From contig NSJX01000027.1 of NCBI GenBank assembly GCA_002286715.1, positions 1 through 64,000 of the forward strand: a DNA stretch of 64,000 nt. Direction: 5' to 3'. A program made the position numbers and the translations under genes. Origin of the DNA: Dentipellis sp. KUC8613. Its lineage: Eukaryota; Basidiomycota; Agaricomycetes; Russulales; Hericiaceae. The notes under the pieces are model-generated. The model made no database searches and was not told the origin of the DNA. It was given only the letters and a program-made list of their open reading frames with translations. Each line of letters begins with the position of its first letter. Within the stretch, counting starts at the first letter, position 1. Of the stretch, positions 1 through 64,000 are shown piece by piece.

Positions 1-1280
1 ATCGTCCCGCAACAACGACGTCTACTGAAAGTCTATTGTGAGAGCAGACGTAGATCTTGCTCGACTATCCGCTTCAGGCATTTGCACTGCGCCAACCCCG
101 ACTCATCACCCTGCCTTCATTGTTCGACTTCTTCAACCACTCGCCCATTTCATCACTTCAAAAGCTACAGGTTTGCTGCTTCTTTATTCTGTTCTGCGCT
201 TGCGCGCCGCTGACTCTTTGGTTCGTGCAATCTGCCTTCTGTGCCTTCAAGCTACGATGAGCCTCAACAAACATTTGAGGAAAGTCATTGCGCCATATTT
301 TCGAGAGGTGAGTGCATTCCTTTGATACGATCCTCGATTTGACGGCGTACAAGTCCAATGGGATCACTAAGATCCTCGCCGGTCTCGAGTCCGCCTCTCT
401 CGGAGAGCGTGCTTGGCCGGTGAGGTTGGAGCGGACTGATGTGCGTATCGGTATTCGATGCGACTACGGAAAACAATTCGAAGAGAAGGGAAGAAATTTC
501 CGATGGCTCCATGTCCAGGCCAATAAGGGCGCCGAACAAAGCACCCTGAGGCGCCTCGCACAAAAAGACTCACATGCGGTCCTGGGGAGCATCAAGATGG
601 ACATCAAGACTCACATGGGGCAGGAGGACTTCATTGGGGAACTAGGAAGGATTCTTGGAGCACTGTAATGGCACGAGCAGTCTGTATCGTTTCTGTGGCT
701 GATCTTTCGACGGTGTTATGGTGCGTATTTCGAAACCTTCTTCTCATAACATCCGCTGACCCTTTCATTGTTTTAGGTTCGTCAATCTAGCGTACTACCT
801 GTAGTAATGTGTTCCTTGCACTTTTTGAAGCGTCCGATTTCTAGTTTGAAGTTCGAATTATGGAGTCACGCGCATGTGTGAGCATCATCGCGCCCAAGAC
901 GACCGTAAGAATGTAGTTTTTCGTTCTCTTTATTATATTAACGAGGGATTCCCGGCATCTAGCCTTCAGGATGCACATTTCAATTCTGCAGGCACGACAC
1001 AGTCGTACTGCACTTGCGCTGTAGCTGCTGATCTTGGCCGTCCGCCACTCGACATGGTGCACGAGCTTGGCAGTACGCAGGGGCGCGTGCAGGGGCGCGT
1101 TGCGCGTCGTGAGCTTTTGCAGCATCTGTAGGTGGTATTAATCTCTTTGCAATTAGTCCGGCACTTATTCAGTGAGCAAACAGTTGGCGCCGATATGGTG
1201 AGACAGCCGCATAACGGTAACAAACTCACGGATGGATCGGCTGCTCTGCTCAATCACTGATTTTATGTGTGCATAGTCTG
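1..1280. other. No supportable gene
   Basis: I see no recognisable protein in this stretch. The longest open frame (312-668, plus strand, 118 codons) has no family signature. A short Met-initiated exon-like segment at 257-307 ends at a good GTGAGT donor but has no convincing continuation. The right end must contain the promoter of the decayed gene that starts at 1281. Confidence 0.4.
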
Positions 1281-3895
1281 ATGACATCCGCAGATACCAG
1301 CCTTCAGCGCAGCTTTGAAGATGATAGAGACGTTCGTAAGTAACATTCTTCCCAGATCGTGCTCGCATGTGTTCGTACTCTGACGCCACTTCCAGCCACC
1401 GTCAATGAGCATCTTCAGAAAGTAGGAGCTGAATCTTGGGGTCGCTTCCAAAGGTGAGACGGCTCCTCGTGTCCTTCCAATACCCACTGACAGTCGTAAT
1501 GTGCTTTACATTAGGAGGATCAATAATCTCGACAAGGAGGTATGTACTATGGCTACGGTAAAAATATGCAGTTACCGAATTGACATCTTACGGCGTCAGC
1601 TGCGGAGCTTCTCCAATGCAGCCCGACAGCTCGGGAGCTCCGTCGGCATCCTCTCCTCTGCCTTTCACCTTCGGGAGCGCATCACCCAAATTGCTTATCT
1701 CTTCCGAGAGAACGCCGCAGACCTCTTCCCTCGCAAGGTTGCTCGCGAGCCAAAAGAGTCGCTTATCAGCCCCACCATAAGCCTTCCCGGCTCGCGAAAA
1801 CATGCAAAAACCAAAGCACCCCCTCACATCCGACGTCCGCTCGTAATCGACAGCCTGGACCCAGAGGAATTCCCAAAGCAGCTCGGCCTGTTCGCGCACG
1901 ACGTCATCACGTTCTTGCATTGCCTGAATGAGTTCCCGGAGTTCACGGATGAGGCCGTCACTGCGTCGATCATTGCGTTTGAAGGCGCCCTCAAGGTGAG
2001 TGCGCATGCGCATTCCGTGTGGCATCACCTAATGCTGGACCTGCGCAGCATTGGGCCTCTTGCCTCAGAACATATGAAGGTATGTCCTTCCCTTGTCTGG
2101 GCATCGGCATTGGGATTTACGTCGTGGAATGTTCCAGGCCGATTTCGATACCCGGCAGTCCAGCGATACCTACACGGCCTTACATCCGAAATGGGGGAGC
2201 AAATCGAGCCGATTACATCCTCACTCTCGACGTTCATCGAGATCGGTATGTTTCTTGCCCGTTTCAGTCACCTACTGCCGCGCGCTCATGTCCCGTTCAG
2301 GTGTGCCCACCATCAGATTCGCCCAGAAACACGGCGCGAACAATCTGCGTAACCTGTCGACCGTGGCGACCTTCTTCTCAGCCGTTACAGCGACAACCCT
2401 GCAATACTCATTTGATATGAATGGCACGCGGTTGTCAGACGCAGTCAACGCGTTCTGGTTTACCTCCATGGTCTTCAGTATTGCTGCCGCCGTGAACAGT
2501 CTACTGGGTCTGACATGGAAGCAAGCCATGTAGTAAGTATTAATAACGTGACACCTTCCTGAGTCTCTTCCTCATGTTGACCATTTTGCGGCTTCATAGG
2601 CGATCCCCTGGCCACCGCGTTCTGTGGTGGGCGCTGATTTGGATCAAGCGATCGCCTCTTGTTTTCCTCGTGCTCTCAGTCGCGTGCTTCTCCTTTGGCC
2701 TCGTTCTGTTTGCCTACTCGTCTCAACAGGTACGTCTCACATTGTTAGTGTCTTTCAGATGTCACTTACAGGTTACGTAGAATCCCGTTGTCTCGACAAT
2801 CACGACAGTATTCACCGCGTTCAGCAACTTTGGCCTGGCAGCTGTGTCCGCCTGGTTCGCATCAGAACGCTGGATCTTCAGTAGGCACAAGGGCAAGAAA
2901 TGGCTTGGAGATTCGCTCGACGATGCTTGAGACAAGTTCATGTCTATTCCTCCCATTCTATGTCTCACTCACAGGTCAACTGGCTTGTCGAAAGCGGTTA
3001 TCAATATGTTGGAACATACGCGGACAGCAGCGAAACAAGCCAGCTCAACATTGGTCAATCTCTTCTCTCGACAGTCTATCGAAGCCCTTGGCACAACGTC
3101 CTCGGAGAACTCGTCCAGACCCTACGTATACCTCCTTTCGCCATCGGCGTGGCTCAGACGGAACACACGCAACCGCGCCCTTCGAACCCAAGTCACCCAT
3201 TATCGCCAGCACGAGCGAATTTGCGCTGTCCGAAAAAGGCGGCACACCGACCTTGAGTGGAAGTCCAACGCCGGAAGCCTCATCGCCAGGGCGGACCCGC
3301 CTGCGCAACGCCGTGCGCTCCGTCATGATGATACACGCGGGCGTGGGCATGGCGTCGCCGAACCGCCAGCGAACGATGTCGTCCGGGCTCACGCCGGACG
3401 GGATCAGACGCAAGGAGACGATGGGCGTGCAGATCCCGATGCGCAGCTCGCGCGTCGCCGGCCTCGTGCCCAGGCTAAAGGACCTTGCGGCGAGGCATGA
3501 TATTGCGGCGCACCAGGCTTTGGTGAGGCATCTCCAGTTCTCGCCGAATGGCAAGGTTTTGGCGACTTCAAGGGAAGCTTTACGAAACTTTCGTGGTGGA
3601 ACGTGCGGCTCATGTAGGAGTGCAGTTGGGACAGGACTTCCGTCATCTTCCATGTTGGCGTACGGGTATTATATTCGATTTGCTTTTGTGTTGTCCTGAC
3701 GTCTCTGTCGTAAGGACCCATTCTCACATCATCGGACCCTAGCGCATCCTGCGGGCTTCGTCAGCCAAGTAGCCTGGTAAGCCTGACTGAACTCTCTTTC
3801 ATGTATCTCTAATTCCTTACCTTCCGTCCATCAGGTCACCAAGCGGGAACATGCTGCTCACGAAGTTGACTCGGGCCATCAAAGTCTGGACGGAG
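1281..3895 (+). pseudogene. Decayed membrane/WD40-repeat protein gene
   Basis: Exons can be phased at 1281-1335, 1396-1453, 1515-1539, 1600-1995, 2049-2079, 2138-2245, 2301-2529, 2600-2729, 2781-, then 3626-3659, 3715-3776 and 3835-3895. The N-terminal part is helical. Exons 7-9 encode at least three hydrophobic helices, e.g. VFSIAAAVNS and PLVFLVLSVACFSFGLVLF. A WD40 start follows (HQALVRHLQFSPNGK, SWDRTSVIFHVG, AHPAGFVSQVAW, SPSGNMLLTKLTRAIKVW). From memory this order resembles a basidiomycete family of membrane proteins with a C-terminal WD40 propeller. Three defects suggest decay. An in-frame TGA lies at 2928-2930 between readable flanks LDDA and DKFMSIPPIL. The donor at 3573 reads GGAAGC instead of GTAAGC although frame and acceptor (3625) fit. 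Only about two WD40 blades are readable before similarity fades. The strong donor at 2531 would also create a stop, so the weaker GTAGTA at 2530 is needed. The join between about 3110 and 3200 is unresolved. Confidence 0.65.
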
Positions 3896-4840
3896 GTGGG
3901 TTGAGGAGCTGAACACCATGCGATGCATTGGGCCTTCAACCACTCATGTCTGGTGCGGCGAGGTGCGTCTTGTGAAACATTCGAGCAGTGCGCGCAGAGA
4001 CCTGACCAAAGATCTTGCAGGCATCGTTATCAAGAATTCGTGGACAAGACGTATATGAGACAGCAGCGAAATCGTCTACCTCGGGGTCTCCTCCTCCGCC
4101 TTGGCCAAATGCAATTGACATGATGATGGCTCCTGCGGCGCTGATGGACACGCTTTTGCCGTTTGGTGTACGTCCCGTCCGGCTTGTGCTGGAGCGCTGT
4201 GTACTCATGACCGGATTGAAAGCTGCCTTCCTCGGCGCGTTGTCCGGGCACATGGACAGATTATAGATGCATGAAAATATACGGACACGAAGGACGAAGC
4301 ATGGTACAACAAGAGTTGATTTCGAACGAGACTTGTGCAGCTCTAACATCTCATCGTCATCTCGATCTTGCCGCTTCTGAACTCCAGCGCAGTGCTCCTT
4401 CCGCGCGGCCCCGATTTCGCCTTTCGCCTCCATATCAGCCGACGCCTCATAGGCACGCTCCAAGACGAAGGTGAGCCGCTGTGCCCACCCGCCGGGGCTA
4501 CACACACAATAGTAGGATGTAGCCACGAGTGGACTTCCACGCGAGGGAGTGATTCCGGGCAGCCTTGGGCATGAGGTGCGAGGTGGGTAGACGAGATACG
4601 GCGGCGAATGGGCAGGCGTGCACTGACGCCGGTTTGATAAGGTACCTTCAAAACCCACTATTTCTACTCGCTGTTCGACGAATGGTCATCACGCGTAGGT
4701 ATGGCGCTGTTGTCTTTTATTTTCTCTTCACCTTCTTGGACACTCGTCCTCTCTCGGATGTACGATGTTGAGATGCGTGCGCAGCTTGCATCTCTGCGCA
4801 GCCTTTGTTCCTCGATGTCGGTGCAACATGTGACATGATA

Positions 4841-4950
4841 TCGTGACATCAGGGATGTCTTGTGTCACGGCATCATGGCATCAAGACGTCTTGTGTCACG
4901 ATGCCACGACGTCTGGACACAAGTGTCCCGATGTCCCGACATCGGGTGTC
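4841..4950. repeat. Cluster of GATGTC/GACATC inverted and direct repeats
   Basis: The segment is packed with alternating GACATC, GATGTC, GACGTC and TGTGTCACG words. The 13-base word GTCTTGTGTCACG occurs at 4858-4870 and 4888-4900, a 30-base period. The arms CCCGATGTC (4927-4935) and GACATCGGG (4938-4946) form a perfect 9-bp hairpin with a two-base loop. It ends at the edge of the AT-rich island. It could be a relic of a transposon end or a satellite fragment. I see no element body. Confidence 0.6.
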
Positions 4951-4959
4951 GTATCAAAT

Positions 4960-5720
4960 GTAATCCATAGTGCAATACATTCTTTTACTAAGACCATAGT
5001 TCAACTACTATTGCCTGTGTGATCAATTATATATTCGACATGTCTATTCAGAAATCCAGTGCTGAATCCACCGGCAACGGCATGCAGAATAAACTGAAAA
5101 TGAGCTTGGTGATTTGCTCCGTGGATATATGGAAGAATTATCTAGGGACACGTTCGAAATAAGATCACAAAACCAACTGCCATTATACATTTGAGCATAT
5201 CAGGAGCTCATCCTAAGAACAATCAGCGTACAGGCCATGACTTCATTGAGGTTGAATAAGAGATCTTATTTTGAATATATTCCAATATTTTATTGAAAGT
5301 GTGTCTCTTATAGACTCTTAATGTAGATCGTCAGTGGTTCTTCTTATTCAATCCCCGTGCGCAGCACAGTTCAATAGTAATCTTACTGCCGCTTAATGTA
5401 GGAATAAGATCCTCATGGCTGTAGTGCGCTCAGCGAGGAACAAATGTCGAAATTATATGAGACAAAATCACTATTTTGTTTGGGGACGCCCGCAATTTTT
5501 TTTAGCCAGGAAATCAGCGATTTATCGGCATATAACCATCAATTTAATGGCCTTTTGCCCACAGTGATGGCAGAACTACGTATATAACGATGGGTGCAAA
5601 TATTGAGATGTGAGTCTCCTCGCCCCAAACACAGCTCATTCCTGCTCCTACGGAACCTGATCCACGGAACACTCACAAAAATTATAACATTCACATCTGC
5701 CTTATGACTATATATGTCCC
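4960..5720. other. AT-rich island without genes
   Basis: Base composition drops clearly below the GC-rich surroundings, with many short TTATT/AATAT tracts and stop codons in all frames. There is no long open frame and no recognisable transposase or reverse-transcriptase motif. Decayed repeat DNA is the simplest reading. Confidence 0.5.
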
Positions 5721-6420
5721 GATTGAGTGGAACTGCGAAGTGTTTTGGCCCATTCTTACTAATTATTATCAAAGCGCCATCTACAACGTTTACCCAGTCT
5801 TTTCAATTTGTACTATCCTTCTCTCCAGGTTCCTCGCTCACGATGCATACGCATGATCATACAGACGGGATCTTCTTACTGTCAGGCGGCGTGACAGATC
5901 ATCTGACGTGAACGAAGAGCGGGAATCGGATGGAAGTGCCATCGCTCGATAGAGGTGTCTTTGAAGGCATATTTTTTCGTTATCTGGCTGAACTTGCATA
6001 CGAAGGAACTGTACGGCACGCGAGGTCGGCAGACGATCAGAAGGGTAAACCGGTTTGAGTAATTGGGCATGTGTCATCTGGAGTATCAGGCGATAGCATC
6101 CGCAGTGTGTCAGTACATGGTCCCAGCACAAGACGAGAGGGTGAGCAGCGAAGGAAAGGCAGAGACGAGACGTTGCTGATGTCGGTCCGTGAAGACGAAG
6201 AGTGCTAAGGAGGTATAAGAAAGCCCGTCGGGCGAATTGAAGAAATGGCAAGGCGCCACCGTGACCGGAGCCTGGTCGAGGTCAAACTTGAAGAGACGGT
6301 TGCTGTGCAGGATATCGCCGCTCACGCTCTGCCTTCTTACCTTCCCCTCCCTTGCTCTTTTACTTCTTGCTACCTCGTGTCGTTCCGTATCCTTGTTCCA
6401 ACACGGACGTGTACCACCCC

Positions 6421-8863
6421 ATGTCATGTCAAGCATGTCGCCAATCGTCGCTACATCCTGCCCCTCACCTCACATGCATCATTTTCGCCCAACTCCTCCT
6501 CATTTCATCCGCGCTCTCCGTCTATGCAGCACCACTCACTGACCCCGCCAAGCGTTCCATTGTCCGTCGAGATGCAGGTGGCGGTAACGTGGTACAGATC
6601 GTGGTATGCATGCCTTGTGTTCATCCATCTGAGACGTCCTATTCACAAGACATGATATTACTAGGTTCCCGTCGTCGTCGTCGTCATCTTTCTCGGTAGC
6701 GCTCTCTTAATCATCATGATTCGCAAAGGGGTCTTCAGCAAGTTCTCTGGCCTGCTGTCTACTATCTCGCAAGCACTTGCTCCATCCGGACGCCATGCAA
6801 CAGCAAACAACCAAGTGCGTGAGCTCACTGCAGAAGAGATTGCCGGGCCTGCCGCTGTCGCTCAGGCTCGACCTGCGGCGCGGACGCGGCGGAATAGGCG
6901 TACACCGAGTCAAATTTCTACGAGGTCGCTACCCGTCTACATGAAGGAACCAGGCGAGCACGAGCTGGTGATTATACAGTAAGCAGTCATCTGCCTTTGT
7001 ATCGTCTGCCGTATCTTACCATCTCCGCGTCGTGACAGGGGCTCGCAAGATATGGAGGATGCACCCGTGTCGACTCATATAATGATGCCGTCCGTTCCCG
7101 AGAGCGACAGCGAGAGCATAAATCATTCTCGCAACATTTCCCAGTCCTCTTCGGTTTATGTGGTCGTACCATCCAATGCACATGTCCAAACTCCTCTACT
7201 CGAAAATAACGAACATAACGATAATGACAATGGCAACTCGTCCGAAATGCCCACACCGGACGTCACGAATGAACACTCTACTTCTCCTCCACGTATCTCT
7301 CATGACAACGAACCAAACGAAAGTCGGGCCGCTCTTCTCCAAGATGCATCCCCGATTCCCGATATACGTGGCGATGCACCACCCTACTTCGAGGTCGTCG
7401 GCAGTACAGCTGACGAGTCTATCCTCCGTAGTTCCAATGACCTCACCCGTGCTCAAATCACCCGCAGCGAGGCCGAACCACGCGTGTCGCTCAGCACTAT
7501 GCCTAGTCGATCAGTCGAAAGTCCCATTCCAGAGTATCCTACTACCGGGACGGAAACCGTTCGTCGTCGATCTATGTTCCGCGGATTCATCCACGCGGCA
7601 TCTCATGTACTCGCACCCCGCACTGCTCCTCTACCCACAACGAATGCTCGTCCATCGCAGGACTCTGTCCACTTCCTACCCGCTGCTGCCTCTGCAATTT
7701 CTCTTACGAGCGATACCGTTCCCGAGGGTGCACGTGCAGCATCAGCTTTGAGCAGCAGGCAAGGACAAGGGCACCGGCCGTCATTTTCCGGCTCCGCATC
7801 TGCGTTCAGCCTCTCATCCACGCCCTTCCGCACTGTTTCTCGGACGCGGACGCGTTCAAACTCCAATTTCCAAGCTGGGCACCTTAACTCACCGTCAACT
7901 ATCTCTATCAACTCCATCTCCTCGCCCCTTACCCACACCCTCACGCGGACAGATTTCGTGTACCCCAAATCTGGACCAACGCCTGAGCAGCTCAAGCTCA
8001 TCTCATCGCGTGAGGCAGTAGGCAAGTATGGAGTACCATACGGTCCCGACGCAGTGGCATACGTTGCCTCGACATCACGGCTAGATCTACATGGGCCTTC
8101 CCCGGAGTATGACGTACTTACGGAACATCGCCCTTCGATAGACGGTCTCCCCGCCGTCGGATCCTCTGGACTAGGCCACATCAGGAATCATTCTCGATTG
8201 GACCAGGAGCTTCGGAACGATTCCCCTACGTCGTCGTTGTCGGAACCGCCTGTCAACTCCAATAATGGCACTCCGGCCCAAGCAACGACAGCCACAACAC
8301 AGGACGCCGTTCCAGAGTCTCCAGTCATTCAATCAATGCCTCCGGAGACAGCTGCGAAGCAAGACCAGCCAGGAGGACTTCAACATCCCGAGCATGCTGA
8401 CAAGCCAGCCTCCTTTTCAGAGCTCGAGACAACGCAAGCCCATCCCGAAGAATTAAATCCCAATGTCGAGATGCGCGAGACTAACGAAAACTTGAATAAG
8501 GGTTCCCAAGACATCTCCTCTCCTCCTGGTCTAGAGTCGCCTACTCCCGCGTCGAGCCACGGAGCGACTAAGCCGACAAACCTCTCCAGCGCCCCCACGG
8601 CATTCCGCATGCCCACAAGTCCCTTGGCCGGTGTACGATCGGAGTCGCGCGCCAGCTCATTGTCGTATGCTACCGCCGACACCTCATTCCCTGACACACC
8701 AATGACTCCAGAGATCCGTACACCCGAGACTCACGCCTCGAGCTTGACTCTGGCTGCGCCGTCGCTTGCATCGGATACGGATAGTCCTCCAACACCCCGT
8801 GCAGAGCAGGATGCAGGTCTTCGTAGCCTCCAGGCCCAAGATGTCGCTCCCGTAGCACTCTAG
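6421..8863 (+). CDS. Single-pass membrane protein with long disordered cytoplasmic tail
   Basis: Three exons (6421-6603, 6665-6978, 7039-8863) give 773 residues. Residues about 18-36 form a signal peptide (core IIFAQLLLISSALSVYA). A very short external segment of about 25 residues with two dibasic sites (KR at 44-45, RR at 49-50) follows, then a Val/Ile/Leu-rich transmembrane helix at about 62-80. The remaining 690 residues are Ser/Thr/Pro-rich and predicted disordered. A short conserved-looking motif, SLPVYMKEPGEHELVI, lies at about residue 150. The topology resembles fungal surface sensor or polarity proteins such as Axl2 or Mid2, but with almost no ectodomain, and I cannot assign a function. 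I chose the Met at 6421 because it gives a normal signal peptide. An in-frame Met at 6352 lies inside the pyrimidine-rich leader and is less likely. Confidence 0.8.
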
Positions 8864-8891
8864 GCGCTCGACCAGGATCGCGATACCTACG

Positions 8892-8906
8892 TATATATAT
8901 ATATAT
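8892..8906. repeat. TA dinucleotide repeat
   Basis: A run of about seven TA units lies 30 bases after the stop codon of the membrane-protein gene. The rest of the 370-base gap to the convergent RSC7 gene holds both 3' untranslated regions and nothing else that I recognise. Confidence 0.8.
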
Positions 8907-9231
8907 GAGTCAAATAGCTCACAGCCATCTACCTTCGCATCCTTTGTTAATTGCCTATCATTGTCTTTTTCCTGTCGCAGAGCCGACGAGATGTTTTACT
9001 TTTTTACTTGACCCTATTCCACCGCTCTCAGGGGACTGACGATGTCACGCCGCTTGCTTTATCTGCATATTTGACGGTTTATGGTTTTGGTTATGCCTAC
9101 ATATCTTCTACCGTAGAGTTGTACATTCGGTGCTGTCTATCACCAAGCAAGGACACGCACGGAGGCACTTTGCACCGCTTTTAAGAAGACTCTTGGTCTC
9201 TAAAGTACATATTAAACAGCCTACGACGGCA

Positions 9232-11123
9232 TCACGGTGGTACAGAAACTGGATGTTCGCATTCACGGAAGTGTGATGACTCCAGGTCCTCCGTCGGATG
9301 ATCCATGACAATATCCACCCATGCCAAACCCCAGGCACCGTTTCCCACCTTAGTCCCTCCAAGGACCTGCTTTTTCTCGTCATATACACTCTCCCAACGG
9401 CTACAAGTGGGTTGTGTATCTGCTCGATCTGGAAGGGGTCAGCAAGCGCTGTTGCGGTTGAGAGGAAACTACTCACAAAGGACAGCGCCACTGTGTGGTT
9501 CATACACCCCCAGAGGCAGTACCTTCTTCCTTTTCCTGCTGTCAGCACCCCCTTCAGCATCATCGCGTTCTCTCTTGTCACTTGGTCCCGGAATCTGCGC
9601 GAAGTCTGATAGTCCACTGGGGGTCGTATCTCCGAAAATGCCCCCGCAAGGCTTCAACATTTCTCTCCTTTGGCGAGAAAATTCCGCACTCATCTCCGCC
9701 GTCCGCTGTGCGGCAACCCACATCCAATTTTCCTCATTAAGGCCCTCCCTGTTCAAGAAGCTCTTGCGCACGGCATTCAGCGGTCCATCACTGTAAGGAC
9801 CTAGGCCAGAACCTCCGAAGAGGGTGGTTGGTCCACCAGCTCTATACATCCCCAAACCGCCGCCGCGGTCTACTTTTTGGCCTTGAGAGGAGTCCGCGGC
9901 TGCGGCCGCAGCAGCAGCCGCAGCAGTCTGTGGCTCCTGGAGGTCACCAACGAAGTCGCCGGGTTTAAGGCCCTTGGCGGTGATCTCCTCCAGGACTTTG
10001 TCCTCGTAGTAGTCGTCAGTGACCCATCTGCCTTCTGGAATGACAGGTCAAACAAACGTCAATCATCAGAACGGATCTGATAACATGTGATACATACCAA
10101 GGATGGTTTTTGCACCATGAAGCTTGTAAGCACTTCGTGCAGTGATGAGCGTGACACTCCGCGTCCGCAAATGGGTCCCCAGTTTACCTATCTCAATGAG
10201 ATACTCCTTCTCCGAGTTAGTGGCACTGAGCTTCAGTGCAAGCGGGTTTCGGCGGAAGTAGTACAGCGAGTCTCGGAATCCAGACGTGCGTGCAGCATCA
10301 ATAGCAAGCATGTATTGGCGATCCGGATCGCGCTTCGGCAACGTAAAAGTCTGAGCTTTGAACTTACGACCTGTAGTACAAAAAACATCTGTGGTTCAGA
10401 CGACACTGTGAAGAAGGCAAGTGTCCGCAGCGCACCTCCAAGCAGATTTCCGTGCTTGTCAATCTTGGTGTCGCCCTTGGGATCGTCCTCGGTCACGTAC
10501 TCGTCGCCGTCAATGACATACACCTTCCCCTGGATCCTCCCAAACGGCTTCCCCCCACCCAAAACCTCTGCGCCATCCACGCCATCCACGCCAGGCGTTT
10601 CCTCCTCCACGCCTCCCTCGCCCTCGTCCTCCCCGTTCCCTTCCTCCCCGCCGCGCTTTGGCAGTCGAATAGTAAGCCCACCACCTCTCGACCCCCTGCC
10701 TCTCCCCCGTCCCCTCCCTCGCCCCCGCCCCCTTGCTGCCCGTGCACTCCCTACCAATGCGCCCCGGCCCCGTCCACGCGGCCGCCCGCGCGGCCTTGGC
10801 ATTGGCACAGGTTCCGCAATATCTTCACCCACATCGGTGCCAGCCCTGTCCTCTGCCCCACCGTCCTCCCCATCCTGTTCGTCTTCCGCATTTCCCTCAT
10901 CACCAGCATCTTCCCTAGATATGGACACCGCCGGCGTAGCCACACCATCGCCGTCCTCGTTGTCCACGGACATGGGCACGGGCGTAGCAACCTCCGTATC
11001 TTCGCTGCGGCCTGGTGTGGAACGGTTTTCTGCCTCGACCGAAACACGAGACGGGCCAGCGAGGACGCCGCCACGCCCACGCATGCGGCCTCGACGTGGT
11101 TTGATGACGATCTTTCCGCTCAT
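9232..11123 (-). CDS. RSC7: RSC7/Swp82 family chromatin-remodeling complex subunit
   Basis: Four exons (11123-10436, 10370-10098, 10034-9477, 9428-9232) give 571 residues. This is a nuclear accessory subunit of SWI/SNF-RSC type remodelers (Npl6/Rsc7, Swp82 family). Residues 1-195 are an acidic and RGR/GRP-rich disordered region with AT-hook-like PRGRPRGRGRG. The family domain runs from about 198 to 330, with GKVYVIDGDEYVTEDDPKGD, then GRKFKAQTFTLPKRDPDR and SGFRDSLYYFRRNP across the first intron. A second block (GRWVTDDYYEDK) precedes a run of ten alanines. The C-terminus carries the conserved VLGGTKVGNGAWGLAWVD. All three introns (65, 63, 48 nt) are phase 1. The gene converges on the membrane-protein gene and lies 370 bp downstream of SNF5 on the same strand. 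Confidence 0.93.
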
Positions 11124-11493
11124 TGAGGTCTGCACTAGTTGCAGTCGCGGAGTCGCGTTATAGTTTGGCAAAGCAGTAGTAGTGACTGCAACCGCGCCAC
11201 CAACTAATCGCCTCCAACGCGCGTCGCACGTGATCACACTGGCTAATTTCACCAACAAAGCAGAAGTCCTGGGAGCCGTGTACTGCACCATCCGACCATG
11301 TATGAAGAACAAAGACTCGATTCACAACGAAATACACAGAGGGGTAAACACGGTACAGATCATACTAGCTACTAGCCGTACGTAAAAAGTCACAAATAAT
11401 TGAAAACAGCAAATAACAGCGCGGAAGCAGCAGACGTGCACAGATCACAGCAGATAGATATGCATCGGCGAGCAACGATACAGACAAGCGCGC

Positions 11494-14400
11494 CTACGAT
11501 GCAGATCCCGCTCCGCCTTCACGCGAGAGCCGGTCGTTCACTTTCGAGCGGTGCAGTCGGTTCCTCAGGTGAACGTCAAAGTTGTTGAGCGTCTCGCCAG
11601 GGCCAGGCATATATAACTGCATAACAGAGACGGGTCAGCACAATCCGACAAAGGCGACTGCACAAAACTGACCTTGCCGGGGCAGTCCAAGCACTTGATG
11701 CGCCACTGCATGGCACTGCCAGGAGTCTGGCGAGGCAGGAAGTCAAACCTGTCATTCGGGTATTGGGTCAACGAGGCTGCCTTGGCCTCCGAAAGCCATT
11801 CTGGCAATGTTGTAGACTGCTGTTCAACGTCCCGCCGTCAGCACCTTTTGCCCCACTTGGCCACAACAAAACATACCGTGATTGGTTGGTTGGGGGAGCT
11901 CGGTCCGTCCATATTCGGCGGCGCAGACGCGCTGGCGAGATGCTCAGGCGGCGGTGTCCCGTTCCGCCTCGGCTCTGGCGAATCCTGGGGGACCGAGGTC
12001 GGAGGCGCAGACTCTGCCTTGGACGCGCCGTTCATTTTCATCTTCTGCGCCAGCGGGGGCTCTGAAGCACTGGAACTTCCTCCATCAGACGCAGGGGATG
12101 CCGGCCGCTCGTCATCCATCCTCTGCGCCGCATCCGTTGAGCGCCTAGAGGTGGCATCTTGCCAAGCGTCGCCCTTGCCCCGCGGGGCAGGCGTCTCTGG
12201 CTCCGCGGCAGCGGCGGGTGTCGACACCTCTTGGTCTCCGGCTGGAGTCTGCCCAGCGCGCATGGCCGCAGCAGCGCCTTTCTTCTTCGACACCGTCTTG
12301 GACCTCTCCGCCTCGTTTCGCTGGTGGAGATGGAAATCATGGTCCGAGTTGTAGACGACAGGCCTCGGGCGACGGTGTCTGTGCCAGAACTTGCCTGCAC
12401 AAACTCGTCGATAAGCGCATCTCCTCAAAGACGAAACGTGGCACATACCACAGGTACCGCACTGCGACTTGTCGCCCAACGGGCCCTTCCGGCGCCCGAT
12501 GGCGATATCCTCCGGACAACCACAGTTCGAACAATGCCAGACACCATTGATCATGTTCGCGTGCTGGCCATCCGCAAAGCCCTTCTCTTTCGCCTCGCGC
12601 TCCAGCTCCTTTGCCCTCTTCGCCGAGATAACCCTGGTCGCCCTACTGTCCGGGGGGGCAGACGGCACCGGCGCAGGCGGGTCGTTCTCCAGAGGGGGCG
12701 GCAACAACGAGGCGTCCACGGCAGTCGACGGCGTCGGCGCAGTGATGTGGGCGCGGGGGCGCAGCACGTGGCTAGGGTACTGGGGCGACTTGAACAGGCC
12801 CTTTGGCTTCTTTTCCTTTTGCGCCGGGGCGGGCGTCGGAGTCGCCATCGGCAGCGTGGGCGTGACGACGGCGGTCCCGTTCTCGGAAGCAACCATGTTG
12901 GCGATGGTCAGGGACGCTGCCGCTGCCGCCGCACGCCTCGATGTCGGAGCCGCGGCAGCCTGCTGCAAGGCCAACACGGCGGGATCGACGTCGGGGAAGC
13001 CGATCGCCGGCGTGCGGAAAGTCTTTGCCGGTTCGCGATCGGGGAGCGCGACGCCGCGGCGGCCACGTGTGTTGCGCTTGCGCCTGCGGTTAAGTTCCTT
13101 CTCGCGCTCCTTCTCGTTCCGCTCGATCTCGCTGTCGGACAAGTAATTGAGGAGCGGCGTGAAGGCTTGCACTTGGTCCATGGCGCGTGCGACAGACTGC
13201 ACGGGCGAGAGGAAGGACATGCGCAGATCGTCGTCCTGGACCATCGTACCATCGGAGGGATGGCCAACGAGGAACAGTGACTTCTGGTATGTCTGCACTT
13301 GCTCACGGATGGAATGCGCGATCGCCGTCCTGTCGGAAGCATGAGCGTATGACATAGATAGCCGAGTAGAATTGTATGCACCTGAATTCTCCTCCGAGGC
13401 CCAGCTCCTTCGTGTACACCTCCGCAAAGTGCTCAGGGGAGGCATCGGGGTTATCTATATCCCACTCGAACTGGTCATCGAGCTTCATCGAGCCAACGAT
13501 GATATCCAGCTAAGATGCCGGTCAGACACATGCAAGCGATCGCATTTGATAAAGGAGCACGAACCTTAATCACGATCCGCATCTCCTCCTTCATGTCGTC
13601 CATGTCAACATCGGTGACATCGAGGGACATGTTGACATCGTTATCCTTGTCCTTGTCCTTGCTTTCCTTGGAGCCATCAGCGTTGGCGGGTGCAGCAGCG
13701 TTTCCAATGACAGGGCCAAAGACATCCTCCTTGACGTCCTTGGGTTCCTTTTTCGCCTCGTCCGCCATCACCTTTCTCCTCTTCCTCCCAGTCCTCCTCT
13801 TTGCGGCGCCGCCCCGCGTGTCTTCCACCTGCTTCCTCCACCCCTCCCACCACGTCGCATCCCCGCCGTCCTCGTCGAGGCCGCCCTTCATGACGATACC
13901 TTCATCCTCGTTATCGGCATCCGTCCCGTCCGTCGCCGTGTGCGCACGGAAATCGGACAGCTGATCCTGAATAGACTTGACGATGACGGAGTGGTACATC
14001 GGGGCGAGGCTGTAATCGTCGACGATCGACTGCGCGAAGACCTCGGGCGTGATGATCGGGTCTACACACGGCGCACACGGAAACGTCAGTCCACATGCCC
14101 CCAGACAAGCAAGCGCCAGCCCGCGGACGCACCATTCAAGTTCCACACAAACGTATCGCGCATCTTCTGATGCTCGACATCAAACTCGAGCCGAATCGGG
14201 ACGAGCTGCTCCGTGCGGTCCGCGTCCTCAGGCTTGACCTTGCTCGGCCTGCATGGAGATGTGGAATGAGCACAGCACTGTGCACGCTACAAAAGGAAGC
14301 TTACAGCTTGAACCCCTCTCTCCGTCCCCTCTTCCGCCCCATCTCCTTCAGCCTCTGTCCGGGGTACGTCACGCTGAACTTGGCCGGCCGCTTTGCGCTC

Positions 14401-16431
14401 CACGGGGTGACCTGGCTGGGCACCTCCCACCAAGCCCCGGTCAACTTCATCCGCGTCTCGCGCACCTCCTCCCCCATCCGCTCCTTCATCGTGCGGAAGA
14501 CATCCTGGTACGCTTTGTCCCTCGCCACCCAACCTTTGATGGCTTCGATCTCCCCATCCGCAAGCTTCTCTACAGGGACGGGGGGGACCATCGTCATCTT
14601 CGTGTTGCTCTGCGTCCCCGTCCCCGTGCTCGTGCCAGCAACAGGGAGCGGCGACGGCGGCTCCGGTCCCACGCTCTGCTGTTTCACTGGCGTCCCGTCC
14701 ACGGCGTCCTGCTCCGAGGCGGATCCACCAAGCCCGGGGGTTCGCGCAGGGACGACGTGCGGCGGGCCCATCAGCCCGCCGCCAGCACCACCGAGCAGCG
14801 GTGCGCCCGGCGTTGGGGTGCCGTGGCCCGCACCCGCGGGAGCGAGCCCGCCCATGCCAGCACCGCCCATCTTAGGTGAGGGCGGAACCGGCATCGGCGC
14901 CTCGCTTGCCTTGCGCTTCCTGCCGCCGGGCGATCCCATCACCTGGCCCTGTACAGGAGTCGGGGTGCGCCTTACTTGAGGCGTTCCTGGCCCCTGCCCA
15001 TTCATAGACATGCCTGGCACAGAGGGAAATCCGCTTCCTGACGAGGTGCGCGGACGGCTAGGTGGGCGCTGGATCATGGGAGGGCCCCCGCTCGCACCGG
15101 GCGACTGTGCCGCCACGGAGGTGGAGCGGTGGGAGTGGCCCGTACCCGGACGCGACGAGGGAGGGCGGGGGGCGGGAGGGGGCATCATCATTCCGCCCAT
15201 GCCCATGTTCATCCCGGACGGCAGCTGAGGCTGTTGAGGCTGATGACCGGGGAGGATGCCTCCATGATGTGGGGCATGGCTAGAGTGTGACGACGTGGCA
15301 GACGAGGGTCGGTCGCGGTCGAAAAAAGCGCCAGCTCCCTGTGCGCTCTGCTGGTGCGCCATCATGTTGGCGAGACCTTGGCCGGGATTCGTATTTGGCG
15401 GGAAGGACTGCTGCTGGATATGCTGTGGACTATGGTGTTGATTGACGGCTTGGTGCGAAAGGAAGTTGGATTGGGATGGGCCGTGGGGCGAGGAGCTGTG
15501 GTTGGCATGGCCGAGCTGGTTCGAGTTCTGAGTGCCCATGTTATTGAGGTCGGGGGTGAACTGATTCCGGCTTTGGTTTGCATTCTGCCGCTGAAAGATA
15601 GCATGCATTAGTGGACACGTAGGAATGGATGCAGGAAGCAAAGCGAAAGCTGAGTGGCGAACAAGCGCATACACCGAGCTCAAAGCAGGGATAAGTACGC
15701 ACCACCATGTTCTGTGCAGCAAGTCTGGCCTGCAGCGCCTGTATGTGCTGTGGGCTTGCGCCCTGGGCTTGAAACTGGGCTATTTGGGCGGGTGAAAAGA
15801 CGATGCCTGAGCTGCTACCTCCGGAAGATCCGGCACCAATGTTCATGTTCATATTCATGTTCATATTCATTCCTGCACTTGAGCCCATGTTCATGCCGCC
15901 ATTGCTGAGACCTCCGATGTTGTTCATGCCCATATTCATGGACGGGTTGGAGCTGAGGCCGGAGCTGAGGCCTCCCATGCCTCCGATGGTGGACATATTG
16001 TTCATGTTCATGCCGCCCATGCTCATTCCGCCCATATTCATGCCATTGCCATTGGAGCCTCCTCCGAGGCTTCCAAGGTTGATGCCGTTACCGGCGCCGG
16101 CGAGACCGCCGAGGTTCATATTGTTCATATTCATGCCAGCGTTGATGTTCATGTTACCAGAGGCGGCACCGAGACCTCCAAGGCCGCCGAGGCCGCCCAT
16201 GGACATGTTGTCCATGTTGAACGGGGAAGCGCCGGAGCTTTGATGGAGGAGGGGATTGGTGATTGCCTGGGTGCGATGGCCCTGCTGGGAGGTGGGACGG
16301 TGCTGGAACTGCTGCTGGAGGAGAGCCTTCTGCTGGAGGAGGGCGGGATTGAGGTTGATGTTGTTCATCGCGAGATTGTGGTTTGTGTTGTCGGGGAACT
16401 GCTGATGGTGCTGGCGGGGGAAGCCGTCCAT
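11494..16431 (-). CDS. SNF5: SNF5/Sfh1 family chromatin-remodeling subunit with GATA-type zinc finger
   Basis: Nine exons (16431-15703, 15590-14305, 14248-14133, 14061-13565, 13509-13382, 13329-12449, 12394-11877, 11816-11673, 11616-11494) give 1,473 residues from the first Met right of the gap. This is the core subunit of SWI/SNF-RSC remodelers. Residues 1-240 are Met/Asn/Gly/Gln-rich (NMNMNMNMN). A Pro/Ser-rich region follows. SNF5 repeat 1 lies at about 680-735 (EQLVPIRLEFDVEHQKMRDT, DPIITPEVFAQSIVDDY). An acidic/basic insert of about 130 residues separates it from repeat 2 at about 875-930 (KLDDQFEWDIDNPDASPEHF). A GATA-type finger with CSNC and CGTC spaced by 20 residues lies near 1195-1230 and ends in KFWHRHRRPRP, as in other fungal SNF5 proteins. 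A conserved C-terminal block (TLPEWLSEAK, RIKCLDCPGK) completes it. The true start may lie across the gap: an upstream Met at 16625 opens MAHIPPLFPPP but is out of frame with the given gap length. Confidence 0.93.
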
Positions 16432-16470
16432 GGCCGCGACTGGCGCAGCGGCCGGGCGGGTCGCTGAGGA

Positions 16471-16590
16471 NNNNNNNNNNNNNNNNNNNNNNNNNNNNNN
16501 NNNNNNNNNNNNNNNNNNNNNNNNNNNNNNNNNNNNNNNNNNNNNNNNNNNNNNNNNNNNNNNNNNNNNNNNNNNNNNNNNNNNNNNNNN
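16471..16590. other. Assembly gap (120 Ns)
   Basis: A run of 120 unknown bases lies just upstream of the first visible SNF5 Met. The flanks are very GC-rich (GGGCGGGTCGC to the left, GGCGGGGGCGGG to the right), which may explain the sequencing failure. It probably hides the start of SNF5 or part of its leader, and the gap length is probably an estimate. Confidence 0.95.
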
Positions 16591-18217
16591 GGCGGGGGCG
16601 GGAAGAGGGGCGGGATGTGAGCCATGGCGGGGAAAAGGGAACGGGACGCTTACTGGGACGGGCGATCGCAGACGGGGCCTGGCAGGCGGCGTCAGAGTGT
16701 GATTCGGGGCGTGAGCGTGCGGAGGCGTTGCAACAAGTCGTCTTCGCCTAGTCTTCGTCAGTTTGCAAGGGCACAGGGCTCTCAACAAACAAGTCACACA
16801 TCCCAGTCACGTCACACTCCCGCCACCCCGCCCGCCGCGTCGCTCCCTCGACCACAAGTCGAGTTCAGTCGCGCGCAGGGACACTCTCGCAGGACAGCTG
16901 TTGGGACAGCTCGTGCGGGCGACGGGACGCGGACGGGAGAACAGGCGAGGGACGGAGAGAGTTGTTGTCACTCACAAATGGGGAGATCTCACTCCCAGAT
17001 CTCAGATCGCTCTCCTCCTCTGTCGCTGCACAACCGTCTCTCAGTTCCAGCCCAGGTCTTCCCTTGGTCCTCCCGAGCCCCGCCCCGGTCCTCCTCTTTT
17101 AGCCCCCCACTCGTTTATTTCTCGCCTCCCGTTCTCGTATTTATCCATATCCAATTTATATCCTTGCTACGCGGAACCAGATCCCTTCTTCCTGACTCCC
17201 TCATTGATCGCAGGCATGATATCGGGTAAGCGGCGTATTCCACCTTGTTATCGTGATTCCCTCCCATCCCTGAGAACACGTCCTGCAATCCCGCACAAAC
17301 ATCACCAGACCACCCGCGCTCCCAGTCCGTACCCACCGCTCGTCCTCCTTCCTCCGCGGCATGCGCGCACTGTCCCAATCCTGTATCAGGCAAGCACCCT
17401 TGCCGCAGTTGACGCATTGACGCCAGCCATGCAGGCAACTGCACGCGGCCCCGTTCCGAAGCAGCGCTGCGCTGCTTCTCCGTCGCTTTTCCTCGGGCCT
17501 TGAAGCTTGAATGGCGATACCAGCCCACCCCCAATCACCGCATGGCTGCCCGCCCGCGTGCGCCGTCCCAGGCAGGCCGCCCCACATCGGTATACCCACC
17601 GCAGTGACGTAGGCCCGCGTCCGATATGTACGCGTCGGGAGCGCCCGACGAACTTTGTCATGCGCATCCCTTCTCACGAAAGCCTCCCGTAAGTCCTCCA
17701 TTGTGACAAGCCATCGCTGCGCGCGGATGCTGACCCCCGCACAGGCCGTATTCATAGCGCTCGGCGCCCAAAAATACCAACTGACCTCATGCGCGGCGAC
17801 GTCTGCCCAGTGCCAGTATCGCAGTCTGCATGAGTACCAGGCACATCATCTACAACGCAGAATCTGCCCTCTCCATCTCATATGACGCCGAGGCACGACC
17901 GATCGATGCGCGACTCCAGCCAAGGAGGCAGATGCAGGCCTAAAAGTCTACGCCGCCGGCAACGACTGCGCCGACGCTGCGATCACGTGTCAACGCTGTA
18001 CTTTCCAGGGCACGAGGCCGAGTTCAAGTTCTCCCGTCCTGCGAAGCTTTTCTCTAAATCATTTGCCACATACAGCGTATGTCATACGGTACAATACTGG
18101 GCCAACATAGCAGATCGCAGAAAAGTGCGCTCGTCACAATTTATCCTGTAAGCAAGTAACATCAGCCGAACTCCTTATGCCCATACAAAACATTGACCTC
18201 GCCTGCTAGATATATCC
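16591..18217. other. SNF5 upstream region; no gene seen
   Basis: About 16600-17200 probably holds the promoter and 5' leader of SNF5. The rest, to the 3' end of the first DUF5648 gene, has only overlapping open frames on both strands with no family resemblance, as expected in GC-rich DNA. Confidence 0.45.
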
Positions 18218-18826
18218 TCACTTCGAGACCGGAAGTACAAACGCTGCAATGCCCTGATCCACATACCCCCCATGCGCCACAGCATCAAGCAATTCCTCAT
18301 GCGACGAGGTGTAAAAATGGTCAGGGTACTCCGCGTTATACGCTCTATACAGCGGGATGCTGCCGCACACTGCTGACGGATATACAAACGCCTCGATTCC
18401 CCAATCGGAGTACCCATCATGTGCGATGGCCTCGTCGCGCTCTGCCGCGGATGTGGTGTAGAAGTGGACCTCCAGGTCCCGGTTGAGGAGGTTGTAGAGC
18501 GGGACGCTGGAGGGGGCCTGGGTTTCGAATGCGTGGCCGTCAATGGGCCCTAATTGATATCCGCTGATAATAGCGCCTTTGATCTCCTCAGAGCGGCATG
18601 CGTACAGGTGGTTCATCGCCTTGGGACTCCATGCGCGCCAGAGACTGAGGGTACGGGTGGTATTTGCGCATGTATCGAGCGCCTGGGTACACCTTCAGCA
18701 AATGGGAATATGGCATACTGGGTTTCTTCTGACCTCTAGATCATCTCCAGCCACAGGCAGCGCCGACACCCGGCTGACAGACAAGACCACGGTAGAGACG
18801 AGCGTGAAGATGGAGATGAATTGCAT
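18218..18826 (-). CDS. Small secreted DUF5648-repeat protein, copy 1
   Basis: Two exons (18826-18734, 18682-18218; 51-nt intron) give 185 residues. Residues 1-22 are a signal peptide (TLVSTVVLSVSRVSA). The mature part has three DUF5648-type repeats of about 45 residues, each normally of the form VPLY(R)x-n-DHFYTTSxxExxxAIxxDGY. Repeats 2 and 3 are good (VPLYNLLNRDLEVHFYTTSA, IPLYRAYNAEYPDHFYTSS), but repeat 1 is eroded: DHFYTTS is replaced by NHLYACRS. The domain is common in secreted Agaricomycete and bacterial proteins and its function is not established; carbohydrate or surface binding is a guess. The intron sits at the end of the signal/propeptide exon, exactly as in the neighbouring copy. 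Confidence 0.88.
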
Positions 18827-19466
18827 GTTGCACAAGGGCTTGTAAGTCTTAGCACTGCAGACTTTTTCAACCCAGTCGTCATCTTATATACCTCTTCCTA
18901 GTGTTGAAAACACTCAACAGATTACCTTCGCAGATACAGATTCCCAAGTCCATTTCACAATAACCATCTAATCACCGACACCCGCACGACAAAAGGCATC
19001 CACCCTCCCATAACATCCGCACGCAGACGCATGCGAGGGTCACAAACGCGCTGCACCGCCCCGCCAAACCTAGCAGGAGCACGCGGCCCGAGCCCTCGCA
19101 GCGAGCCAACTTCCAATTCGCGAGAGGATTTCCCCGCCCGCGTCGGACATACCGGACATCAGGTCTGCTAAGGAAGTGCACGCGAAAGCCGGTGAAGAAA
19201 CTCGTCGCCGGGCGTTGCAATTGGACGTCGATTGATATTGCCGGGCTGACGATTGCTGTGGTATGCAGGGAGCTCTTTGCAGCATATCCGCATGGTCCGC
19301 CAGGAGAAGGCCTTCGTGCGAGTGCAAAGCTACAATATACAGCGCACGCCATACGGAACGATACCATCAACACAAACGCGTTACAGATTCGATTCGAAGA
19401 GACCGACGGCTACAACAGACCGTGACCGTCCCACCAGCACCAGCCACGCCAAACCTGCAACAATCC
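18827..19466. other. Spacer between tandem DUF5648 genes
   Basis: It holds the promoter of copy 1 (left part) and the 3' flank of copy 2. I see no gene. Confidence 0.6.
18893..18900 (-). promoter_or_regulatory. TATA box of DUF5648 copy 1
   Basis: TATATAAG on the minus strand, 67 bp upstream of the start codon, is a canonical TATA element. It fits a strongly or conditionally expressed secreted-protein gene. Confidence 0.6.
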
Positions 19467-20086
19467 TCACGCCGGCAACACATACCCCGCAATCCCCTCA
19501 TCCACATACCCATCCACCTTGACCGCATTGAGCAGCTCCGCCCGCTCCGCCGTATAAAAATGGTCCGCCACTCCAGGGTTGTACGCCCGATACAGCGGCA
19601 CGGCGCCGCACACCTGCGCGGGGTACACCCACGCCGCGATGCCCTCGTCCGCGTATCCATCCTGCGCGATCGCCGCCGCGCGCTCCGCCGCGGACGTGGT
19701 GTAGAAGTGGTCCCGCGCATGCGCGCTGTACATGCGGTACAGCGGCACGCTCGAGAGCACGCTGCTCCTAAAGACGCGCGCGGCGTCGCCCTCGGAGCGG
19801 TACCCGTCCGCCGCGATCGCGGTCTCCATCTCGGCGGCGCTCGTGGTGTAGAAGTGGTCGCCCGCGCTCGGGTTCCAGGCGCGCAGGAGCGCGACGGCGG
19901 TGTTGGGGTCGGCGCAGGCTTCTGCGTCTCGCGCCTGGGTACGCGTTCAGCACAATTCGTAGAGTGTACTCGGCGTGGTGGGTGCGTTCTTACCTCTAGA
20001 GTGTCTCCGGATGCAGGCAGCGCCGACGCGTGGCTGACAGACAAGATCACAGTAGAGACAAGGGAGAGGAGAGTGAGGAGCTGCAT
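19467..20086 (-). CDS. Small secreted DUF5648-repeat protein, copy 2
   Basis: Two exons (20086-19994, 19934-19467; 59-nt intron) give 186 residues. The first exon encodes a 31-residue signal peptide and linker almost identical in plan to copy 1 (SLVSTVILSVSHASALP). All three DUF5648 repeats are intact: LLRAWNPSAGDHFYTTSAAE, VPLYRMYSAHARDHFYTTSA and VPLYRAYNPGVADHFYTAE, each followed by a DGY motif. Intron position and phase match copy 1, so the two genes are a tandem duplication. Copy 2 probably keeps the ancestral repeat structure. Function is unknown beyond secretion. Confidence 0.9.
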
Positions 20087-20851
20087 ATTGCAGAGAGGCT
20101 TGCGTTCGCGGCGCTGTCACCTCTCCCCCAACGTCCCATCTCTTATACTTCTAACTTTCTCCTGGCCCTGCAGCAGTCTATCCAAACAACTGCCTTGATT
20201 GCCTTTGCAGACCCGAAGGACTAAGCGAATGGGTGCAAGCCGTTCAAACACCGGGACCCGGACGATTGTAGAATGGACAACATGCGAACGTGGGTAGGTT
20301 GCAGGTCTGGCGCAAGTCACGCTCATGTGAGGAGCACGCGGTTCACGCTCTCGAGAGGAGTAGCCTTTCCGAATTCCACCAACACGCCTGTGCTACGAGG
20401 ATGCTTCTTTGCATGTGAACGCGCGGACATTTCCCATCGACGTTGAAGAGACCGGACCTCGAGCCCCCTTCAGAAACCCAATACAAAGATGGTGAAGAAA
20501 ACCGCGCAAGCGCTAGCATTATCAAATTGACGAATCTTATATGGCATTTTCTTCAACCTGAAAGGCGTATGCCCACGTGCCGCCACGGCCGAGAGAGCGC
20601 GCAAACCCACACACGATGCGTAGGGCACTACCTAGAGCTGACCGTCGACACTTCAAGTTCTTTGGAAAATTAGCGAACATAATACTGCTTTGGGTTCACA
20701 TTTTATAAAGGACATGTACATGGTCCCAGTACTCCAGAGATACCACAATCGACTCTTAAATATGACATCTAGAGTCGTAATGTACTCTATGAATATATTC
20801 TATAATCCAAGATGAAAACAGATCTACCGTCGACTTCCATGCTAATATCCC
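20087..20851. other. Promoter of DUF5648 copy 2 and 3' flank of the methyltransferase-like gene
   Basis: No coding region is recognised here. The right half (about 20650-20850) is AT-rich and probably holds the 3' untranslated region and polyadenylation signals of the gene ending at 20852. Confidence 0.5.
20142..20147 (-). promoter_or_regulatory. TATA-like box of DUF5648 copy 2
   Basis: TATAAG on the minus strand, 56 bp upstream of the start codon, matches the position of the TATA box in copy 1. Confidence 0.5.
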
Positions 20852-23800
20852 TTAGTCCCGCTCAAGCTTCACCCGCTTCGCCAACTGGCCCGAGTCCAAG
20901 CCTGCACTGACAGCGCCATTTTCATCAGGCGCCTGCCTCTTCTCCCCAGCCTTCCCTAGTTGTACAGGTGGTCTATATTTCTCGTCCGTCACAGCTGCTA
21001 GGGCCTTCCGACTCGCAGGGGTCGAATTTTTCAGGGTATGTTGACCGCCGTCGGACTGAAGAACATGATTGGGAAAGTGCGTCCGCAGCGAGTGCAATAT
21101 ACTCGTCGCAATCGCCTTGCTCAGCAGCGGCGGGACGGCACTCGTGATCTGTGCATATTGCTCGTAGCGAGATCCACTGAATCGATGGATATCCTGAGAC
21201 AATCACGTAGAAGAATGAGGGCCGGATGGAGCTCAGATGACGCCCGCGACGTACCGGGAACGAGACGATTCTCGCAAGCTCCCGTGGGGATAGATACTCA
21301 TCGGTGTGTTCTGCAATTCAAACGTATTAGACTCATTCAACTCCCTACACCACAATGGCTGCGCAACTTACTAGGATGGCGACGGGGCAGGCAGTCCGAA
21401 ATGCCCGTTGGAACTGGTTGAAAAACAAAATCAGTCATGATTCCGCTTTGAAAACCGAGGATACATACGCGGATACGGCCCATCATAATCCGCAACCGGT
21501 CTCATCGCCGAATTGCCCTTCCACCCCGTACTATGATGGCTCACCATCCTGTCCTGCTTGGCACCCAACATCAGCGCATAGGCACTCGGCTCCTGGGTCT
21601 GCTGATCATCCGGAGCGGTGCAGTACACGCTGCGTCGTCTGTCGGATGCGTCTGCAGGCTGTCGGGGATTGCGCCATTCGAGGTCCTGGATCGCGTCGCG
21701 GACGGTATGGAACGCGGGATCGCCGTGTGTCCTCTTGGGCCACTCTGGAAGAGGCAAGCCGGCAGCGGATGCGAGTAGGACGAACCGTTTGCTTGTCGCA
21801 GCAACTCCATATTCCGCGATGTCCAGCAGTCTGTATGAGATCGAATATCCTTTCGACAACAACTTCAATTCCATCACGTGGAATTCGCGCTCGTATCGTT
21901 GGGCCAAAAATGCCTGGGATACATGGTGTCAGCGGACTGGGAATTTCGTCAGATATGGGACGTACCGGTTGGCCGAATATACACTAGGGTGAACAGCGGC
22001 ATAATAGTCGTCAACACCATATACATCACGGCGCGGCATTGAACGTACCACAAGTGCAGGCTTCATCAAGCCGATCCCCCGTTCGACCATCCTCGTGAAA
22101 TGCTCCATTTTCTTGCTATCATTGCTGCATTCAAGTGGTGCACACATGGACAATACAGTGACGGGGCCTGGCGGGGCTATCTTCTGAGCTTCAACGTCAT
22201 CAAAGAATACCTGAACATCCTCAGCGTGCACTGGAGCATCGGGGAAATTGAACTAGTAGTCAAGGTTGTCGATCAGAAGGACACAATAATGACGGCATCT
22301 TTGTGGACAGACTTACCTGCCAGCTAGTGGCCGCATCCACTTGTTCCTCAACGGCGGCAAGGATGTTGAAACCTGCAGCATCGAACCCTCGCGCGACACC
22401 TCCACAGCCAGCGTAGAGGTCCACAACCGTGGTCGTACCTATGGTAGAAGCATTATAACCAGAATTAGCTTTTTTGTTGGAGATTGTCAGCGTTTCGCTT
22501 TTGGTGTCGCCCGACATCAGCAGAGACCAGTAATGGATGTCGGGTGATCCATCGGTATCCGTAGCAGCCTCTTGTCGTATCTTGATCTTTTCAAAATTAG
22601 AGCCCTCTACGCAGCGGAGTACATGTTCATAATCGAACTTGCCGCATTCCGGGTCACCGTGAGGCTCGAGGAGCTTGATAAGTTCGTGTCCAGAGGAATT
22701 GGGCGATTCGCCGTAGGCCGCCTTGAAATACTCGGCGGCGAAGATGTACCGCGTCGCTAGGACGTGCGTTGGTGTTCCAGATTTCGAGACGACCTTGTGG
22801 ATGAACATCGCCATGCGAAAGCCGTCGATACTGAACTTATACGCGCGCCGGCTGCGGATCCGTGCCGCGCCGTGACTACTTGAGCTTTGTGGAACACGAG
22901 ACGAGGTGCTATTGGATCCCTGACTTTCACGAGAGCCGAATAACGTCGACAGCATTGTCTATTATCATGGGAAGCATTGAAGTCAGTATTGAAGAGGAAT
23001 AGGCCGCGGAAGCGGGGATTCAAGAAAGTAGACTTACTTGCAGTCGTGTTAAGATACTGGTATCAGTCTCAGCATCATTCCGTTGATAGATGTCCTCATG
23101 ATTATGGCCATTGTCAAGGTTGTGGTTTGCATCAGCCTCCATACCAGCGTCCGAGTCGCTATCGGAGAAAGCATCTGCGTGACCAAACGACATTCCATCT
23201 GTGGAATCTGCCCTCCATGGAGCGCGTGGGAGGGAGGTTGATGGGACGGGTGAGACGTTAAGGGAGTCCCTTTGCGGCGCAACGGGACTTCGCGTACGTG
23301 CTGCTACAGACGGAGAAGGACGCCGAGGCGGGGGAGGTTGCTCCTGCGATCCGGCAGATGAGACGTGAGGAGGTACGGGAGAGGACGAGGCAACCGAGGT
23401 GCTTCTTGTCTGCTCCTTTGACGGCTCTGGATGGATCGGTGTATTCCGAGCGGCGCCTTCAAAAGGCTCGAGACAAGAAACGCCGTCAGATGAACAAGAT
23501 GTGATGCGGATGGTGTGGATGCGTGCTTCATTGACCTGCCCATCCCAGCAACATTCCGAAATGTGTTCATGCTCGTCGACAATTTCACCATCTTCTCCCA
23601 ATAGTGCGAGACTATACCGCGCTGCCCCAGGGGCAGCATCCCACTGGATATGTGCAGATCCAGATGACAATGATTGAAACAAAAACCCAGTGACGGGTAG
23701 AGGCGGGATTGTGAGATCTAGCGGGCTGCTCCAGATTGCGGCTTTCGAGTTACGAGGTGCTGTGCAAACCCTCACTCGATATCGAGTCCCTGGAGTAAGA

Positions 23801-26088
23801 TCTGACAGTATGATAGACGGTCCAGAGCTTGTTCTGTGTTGGCTCGCATTGATTTCTGTGTTATCCAGTTAGGCAGATTGCGAGCACTGAAGGCAAATGG
23901 CTTATACCTCCATCAACGTCGGGACCCGGCTTGTATACAAGCTCACCATCTAGTGGGATGTTGGGAACGTGTTCTTCAACACATATCCTGAATCCGCGCG
24001 GACCGGACACTGCAACAAGTGTTGACCAAGAAACGGTGACAACGGACGGAACACTGAACACATGACGGAGGTTGCGAGGCATCTGTGCGATGAGGAGTCT
24101 TTGGAGAAATTTAAGCTGCTCCCGATTGGACTGTGAAGCCTTGATCTCGTCTGCAAGACAAGTGACAATGAGCAGTGACGCACAGTCACAGTAGATAACT
24201 TCCGCTGAAGTGTCTTCGTCTTCGTTGGGCTGTCCGATTGAGCAGGCATCAGGACCCGGTTTCCTATGGACATACTCAGAATTGAGCAGATTCGCGCTGA
24301 GATGGATCTCATCCCCCATCACAGAGATCTCAAGATTGTCAAAGTGAGCCGACTTGAAAGAATATGACGAAAGGAATCGCAATGTTCGAGTGTCCAAGTG
24401 TAGTAACGCCCGGAACGAGTGGATCACATGTTTGACATAAAGTGATCCAACCTCATCTGGCTGAACGGGGGTAAGGGAATGAAACATCTTCTTCTGAGCT
24501 TCCATTGGAGTCATGATAGTCTTGTGGGCACGAAGCGCATGGTACAATGTCTTGCTGATGAGCACAGGCTCCTTGTGCAGATATTCCTCGATAACATGCC
24601 TTTCATCACTTGTCTCTTGTGCGTGATAGAAGAATGCATTGTCGACATGCTGCTCTCGTAAGGTCGCCAGGAGCACCTTTGCACAGGCAGGGCTGAGACC
24701 TTTTATGCCTTCTACATCGAGAGCCCTCTCGTGATCCTTCAAGAGTGCCAGATATCGGATCCGTGTATCGTCAGAAGTAAGGAGAAGTGGCTGCCATATG
24801 TTGAAAACTGCTTCAGCAGCGTGGCTTCTATCCTCCAAGGCTGAGCGATCGCGGCTCATCGAGATATCGCCCGCAATGTTGATCCCATAGACGAGTCCAG
24901 TAGTTTGATCTGTTTCCAGCCGCACAAGTATACCCTTTACCTGGGGAGAAATACATAGGAAGTTAGGACGTTATACGATACATATGAATGAACAGGTGCT
25001 ATACATAAATATGGGAGCGATGTCTCTCGTCTAATAGTACGCAGCCTTTCGTCCACCCGGTGTCCTTGTCGCTACAAAGAATCTCTTTCGGTGGCCGTAA
25101 GAAAAGAAACCGATCAAGCCCCAGACTATTCCACGGTATATTGCGAACTTGCACAAGGACACCATTGACATTTCGTCTAGATTTCTTCTTGAAGAAGAGC
25201 AGGTGGTCGCGCAGGTAACCAAACACCCAAATCTGGTGTTTCGTGTGGTACAGTACCCTGGCTTCCTCTCTCATGAGGGCATTGATACCTTGAACATTGA
25301 ATGTATAAATGTATGACACAATTTGAAGGGTCGCTAGACATACCTATTTTCAAACCGTCACCATACTGCCCTATTAGATGAGGTTTCGAGCCTTTTGAGG
25401 TTCCCCCGAGATACCAAGAAGAGTAAGAGATGGATCCAACATTGTACAGCTCCAGATCCCCGAAGCCAGGTTTATCAAGTGATGGCTTCCAGGCAACATA
25501 TCCGACAGGCTCTGAAACTTCATCCGAGGCCGAGGCGATGGAGGTGTCATAGAGAAAAAGTTCGACAGACTCTGAGTTCAATGGCAATTCAGTGTCAGAT
25601 GTGCTCCCAACAATTGACTTCCCTTTATGAAACTCCTCGACTCGAATCTGATGTGGAAGCACATGACGGACATCTAGTATAGCATCAAAGAGATTTTGCA
25701 CCAGCTCCCGGACTCCAGCTGCCGAACCCCATGTACTAGACGAGGATCGGGATTTGCCGTAGTCGCGGTGCATGTTCAGGCCGTGCATAAGTGACCATGA
25801 GACGCTCAGTTTTCCGTTTTCGCGCCAGTAAGGAAATTTCTGGGGCCTAGAGTTGCCCCCAACTTTCCATGGCCGAAGTTTCGGAGGCGGTCTGGTAACA
25901 GAGGAAGTACGAGGTGCAGCCCGAGGCTTATACTTTTTCACTAGATACCAAAGACAGAAAGTCAACATGTTTCTCTGATAACAACAAAATCGGAACTGCC
26001 CACCTGTCTGTGGTTCTTCCGAAGATTCCGAGTTGTCAGTCGTGTAGTCGGAGTCATCCTCGTCACTAGACTCTGCAGAGACGGGCAT
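20852..26088 (-). CDS. GHKL (MORC/Hsp90-like) ATPase - FN3-like - cytosine-C5 methyltransferase-fold fusion protein
   Basis: Twelve exons keep phase throughout (26088-26004, 25940-25344, 25288-25005, 24940-23908, 23855-23038, 22958-22317, 22252-22049, 21983-21966, 21913-21469, 21413-21372, 21310-21255, 21193-20852) and give 1,521 residues. After an acidic N-terminus comes a GHKL ATPase: N-box RELVQNLFDAILD (about 106-118) and the glycine-rich lid HLIGQYGDGLKIG (about 216-228), then HIYVKGILV. Around 667-790 lie fibronectin-III-like segments (LTPGTRYRVRVCTAPR). The C-terminal 400 residues are a DNA methyltransferase fold. SAM motif I is VVDLYAGCGGVARGF (about 1115), and motifs IX-X are LSPRELARIVSFP and YAQITSAVPPLLSKAI (about 1396-1437). 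The usual PCQ, ENV and QxRxR motifs are replaced (see findings), so it is probably not catalytic. A C-terminal tail carries basic KRVK. A nuclear chromatin role is inferred. The 18-nt exon at 21966-21983 is the weakest call. I know no named family with this domain order. Confidence 0.85.
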
Positions 26089-26750
26089 ATTTCACAACGA
26101 TGTAGTCGGATATGGTAGTCGGGACTCTGGAGTGAAATGGTAGCACAGAGCTCTATAGCTAACGATGAGCAAATATCTACCTCTGCTTAGGCGCCCCCTG
26201 AACGATCAGTTGCGCGTTCTTGGATATACAAGCTATGGTGCACTGGCACCAAAGAGGCACCCAGAGCTGTGATATCGAGGAGGTTGCTTCACCAGTAATA
26301 GAGCAAAAGCGAGTACCTACGAGCGAAGGCGGTACTTGACGGGAGGACGTTCTGAATCCCGCCGGCGCCGTTGACGCGGTTACTGACAGAGCACGACACC
26401 GTGACTGACCGGGACCAGCTGAAATTCGATTCACGATGATTCACGACTTTGCAAACAATAATCTCAAAGGGCTATTCCGACACCTCAGAAAGGATCTGAC
26501 TTTTGTGAGACAAGCATGCCACAGTCATCACAATAATTTTCTAGAGGCCATCCCACACTGATTGACAACTTGCAGCCAGCCGCAGCGGTGGTCCAGTGCG
26601 TGGGACGTTTAACGTAAGCAGGCTTGAAACATTCCCTTTATGTGACAATGTCGGACTGAGGCTCTCCCTATTAATTACGTTCGCAGTTCATCTTCTTGCC
26701 AGCACAACGTCAATCCTGTCTCTGAACACGGATCCACATATTGGGACCAG
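26089..26750. other. Divergent promoter region
   Basis: Upstream region shared by the methyltransferase-like gene (minus) and the F-box gene (plus). No open frame with family resemblance and no clear regulatory motif seen. Confidence 0.5.
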
Positions 26751-28621
26751 ATGCTGTCGTCTCAGACCGAATCGTATGTCTTCTGCATTGCCTATCCAAC
26801 CGACACTCAACAAGTCGTAGTGGCTTGCAGGAACCGGCCGCAGCGTTCGAGAACGACAGCGACGAAGGGCAGACTATACGAGCCACGGGAAACACCCCTC
26901 AACCCGAGGCACGATGTTTCGCGTCTCTGGCCTCTTTTGACCTAACTATTTTGTAGGATTCTGCCACTACGGAGACGTCAATTGCGGCACGATTGCCGAC
27001 CGAGATTCTCCTCCAAATATTTGTGGATTGTGTTGACGAAGAATTAGACCCTGCCACTATTGGCTACTCCGCTCACTTCATCCGACAACTCACGCATGTC
27101 TGTCGCTCCTGGAGGGAGATTGCGATAGACTATCCTGCATTGTGGACAAAGGTGGCTTTCCTCTCGTCGCCAATGACGTCCTCAATGCTTGACCGCTCCA
27201 AGTCAGCTCTCCTCACCATCCATGCGAACCTGACGCCAGACTATCTATGTCAATCTGGCCGCTCTAGCAACAAGGTATTCAAGCGTGTGCGCCATGCACT
27301 ATCCCATGCACCCCGCATCAGGGAGATAACTCTGCAAAGCCGATCCTGCATTGATTTCTCGCGTCTCATAAAAGACTTTCCGACTAGTCTTCCAAACCTA
27401 GAATCCTTCACTCTGAAGGCTGTTACGCACGAGAATCAGGCCGCCTTCGACGTACCACAAGAGCTCTTCAAGCATGATACTCTCCCTCTCCATCAACTTG
27501 ATTTACAGTGTTGCTCCATCCCAGAATCACTTCTCAACGTCCTCCCTTCGCACTGCAGCGTGCTCACTCGCTTGGAATTGCATCACGTAGCGCCTCTTAC
27601 TCGTCAAGGAATTCTTCGTATAGTTGAGGCAGCAGCCGGCAGCATCGAAATTCTGGTTCTTGACCATGTTTCGTCCTTCACGTCGCCTTTCACTGGACCT
27701 GAACATGGTGTAGCTCTCTCTCTCCCGCGTCTCTCGAGTCTACATCTCCGTGGCAGGGCAGAAATTACTTTCTGCCTCCTTCGCAGTTTTACAATTCCTT
27801 CTGATAGCCGCCTTCGTCTCGAATTTTGCCTTTCAGTGCTTACGCCTGCTTTCCGTTACTCCCCACTCGCGAAACATTCCAGTTCTGGTTCACCCGTTCG
27901 CAGTCTACTCTTCCATCATGCCCCGCAACAGCTTTGCGAACCCTACGACCGTGGTCTTCGCCTCTTGGGATATACCGAGACTGCAACACCGGAGTACTAC
28001 TATGCAGAGCCCGAAGATGCAAAAGTAGACATTCATTTCTCTTGTTGGGAGGATCTAGAGCGCCATATCTTGACCGATACCCTCCTCAAGTTGTGGCGTG
28101 CTGTGGTCAATAATGGAAAGGAGGTACACGCCGTGACGATTGCACGCATCAGTTGCATCTCTACTGCCGTATGGTCACAACTCCTCAGGAATGTGCCTGA
28201 AGTGCGGGAGCTCTGCATACATGGCTCCCCTGCACTGAGAGCCTTGTGCGCAGTCCTTGGTGCCTACACACCCGCCATAGGCGATGCTACTCCTTCGACC
28301 CCTACGTCGTCGATGCTGTCGCTTCCGAGCTTACAGACGTTGACTGTATGCGAGGGGGCGTTCCGCTCGTTTCCATCGCACAGGATGGGTTCGGGGACGA
28401 GGGGCGTTGATTTCGAGGCACTAATGACGTGCTTGGAGGCGCGGAAGAATGCAGGGAAGAGGCTAGAAAAGTTGGTTGTGTGTTATTCTGATGCAAGTCG
28501 CAGTGACATGGAGGAGCTTGGTACAATGGTGGACAGGTTGGTTTGGGACGGCAGCCTTTTTGGGCGTGACAGCATACCCATCCCCGATATCACCCCGAAA
28601 GACGTAGACGACCGTGAATGA
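26751..28621 (+). CDS. F-box protein with leucine-rich-type C-terminal region
   Basis: The main exon, 26957-28621, encodes 554 residues. It begins just before an F-box, ARLPTEILLQIFVDCVDE ... LTHVCRSWREIAIDYPALW. The rest shows irregular leucine-rich segments (LRRLELHH-like, FTLKAVTHE), typical of the large family of Agaricomycete F-box proteins. Such proteins link a substrate to the Skp1-Cullin1 ubiquitin ligase; the substrate is unknown. The 5' end is uncertain. The best phased proposal is 26751-26773 joined to 26831-26915 and then 26957, but the donor at 26916 (GTTTCG) is weak. The stretch 26831-26910 also reads well in another frame (EPAAAFENDSDEGQTIRA), so the first exons may differ. Confidence 0.75.
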
Positions 28622-29134
28622 GTCGCTCTCCAGCGACGGTCATTCAGACCACTCGTCCCATTTTATCTACTACAGCCGGAAATTAAAGTTGATACGTTGA
28701 ACGTCCTTTACTCAATCTTACTTTTGAATCAGATAGTATTGCACGTAGTACTTACCGTTGCATATGCTTATCCTGTATGTAGTGTCGTTGATGAATGGTG
28801 CGAACAATATTTCCTCTTTCCCGGTGAGAGCAACGTCGAAATGGACTCCTTTGACATGAAAGCGATTAGCCGATGTAAGCACTTCGCGCGCGCTGGGCTC
28901 GCGACTGGACTCAAAACGCGTCCACTGCCGCTCGCAATACTATACAGACCTACCACAACTACCATCCTCCCGGTATAAGACCTACCTTGAGCAATATCGC
29001 CCTCCATCCATCGCTCCGAGTGATCTATCTGCTGCGCGCACCCTACCTAGCGGGTTCTTTGGCGCTGCCGCCTTTGTGGCATCAAGCGACCTCACTCAAA
29101 GCAGTCGCCTGCATCTGTGCGGAGCCTTCGCAAC
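28622..29134. other. F-box 3' flank and VPS15 promoter
   Basis: No gene recognised. One open frame at 28697-28978 starts with a hydrophobic stretch but lacks homology and splice support. Confidence 0.5.
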
Positions 29135-32100
29135 ATGGGCAACACGCAGTCCGGGTACCCGTTGACGCGCAACGCTGGTGCTCTCGATTCGTTTGTCGCA
29201 GAGCTTGGAACTGACATTGTCTACGAGAAGAGGTACGCATTCGTCCTGACTTATGCAAGGATTATGCTCAAGGCCATCCCAGCCTCGGGTCTTCGCGCTT
29301 TCTGAAGACCGTTCGCTGCCGTCATCGAAATGGCATTCTCCTCGCAAAGATCTTCATCAAGCCGGATCCTGGCCTCAGCCTTCGCAAGTACCAAAGGAGA
29401 CTGAAGAGTGCGTTACCGTGGTAGCTAATAGGGTCCGTCTCGTTTACTTATTCGACATCTTTTATTATCTAGTTGAACGGGAGGCTTTGTTGGACATTCC
29501 AAACGTCTACAGCTATCAGACATTCGTGGAGACTGAGAAGGCCGGATATCTCATACGACAGTGGGTCGCGAGTAACCTATACGATCGAATAAGGTGCGTC
29601 AAGTTTCCCGTATATACAAGTGCAGGCTCTCATGGACACCCTGCAGCACTCGTCCTTTCCTCAGCACAATTGAGAAGAAATGGATAGCATTTCAACTCCT
29701 AACCGGCTTACGCGACGCGCGGGCGCGCAAGGTCCCTCACGGAGACATCAAGTCTGAGAACGTCCTTGTCACGTCTTGGAATTGGGTGTATCTTACCGAC
29801 TTCGCCTCTCACAAGCCTACGTATCTCCCTCTTGACGACCCTTCGGACTTTGCCTTTTATTTCGACACATCAGGTCGGCGTACATGTTATGTAGCTCCGG
29901 AGCGTTTCTACGCCGCTGGCGCAAAGCCCGAGGTAGTTGCTACCCAAGGTGCCAACGACGGTACTGGAAAGAAGGAGACACGAGTAACTGAGGCTATGGA
30001 CGTTTTCAGTGCCGGCTGCGTCATTGCCGAACTCTTTCGAGAAGGGGCGCCGTTATTCACCCTCAGCCAGTTATTCAAGTATCGCGAAGGGGAGATTCAC
30101 GTCGACGGCTTACTGTCTGCCATTGAGGATAGTGGAGTCAAGGTAGGTTGTACATACTCAAATTGATACCCCGGCCTCTGACCGGTCCATGAAAGGATCT
30201 TATCAAAGAAATGATTGCTTTGGACCCCAACGCCCGACCAACCTTTGACGCTCTTCTCAATAACGCTCGCGGAACTGTGTTTCCGGAAGCCTTCTATTCA
30301 TTCCTCCATAGCTATGTTTTCTCTGTCAACGAACTGCCGGCATCATCTTTGTTTGGTGGTTCTCCTCCGTCTGCTGTTCCCGGCTCCGCAACTCCTACTA
30401 CAACGGTTGCATCTACACCCAACGCCACTGTCAAGGGGGGTACGGCGACACCCGTCCCGACGATCTCGGACCCGCACACGGCGGTCTTACCGAGTGACGC
30501 AGATCACAGGATGGAGCGCATATGGGCAGACTACGAGAGTGTAGAGCCTTATCTTGTGGAAGACATGGGGGAAGAAACTGTCAAGGACGTCCGAGTCGAG
30601 TATGCCCATACGGAGTCAACGTCGACCCCATTCCAGGTAACTACATCCGTTTCTCGCGAGATCCACTCACCGACCAGAGACGTAGGATATCCTACCAGTT
30701 GAACTTCACGTGCCGAACCGCGACTCCAAGTTGTTGAGGGTCAAACGACAAGCTGCACTAGAAGGTGGCGAGCCTTTTGCACCCATTTTGGCGTAGTGTT
30801 GACGTGCGTTTACCTCAGACGGGCCTGCACTCATCGTCCTCGCACTCGTATGCGCAAACGTTCGAAATTGTGCTCAGCCATCCAGCAAACTGCGAGCGCT
30901 GGATGTCTTCCTCGCCCTCGCGGTGCACTTAACAGATGAAGCGAAGCTGGACCGCATGGTTCCTTATATCGTCGATCTTCTGCATGACGATGCGGCAGTC
31001 GTTCGTGCAGCGGCTCTGAGGACTCTTATGCAAGTGGTCTGTCTTGCTTAATTCCGTCCGGTTGACGAAGCAGATCTGACCTTAGTTTACCGTTAGTTGA
31101 TGTTGGTCACAGTCATCACGCCTTCGAATGCCTCCGTATTTCCGGAGTACATCATACCGAACATTCAGACCCTGGTACAGGACCCAGAGGTCTCTGTACG
31201 ATGCATGTATGCGCAGTGCGTGGTGCCACTTGCGGAAACAGCTGTGCGGTATCTGGAGATGGGACAAGCCCTCAAAGCGCATGGATCTTTCAAGGTAGCC
31301 GCAGAGGCTGTCGAGTATGACGAGGCCCAATTTGAGGTACGTGCACCTCGCTGTGATAGCAATCTATGTACCAACGTATCAATCAGGTCACCTATGACGC
31401 TGCTTTGCAAGACCTACAAACGTCGATACAGGATCACCTGTCTGCGCTTCTAGTTGACCCGTCGAGCGTTGTCAAGCGCGCTGTCCTTCACGATATATCT
31501 GCATTATGCATCTTCCTGGGTCGACAGAGAACGAACGATGTCCTTCTCAGCCATATGATAACGTATCTTAATGACCGTGATTGGCTGCTTCGGTACGCCT
31601 TTTTCGACGCCATTGTCGATGTGGCTGCGTGCGCTGGCGGCCGAAGCCTGGAGGAATATATCCTGCCCTTGATGATTCAGGCCCTTTCAGGTGGGTCTGC
31701 TTGACAGGTTCGTCAAGGTATTGACGCTAATTCTTGTCTAGATGTCGAGGAGAGCGTCGTGGCACGGGTGCTTGGCGCTCTTACAAGTCTATGCGAGCTA
31801 GGTTTGTTCCAAAAGATGCGGATCTGGGAGCTTATGAGTGCAACGCTTGGGTTTCTTTACCATCCAAATGCGTGGATTCGCCAAGGTCTGTCGATCCCAG
31901 CTATCGAAGTGCCCGTGGTACTCACATCCTTCGAGGCGCTGCTTCATTCATTGCCTCTTCTGCTAAGCATCTGCCTGTCAGCGATGTGTGGTGCATCCTG
32001 TATCCCTCGCTGAGGCACTTTCTTCGGTCGGATATTCGACAAATCGACGAGATGAGTTTGTTGATGGCTATGAAACCTCCCGTGAGTGTCAGTAATCTAT

Positions 32101-35014
32101 GCCATATTTGCACGACTACATGAATGCATTTTCAGCTATCGAGGCAAGTGTTCGATGCAGCCGTGCAGTGGGCAATGAAAGCAGAAAGGACAGCTTTCTG
32201 GCGAGGCCATCGACGGGCGACATCTAAGCTCGAGTCGCCTCAAGATAGCGTTGCATCTATGCGGAGGACGGGAAGCGCAGCAGGCGTTACACGAAACAAG
32301 TCAGAAGAGTGCGTAATTTTCTATTCCTGTAGCTAGCGAAATGTTCTCAGTCAAGCGTCTCCTTGGTAGGGATGAAGCTCAGCTTACGAAGTTGCGCCAA
32401 CTTGGAATGACTAGTACTGAAGAGGCAAAATTGATGTCGATGCGGGAATACATCCTGAAGCTGGCGAATGCTATCTCAAGGTCTGTTCCTTTCTTTTTCG
32501 GACGTATATTTCGGTATCTGATCGCATGCAACAGCTTTACCACCCGTCTCAAGCCTGACGACGACGCAGAGAACCTCAAGACTACGAGTGACATTGAACT
32601 TCAGAAGCTCAAGGTTGTCCCGCAGACCGTGTTCCTCAAGAATCGCCTGTCCGACATAGCTCCCCGTTCCGCACGCATCGCATCGGCGTCTAGGCAATCA
32701 ACGTTAGACATGACACGCTCTCCTGTTTCGGAGACCCCGCGCATGTCTCGACCACCAAGTGTTGACATCAGCTCCCCTGGCGCACCGTTCGAAGATCTGC
32801 GCCGACGGCTGGGTGCTATCAATGGCTCTGGTACTTCGCTTCCCTCTGGTGCGAGTGCTCGTGAATCTCGCCGGGCGTCATCGACATCCACTACCCAAAG
32901 CCCCATCCTTGCTCCTGGCCCGACCATGGCGGATCTCCCCCTCGTTTTCGACAGACCAGGTAGCCCAACAGAGTCCGTGCTGTCGAACACCAATTCCGCT
33001 GCCTTCCGAGGGATGCATCGACTGCCCATGGGTGGAACTGATGGCAAGGCTGCGCCTGCGATAGGTTCATCAAGAGCCAGTGCAACCGGCTTGCTAGAAC
33101 CTACCTCACATATGAGACCGGAAGGCTCCCCCGAACGCTCGGGAAGGTCATCTCCTGTGTCTGCTACCGGAACGATCAGGGGTCAACGGCGGCGGCGCAC
33201 ACCGTCGTTGCTGCCCATCTCGACCTACGGTCAGTATGATCCACATAAACGTGATTATTGATGCTCAAATCAAGGCTTTGCAGATGGGCAAGAACCAGGG
33301 GTGAACAACTTGCTCGAACATCTCTACCTCGACGGCAATCGCGAGTATCAGCTGGACTTTGGTCCCAAAGTACACGAGGGGCCGGTGCGCAGACGGAATG
33401 CCGTCCGGCATAGCTTCTCGCCTCGCGATGGCACCGCCCGCCGCCCCGAAGCCAATCTCATCGCGCATCTCGCGTCCCACACCGATGCGGTGACAGGGCT
33501 TGCCGTGTCGCCAGACCACATGTTTTTCGTGTCCGCCTCGGATGACAAGACGGTCAAGGTCTGGGACACCGCTCGGCTGGAACGCAATGTCACAAGCAAG
33601 CCTCGGCATTCGTACGCCCAGCACCACGCGCGTGTAAAGTGCATCTGCATGCTTGAGCGAGTGCATTGCTTCGCCAGTGCTGCAGAAGACGGGAGCTTGC
33701 ATGTTGTCCGAGTGCATGTGACGCAAAGCGGGGCACTTCCGAAGTACGGAAAACTCCAAGCTGTACGGGAGCATCGGGTCGACCGGCCAGGAGAGTACAT
33801 CACCTGCATGGCCCATTATGAGACAGGTAAGCATTGCGTTCTCTGTCATATTTCCAGTAGGTGATATTGGGGATCTTGAATTTCTAGATTCGACATCCAA
33901 CCTCGTCTACGCTACCACCCATTCGTCAATATCGATCCTAGATCTCCGAACGATGAGACTCCTCCAGACAATGGAGCATCCCAGCCACTACGGGCCAATA
34001 ACGGCGATGTGCTTGGATCGCAAGCGTTCCTGGGTCATCACGGGCACCGCATCCGGAATTCTGACACTATGGGACATCCGGTTCGGACTGCTGTTGAAGA
34101 GTTGGAAAATCGGCGCTGCGATGTCAGGGGGCTCCGCAAGGATATATCAATGCGTTGTGCATCCTACAAGGGGGAAGGGTCGGTGGATCATGGTCGCCAT
34201 CGAGACTGTTCGGCCAAGCACCGAAGGCGCGCCAACGACGCTCGTGGAAGTGTGGGATATCGAGAACACCGCACTGGTGGAGAGCTACGGCACCCGCACG
34301 GTATCAAAGGCGTTGGCGGTCGAGGCCCCGTCGGAAGTCAGTGGCGGCGATGCAGAGCCCAGCGCTGCGTCTGCAATCGCCGCGCTCGTGCGGTCAAAAC
34401 AGCAGGGCCCAGGCTCCGGCTCGTCGCGACGCTCTTCCTCGGAGGCTGGGGGGAGGGAACCACTGCTGTCCTCCCCGTCTCCCGATATCCGCGCGATCGT
34501 GGTCGGTAACGAATTCGGCAGCCACTCTCAGCCGCACAAGGCGGCGGGGTCACAGCTGGATGCGGATGGGCAGCTGGCCGGTCCCCGCGGGTTTATGGTG
34601 AGCGGCTCGGAGGATCGCATACTCCGTTTGTGGGATTTGGGGAGGATAGATCGGACCGCGGTGTTGAGTGGTCTCGAGACGGAAAGCGAGAGGCCCACGT
34701 ACAGGTGTGTTATTTTTGTCTCGGGGTGCATGGATATGTGCTCAAATCGTGTCAACAGCACATCCCGCTCGCCCACAGGCGGAACAACGGCACTTGTCGA
34801 GACCTGGCTACATTCCGCTCAAACAAGCAGCCAGAGAAACCGGCCACCACAGCGCATGTCGCTGATCAGCAGCAGCCAGCAGAGCTTGCTAAAGCCGCAT
34901 CAGGATACGATCACGGCGCTGACTTGCATTGATTCACCCTTCCGAGGAGGTATTGTGAGCGGAGACCGGGCAGGAGCGATCAAAGTATGGAGGGTGGACG
35001 GTGCCGATCTGTAA
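29135..35014 (+). CDS. VPS15: VPS15, regulatory subunit of class III phosphatidylinositol 3-kinase
   Basis: Seventeen exons (29135-29232, 29283-29407, 29473-29593, 29647-30142, 30196-30636, 30686-30764, 30819-31036, 31097-31336, 31387-31690, 31742-31885, 31936-32081, 32136-32308, 32337-32480, 32535-33229, 33284-33826, 33888-34704, 34759-35014) give 1,679 residues. It starts with an N-myristoylation sequence (MGNTQS). The kinase domain has the Vps15 signatures [23 protein letters not shown], split by the variant HGD and DFA motifs, and RRTCYVAPERF. HEAT repeats follow (KLDRMVPYIVDLLHDDAAVV, YHPNAWIRQGAASFI), then a Ser/Pro-rich linker of about 250 residues and a WD40 propeller (HTDAVTGLAVSPD, GTASGILTLWDIRFG, GSEDRILRLWDLGR, SGDRAGAIKVWRVDG). 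It anchors Vps34 to endosomes and autophagosomes. The intron at 32309-32336 is only 28 nt. Introns at 32481-32534 and 34705-34758 are 54 nt, in frame and stop-free. Confidence 0.95.
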
Positions 35015-35488
35015 CGGCCCGAGATGTATATTTTCAATCTTGTATATACCCATGAACAAGGGGCGGAATGCGGACAATAGTCGGGATGCCAGCGCAGAGA
35101 CGAAATTGCAAGGGTAAAAGCGAGCCAGGATTGAAGTGGCTTGAGGTTAGATTTTCTGAGGTTGAGGATGTCAGTCAGGCTGTATCTCTTTCTCACTCAC
35201 AGGCCTTATGGTTGCATCGATCGTGAAGAGAGTCTCTCTATAAGTTATTCCCTCTTGAGAACATTGCTGTGAACAATTTAACTATCCTGTAAGCTGGTAT
35301 AATTTGGATGATACTTGTAGCAACAACGATGTACTGACCCGAAGGCTGGAAGGACGTTCTGAAGTAAAAGTTGAGTAAGAATTGCGGGATGGGAGCGGGA
35401 GAGATAAGATTACGGGTTGCGGGAGATGCCGAAGAGAGGACGAGAGTTTGAGCGAGTCAGTATTCAAGTATTTCAGCCAGTCGGACGC
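35015..35488. other. VPS15 3' flank and threonyl-tRNA synthetase promoter
   Basis: No coding region recognised. Transcription of the downstream gene may start at several sites here, given the two candidate start codons. Confidence 0.5.
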
Positions 35489-38400
35489 ATGCTCAGGCTT
35501 CTGCATCGATTGCAGCCCTCTCTCCGCCAGTCCATCCGCCCTGTCCATAGACCCCTCCCTCGCCCATCTGTTGTTCGCTACTACGCCATGGCTCACCCCG
35601 TCGCCTCTACCTCCACTCCCGCCCAACTCCCCGCTCTCGAGAGCAACCATGCCGAAATAGGCGATAATGCCCAAAAGAAACCCAAGGAGAAGAAGCCCAA
35701 GGCCGAGGCAGCTTCGCAGCACCCCTTGGAGGTGTGTCCGAAGCCGTTACATGACGGGCTGTAGCTCACTTCCGCCGAAGCTCCAACCCCCGCCGGACTT
35801 CATTGACCACAGGATCAAGCTCTTCGACAAATTGAAGGCGCAGTACGACGAGTTCGTAAAAGGTGTGCTGTACCCGTATGCCCCTGCTTCTCATAAATCC
35901 AAACTGTTTCGTTGCTGGCAGCCCAGCCCCGTGAGGAGATTGTCGTCACTCTTCCTGATGGCTCTGAGCGCAAGGCCACTAGCTGGGAGACCAGCCCGAT
36001 GGACATTGCCAAGGAGATCTCCAAGAGCTTGTCGGAACGGCTTGTAATTGCCAAAGTGCGTGTCATTGCCTCTCATCATGAGATAGAGCACTAAATGTCG
36101 CGTGTTCTAGGTTGACGGTACCCTCTGGGATTTGGAGAGGCCCTTGGAGGCGTCCTGCAAGCTGGAACTGCTTGACTTTGAGCACCCTGAAGGTGAGTTT
36201 TCTTTCATCATCGTGCGCGTGTCTGCGACTTCGAGAGTGCAGCTTGGGATGCGTCTGCTGTTCCGGACGCACTTCGGGGACTGTTCGGCCTGCTGTCTCC
36301 ACGCTAGGTATTGCTGTCCGGTGACTCACACTGTATCTAGGCAAGAAGGTGTTCTGGCATTCGTCTGCTCACGTACTTGGCGAGGCCTCCGAGCGTCATT
36401 ATGGATGCCACTTGTGCATTGGCCCCCCTACAGAAGAAGGCTTTTTCTACGAGATGGCCATCGAGGATAGGCATGTATCGCGTATTTTTCGATTAGGATT
36501 GTCATAAATGTTTCATACAGGCCTGTGACGAACGCCGACTACCCGTCCCTCGAGAAGGTCGCGGAGAGCGCGATCAAACAGAAGCAGAAGTTTGAGCGTC
36601 TGGTCGTCTCAAAGGAGATCCTTCTCGAGATGTTTGCGGTATGTGTGTATCTCTGTTCACTGATCGTAACTCTGAGTTTATTTCATTCCTCAGTACAACA
36701 AGTACAAGAAATATCTCATCGAAACGAAGATTCCTGATGGGACCTCTACCACCGTCTACCGTTGCGGCCCGATGATAGATTTGTGCGTTGGCCCCCATAT
36801 CCCTCACACCGGCAAGATCAAGGCGTTCATGGTCACCAAAGTGAGCTCTCCGTAATTCAAACAAGTTTCGACGTCGCTCACGTGAAGACAAGAACTCTGC
36901 ATCCTACTTCCTTGGAAGCGCCGAAAATGACTCCCTTCAGCGCATCTACGGCATCTCATTCCCAGATAAGAAGCAGCTTACCGAGTACAAGGCCTTCCTG
37001 GCAGAAGCTGCTAAGCGCGACCACCGCAAAATTGGAAAGGTTTGCTGACTTTACTAGCTTTGAAGGTAATGTCATTGCTCACGTACGAACAGGAGCAAGA
37101 GCTCTTCTTCTTCAACGACCTCAGCCCTGGGAGCGCATTCTGGCTGCCCCACGGTACGCGTATCTACAATACTCTCGTCGAGATGCTGCGAGTGCGTGTT
37201 GCTTCCTTGTGCAGTGAAACACAACGCTAACACCACTATCAGTCCGAGTATTTCAAGCGTGGCTATCAAGAAGGTATGCAAGGGATAATATACCCTATTA
37301 TGTTACTAATTCTGTGTGAAGTTATTTCCCCGAACATGTATCATTCGAAACTCTGGGAGACCTCCGGTCACTGGCAAAACTACGACGACGGCATGTTCAC
37401 CCTGGATATTGAAAAGGAGAAATGGGCGCTTAAGCCGATGAACTGCCCTGGCCACTGTCTCATCTTCGATTCGCGCGATCGTAGCTACAAGGAACTGCCT
37501 ATCCGCATGGCCGAGTTTGGCATCATCCACCGAAACGAGGCTAGCGGTGCGCTGACGGGCCTCACGCGTGTGCGGCGCTTCGTGCAGGACGATACCCATG
37601 TCTTCTGCATGCCGTCTCAGGTCAGTCCACGTTCGCTTCCGTTTCACCTGTTGATAACGACTTGCGCCGGTATCCTAACGGGACGTGTGTGGATCAGATC
37701 GAGGACGAACTGCAGTCGCTGTTCGACTTCATGCAGCACACGTACGGTTTGTTCGGGTTCGAGTTCAGCCTCGAGCTATCGACCCGCCCAGACAACTATC
37801 TCGGCACGCTCGAGACATGGGATGCAGCTGAAGCGGTACGTCTCTCGTCTATCGGCCCTGCTCGGGGTCTCCCCCTTGCTGAGTTTCTCCCTGTCCTGAC
37901 CGGTCTTCCCCTTGCAGCAACTCCGGGCTGCACTGGACAAGCAGTACCCAGGCAAGTGGGAACTGAACCCCGGCGATGGTGCCTTCTACGGGCCCAAGAT
38001 CGACATCACCATCCGCGACGCGCTCAAGCGGTCGTTCCAGTGCGCGACGATCCAGCTCGACTTCCAGCTGCCCGAGCGGTTCAACTTGAAGTACCGTTCC
38101 GCGGACGAGGCCGCCAACCGCCCCGTTATCATCCACCGCGCCATCTTGGGCAGTCTCGAGCGCTTTATCGCCATTGCCACGGAGCATTTCGCTGGCAAGT
38201 GGTACGTGGGAATGCTTGACCGTTGCGGATGCGTGCGATGACGTTGACCGTGTGCTACACAGGCCATTCTGGCTTTCTCCCCGTCAAGTCCTCGTGGTCC
38301 CAGTCGCCGTTCCTTATGTGGGTCTCATCTTCACCTTCGCTTGTTCTTTTCCACTCCAAAAATTTTCCGTCTTCTTGCCTTTTGGTCTTCTTCTGATGCG

Positions 38401-38877
38401 ACTTTTTTTCTTGCTTCACAGAAAGAGTACGCGTCTGAGGTTGCCGCGAAGCTCTCTGATCTCGGCCTCTTCGCGGACGTCGACAATGGCGACAACACGC
38501 TGCCGAAGAAGATTCGTAACGGCGAGATTGCGCAGTACAACTTCATCCTCGGTTCGTTTTCGTTTTCTCAATGTCTATCACCCCTTCGCGCACTGATACA
38601 CTTCATCTCTCAATCTTCAATTCAATCTTCAATCTTCCACTGCGCTATTTTCGCGCACCCCGGCCGCGCCCGCATTGTTCCGACATTGTTCGCACGCGTA
38701 TCTGCTTCAGTCGTCGGGCAGGAGGAGCTCGACAGCCGTTCCGTCAACGTCCGCAACAGGGACGACGTGGGCACCAAGGCGAAGACGGCCATGATCCCGT
38801 TGGACGTTATTGCCGAGAAGCTCGTACAGCTCAGGGCATCCAAGAGCCTGGAGAACAAGTTGCCGGAGTCGGCGTGA
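35489..38877 (+). CDS. THS1: Threonyl-tRNA synthetase, probably dual cytosolic/mitochondrial
   Basis: The cytosolic start is 35588. Exons 35588-35733, 35765-35862, 35922-36055, 36111-36192, 36341-36470, 36521-36638, 36694-36840, 36893-37039, 37093-37191, 37243-37273, 37322-37620, 37698-37835, 37918-38201, 38263-38317, 38422-38551 and 38711-38877 give 734 residues. It charges tRNA-Thr with threonine. Seen in order: TGS domain ([20 protein letters not shown]), editing domain with [16 protein letters not shown] (HxxxH), class II motif 1 region, motif 2 ([20 protein letters not shown]), KPMNCPGHC zinc ligand, motif 3 ([19 protein letters not shown]), and the anticodon domain ([20 protein letters not shown]-type AQYNFILVVG). 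An in-frame upstream Met at 35489 adds 33 residues ([20 protein letters not shown]...) rich in Arg and lacking acidic residues, a typical mitochondrial presequence. The first intron is 31 nt, and the intron at 36471-36520 uses a GC donor. Confidence 0.95.
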
Positions 38878-41707
38878 TCATCTAATCTGATACGAAGGCG
38901 GCGGAGTGCTGAAATGAGCATGAAGAAATTTCGTCGATGTGTAGATATAAGGCTATACTGCTGTTAGCTGATATAGTGTGGTATGTTATGCGGTATTAAC
39001 TTTGACTGAGCACGAGTACAAATTTTCAAGGCGATGCCTGGCTCATGTGGATGAGATGCACGGAGGCTTTATCACCAAGTTCGCATTCGCGCGATATTCG
39101 GCAACCAAGTGCATATGCTTCGCCTCACATCACTGAAATTTGTAGGCTTGGCCAGCACAACTATACAGATTCTCAGTGAATCATCAACGCGCCGGACACA
39201 CAGATGATAAAGCACCACCGCGACCCTACAGCTGTTTCGAGATCGATAGACCGCGTCTGCATTTCTTCGCAGATAGTCGCGTATCACAGGTTCGTTGCTC
39301 CGACTGAAGCCATCAATGCCGCCGTACGTGCCGGCCGCACAGATGAGCTTTCTGCTTTGTCTCTCCTAAGCGGAGCACGGAACTCCCCGAGTATTGCTGA
39401 TACGCGACTGTGCAAAAGAATTTTCGGGCGGTCTATCGTTCTCGAAACAGCTGTAACGCCAACACTGGCCTGCGACATCATGCGCGCGCTAGGAACACCG
39501 CAGGCCAACATCAACCCAATTCAGTTCCACAGCGGCATTGATCAGCACGGCGCGCCCACGCGCGTCACGCTGTGTTCAGCCCTCGGCGTCTGCCCGAGCC
39601 TGCCCATCCACTCCTCCCCATCCCGCCTGCAGATTGCCAAAAACGCCGCAGTCGATGCCACGCCCGCAATGAGCCGCCGCGACGCGAGGCCACGCTGCTC
39701 ACTGCGATACAGCATTAGTAGTGCGTCGTGCCCGCACATGGACACGCTCCCCGCACCGGGATGCGCGCAGTCGCGTCCCCGAGCCTGCGCCCGCCGCCTG
39801 GGTGCGCGGAGGGGTGGATGGCTGCTTGCAATGCTGTCCTGCGGAGCACCCGGGTGCTGAAGGCCTTCGTAAACGGTCGACGCGTCGGCGACGCTGGGAA
39901 CTCCCGGGCATGCATGCAAATACGTCGACGGAGGGCGGTAGATGGGCGCAGCCTGAAACATCGCTGCTGGTTCGGTTGGCGAGAAATCGGGATGCCGATG
40001 TCGCGAGTCGTATTCGAGAAGAATACTGTACTGCCAGGTAGGGTGCCGGGGCCGACACCAGGTGAATGTGAATCGGCGGCAATTTTCCTATGGCTTACAG
40101 TACTCGACATGAGACATCTAGGCTCACCGTACAGGCCCGGTGCTGCCGTATACATGCCCTGGTACGAAGTTGGTCTATGGTGAGATCACGTATGGACCGC
40201 GGTGAGGTGAGTCTGACGCCGCCATCGCGCGATGTACAATGACCAACGCAGTCGAATCTGCGATAGCGGCCTCACATCGTCCCTGCCATGTCCGTGTCCC
40301 AGTCCCCGTATGGTGATTCGCGGCTCGCGAACTTGGGCGTGCATGAGAGGCTGGAGTCTAGGCTCGATGGGCCTCAGCACGGTAACGTTAGGCGGGACCA
40401 GAATTAGCACCGCGCGGACAGCCTACGGCTCTGCGGCAGCAGCCGTCAGGACGCCTTACGGGATGGAGTGGGAGACTAGGCCACACGATGAGGCTCACAT
40501 CTGACGCACGCGGCTGCATGGAGGAGGAGCGAGCGTGAGTGTCCGCAGCGGCTGGCAGCCACGGAACAGGCATGTCAAAATAGCATCTTCCCGCCTCCGG
40601 ATCTGCAGCCAATATTACGGGCGCTCCACGGCGCCCCTGCAGGCCACAGTAAGTACAGCTGAGGCCAACAGGGATCAGCAGGGTGTCCATTGCAGCCTGA
40701 ATGGGAATAGGCATGGTCGGGTGCTCCGAGTTCTGGCGAGTGCGCGGGCCACACGATTGGTGCGTGTGCACTAGGTGCCATGGCGAGATGTCGTGTTGAC
40801 CCGATCCTGGCCCGGGACAGCGCTCGCTTGTCACTGGCTTAGCTTGCCGGCTCTGACTCGTCCTCGCCTCCGTCGATCACCTGGCCGCATCGCGCCGCCA
40901 CACCGGAAGACGCATGCATACGCCCAGCCGCGCGGGCGGTGGGCAGGTCGACATCAGCCAAGTCATGGTGGGAGCGAGCTGGCTGCTCGATGAGCTGCGA
41001 ATCTTCGTCGTTAGCTGGGAATCGGACCGATCGGTACGGAATGGGGATACACTCGAGCAATAACAAATCAGCTGGTGGCAATCACTTGTTCGCTGTCAGT
41101 CATTGCTGAGTACTGTGTGCTCGGACCAGTGACTAGTGACTCAGCAGTGGTGAGAGGCGGCTCAGGAAAGGAAGTGCACGCCCTCATAGTAGTATGAACT
41201 TACAAACAACGCGACCCACCGTTGTAACCGTTCTGCGCACAATGACAAACGGCTGAGTACGCAGATATTCTCCGTCGGACACACGGCGCGGGAGCAGCAC
41301 AGCGAGACTGGACTTCACGGGAACGCGAACACCGATAATCGAAAGCCTATTGAGCATTTACATGGACGAAGCGGTACGATGAACGAGCATATCTGAATCC
41401 GGCAGCATCGACATCAGTCTGGGACTCATAGCAAAATCCACGACAACCACGGTAACGGCACTATCTTCGCGGGCGGGTCGGCGTCACGGTCTTTTTGTGG
41501 GGTGGGGGTCACTGTAATCATCGGTCGGTCGGTAGAAGCGAAAGGGAAGTGGACATGAGTTGCATGAGGCGGGCGGTGTATTGCATTGCGTTGCGGTGGG
41601 ATCTGTGGGTCGTCTGCTGCACGTTGCGTGTTGCGAATTGAAGATTGAGAATTGCGAGTTGTGGGTTGTGGGTTGTGGGTCTCGATCGGCACGCCGCACA
41701 CCACACG
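38878..41707. other. Long intergenic region; no supported gene
   Basis: Between convergent THS1 and CSTF2 lie 2.8 kb without a recognisable protein. Several GC-rich open frames overlap on both strands (the largest is 39204-39860, plus, 218 codons), but none shows domains, splice support or strand preference. A short 7-bp tandem repeat lies at 41658-41680. Confidence 0.45.
41658..41680 (+). repeat. GTTGTGG tandem repeat
   Basis: Three and a third perfect copies of the 7-bp unit GTTGTGG, 28 bp downstream of the last CSTF2 coding base on the opposite strand. It is a small simple repeat and not the fungal telomere unit. Confidence 0.8.
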
Positions 41708-44437
41708 TCACGCCATACCTCCAAGCTGGGACCTCTGTTGCCATTAACAACACACATACGGACAACAAACGAGCGGATGCGGACGCGGTGCGACAATAGC
41801 GGGCGGGAAATTTCCAAACGGGCCAGTCAGCAACGCGCTTCCAACACAATGACAGAAAACGGGGGGAATGCGAGGAGGGACGGGACGCACGAGGTTCATA
41901 ATCGTATCGCGCTCGGTGGGCGGGAGCTGGCCAATCTGCTCCGGCGTCAGACTGAGCACCTGCATGAGCATCGCCTGGGAGAGAACGTGGGTGAGCACGG
42001 GCCGTCATACGCATAACGACGAGCGACACATACCCGCTGTGCAGGGTCGATGTTCAGGCTGTCGAGGCCGCCGGGTGCAGGCGCAGGCGCGGGTGCCGGG
42101 CGGGGCGGTGGTGCGCCATAGCCCGCGTACTGCTGGGGCATGGGCGGGGGCTGCTGTGGCTGGGGCTGTGCCTGCTGGAAGACGGGGGGCGGGGGCTGGA
42201 AGAAGGGCGGGGGCGGGCCGCCGTGGAAGTGCGGGCCGGGGGCAGGGATCGGGGGTGTGGGGGCGTGTGGGGCGGGCGGGGCAGTCACGGGGGCGTGCGT
42301 CGCGACAGGCGTGGGAGCGGAGGGGGCGGGGGCATTTGGAGCGGTGCCCGCGCCCGCGGTGGTTGCGGAGAGCATGCGCTGGACGCGGGTGGCGCGTGCG
42401 TTGAGAAGGAAGGTTCGTCAAAGGAAGCAAGGCACGCGCATGAGTCACAGGAACCCGCGCCACGATTTGATGACGAGTCACAACGTACCTGCAGGATTGC
42501 GGGGTCCACGATCTTGTTCAGCAGAAGCGCCTGGAACAGCGCGTACGCCAGCTGCGGGTGGGCGATGAGCAGCGTCCGTGCCTGTTCAGGATGGTTGATG
42601 ACGAAGGCCTACAGCCACAAGGGGAGAAGCGCCAGGTCAGTTCGAGTGCTCTGTACAGTGTCAGCCCTGCATCGGGCTTGGCGAAAGCGAAGGACGGCGG
42701 GGGTGGCGGTGTGCTAGGCAACGTCGGGAAGTGTAAACGCGTGCTACGAGTGCGCACCGCCGTGTGCAGGCGCGAGTGTACAGGTCGACGTTGCGGAGCA
42801 TTGCCAAGACAATTAGCGCTCGTTGCATCGCACGGAATCAGCAGATCCGGAGACTCGTCAGACGGATCACAAGGCCAGCGCCCAGGGCCGCCGGTCACTA
42901 CCGCAAGGGCCAGCGTCCACGGCTATGATCGCTTGCACCCGAAAGTTCGAAGCCCCGAGATGCTCCCGTGCCCGCGGGCCACACATGCAGTGCGCCAGCC
43001 CGGTGTTGCGACGACACGCAACGCCTCGGGTTAGTGTGACTCGGACTCCGCGCTCGATGTTCACCAAGCACGTAGATGGCACGCTGATCGCATATAACGC
43101 GTCATGACGGAATCAAGGTACGGAACGCTGCCGGCGGGACAACAATGTAAACTGCCGGGCGGGGGAGGAACAAGGCAGTCGGCAATACCAGCGTTCCATC
43201 GAAGCGTTCGCAGGCGGTAACCGCCAGGACGTGCCCAGGACGAAAGACGCGGGCGCACCGCGCCCGCTCGACGACACGCATGGGGGCTCCCACGGGTCCT
43301 GCAAAGCCTAGACGAGGACGAATGCAAAACGGGACACACCTTCATTTGCGCCAGGACCTCAATCAGGTCGCCGGGGTTCATCGTTGCCAGATTCTGGCTT
43401 ATCAAATCGAGCGCAGACGCACCGGGGGGGACGGGGACTCCCTGGGGGAGCTTGCGCAGAAATGCATCGCGGTCCTTCGAGCCGTCCCTAGGCCCGTAGC
43501 CACCGTCGCGCCCGGTGCCAAACCCGCCACCAGGGAACCCACCCGGGCCTCCGTGCTGGTGCGCCTGCTCGCGCTCGCGCCATTGGGCGCGCGTCTCGCC
43601 GCCGTCGACCAGTTCCCCGCGGACCGTGGTCTTGCCCTCGAGGAAGGGGTCCGAGTCTGCCAAGTCGATGCGAAGCGGCCGGCCGCCGACGTCGACGTTG
43701 TTCAGGTTACGCACGGCAGATTGGGCGGTTTCGTGGTCTAGAGGCGGATGTACACGTCAAGACAGGCGATTGATGCGGGGTGCGATGAGATCGCACGACG
43801 CGACGAAGACGCACCAGCAAATTCGCAGAAGCCGTAGCCGCGAGGCTTTCCGGTGTCGCGGTCGAATACGAGCCTGTACAGGACAACAGAAATAAATGAG
43901 CATGGGCGGTGTGCGACGATGTCGATGACGTTGTACGGCAGCATGGGAATGGCGGATGCATCAGAATAGAGCATTGGAAATGCGATAGAAGGAGGAATTT
44001 GAGATGCAGCCAGGCACACTGGCGAAGCGAGTGCGGACTTCCAACGGGGAAACGAGCAGTCGCTCATCACCGCGGAGGCGGGTGCAGATTCGCCAGGTAT
44101 ACCCTTGGGCCGTGGCGCCCGAAACACAGAGAAGAAAAACCATATGAACTTGCCTGAAGCCGACGACTTGACCCACCGACTTGAAGACATCGATGAGTTG
44201 TTCCTTGAAGCATAATATTAGCCAATGGCGAACTGCCCGCGGAATTTGGCATGCACCCACCTCGCCCATGTTGTAGGGTACATTTCCGACTATTTCAGGT
44301 CACGTGACCAAATTAGCGAGGCCAAAGCGTGGCGACAAGCGGAGCAAAGGTGGGCATTCGGAGAGGGGTGGAACCAGTCAGCATGGCGAGATACGGGAAT
44401 GCTGAGTCCTGGGCTAACCAAAAACCACTTTGCTCAT
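41708..44437 (-). CDS. CSTF2: Cleavage stimulation factor 64-kDa subunit (CstF64/Rna15)
   Basis: Nine exons (44437-44419, 44289-44261, 44203-44154, 43873-43815, 43737-43340, 42608-42489, 42378-42034, 41974-41891, 41734-41708) give 376 residues. It binds GU-rich RNA downstream of poly(A) sites in the nuclear 3'-end cleavage machinery. The RRM spans residues 1-75 across five exons, with RNP2 VVFVGNVPY and RNP1 KPRGYGFCEFA, then HETAQSAVRNLNNVDVGGRP. A Gly-rich linker leads to the hinge domain that binds CstF77 (NLATMNPGDLIEVLAQMK, AFVINHPEQARTLLIAHPQL), a Pro-rich region and the C-terminal three-helix domain (LMQVLSLTPEQIGQLPPTER). Introns are unusually long: 129, 280, 77, 731, 110, 59 and 156 nt. 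The 280-nt intron starts with GC (AG|GCAAGT). The 9-codon last exon (ending LGGMA) fits the family but is short. Confidence 0.92.
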
Positions 44438-45558
44438 GGTGGGCGGAGTTAGAGCTCTTGCTTGTTGTATGTGGATCGACTAGCAAACGGGAGGAGTGCC
44501 GCGTGCCGCGTGAAGCAGAAAACAGGGACCGGTTCAAGACTGATTCGAGATGAAGAAGAGGTGTGGAGCGGGGTGGGACGGCGTTCTGAAAGCGGTGCGT
44601 GGTATAGCGCAACTACACCTGGTGGCCCTGCGGTGGAGAACCGGCGAAAAGGGAAACGTTGCTCCGCACTCAGCGACAGGGCGATAGAGCAAAAACTCGA
44701 AAGTGAGAATGTGAAGACTCGAGACAGGGAACGTCAGACGACGGTGAAGACGGTTTGTCCAGAAGACGGAGACGCGCAGACGAGAACAATGCGAAGGGCG
44801 GGCGGGCCGCGCGGAGCCGTAGCCCTAACCTTAGTGCAGCGGTGATGGAAAGTGCCGCGAGTTGTGGAGGACGGCTTGGACAAAGACTCGACAACTGGAG
44901 ACTCAGATTGTGTCACTGGAGACAGCTCCTCTCGTTCGCAAGGGACGTCTCCTCCTCCATGACCTTCGGTCACACTGCATACATGCATCGAGCGACTGCA
45001 TAGCTGGAGTGTGCCTCCACCGGCATTGGTCGGGGTTTCCCGGATCTTGTGCGCAGCTGACGACGTGGCACTGGAAGATCTCCCATCGCCGCTGTTGGTT
45101 TGGGAGAGTTGGCGATTGGCAGGATCTCAACCTTGTTTGCCTCCGCGTTTGTGGGTCTTTTCCTGACGGAATGGAAGGCAGTGGCCGGAGATGAAGGCGT
45201 CGTCGTGCGATTCTCGGGGACGAGGATGACCCGGAGCAGGCGTCGGCGGGCGTCAATCCGGTCTGGGCAGCAGTCGGGGGGGAGAGTTCGGGCGGGAGAC
45301 CGACTCTGGGCCTGGTAAAATTTGCAGGTTGGGCAGGAAGAGGGCGAGCAGGTCGCGGACAGGAGCGAGCCGGGGGTCGAGCCGGGGGTCGGGCGTGGAG
45401 ACTGTGCTGACTCGGGCCCGATCTTAGATTTGAGCAGCACTGCTTCAATCCCGACGAATAATCTCTTTCTTCCACCGGCCAATCTGCTCTTCCGCCCTGT
45501 ATATAACTCTTCCTCCCCCACCTCCTCCCCATCCATCCCCTGCCCCCTCTTCCTCTCC
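44438..45558. other. Divergent promoter region of CSTF2 and the small heat-shock gene
   Basis: No gene is supported in these 1.1 kb. Open frames on both strands are short and unconserved. The right end holds a TATA box and a long pyrimidine-rich leader for the heat-shock gene. I could not find a clear heat-shock element of three or more GAA/TTC units. Confidence 0.45.
45500..45506 (+). promoter_or_regulatory. TATA box of the small heat-shock protein gene
   Basis: TATATAA lies 53 bp before the start codon and is followed by a C/T-rich tract (CTCTTCCTCCCCC...). This is the usual layout of an inducible fungal promoter. Confidence 0.6.
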
Positions 45559-46669
45559 ATGACCGTCAAGACAACGGGCAAAGCTCAGTCCATCTCTGCT
45601 CTACACCTCCACAAGATAATGAACCACAGCTTTACTCATCCTTATGCACGCCCAACCGACAATCCCTCTCCCCGTCGCCAGTCTCTCTCCCAATCCTCCA
45701 CCCATTCTCTCTCTCCCCTCCGCCACGCAGAGGCAGAGCAGCCCCCTCCTCCCCAGGCAGAACCCTCCCATGCATCGCAGCTGCAAGAGCAGGAGCAGGA
45801 GCCCGAGGGATACAGGCAGCTCGACCGCGCGCTCGCACAACGCTACATGGAGCTCGTCTTCGCCCGCAGACGGCGCGCGGCCCAGATACGCGAAGGAGGA
45901 GAACAGCCCGTCATGCGCCCACGGTACGCCCCACGCCTGTCTACAGCTGACATCCAGTCCTCATTCTGCGCAATCAGCATGGAAATCTGCGATGCTCCCT
46001 CGACGCCGCACATCACTGCGCTGTTCGAGATTCCCGGTCTTCGCAAGGACCAGATACACGTCCATCTCACCCCAGAGGGCCGCCTCACCATCTCGGGTGA
46101 ACGCCGCGCGCCTCCTCTCCTGCACAATGCCACCGACCCCACCCTCCCCCGCTACCCCGTCTGCGAAATCAAGTACGGCAAGTACGAGCGCACCGTCGAA
46201 GTTCCCAGCGGTCTCGAGGTAAGTCCATAACATTCTATTGCATTCCATGACATTCCGCGCCGTTCTATGTCTAGACGAGTGCGCCGCTGCTCGTCTGACT
46301 AAGGCCATTCTTCGTCGTTCTGCCTCCGGACCAGCGTTATTGACTCTCGTTCCGTTTCAGGTGAAAGACATTACGGCTTCGCTGACCGACGGCCTACTCT
46401 CCGTTTCTTGGCCTCGGGTCCCACCCGCATCCACATCGGCCGCATCCACTTCCACTTCCACCGGCACATTCACATCCACACTCGATACCCCTTCTTCGTG
46501 CAGCACGACGCTTCCTTCGCCTCGCAGCTTACCCGGCCCCGGTCCGGTTATCTCGAGTCAGCCTCCCCTGCAGAACCCTCCCCCGAGGCAGCCATTTTCA
46601 GGGTATGGTGCGCCTGCGCCCTCCACGCAGCAGTTCAGGTTCCCCCCACCACAGCCCCCGAGGCAATGA
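45559..46669 (+). CDS. Small heat-shock protein (Hsp20/alpha-crystallin family)
   Basis: Two exons (45559-46218, 46361-46669; 142-nt intron) give 322 residues. It is an ATP-independent holdase chaperone, probably cytosolic. The alpha-crystallin domain runs from about 140 to 235 (ITALFEIPGLRKDQIHVHL, GRLTISGERR, KYGKYERTVEVPSGLEVKDI, SLTDGLLSVSWPR). The canonical A-x-x-x-n-GL motif is represented by DGLLSV at its end. The protein is about twice the usual length because of a Ser/Pro/Gln/Glu-rich N-terminal arm of about 135 residues and a Ser/Thr/Pro-rich C-terminal tail of about 90. No clear I-x-I motif is seen in the tail. A second in-frame Met 20 codons downstream (45619) is an alternative start. 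Confidence 0.9.
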
Positions 46670-49600
46670 GCGAGCGGGCACACGGCACACGGTGCGCGTC
46701 GCCCTCATTTTCTCGGTGTGTTTCAACCTCTATGAATATGTCCTCTATGTGAATCGGTGTCCGCGGTCCGTTATGTTGTATACCTTTCCTGCCTCGCCGC
46801 AGCCCCCTGGCTCTAGTCTCCGGTCTTGGCTCTCCTGGCCCCCCGATGATACCCCGCACTTGCTACGCCTCTAGGCCACGTCGCAACCCCAGACGGGGAC
46901 ACAGGCTGCCGGCCTCCATTCGATCGCGTCGCAGCTTGGCCTTCGCCGCCCCGATACACCCAGTGCGCGTCTGCCTGCCTCGCGTCATGACATCCTCGCA
47001 CTCACAGCCAGGCGTAGCCCACCATCTGACTTGACATGACGTGGGCCCTCTGCTCTTACGGGTCAGGCCCTGCCGTCCAAACCTGTTGCACTTCCACTCG
47101 ATCCGCCAATGCATCCATTCATGCTGCGGACAGTTGAGTCAGGGCAGCGTCATCGCCCCGCCGCTAGGCTGCACGCGGCCTCCTTGCCTGCGCCTGCAAC
47201 AAGCACTTCCGAACGCGACAGCATCCGCGCGCCAGCGCCCGCCGGCCAGCAACCAGGATCGCATCGCCATATGTTCTTGATAGCATCCTTCTTGCCTTCC
47301 GAGCCCCTCGCGCTGCGGCCCCGCCCGCGATGACTCGAATGCCACCCCACGAGCCCGCATAGACGTGTCGTGCCGCTGCCGTGTGCGTGGGTCCCTGCAG
47401 GACGCCGCGTGGCTCGTGCCGCGCAGCTGCGGAAGGAAGCCGTCGCCGTTCGGATGCCTAGAGTGCCTGCCGTGTCGGATGGAGGGAGGACTAGTAGCAG
47501 GAGAGAGGAGGTATCAGGTTCCCCCGGCATCGTCGTTCGTCGTTTCACTTCGCTATGTCCCGTCTCCGTTTCCGCCTTGCTTTCCGTCGCCCGTCTGTAA
47601 CGCCCGTGTCCGTGCTAGCTGTCCGTTTCACCTCTGTTACCCGTAACCCGTACGCCTGACATAACCTAAGTACAAGTACATTAGCCCCTTCTAGACCGCG
47701 CGACGTCGACAACTGTACCCTGTAGCAGCACCCGCACCCGCACCCCGCTCACCGCCATCGTCATGCTCGTGGCAGAGACATTTGTCCATTCACTCATACA
47801 CGATACACACGTACCATAGACGCCTGCCGCGAGCGCTGTAGCATTCATTCTTCCTTTCCATCGATCTCGCCGCCATCCACATCCACGTCCATGTCCACGG
47901 CGCGGTCGTGATCCTGATTCGTCTGTATTCTATACCATCGCCCCCGCCGTTCGCCTCTCCATACATACACAGCTTTCCATTTCGCTTTCATACTCTATGC
48001 TTTGGACCATTATCCTAGTCACTAGCTACTCTGACTCACATGTTGTATTCACTACCCATGCATGCTCACGGGGCTGTCCCAAATTGCACCTGCGCATCTG
48101 CATCTGCATGCGCAGCATCCCACTACCGTACTTCCTTCCTGTAATTTGCTCTCTACAAATACATTAGCACCGGCATCTGTGAATACGAATATTGAATGGC
48201 GGTCCATGATAAGGATACCTATTGTACTGAGATAGGTATAAGCAGCACACTGCCCCACTGCGATTGCAACAGAGAAGCGCTTCGCTGGTCGAAGAACTTC
48301 GGCACCAACAGTTACAGCAACAATATCGGATGGCTATGATTCAGATACAGAGCTCGAGCCCAAATTGGCGCTGCGCTGCGACGAGCTGCCATGGTGATCA
48401 CCCGCAGCCCGAGATGGCCATATGCATACACATATGCGTACGCGAATCCGAATCGCGGTCGCGGCATCGCAACGACGGCTGGGCGATATCCATACCGTAC
48501 TCAGTACAAATTCCCAAGAACGCACTGGCCGGGACCAGGTGATACCACAATGGCACTGCGCTTCATAAACGGTGACGCCGGCGACTACTACAGTCAGAAC
48601 AATAACCTCTAGGGCAACTACTGTACTGATGCGACAAATCCCTGACTCCGCCATCTGCCCCCGCGTCCATTCCAGGCGAACAATAGAGCTCATGCGGACA
48701 CTTGTGCCTCATCTCAGCGCCCTAGTACAGCGCACAAAGCACCGTGCATCCAATACAGAGTCCGACGATGGAAGCACCGCCAAGCAAGCAAGCCTGACCA
48801 CCCCAGACTGCTGCTAGTGTCGCCGTCGATGATTCGGAATCTGCAGCGGCGGCCACGGGTCCGAGTCAGACTGTCCCATATCCACGGCCGCGTGTCACGG
48901 CGCACGCCCCCTCACAGTCAGCACACCCACGGTGCTTCCCACCCGAGTCAGATCCCCGGCGTACCACAGGCTGAGGCTGAGGCATCCCAAAGCCAAAGAC
49001 ACCAGCCGCTGCGGTAGGGTATCACCGCAGGCGAGCACGCGCGCGTGCAGCACATCAACCACGGCCACGGTGACCAGTGGCCACAGCGCTGCGGGACCGA
49101 CGTCGACGTCCCTGCCCCTGCACGCAGCCGATCAAAAAGCTCCTCGACACCCCGCAAAGCCGCCCATCAATGCGCAGAATGCAGCGGCCGCTTCCGGCAT
49201 TCTTCCACGTACCAGCACAAAGTGTACTGGCTCCTGGAAGACTGGCCATGGGACAGGCGTTGGATGCCGGCGGAGCGCTGAGCGGTGAGGGGTGCCAGGA
49301 GCCCCCATTGGACCGCTGTATATGCCCGTCGATCAATGCGTATGGCAAGAGACGAGGATGAGGACGAGGACGCCGTAATGCAGGAGCGCAGCCGCCCCCT
49401 CTCCTGGGATCAACGCACGACCATCTGAGGAGGTGAGACGGCCAGCGGCGGAGCGCTGGCGCGTCTCCTAGCCCTCGCCCCGAGCTCCGACGCCATCCCC
49501 GTCTGTGTGTCTGGCTGTATGACTCCTACCGTGCGCCCTGCACTGCCTCTGCCTGGTGATACGAGTATTAACGTGGCTCGTGACGCGGACGGCGGTATTG

Positions 49601-50996
49601 GACATTGAACGACGTGGTCATTGGACACGTACGCCCGCGGCCACGCACACAACACCGCGCTCTGCGTTTCAAAAGGGTGGCGATGGCGAACCCTGCACGG
49701 TGCACTAACTCCGCTCGCCCTGCACCTACACAAACACCAGGTCCAATACGGAACAACGGAACGGACGGTCAACATGTAAATAAGTACGTGCTTCCTTTCA
49801 CAATGAATGAAGAAGCGCGCTCACCGGCCACGAACGAGTGTTTCTCAATAGCAGAACTCCAGGCCCGGTCGGACTTGGTGGCCAGAAATACCGTGGCCGC
49901 TGCCGCGGCACGCCTCGTGTGCGCATCTTCGCCCCCGAGCGACGTCGGCGTGGATCCTGGATCCCGCAATGCCCCCACGCGTGATGCGGGGTCCGGCGGC
50001 AGATCCACGGCACGCGCAGCGAGAGGCCACCGCCGCGTGTGCGTATTCGGCACCCACGCGAAGGTCGCTGAGAGAGGCAGAATCGTAGCAGGCCTCGTCT
50101 GCGGACGCCTCTTCGCGACTGCGGGACGCCCTAGAATGGCGGGCGCAAGTGGCGCATTGTGGACACAGAGAATCGAGATGAGCGCACCGAATCCGGATAT
50201 AGAACCAGGGCGCCAGAATGCAAACGACTTGCCACTTGCGTGGCGGCACCCAGGGCGCCCAGGGGCTCGTCTGCAGAAGGCGCAAGACGCCGCCAGGGGA
50301 TCGTGACATTGGCATCGACGCCGCAGACGTATACACTGCGATCGCGTACCGTGAAGATTGACCGAACTGCGCCAAGCAGTGTCGAGGTAATCACGGGCGC
50401 AGGTGCAGAGACTCCTCTGGACGTCGGAGTCGTGGAGCCGGAGGGTCTCGAGGGGGCATCGAAGGTGCCCGAACGTTCTGGAGCTTCGCGGAGACGTTCT
50501 TCGCCGCACTGAGTGCGAAGTTCCGCCCAGCAAAGCGGCATGCGCGTACGCTGTGCGAAGCGTAAATGAAATGCGGAAGATCCTGAACTCGAGTACGTGC
50601 AGAAAAATTGCGGTCTCATGACCCGCCCCCTCGGCTCGCTGGCTCGTAGATAGCGGCACCAAAGGGTGGGCAACCTCTTTCGGTATTTAGACATGTAGGC
50701 AGACCGGCCTCGTGATGTCGGACTTGGCTCAGACTTACTCGACGCATTTGCATTCGGGCACGATGTGTCGGAGAGGGGGGGGGCAGTTGAAATATCAGCC
50801 TATCCAGACGAGGGCGAACTTCACATGCGTAGCCTATATCAAGCCCATTTCATTGGTGGAATCGCTGCTAATCACAGGTGGGACAACGTCGAGTGGAATG
50901 CAGGGGCCCTGTGATTGTCACAATGAATACAGGCACGGTACGAACAACAGAACCAGTCCGCGACACACCAGTCCGTGTGCACAGCACCGGCGTAAG
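46670..50996. other. Gene-poor 4.3-kb region
   Basis: No gene can be supported. The first kilobase includes the 3' flank of the heat-shock gene. Candidate fragments lack splice or family support. A plus-strand frame at 49045-49281 contains HQCAECSGRF, a lone CxxC pair reminiscent of a zinc finger. A minus-strand frame at 50131-50694 has protein-like composition. These could be erosion products or chance frames in GC-rich DNA. Confidence 0.4.
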
Positions 50997-51125
50997 CTAA
51001 TGTTGGGCTGCGCCATTCTCTGTGATGTACTTCGCATTCACCGCGATGAAGTGGTATGCGACAACAGTAATCATGGCGAGAACGCCGAGGGAGTTGGCGA
51101 GTGAGTAGAGCGTGTCGTTCGTCAT
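50997..51125 (-). CDS. OST4: Oligosaccharyltransferase subunit OST4 (mini-protein)
   Basis: A single-exon coding sequence of 42 residues, MTNDTLYSLANSLGVLAMIT..., with one transmembrane helix (about residues 9-27) ending in VVAYHFIAVN. Yeast Ost4 has 36 residues with the same plan (MIS/TD..L..LA..LG, then YH). It is an ER membrane subunit that stabilises Stt3-Ost3/6 in N-glycosylation. The Met at 51125 is preceded by a likely 109-nt 5'-leader intron (51128-51236, GTAAGC...CAG). The gene is divergent from the plus-strand gene starting at 51379. Confidence 0.85.
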   Translation of the reverse strand: MTNDTLYSLANSLGVLAMITVVAYHFIAVNAKYITENGAAQH

Positions 51126-51378
51126 CCCTGGAATGGTGGATAAATGAGCGGGTGATCCGGGAAGCTGTTGACTGGGCAACACGCAATGAGACGGGCTACT
51201 GTTCAGCACTGAAGACACGAGCTTACCTGCGAGGTGCTGTGAGGGTAAAGGTGAAGTAGGTTGTGCTGTGGCAGCAACGCCACGTCCGTCGTGGAACCGC
51301 GTGTGAATTTCGGAAGTCCGAACTTTGTTCCGTCGACTTTCCTCCGTGACCTACTCTCTCATTCACCTCCTCGCCTCC
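51126..51378. promoter_or_regulatory. Compact shared promoter of OST4 and the 51379 gene
   Basis: Only 253 bp separate the two divergent start codons, and part of that is the OST4 leader intron. About 140 bp therefore carry both promoters. The right part is pyrimidine-rich toward the plus-strand gene. Confidence 0.5.
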
Positions 51379-52509
51379 ATGAACCTCTCTTCCCCTCGGC
51401 ACCTCTTCACGTCTGCCACACGCGGAAATGCGCTGCCACGATACCTTGCTGTGTCCCAGGCAGCGAGGAGGACATCGTGTACACGAGCTTTGCACTCAGT
51501 GACAGCAAACTCAAGGTCCCTCCAGTCTCACTGGCATAGAATACAGTTTCAATGCTGGCGTTCGCATGTATACCGCACCTTTTCTATGACTTCCTCCAGG
51601 TCACAGGCAACAACATTCACGGATCCCACACGAGCCGACCTGTTTTACCACCTTGTCAGTGGTCCAGCACATCTCCAGAACCTTGGGCCTGTCTTCGCCG
51701 TTTCATTCCTAGAAACGCCACCTTCATCTCCGGAATCGGACACAATCATTGGCTGGATACCTGCAAATGCAGGTGACGAGGCTGGCTTGAATGACTTCAA
51801 AGAAAACCGTGAGTACACCATTGCCGCTCTTCGCTCCGGCTGTCGCTTGCGCGACGCGGCTGAAGGCCTCATTCTCGACTCTTCGAATCCAATGAATAGC
51901 AAGGATTTGATATGCTTGAGTGCATGTACTGCGTGCTCTTCCAAGCTCCAAACGCTGCGGCTATTCGCCGGTGGTCATCTATGCAATTAACTCACACTTC
52001 ATTTCTATAGCAAATTTCCTCCGCCTCCTGCACACCGCAGTGTCGAGCGGCCTGCGGGAAGGCATCGACGACATCCAAATCAACGGTGCAACTCAGCTGC
52101 AAGAAGGCTGGATGCACATCCACGGTGCGCATGTCCGGCGCACCTGTGACATCATAGCCACTAACAGGTGTATTTGGTTTATCCTGCAATCCGTCGCCTC
52201 GCCGCACACGCACAGACACTCGCAACGTCCCGGCCCTTGGCCGCATCGGCGACCCAGACGATATCCTCGGTTCCGTGCTCGTGCAGGATAGCAAGGTGCG
52301 CAGCAATGATACTGAAATCATGCATGATGGCGCTGACCGCTCATGCTGGGACATTTCGATAGATATTGGCGGACACGTACTCTCCGATGCCGTCGTACAG
52401 AGTCTGCACGGCAGATGGGGTTCCAAAGCTTACCGATGGGCTGGCACAGAAGCTCCGTGACGTGCTAGCAGCTCGGGCCCGCGAGGAAGAGACCGCGTCT
52501 CGTTCATAG
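51379..52509 (+). CDS. Conserved fungal protein of unknown function, probably mitochondrial
   Basis: Four exons (51379-51808, 52011-52124, 52216-52295, 52363-52509) give 256 residues. The first 65 residues are rich in Arg, Ser and Thr and almost free of acidic residues, like a mitochondrial targeting sequence. The rest has well-defined motifs: DLFYHLVSGPAHLQNLGPVF, SFLETPPSSPESDTIIGWIP, DEAGLNDFKENPNFLRLL, GIDDIQINGATQLQEGWMHI, NVPALGRIGDPDDILGSVLV and MPSYRVCTADGVPKLTDGL. I have seen this motif set in uncharacterised basidiomycete proteins but know no function. Exon phases are consistent and every junction restores a motif. A second Met at codon 69 (MTSSRSQ) could give a shorter non-mitochondrial form. 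Confidence 0.85.
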
Positions 52510-52849
52510 GTCAAGTATCTAGACACAATGCTCCAGTATAGATTCATAAACCTCGCACTCGAAGCATTGACAGGCAATTGCGCCCACTGCTGGCTCATCA
52601 CTTCTAGCTGGCAGAAGATCGGAAAAGAAGCAAAATCATAAGCATATAGGGTAAGTAGATATACATAGCATATCCAAAGCATAGATCCGAAGCAAATAAA
52701 ACATGATGACCAGCATGAAGAAGACAACAAAATCGTGAGTGCATTACAACATCGTTAGGTTCGTTAAAGTCAAAGAGTCCGAAGTCAGTATACAGCATCG
52801 TAAGGTAGTCAAAACACAGCGTCGCAGGGTATTCTTTTGATGCACTCCC
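52510..52849. other. Convergent 3' flanks
   Basis: AT-rich 340-bp gap between two convergent genes, probably both 3' untranslated regions. No coding signal seen. Confidence 0.6.
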
Positions 52850-55800
52850 CTAGCCTACGCGCGAATCGCGAGGCGAACGCGGCCCAAACAATCCTCGCTG
52901 AGGCTCAGGTGGTGCCAATAGGGTTGTAGGTTCGGTGGGCGGGGGAGTGTACTCAATATTCGGGTCCGCTTACGACACAAAGTCAGCACAATTGAACCAA
53001 CATAATCAAAAAGATGACACTCACGTAGCCAAGTCGCCCAAGAGCCTGCACGACCGCCCTCCTGGATGGGGGGCATCATGTGCGATATCTCGTGCGGAGG
53101 AGGAGGGGGAGGTTGCGGAGCTGACGCTGGTGGGCCATCAGATTTCCTGCGGAGTCGCCTCGAGCCTTTTGTTGGGACACTGCGCCAAGCAGGACGAGCA
53201 TGTTCAGGCGGCGGCGGCGGAGCCTCAGGAGGCGGTGGCGGAGCATCTGCCGCTGGCCCGCCGGGTGCGAGAGGTCCGGTCGTGGGTTTCCTACGAAGTT
53301 TATCAGCATCGGTGCAAAAGATAAAAATCCACAGAACGCCGTACCATTCTGGATCGAATTCCCCTCCTGGGCCGTATTTGCTCCGCATGCACATAAGGCA
53401 GCCAAGTTCACTATTGAAACAGTGAGCTTATGCCCAGAAGGAAATTGCGGCAAACGACTTACTACTGCAGAGCCCTCCGTTCCTCGCGCAACCTCCCAAC
53501 TTCACCGAGCAACATGCGTACCTCGGCGGCCAGAGACTTGCTGAATTCGTCCAAATACTATTTTGCATGAATGTCAGAACAGGGTTGTATGAAAGATAAT
53601 AGAAACGTACTCCTTGGACGTTGAACGGAACCTGCTCCTGAGCAGTGGCACGAATGTTGTTCAACAGAGTTTCATGCTGGCGGACGCTTTCGGCAGAAAG
53701 GTCTGCATTTCACCGTCAGCATATTAGACATCCACAAAGGACAAGGACTTACTGTCGGCGAAGCTTTGGAAGAGTTCGCGGAGTTCCTGGTTTTCTTTGC
53801 GCAGCTGTTCGATGATCTGCTCGATACCTGACAAAGGGTTAGTATATGTTGTGTCTGTAAAGACTTCAAAGCCTACCTGGCTTTCCGGCTGCTTCTTCCC
53901 GTTCTTGATCGCACTTGACCTTCTGCTCTTCCTGGACCTGGAGAATCCTGAAGACCATGCCATGCAATTCCTCCCACTTATTCTCCTTCTCCTGGCGCCG
54001 GTTGAGTTTGTCGTTCCAACGTTCGTCCATGAGATCCTTCTTCGAGGCATATTCATCTCGCTGCTGCTGGACGAGATCTGTGATATCACGGAGCTGGTTC
54101 GTTATCGCTTCGTTGCGATCCAAATCCTCTTGCCTCTCTTGCTCCCTTCTATCGACTTCTTCCGTCGCCCGCAGCTGCCTCTCGCTATCCAGTTCGGCAC
54201 GCACTCTAGCCAGCTCCTCTTCCAACTCCCGAATCCGGGTCTGGCGTTCTTCATCGAGTTTCTGCCGCGCTTCCTCCGCCTCGGCACGCAGCTGTTGCCT
54301 CTCGGCATCCGCAGCCTCGCGCTCCCGAGCCATTTCCTCGCGTTCTGCCGTCACGATATCCTTGATGTCATTTGCGTGCAGGACGGCCGCATCGCGCAGT
54401 GGTTCAATGACCGACTCTGGTCGTTCTGACAAAGAAGGCCTGTCGGACACAGATGGTTTGTCTGTCAGAGATGCTACGTCGGGGGGCGGCACAGGGATGG
54501 GCGCTGTAGAGGCGGGGGCCTGGAGCCTATCCTCAAGGTCCTGCAGGATCGCGTCGCGTCGTTCCTGCGCCTCACGCTGTCTCCGGTCCTCGTTCTCCAT
54601 GAAGATCCGCTCCCGTTCGTCTTCATTCTGTTGGAACTCATGCTCGCGCTTGTCCTCCGCTTCTTCTGCACCCTTGGCGACGCTGACGAGCTGCTGCTGG
54701 AGCTCGTCAAAGCGTTGGTGTCTCTCTCGCTCCGTGTCTTCGTAATCCAGATCTCCGGGTCCAGAAGGAATCTCACCACGAGGACGTGCTGCAGGGGGGA
54801 CTTCGGCACGAGAGGGCTCTGCTCCAGGAGGAGCTGCAGCGCGGTCCTCCGCTGTCCTGGGCGGACCTTCAATCATGCTTGGAGATCGTCTTCCATCGGA
54901 TATCGAGGGCTCATATGGTATGTGCTCAGCCATCGGCGGCTCCTCTCGGAAGAGACTAGACTCTTCCTCAGAGGGAAGTATTGTTGGAGCTGTGGGAGCT
55001 GTGGGAGCTGTCTCCGCTGGCCGGTCACGACGAGACGCCTGCGATGGTGCAACCGGAATGAAGGGAACGTCTGGGCGGTGTGCTGCATCACGAACTTGGC
55101 GTTCGTACTCAGAACGGGTAGGCTCGCCCCGGGGAAATTCTGAAGGAGCCTCGTACGACAAAGGAGGTGATGCTGTCCTATGTGTCATTGGCCGAGTAGG
55201 CGTCCGCTGGGGACTATGACGGGACGGGTATTCTATTGCTAGAGAGAACGAGACGGTCAGTATCCCTCATCATGAATGGGAGAATAGGCTATCTTACGTG
55301 GTGAACTTGTTCTAGGGCGCGTCCTAGTCCCCTCAGACGGGCGAACGTAAATGTCCTCTGGTTGGCCAACTGAGACGACAGTTGGCGTCCGCTGCACCGT
55401 ATGAGGGCCAGCGGGAGGTGGAACCACAATAGGAAGTTCAGGGCTGCGCGGGACGCCTGCTTCAAACTCGGGTCTGTACCTGGGATGACTGGGGACCCGA
55501 TGTACGGGGCTCGTCCCAGACGCGTACGACAACTCACTCGGCACATGATGTTGTATGGGAGGGCTGATAGGAACATGGGTGTGAGCGCTTGGGCTCCTAT
55601 GACTGATGTGAGTTGGGCTTCGAGATATGCGATGACTCGGGGAGCCAGAACGGCGGCCATGACGACGGCCATCGTCTGACAAGGAGCGGCTGTCGCTCCT
55701 GCGCCTCCGATGGTGCCGACGTCTACCACCGGGTGAACGCGAACGCGAGCGCGAGCGAGAACGCGATCTTTCGTAGTATCTTCCACCGGGAGAGCGGCGC

Positions 55801-58800
55801 CGTCTTCGACGGTAATAGTCGGAAGAATACGACCTCGACCGTGAATGAGGCGACCTGTATCGATGTCTCCGGTGGCGAGAGCGAGAGCGAGAGCGATATG
55901 ATTCAGGCGTCTCCGACCGCCGCGATGGATGGCGAGACCGCACTTCAGGGTAGATGACGGAAGGCTCTATGTGGTGAACAGCCGAAGTTGGTCTATGTAT
56001 TCCCTGGTCTGGGTAACTCGTGCCGGTTGAGGGCCTCCTATCGTCATATCCCTGTTGTGACGGTACCACTACCGTTGTCATGGGCGGAGGACTTGAACGC
56101 CTGGATCTTCCGTCATAGCTCCTTGGTCTATGGCTCGAGCTGGATGAGCGAGATCGGGATCGCCGCGAATCCCCCTCAACAATGATTGGCGCCGGAGGAG
56201 GTACCATGCCAGGCATTTGAGGACCCATACCGGGCATACCAGGCATGCCAGGACCCATAGGCTGGATGATGAGAGGTTGAGGCGGTATTTGCGGGCCCAT
56301 CATGGGTTGTGTTGCGGGTAGAGGCTCCACTATGACCGGAGTTCCACTTGGGGGAACGTCAGGATGGCGAGGGTAGCCGTCTCGAAGTTCTGAAGGCCCG
56401 CCTGGAGGAACTTGTGGCGGCACTTCTATAACGGTGGTACCTCCCGGCGGTGGCATTACAGGAGGAAGCATTTGAGGCGTCGCGGATCGAGAGCTAGAAC
56501 TAGCACTGCTGCTAGAGCGCGAGGGTTCGCTCACATGTAGCGTTGGTTGGGGCTGGATAACGAGTGGTTGATCATGACGGTCTTGCGGTGGGATTATCGT
56601 AATTGGCTGCGTCGGTAGAGGCGAACCGCGACCAGAGCCACGGTCAGAACCATGACCAGACCTATACGAAGGCGACGAAGGAACGTAAGGCTCATCAGGT
56701 TCACCTCCTACAGGGATAGGAGGTCGATACACAGGGGCTTCCGGACGATCGTTGAAACGCTCAATATCCGGGACAATGGGTCTATCGTAGTCGATGGGCG
56801 ACGGGATAACCGCCGAAGAGGAAGACTCCGACCCCGGCACCACAGGAGGTACAATCACAGTAGGCGGCTGCTGCATCCCAGGCATTGGATATGGCATTGG
56901 CATTCCCTGAACTCCCTGCCCAGGAACTATCTGCGGGGGTGGAGGATAGCCGCTGGCGCCAGGCGGCATCGTAGACGGACGAGTTGGTGGAGGCTGCGCA
57001 AAGCCACCAACCATGCCTGGTTGCTGTCCGATTGGCTGAGGATCTGTGGAAGCTATTAGCAGTGCTCGGAAACTGCACAAGGCTCCGACCCACATAGTTG
57101 AGGTTGTAGAGCAGATCCAAGGTTATCGAGATCGTCTCTAAGCCTGTCAATCCGCGCTGTTACGCCCCGTAATTCAGCTTGACGATCCCCAACGTCCCGA
57201 CCGAGCCAATCGTTCAAAGCAGTCATGTATCTCATGAGTTCTCGTTGTTGCTCGAGAGAGGCGATGTGCATATTCCGATTATCCTGTTGAATACAATGAA
57301 TTTACTGAGGCTTGAGAATAGGATCCGAAATATCTACATACCCTGAGCATTGTCATCATGTCGTTGAAGATAGGTGGGAATGCAAGCAGTGGCTGCGGAA
57401 CGGGAGGAACAGCGAATGTTGTAGGGCCAGGTGGGGGTGGGGGTGGTGGGACGACCCCAGATGGTTGAGCGCCAGGTTGTGGAGCATCGGCTTCAGTAGT
57501 CTAGAAGTAATACAATATGAGCATCAAGTTTAAACATCAAGCCATGAAGTCCTACGGCAGCCGGGCGCCTGTACCAGCTGGGGTCTTGTAGTTGCGCAGG
57601 GGCTGTGGTTGGACGTCCCGCGTCTTGAAGGTCAGTCTCCTGCATCACGCATGTCAGAGAAGAATATGAATGTGACTTGGTAGAATAAACGTACTTCAGG
57701 AGGCTCAGCAGGTCTTGTGGCATCGTAAAATCCATCTCGTGGGCCTCCTGGTCTCCTTGCTCGACCGCTCCTGACAGCATCGTCAAAGATGACATCAGGA
57801 CCAGCTGGTTGTCTGGCAGGTGGCAGGGTACCAGACGGAATCACAGGCGTGAATGAGATGCGAGATTCCGTCCTTCCAGGCATGGCAGAAGCTGGGACCG
57901 CAGGTCGTCTTGGTGTGCGCCGTATGCGCCGGCCTCTGTCGAAAATAACAGGTTCCTCTCTGATGGGGAACGTATGGGGACGTGGAGGTAGTTCAGTAGC
58001 AATCGTAGGGCTGACACTCCTCGGTCGAGATCCCCTAAGGTCTGGCCTGAAGATCAGCGGGACCAGAGGAGGGGGAGGTTGAACAGGCTGCGTTTGCGGT
58101 TGCGGTCCCGAACGAAGCAAGTCTGCCATAAGATCGTCAAGCGAGCTACGTGCCCGCATTGGCGTGGGTGCAATGAGCGCAGGTGCATCCTGATGACGTC
58201 TATCCCATTGTTGCCGCAATCTTTCGAAGACAGACGAAATATCTGAGCCAGAATCATAGTGGGATTCTGGACGTTCAGAGGGCGGTTGAGGTCGCCCTTG
58301 GCTGTCCGCAAGCACACGCTGGAGTAAATCCTCAATGCGCTGCATCCTGTCATTGAGTTCAGCATTGTCTTGTCCCCGAGGCCATCTCTGCCGAAGCTCG
58401 TCCAGAATATGGTTTGTCGAGAGCTGTCCGTCCCATAAAGCGCTCGTGTCTTCTTTGACCTCTTTGACGGCATTCAGAAGGTTGCGAAGGTCCTCCAAAT
58501 TACTAGGAACTTGCACTCGTGGACGAGCTGTTTCGCTTGAGCTATTAGTTGGTGTGGGTGAAGAAGGCGGAGGAGTGGGAGTGAACGAGGACGTCTTCGA
58601 AAGGTATGGGCCCGAAGTGACAGGCGACGACGGAGTTGAGACGGGGAGTTCAACCGAAGACGAGGATGGCGAAGAACTGAAGGAAGACGAGCTTGACGGT
58701 GAAGACGGCAAAGAATCGCGGATCGGATACGACTCGGACTCCATCAAGCTGAAGTCGTCCGAATGATAGGAAGGAAGGAAAGATCCGACAGATGACAGTG

Positions 58801-61800
58801 AACTTGCGGTTGGGGACAGAGGTCTAAGAGGCGGAGGCGTCAACGGGATGGCAATGTCGCGCGGGCTAGATGGGACATCAGTAGCGCGAGGTGCTGTCTG
58901 GGGACGAGGGCCAGCAGGGCTTTGAGATATGACACTGCTACGACCAACAGACTGATCCCTTCTGGATACCGGTGGTTCTGCTTCGCGTTGGCGTGGAACG
59001 CTTGATACGACACTTGGGGCTACACTACTTCTGCCCACCGATTGATCCTTCCGTGATAGTATAACCGGCTCCGGTGGTTGTACAATCCCTCTATCCCGTA
59101 GGAAATCAGCAAGACCACGCAACTCGTCTTGTATGTCATTGAGATGATCATGCAAGCCTTGATTGTCCTCCTCGCGTAGACCCTCGACGCGGTTGAGGAA
59201 CTCAAGCAACCGATTGACGTCGTGAGTGACGATCTCTCGAGGCCCTTGCGACGCGATGGTTTCGAGCGAGTGGATGGATGGCGCATCACTATGCGGCGTG
59301 CTCATACTGACACTCAACGAAGGGGTAGGCATCGAAAGAGAGGGAGAGCTCGGGAGAGGCACGTGGGCGGGAGATAACTGTAAAGAAAGGAGTGAGTAAG
59401 AGGGGGGGTTGAATCTAGAATGAACGCACCGATCGAGGCGTTAACGAGCGAACAGAGGACAGGAGAGAAGGCACCGTCGACCGTTCCTCCAGGAATGGTT
59501 CCTCGAACAACGATCTATTGTCGAGAATGGAGGATCTCATCGAAATCGAGGACGCCGTAGACACAGACGAAGGTGTCCTGGTCAACGAGACAGACGAGGG
59601 CTCTTCCGACACAGACGGTGTTGGAATTGAACTTGTTGTCGCAAGGGAGACCGTGGGCTGAGAGGGCGGTGTCATTTGCGCAGGAGGGATAGGAGAAGAG
59701 GCTGTCTGAGATATTGTCACGTCCGATGGGGAAGCCGAAGATGACGACTGTGGAATGCCCGAGGACGGAGCAGACGGAGACTCGGTGATTGTGCTCAACC
59801 TCCCGAAGTCTTGAGAAGAGAAGGGCGATGCTGTCGGCCGCAAGAAAGATGTGTCGAAAGAGACATCGGCACCCTCGGGCAAGGCCATGCTTTGCACAGA
59901 TGGAGAAGCGCGAAGGAGCGACGACTCGTACGAATCATCGGTCTCAGGAGCCCAGAGAGATTCACGAATCGAAGGGCTGGGGGGAACGGGATGGGGGCTC
60001 GGTAGGCTGCCTCCTTCTGACTGTTCGCTGGGCGTCATGCTGGTTGGAGTTGACTCGGTCACGGAAGAAAGCAAGCTCGTCGTTGGTAGCGACTCGGGCC
60101 GCGGGATGGGCGATGGTGCAGGGAGCGAAACTGAAGGGAGCCCAACACTGACCGACTTGATCGTGGAAGGAGTTGGCACCGATTCTCCCAAATCCAGGTC
60201 ACGCACAGAGCTGATCTCACTTGACAAAAGCGACGGACTGTAGATTGATGGAGGCAGAGGCACGTCTTCAGGACGGGTGACTGGCGGCTCTCTGACCGAG
60301 ATCGAGGGCATGGAAGGTATATCAGAGGGTGCGATGATACTCTCCACTTCAGCCTCCTCTTCCTCTGGCTGGACGGGCTCTGGCGGGACTGGTATGGCAG
60401 TCTGAATGCCCTCTTCTCGCAGCTCCTTTTCTTCAACCTCCCGCACGCCTTCTTCGCTGACGCTGCGCGCAGAAGGGGTGGGGCACTTGCACTCTTCCTC
60501 CGGTTTGCACCTGCATTCCGCCGTCTTGTACTCCGTCGGAGGTTCGGTTGGGCAGACTTCTGCAGTGGTGAAGGTTGTAGAGCGATCGCTATCGCATACC
60601 CCAGCCGTCGCATACTCTGACGTCGGTTCTGTTTTCGCAACGTCGATGGTGACGAAGTCGCTCTCGGATCCCGAAGAGCATTTCTCCGCCGTGCCAAATT
60701 CCGTAGAGCATACTTCTGCAGTATCATAGTCTGACGGGATGGTAGGGAGGGAGGCAAATGATCCTTCTGATGGCGACTTCGCTGTTCGGTAGTCGGTAGT
60801 CGGTGTCGTGTCACTTGGAAGACCTTCGTCATCTGTAGTGCGCGCCGAAGAGCTGGTCGGGAATGAAGTCCGTGTGTAAGACTCCAAGGTGCTAAGTCCA
60901 TACTCATCGGAGTAGCGATAGCTTGAGTTTTCTTTGTCCTCCTCCGAACCTGTGGGGTACGACAAAGAGTAGCTTCGAGAGCTGACCCGGCTTCTCCGCC
61001 TCACCTCCCTCGAACGCGCCAAACTAGAACGCGAGGGTGAGGATGGTGTATATGAGGATGAGTCTACTCCATCATGAGAATCGCCGAGGTGGGAGGCAGA
61101 CGAAGATCCCCGATAGGAGATGGTGGACGGCAAGATATTCGTAGCCGTAGCTGTCTCCGAAGTGAATCCAAGCGTATCGTCGGTGAAAAGGCCGGTCCCT
61201 GTCCCAGTAGTGGATCTCAAGTAGTCGGAAGTCGAATAGAAGGTGGATGCTCTGGACTGCTGAGTACTGGAATAAGGGCCCGAAGAGAAAAAGGCATCAT
61301 CCGAGGCTGACACCGATGCCTCTGACCGAGCTCGCGACCGCCGACCACTTGGAGGTGGCGTCACAACGACATCTCGGCCGAGTCTTGGTCCGCTAGACAC
61401 AGTAACAGGAGAACCTTCACCGACGGGTGCAGCACCTGCCAGAGAAAGACCGAACCCTAGTCCCGGTCTGCTCTCGCGAGCGCGCCGTAAAGCCGACTCG
61501 AACTCCTCGTCCAAGTCTGTCATGGAAGTTGTGCGACGAAGAGAGCTGCTGCGACTCGGCGCAATGACACGGGGATCACCAGGATAGAGATATGTCTGGT
61601 TGGACACCGTTGCATCATCGACGGCACGAGACAGAGAGCGACGACCAGAACCAGAGCTGGAGCCAGATATGGAGTAGAAGTCGGAAAGGTCCGGGATAGA
61701 ATCCATGGGAGGCACGAAAGTTGTAGATGCCGAACCTGAGCCAGATCCCGAGTGTGTACTGCTTGTCATCGACCTGATCGTGCGCATCGAGCCTGTCGGA

Positions 61801-64000
61801 GATTGAGTCTCAGAGCGGTCAGGGATTGTGACTGAGCGATCAAGAGCCTCCCTGTTACTCTATGTCAGTTTCTATCCAGGCAAGCATATTAAGAATATCC
61901 TTACCATATCGCGCTAACCCAACGGACTCGCTCGCGTGCAGATTCAGCACCCAGTCTTTCAACACCATCACCGTACAGCAGCTGGAAAGGACAAAGCATC
62001 TCCAGAAGGCCCATTTCACCCAGCTGGCCTCCCCCTTCCGCTTCGGCGGCGGCGCTCTGCTGCCTTGCAGCGATAGTGCCTACATCGTCTTGTGCGGTAG
62101 GGTGCGTGGGAGAAGGAACCGACCGAACTTCGGTGCAGTTTAGCAAGTCCAGTGTTACGATCCCTCTCCCCCCACCCGGAGCAATCCAGGAGAGCAGAAG
62201 CATGTGCGGGTAAAGGAGAGCTTGGCATCTTTGCCACCGATATGGCGCCGGTGCGTGCACGTTGAGATACCATAGCAAACCAATTCGAAGGGGCTGCCAA
62301 AAGTGAAAGTTAGCGAAGAATTCTTATAACGTTCAGTAGTGCAAACCAAGATCAGGAATATGAACATGATGAGAGACGGAAGATAAGATTCAATTGGTAG
62401 GAGGAATCACGTGCTTGATGAATTCAACTGGACGTAAACTCACCTCCCGATTCGCATTTGCGTATGGTCCCAGTTCGGAAAGGTCGAATGGGGGAGGGAT
62501 AATGCTGCTACTGAGCGAAGTAGTATTTGTGCGTGGGGTGGCGAGAAGGGCGGAGTCGTGACTTGAACGGGCGGTACCAAACGTAGTGCTCCCTCGGCCT
62601 GGTCCACTTGCATCGGTCGTCGCAGAGTCTCGCAGTCTTATGCTACCTCTTTCAGCCCGACGTCTGAGGCTGAAGAGGCCATCACCTGAGGGAGAAGGCT
62701 CAGTCTGTCTAGATGCCGAGACACCTTGCTGCCCAGGAGAAATCGCGCTGGACTTTCCTGGCGGAGCTCGCTCCTTCCAGGCCGCGACGATGTTGCGGAC
62801 TGAAGTCAAAGGAGACCGGGGCGACGTCTGAGGCCTCCTAAGGCCAGGAGCCGCCGGAGTGGCGGTGACTGTGTCGCTGCTGGTGTAGAATGACGTTGAT
62901 GTGAAGGCACTGGATGTGAAGTTGTTTGTGAGAGTTGTCCTAGACTCCTCGCCTGAGGAGCTGGTTTGCTGAGGAGGTGTCAAGACAGAAGAAGAGAGCA
63001 TCGAGGACGTGCCAGTCCTGCTTTTCGAAGGCGAAGAGGGCCGAGAGCCATAACTACTACCGTAACCATAGCTCGTTCCACTACTTGTTCCGAATGTCGG
63101 CATGGATTGGCTGGTGGAGGTATACGGGCTCGGAGATCGCGGGCCAGACGGTGCAGAGAGGGTACGGCTGTGACCGTAGCTACTGCTGCTGCTTGCGGAT
63201 GTCGACTTCTTGTCCTCGAAGAAAGCGATCAAGTCGCCAGCGCGACGACCTGGAGGGGGTATTGCGCGATCGCCCGAAGCCGGTTCGGTAGCACCGCGAA
63301 CGTGAGGGGACGAGCGGCCTAGAGCAGCCGAGTTGGGTCGTGGCCCCGAGAGGTTATAGGATGTTGGACGCGAGGACGGGTTTTCTGTGCGCTCCGTGAT
63401 GGTACTCAGAATCCTACCATCACGAAGCGTGTTAGTGAAGGGGATATAGCTGGAAGTGTTGCTTGTGAATGTTGGGGAGGTAGCCGAACCGCTCAAGTAA
63501 GAGGAAGGCGTAACAGAGGATGATCCCCGGGACCATTCCGTGAGCGCATCTTCTGTGTGTGACAGTTCTTCATCAAGGTTAGTGAGGGCATCCTCGACTT
63601 CGGCGGCATCGTCAATTGAGTTGTCGTCAGAGTAGGTATAAGTATCAGAGCCGGAGCCCCGATATCGAGAGGGGGACGGGGATACCACAATCCGACGCAT
63701 TTGACGGCCAGAGGATACATCGTCACTGTCCGACGAGTGAGAAGGTGTCCCTGCAACAAACATGTTAGTGACCGACCAAAAGATTGGGACGCCAGTACAG
63801 GCAATCTGGACATGAACAGAGACCGTACGCCTCCTTCGCATCAGTTGGTACCATAGTTGCATCCCAGATGCATGCCCATCCTCCCCACCCCACTTCAACC
63901 GACGAATCGTGCCTCATGCACCTCGTCGAACAAGCACTGTGCCACATGCAATTTGAAAGGAATACTGAGCTCACCTGAGCGGGATGAAGCGGAGTATCTC
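52850..64000 (-). CDS. Giant PH-domain, disordered, coiled-coil protein (5' partial)
   Basis: Sixteen phased exons (64000-63975 partial, 63750-62444, 62293-61905, 61851-59430, 59377-57695, 57639-57556, 57500-57342, 57283-57094, 57043-55298, 55238-53877, 53827-53753, 53702-53611, 53557-53463, 53410-53345, 53290-53025, 52968-52850) encode at least about 3,360 residues. The 5' end lies outside the window. A PH domain sits at about 445-575 (RIGLLWYLNVHAPAPYRWQR, LLYPHMLLLSWIAPGGGRG, CPFQLLYGDGVERL, RERVRWVSAIWEALD), pointing to phosphoinositide or membrane binding. About 2,200 Ser/Pro/Thr-rich residues follow, with a TAE(V/C) repeat region (GTAEKCSS, YATAGVCDS, FTTAEVCPT) and an RS-rich tract. 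A long charged coiled coil runs from about 2,830 to 3,210, and the tail motif is ALQYELGCLMCMRSKYGPGG. A cortical scaffold role is a guess. The last exons are Pro-rich. Confidence 0.85.

Follow-up and report, generated by a model that had tools for sequence, protein, structure and literature searches.

Does the reverse-strand gene at 26088-20852 in Dentipellis sp. KUC8613 join a GHKL-type ATPase and a DNA methyltransferase fold in one protein, and what would such a protein do? Within the window analyzed here (the whole 64,000-nucleotide stretch of contig NSJX01000027.1), 12 exons with GT..AG boundaries throughout spliced to a single open frame (1521 aa plus stop, without internal stop), and the predicted product was identical (100% identity over 100% of the length) to the annotated NCBI protein DENSPDRAFT_840926. 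The continuous, phase-consistent 12-exon gene of the preliminary description was thus borne out at its exact coordinates. All motifs quoted there were found (N-box, residues 106-116; lid, 216-228; motif I, 1117-1131; motif X, 1423-1436), and the comparisons agreed with one predicted polypeptide that combines a module of GHKL type (by profile) with FN3 modules and a C5-methyltransferase fold (both by profile and structure). We consider this domain anatomy of DENSPDRAFT_840926 well supported; its features are as follows.

20852..26088, minus strand: whole gene, 12 exons, start to stop codon, predicted 1521 aa
24632..25812, minus strand: GHKL ATPase module, phrog_6077 type, about residues 72-425, exons 2-4, interrupted by introns 25343-25289 and 25004-24941
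25678..25710, minus strand: N-box RELVQNLFDAI, residues 106-116 (E107, N111, D114), from sequence and multiple alignment
25435..25455, minus strand: G1-box equivalent LELYNVG, residues 191-197, NxG form, from alignment
25344..25380, minus strand: lid HLIGQYGDGLKIG, residues 216-228, last two bases (25288-25287) in exon 3
24836..24859, minus strand: MSRDRSAL, residues 350-357, opposite the viral family's (L)DRDR motif in the alignment
23440..24079, minus strand: two FN3-type domains, about residues 610-805, intron 23907-23856 inside, from Pfam fn3 and Foldseek
22866..23439, minus strand: linker, about residues 806-970, intron 23037-22959 inside, amino acid identity to the paralogue 0.35
22446..22865, minus strand: region preceding the methyltransferase, residues 971-1110, without a BAH match
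21068..22445, minus strand: C5-methyltransferase fold without catalytic motifs, residues 1111-1450, exons 6-12, from PF00145 and the DNMT1 profile
22383..22427, minus strand: motif I VVDLYAGCGGVARGF, residues 1117-1131, conserved, from alignment
22112..22165, minus strand: motif IV equivalent PVTVLSMCAPLECSNDSK, residues 1183-1200, without PCQ, from alignment
21966..22069, minus strand: motif VI equivalent LMKPALVCIFGQP, residues 1215-1227, without ENV, exons 7-8, intron 22048-21984 inside
21110..21151, minus strand: motif X QITSAVPPLLSKAI, residues 1423-1436, Ser where DNMT1 has Asn
20855..20878, minus strand: C-terminal basic tail KRVKLERD, residues 1514-1521, from the sequence letters

A split into two genes, by a polyadenylation site and a new start in the 23037-22959 intron, found no support. 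A paralogue on the same contig, 51 kb off (C92:77438-82578, plus strand), has an intron there in the same order and phase; a protein from Artomyces carries both halves, and a fragment from Hericium comprises the end of the first half and most of the second. The nine introns of the paralogue correspond to introns 2-10 of the window gene in order and phase, such that 9 of the 11 window introns are common to both copies, and exon sizes are equal at four places (284, 204, 18 and 42 nt). Intron 1 has no counterpart in the paralogue, whose deposited protein continues across the position of intron 11. In total, the protein searches yielded four proteins from three genera; one is a fragment spanning the join, and the others carry both halves. 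Only the 7,979-7,995 candidates with the most words in common were scored, so fungal relatives at greater distance could have escaped detection.

The N-terminal module had been described as a MORC/Hsp90-type ATPase; a GHKL assignment was supported, MORC identity was not. An hhalign comparison of the fungal proteins with a viral family gave 99.7% (E 4.3e-26) over residues ~187-473, although Pfam was silent on the fungal sequence: no GHKL family matched the window protein (P0001) at E ≤ 1, nor the three fungal members scanned at E ≤ 10. The hhalign match begins downstream of the N-box, which itself is matched in the multiple alignment, and the N-box residues E..N..D (ExxxNxxD) and the lid GxxGxG were unchanged in all three fungal proteins covering them. 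The phrog_6077 profile matched P0001-P0003 at E 3.4e-8, 8.4e-12 and 1.7e-11, respectively. Two plasmid proteins also fell in phrog_6077 (L083, E 1.3e-88; L084, E 9e-34), and three of six plasmid members, these two among them, exceeded the Pfam HATPase cut-offs. The GHKL assignment is thus supported at the sequence level by a chain leading from the fungal proteins through the viral family and phrog_6077 to plasmid members recognized by Pfam. A PDB sequence search gave no match for the viral family and no GHKL match for the fungal N-terminal half. The structure model of the GHKL part was poor (mostly pLDDT 25-58), too poor for a comparison with the S5 domain that follows the GHKL module in MORC proteins, and the 50 Foldseek matches listed were all of FN3 or receptor-ectodomain type, none GHKL. 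MORC identity was set aside, as a recognizable MORC/HATPase_c_3 profile was missing in the Pfam scans above and the nearest relatives found were phage and plasmid phrog_6077 proteins. ATP binding is putative, because the G1 box reads NxG in place of DxGxG.

Searched with a viral query, 110 of 50,697 phage records matched the ATPase family at E ≤ 1e-5, and the fungal sequence hit 3 of 72,556 plasmid records (best E 0.2). Among genome contigs, 1 of 150 pattern stretches matched the viral profile and 0 of 83 the fungal profile. We dropped a mainly viral distribution of the family, because these patterns are narrow and plasmid members exist. A C-terminal HExxH occurred in 21 of 35 non-fungal members (16/23 viral-contig loci, 5/6 plasmid, 0/5 named phage and 0/1 archaeal MAG), some of them partial, and in none of the four fungal proteins; given its absence from the named phages and its presence in only those 21, it does not define the family. 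By crude pattern, the NxG form of the G1 box was found in 3/3 fungal, 17/23 viral-contig, 2/5 named-phage, 1/1 archaeal and 0/6 plasmid members, and DxGxG in 5/6 plasmid members. These counts weaken the case for a derived G1 box common to fungi and phages. No donor is claimed, because the fungal branch is long in the GHKL family tree, which was drawn without support values.

The gene of one plasmid member is flanked by the S and R genes of a type I restriction system. A general association of the ATPase family with methylase genes was not retained: 2 of 33 loci were picked up by a crude motif scan, which is unreliable, since the type I methylase annotated at the Salinibacter locus escaped it. 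The phage records and the restriction neighbor, along with a duplication and the small number of fungal relatives recovered, could be read as signs that a phage-type ATPase forms the base of a protein for genome conflict or self/non-self recognition, directed against transposons or viruses, not at routine silencing. We regard this as quite unlikely, as only one locus shows the restriction link and both folds are under strong purifying selection (see below).

The FN3-like segments were confirmed by a Pfam fn3 match of 29.6 bits (cut-off 25), obtained with the exon 4/5 junction kept, in two of the three members scanned. In the structure model, the first domain reached pLDDT 38-79 and the second 79-91, and Foldseek aligned the pair to FN3 pairs. 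A BAH domain ahead of the methyltransferase, suspected by eye, was rejected, with no Pfam match at E ≤ 10 in the four members scanned. The basic tail KRVKLERD may resemble a nuclear-localization signal.

The C5-methyltransferase fold held up in all four fungal members, which matched PF00145; the profile scored E 2.5e-22 in one scan and E 4.4e-23 in another, the latter over positions 2-323 of its 324. DNMT1 was the best PDB match by both sequence and fold (profile to DNMT1, E 2.4e-26). Motif I, the SAM motif, is present as D-[LF]-YAGCG in 4/4 proteins. The preliminary description had overlooked, however, that PCQ (motif IV), ENV (motif VI) and QxRxR (motif VIII) are each absent from all four, so methylation activity is not supported; SAM binding is also doubtful, because the Asn of motif X is lost. 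A working ATP-dependent DNA methyltransferase with relocated catalytic residues would fit the conservation of motif I and motifs IX-X, and the Artomyces protein retains a Glu at the ENV position and the two Arg residues of QxRxR, yet with the three motifs missing throughout and no Cys at all in the motif IV segment of two of the four proteins, we consider it very improbable.

Between the paralogues, conservation was lowest in the segments of motif IV (0.33), IV-VI (0.50) and VI (0.56) and highest in motif I (0.82) and IX-X (0.81), with the motif VIII segment also high (0.78); against Artomyces, the motif IV segment (0.50) was not among the worst. The dN/dS ratios, which are rough owing to saturation of dS (1.4-2.9 except in the short N-terminus), were 0.12 for the methyltransferase, 0.13 for the GHKL module and 0.53 for the C tail. 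These sequence comparisons place both folds under strong purifying constraint, the methyltransferase domain evolving as slowly as the ATPase. Loss of the catalytic triad, and of the HExxH found in many prokaryotic ATPase relatives, might be expected of a functionless relic or an annotation chimera; such low ratios in both folds, the recurrence of the protein in three genera, the exon structure common to the paralogues and the uninterrupted frame make this a highly implausible account.

Four further PF00145 loci in the genome each carry the ENV motif, so active methyltransferases are probably present. DNMT3L assists DNMT3A, and in a similar manner the dead methyltransferase half could pair with an active resident DNMT while the GHKL half controls the pairing. 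Such a regulatory subunit would account for a scaffold kept though its catalytic motifs are lost, and the genome offers possible partners in those four loci. We found no close active parent, however: with the Artomyces domain as query, matches outside the gene family were 24-28% identical, apart from one that reached 64% but covered 9% of the query, and Xylaria supplied the sole named fungal match among them (24% identity). This reading seems unlikely to us.

That the catalytic motifs are lost yet the fold is strongly preserved suggests DNA binding or clamping rather than methylating. Our preferred explanation, held with moderate confidence, is an ATP-gated, non-catalytic chromatin clamp that would combine a phrog_6077-type GHKL switch, an FN3/linker arm and a pseudo-methyltransferase binding module. 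In other GHKL proteins, ATP binding dimerizes or closes the N-terminal modules. By analogy, the N-terminal module may act as the ATP-binding switch, ATP binding would most likely dimerize or close it, the tandem FN3 domains and flexible linker would serve as the arm, and the dead methyltransferase domain would hold DNA, a nucleosome or a partner. We likewise infer ATP binding, dimerization, DNA or partner binding, nuclear location and a role in silencing. The "clamp plus DNA-reading module" of the preliminary description may hold in the form of a non-catalytic reader. A longer history, in which a phage- or plasmid-type ATPase entered a mushroom lineage, was fused to FN3 domains and to a methyltransferase that lost catalysis, and now acts as a MORC-independent, ATP-gated reader or clamp of DNA-methylation state, is a tentative proposal, somewhat unlikely as a whole. 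If true, it would provide a fungal non-MORC GHKL chromatin factor in a kingdom whose MORCs have reportedly been lost (in the cited part of PMC2292703), and the DNA-binding part of that factor, carried on the ATPase chain, would derive from a dead methyltransferase. It would also offer a tractable case of how an ATPase could read DNA methylation, as well as a eukaryotic entry point to an uncharacterized phage/plasmid family.

The domain order was unlike any known fungal methyltransferase class, as first proposed, within the cited part of a review (PMC7862722), and no publication on a GHKL, FN3 and methyltransferase-fold architecture was listed in the mainly open-access literature searched. With DNMT1, DIM-2 and HaeIII-type enzymes the fungal protein shares the fold, motif I and the order of motifs IX-X, but it lacks PCQ, ENV and QxRxR. 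DNMT5 likewise carries an ATPase and a methyltransferase on a single chain, with an SNF2 motor and a role in maintaining CG methylation (same part of PMC7862722); a Pfam scan of both halves of the window protein gave no SNF2 match at E ≤ 1. According to the cited part of PMC2292703, MORCs are absent from fungi, and MORC and paraMORC proteins are also GHKL ATPases with links to DNA methylation or to restriction-modification, the prokaryotic genes adjoining methylase genes; there the methylase is a neighboring gene, whereas in the fungal protein, which has no MORC-specific match, it is a fused domain. Phage T4 RIIA is a GHKL phage protein too, with the domain at its N-terminus (cited part of PMC7824862), and some phrog_6077-family members are annotated as RIIA. 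We considered RIIA identity because of that label and do not use it, because T4 RIIA has a DFGPG G1 box and matches PHROG 612 and its relatives, with no hit to 6077 at E ≤ 1. The closest likeness found is to phrog_6077 itself, the phage and plasmid "histidine kinase-like ATPase" or "ATP-binding protein", with which the fungal proteins share an alignable stretch that starts at the G1 strand, takes in the lid and the VKGI and RDR motifs and reaches fungal residue ~473, and to which the FN3 domains and the methyltransferase fold are fungal additions.

Splicing the 11 GT..AG introns of the window gene on the minus strand yielded one frame of 1521 amino acids, with its start at 26088 and its stop ending at 20852. 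When about 5.8 billion proteins were searched, one proved 100% identical to this product (P0001) over its full length: DENSPDRAFT_840926 of Dentipellis sp. KUC8613, deposited under the name 'hypothetical protein'. Because the spliced frame is exact and the deposited protein identical, the coordinates, exon count and single frame of the preliminary description, which had read the gene as a MORC/Hsp90-type ATPase joined to a methyltransferase, are right. The gene is real and conserved, and its product is better described as a 'phage-type GHKL ATPase plus pseudo-DNA-methyltransferase'. The assembly containing the window comprises 34.1 Mb in 171 contigs, and the features concerned are as follows.

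Window 26088-20852, minus strand: the 12-exon gene encoding P0001.
C92:77438-82578, plus strand: its paralogue (locus L027, protein P0002), on the same contig about 51 kb away, outside the window.
Window 26957-28618, plus strand: an open frame that gave an F-box-like match (E 1.6e-9), adjoining the window gene on the opposite strand.
Window 11841-13454, minus strand: a match of the SNF5/SMARCB1 type (Pfam E 2.3e-12), which is a type of chromatin-remodeller subunit; it lies some 7 kb away from the window gene.

All 17 genome matches of P0001 fell at the window gene or the paralogue in a search scoring the best candidates only. Of the ten exons of the paralogue, four (284, 204, 18 and 42 nt) are equal in size to window exons. 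The introns of the paralogue, nine in number, correspond in order and phase to window introns 2-10; window intron 1 has no counterpart there. Where window intron 11 lies, P0002 as deposited keeps 19 residues (a 57-nt stretch), probably an intron left unspliced in the annotation. Two protein searches, one querying the whole protein and one its N-terminal part, added only P0003, from Artomyces pyxidatus, and P0004, a Hericium alpestre fragment beginning at the RDR motif. This fungal range is a lower bound, since about 8,000 candidates were scored per search. Dentipellis, Artomyces and Hericium all belong to the Russulales.

Pfam assigned no GHKL family to the N-terminal half, and its relatives were found among phages and plasmids. 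A profile built from the fungal sequences recovered viral-contig relatives in 15 of 60 matched stretches. With the paralogue domain as tblastn query, 130 of 50,697 phage records matched at E ≤ 10 (4e-6 being the best among those listed), but among the 72,556 plasmid records only 3 did so, none better than E 0.2. In PHROGs, P0001-P0003 matched phrog_6077, annotated 'unknown function'; P0004, which is without the GHKL part, had no match at 1e-5. Profile comparison with ten viral members gave 99.7% probability (E 4.3e-26) over P0001 residues ~187-473; the N-box precedes this stretch and was aligned in the multiple alignment instead. With a viral query, 110 of the 50,697 phage records and 7 of the 72,556 plasmid records contained a phrog_6077-type member (E ≤ 1e-5), as did 23 of 81 viral stretches. 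Four plasmid proteins (L079, L080, L083, L084) match phrog_6077 at E 4e-26 to 2.9e-90, and a Pfam HATPase cut-off is exceeded by three of the six plasmid members, which anchors the family as GHKL.

The family varies internally. The G1 box reads DxGxG in five of six plasmid members, and by a crude pattern NxG in the fungal proteins, 17 of 23 viral-contig members and two of five named-phage members; NxG in viral members is thus common, not fixed. Many phrog_6077-type proteins (L051-L065, L069; plasmid L079, L081-L084) carry HExxH near the C-terminus. This motif, invariant across the ten viral proteins from which the profile was built, was counted in 21 of the 35 non-fungal members (some truncated), none of five named phages and none of the four fungal proteins, and is therefore frequent, not general. 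Its bearers join a GHKL ATPase to a putative zinc protease. By eye, plasmid proteins L082 and L083 have a tandem repeat of the GHKL module before the HExxH end (Pfam, two stretches each). On Salinibacter ruber pSR56, the ATPase gene (L079) separates the S (specificity) gene of a type I restriction system from its R (restriction) gene, and an SprT-family protease gene follows R; this neighbourhood is a single case, not a pattern. Among the phage members (L048, L075 and other phage records) the names 'putative histidine kinase-like ATPase', 'RIIA lysis inhibitor' and 'hypothetical protein' all occur, and the RIIA name looks mis-transferred, because T4 RIIA matches other PHROGs.

In the middle region, a Pfam fn3 match spanning the exon 4/5 join scored 29.6 bits, above the cut-off of 25; two of three members matched. 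The second FN3 was modelled well (pLDDT 79-91) and the first less well (38-79); the pair, which a linker follows, matched FN3 pairs in structure comparison. Residues 971-1110, before the methyltransferase, carry no assigned domain; a suspected BAH domain found no Pfam support in the four members scanned.

The C-terminal region matched PF00145 end to end (E 2.5e-22), PF00145 being matched in all four fungal members, and DNMT1 was the nearest solved structure by both sequence and fold, the model being weak (mean pLDDT 42.8). The PCQ loop is replaced in the alignment with DNMT1, and scans of the whole sequences found PCQ, EN[VI] and QxRxR nowhere in the four fungal proteins. Counting against a pseudoenzyme, the Artomyces protein retains the ENV Glu and the two Arg residues of QxRxR, and for this reason it is the less decayed. 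Crude six-frame scans of the four other PF00145 loci in the genome (the fifth match, the paralogue, being excluded) found ENV in all four, PCQ in one and QxRxR at a fitting place in two; introns may hide the rest.

Between the paralogues, the methyltransferase domain (amino acid identity 0.66, dN/dS 0.12) is as constrained as the GHKL core (0.69, 0.13). Elsewhere dN/dS was 0.14 in the post-GHKL part, 0.27 in the FN3s, 0.25 in the linker, 0.21 before the methyltransferase and 0.53 in the C tail, at dS 1.4-2.9 outside the short N-terminus (dN/dS 0.88 at dS 0.77). The best kept methyltransferase segments were motifs I (0.82) and IX-X (0.81), with motif VIII at 0.78, and the least kept were motif IV (0.33), the segment that follows (0.50) and motif VI (0.56). 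Against Artomyces the ranking is less clean (I 0.76, IX-X 0.60, IV 0.50, VIII 0.47, TRD-like 0.38, VI 0.25). Overall, the conservation pattern is that of a fold retained for a role other than catalysis.

ATP generally makes GHKL proteins dimerise, and the conserved N-box and lid fit ATP-driven dimerisation here; with the G1 box altered, it is a possibility only. The C-terminal KRVKLERD resembles a nuclear-localisation signal, and the paralogue and Artomyces proteins likewise have basic stretches close to their ends. We think that the protein either is an ATP-gated, non-catalytic binder of DNA or chromatin or regulates an active DNMT; a role in silencing would be a guess from the parts.

In searches of mainly open-access literature, none of the titles or abstract openings listed concerned this architecture. 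The main text of a fungal DNMT review covering DNMT1/Masc2, Dim-2, RID/Masc1, DNMT5 and DNMT2 does not contain the word GHKL (PMC7862722), nor does that of a basidiomycete DNMT survey contain HATPase, GHKL, fibronectin or Dentipellis (PMC5073141). A jumbo-phage overview mentions orthologues of T4 RIIA that have a GHKL domain (PMC7824862). A paper on MORCs gives them as absent from fungi, and prokaryotic MORC and paraMORC genes as adjoining methylase genes (PMC2292703).
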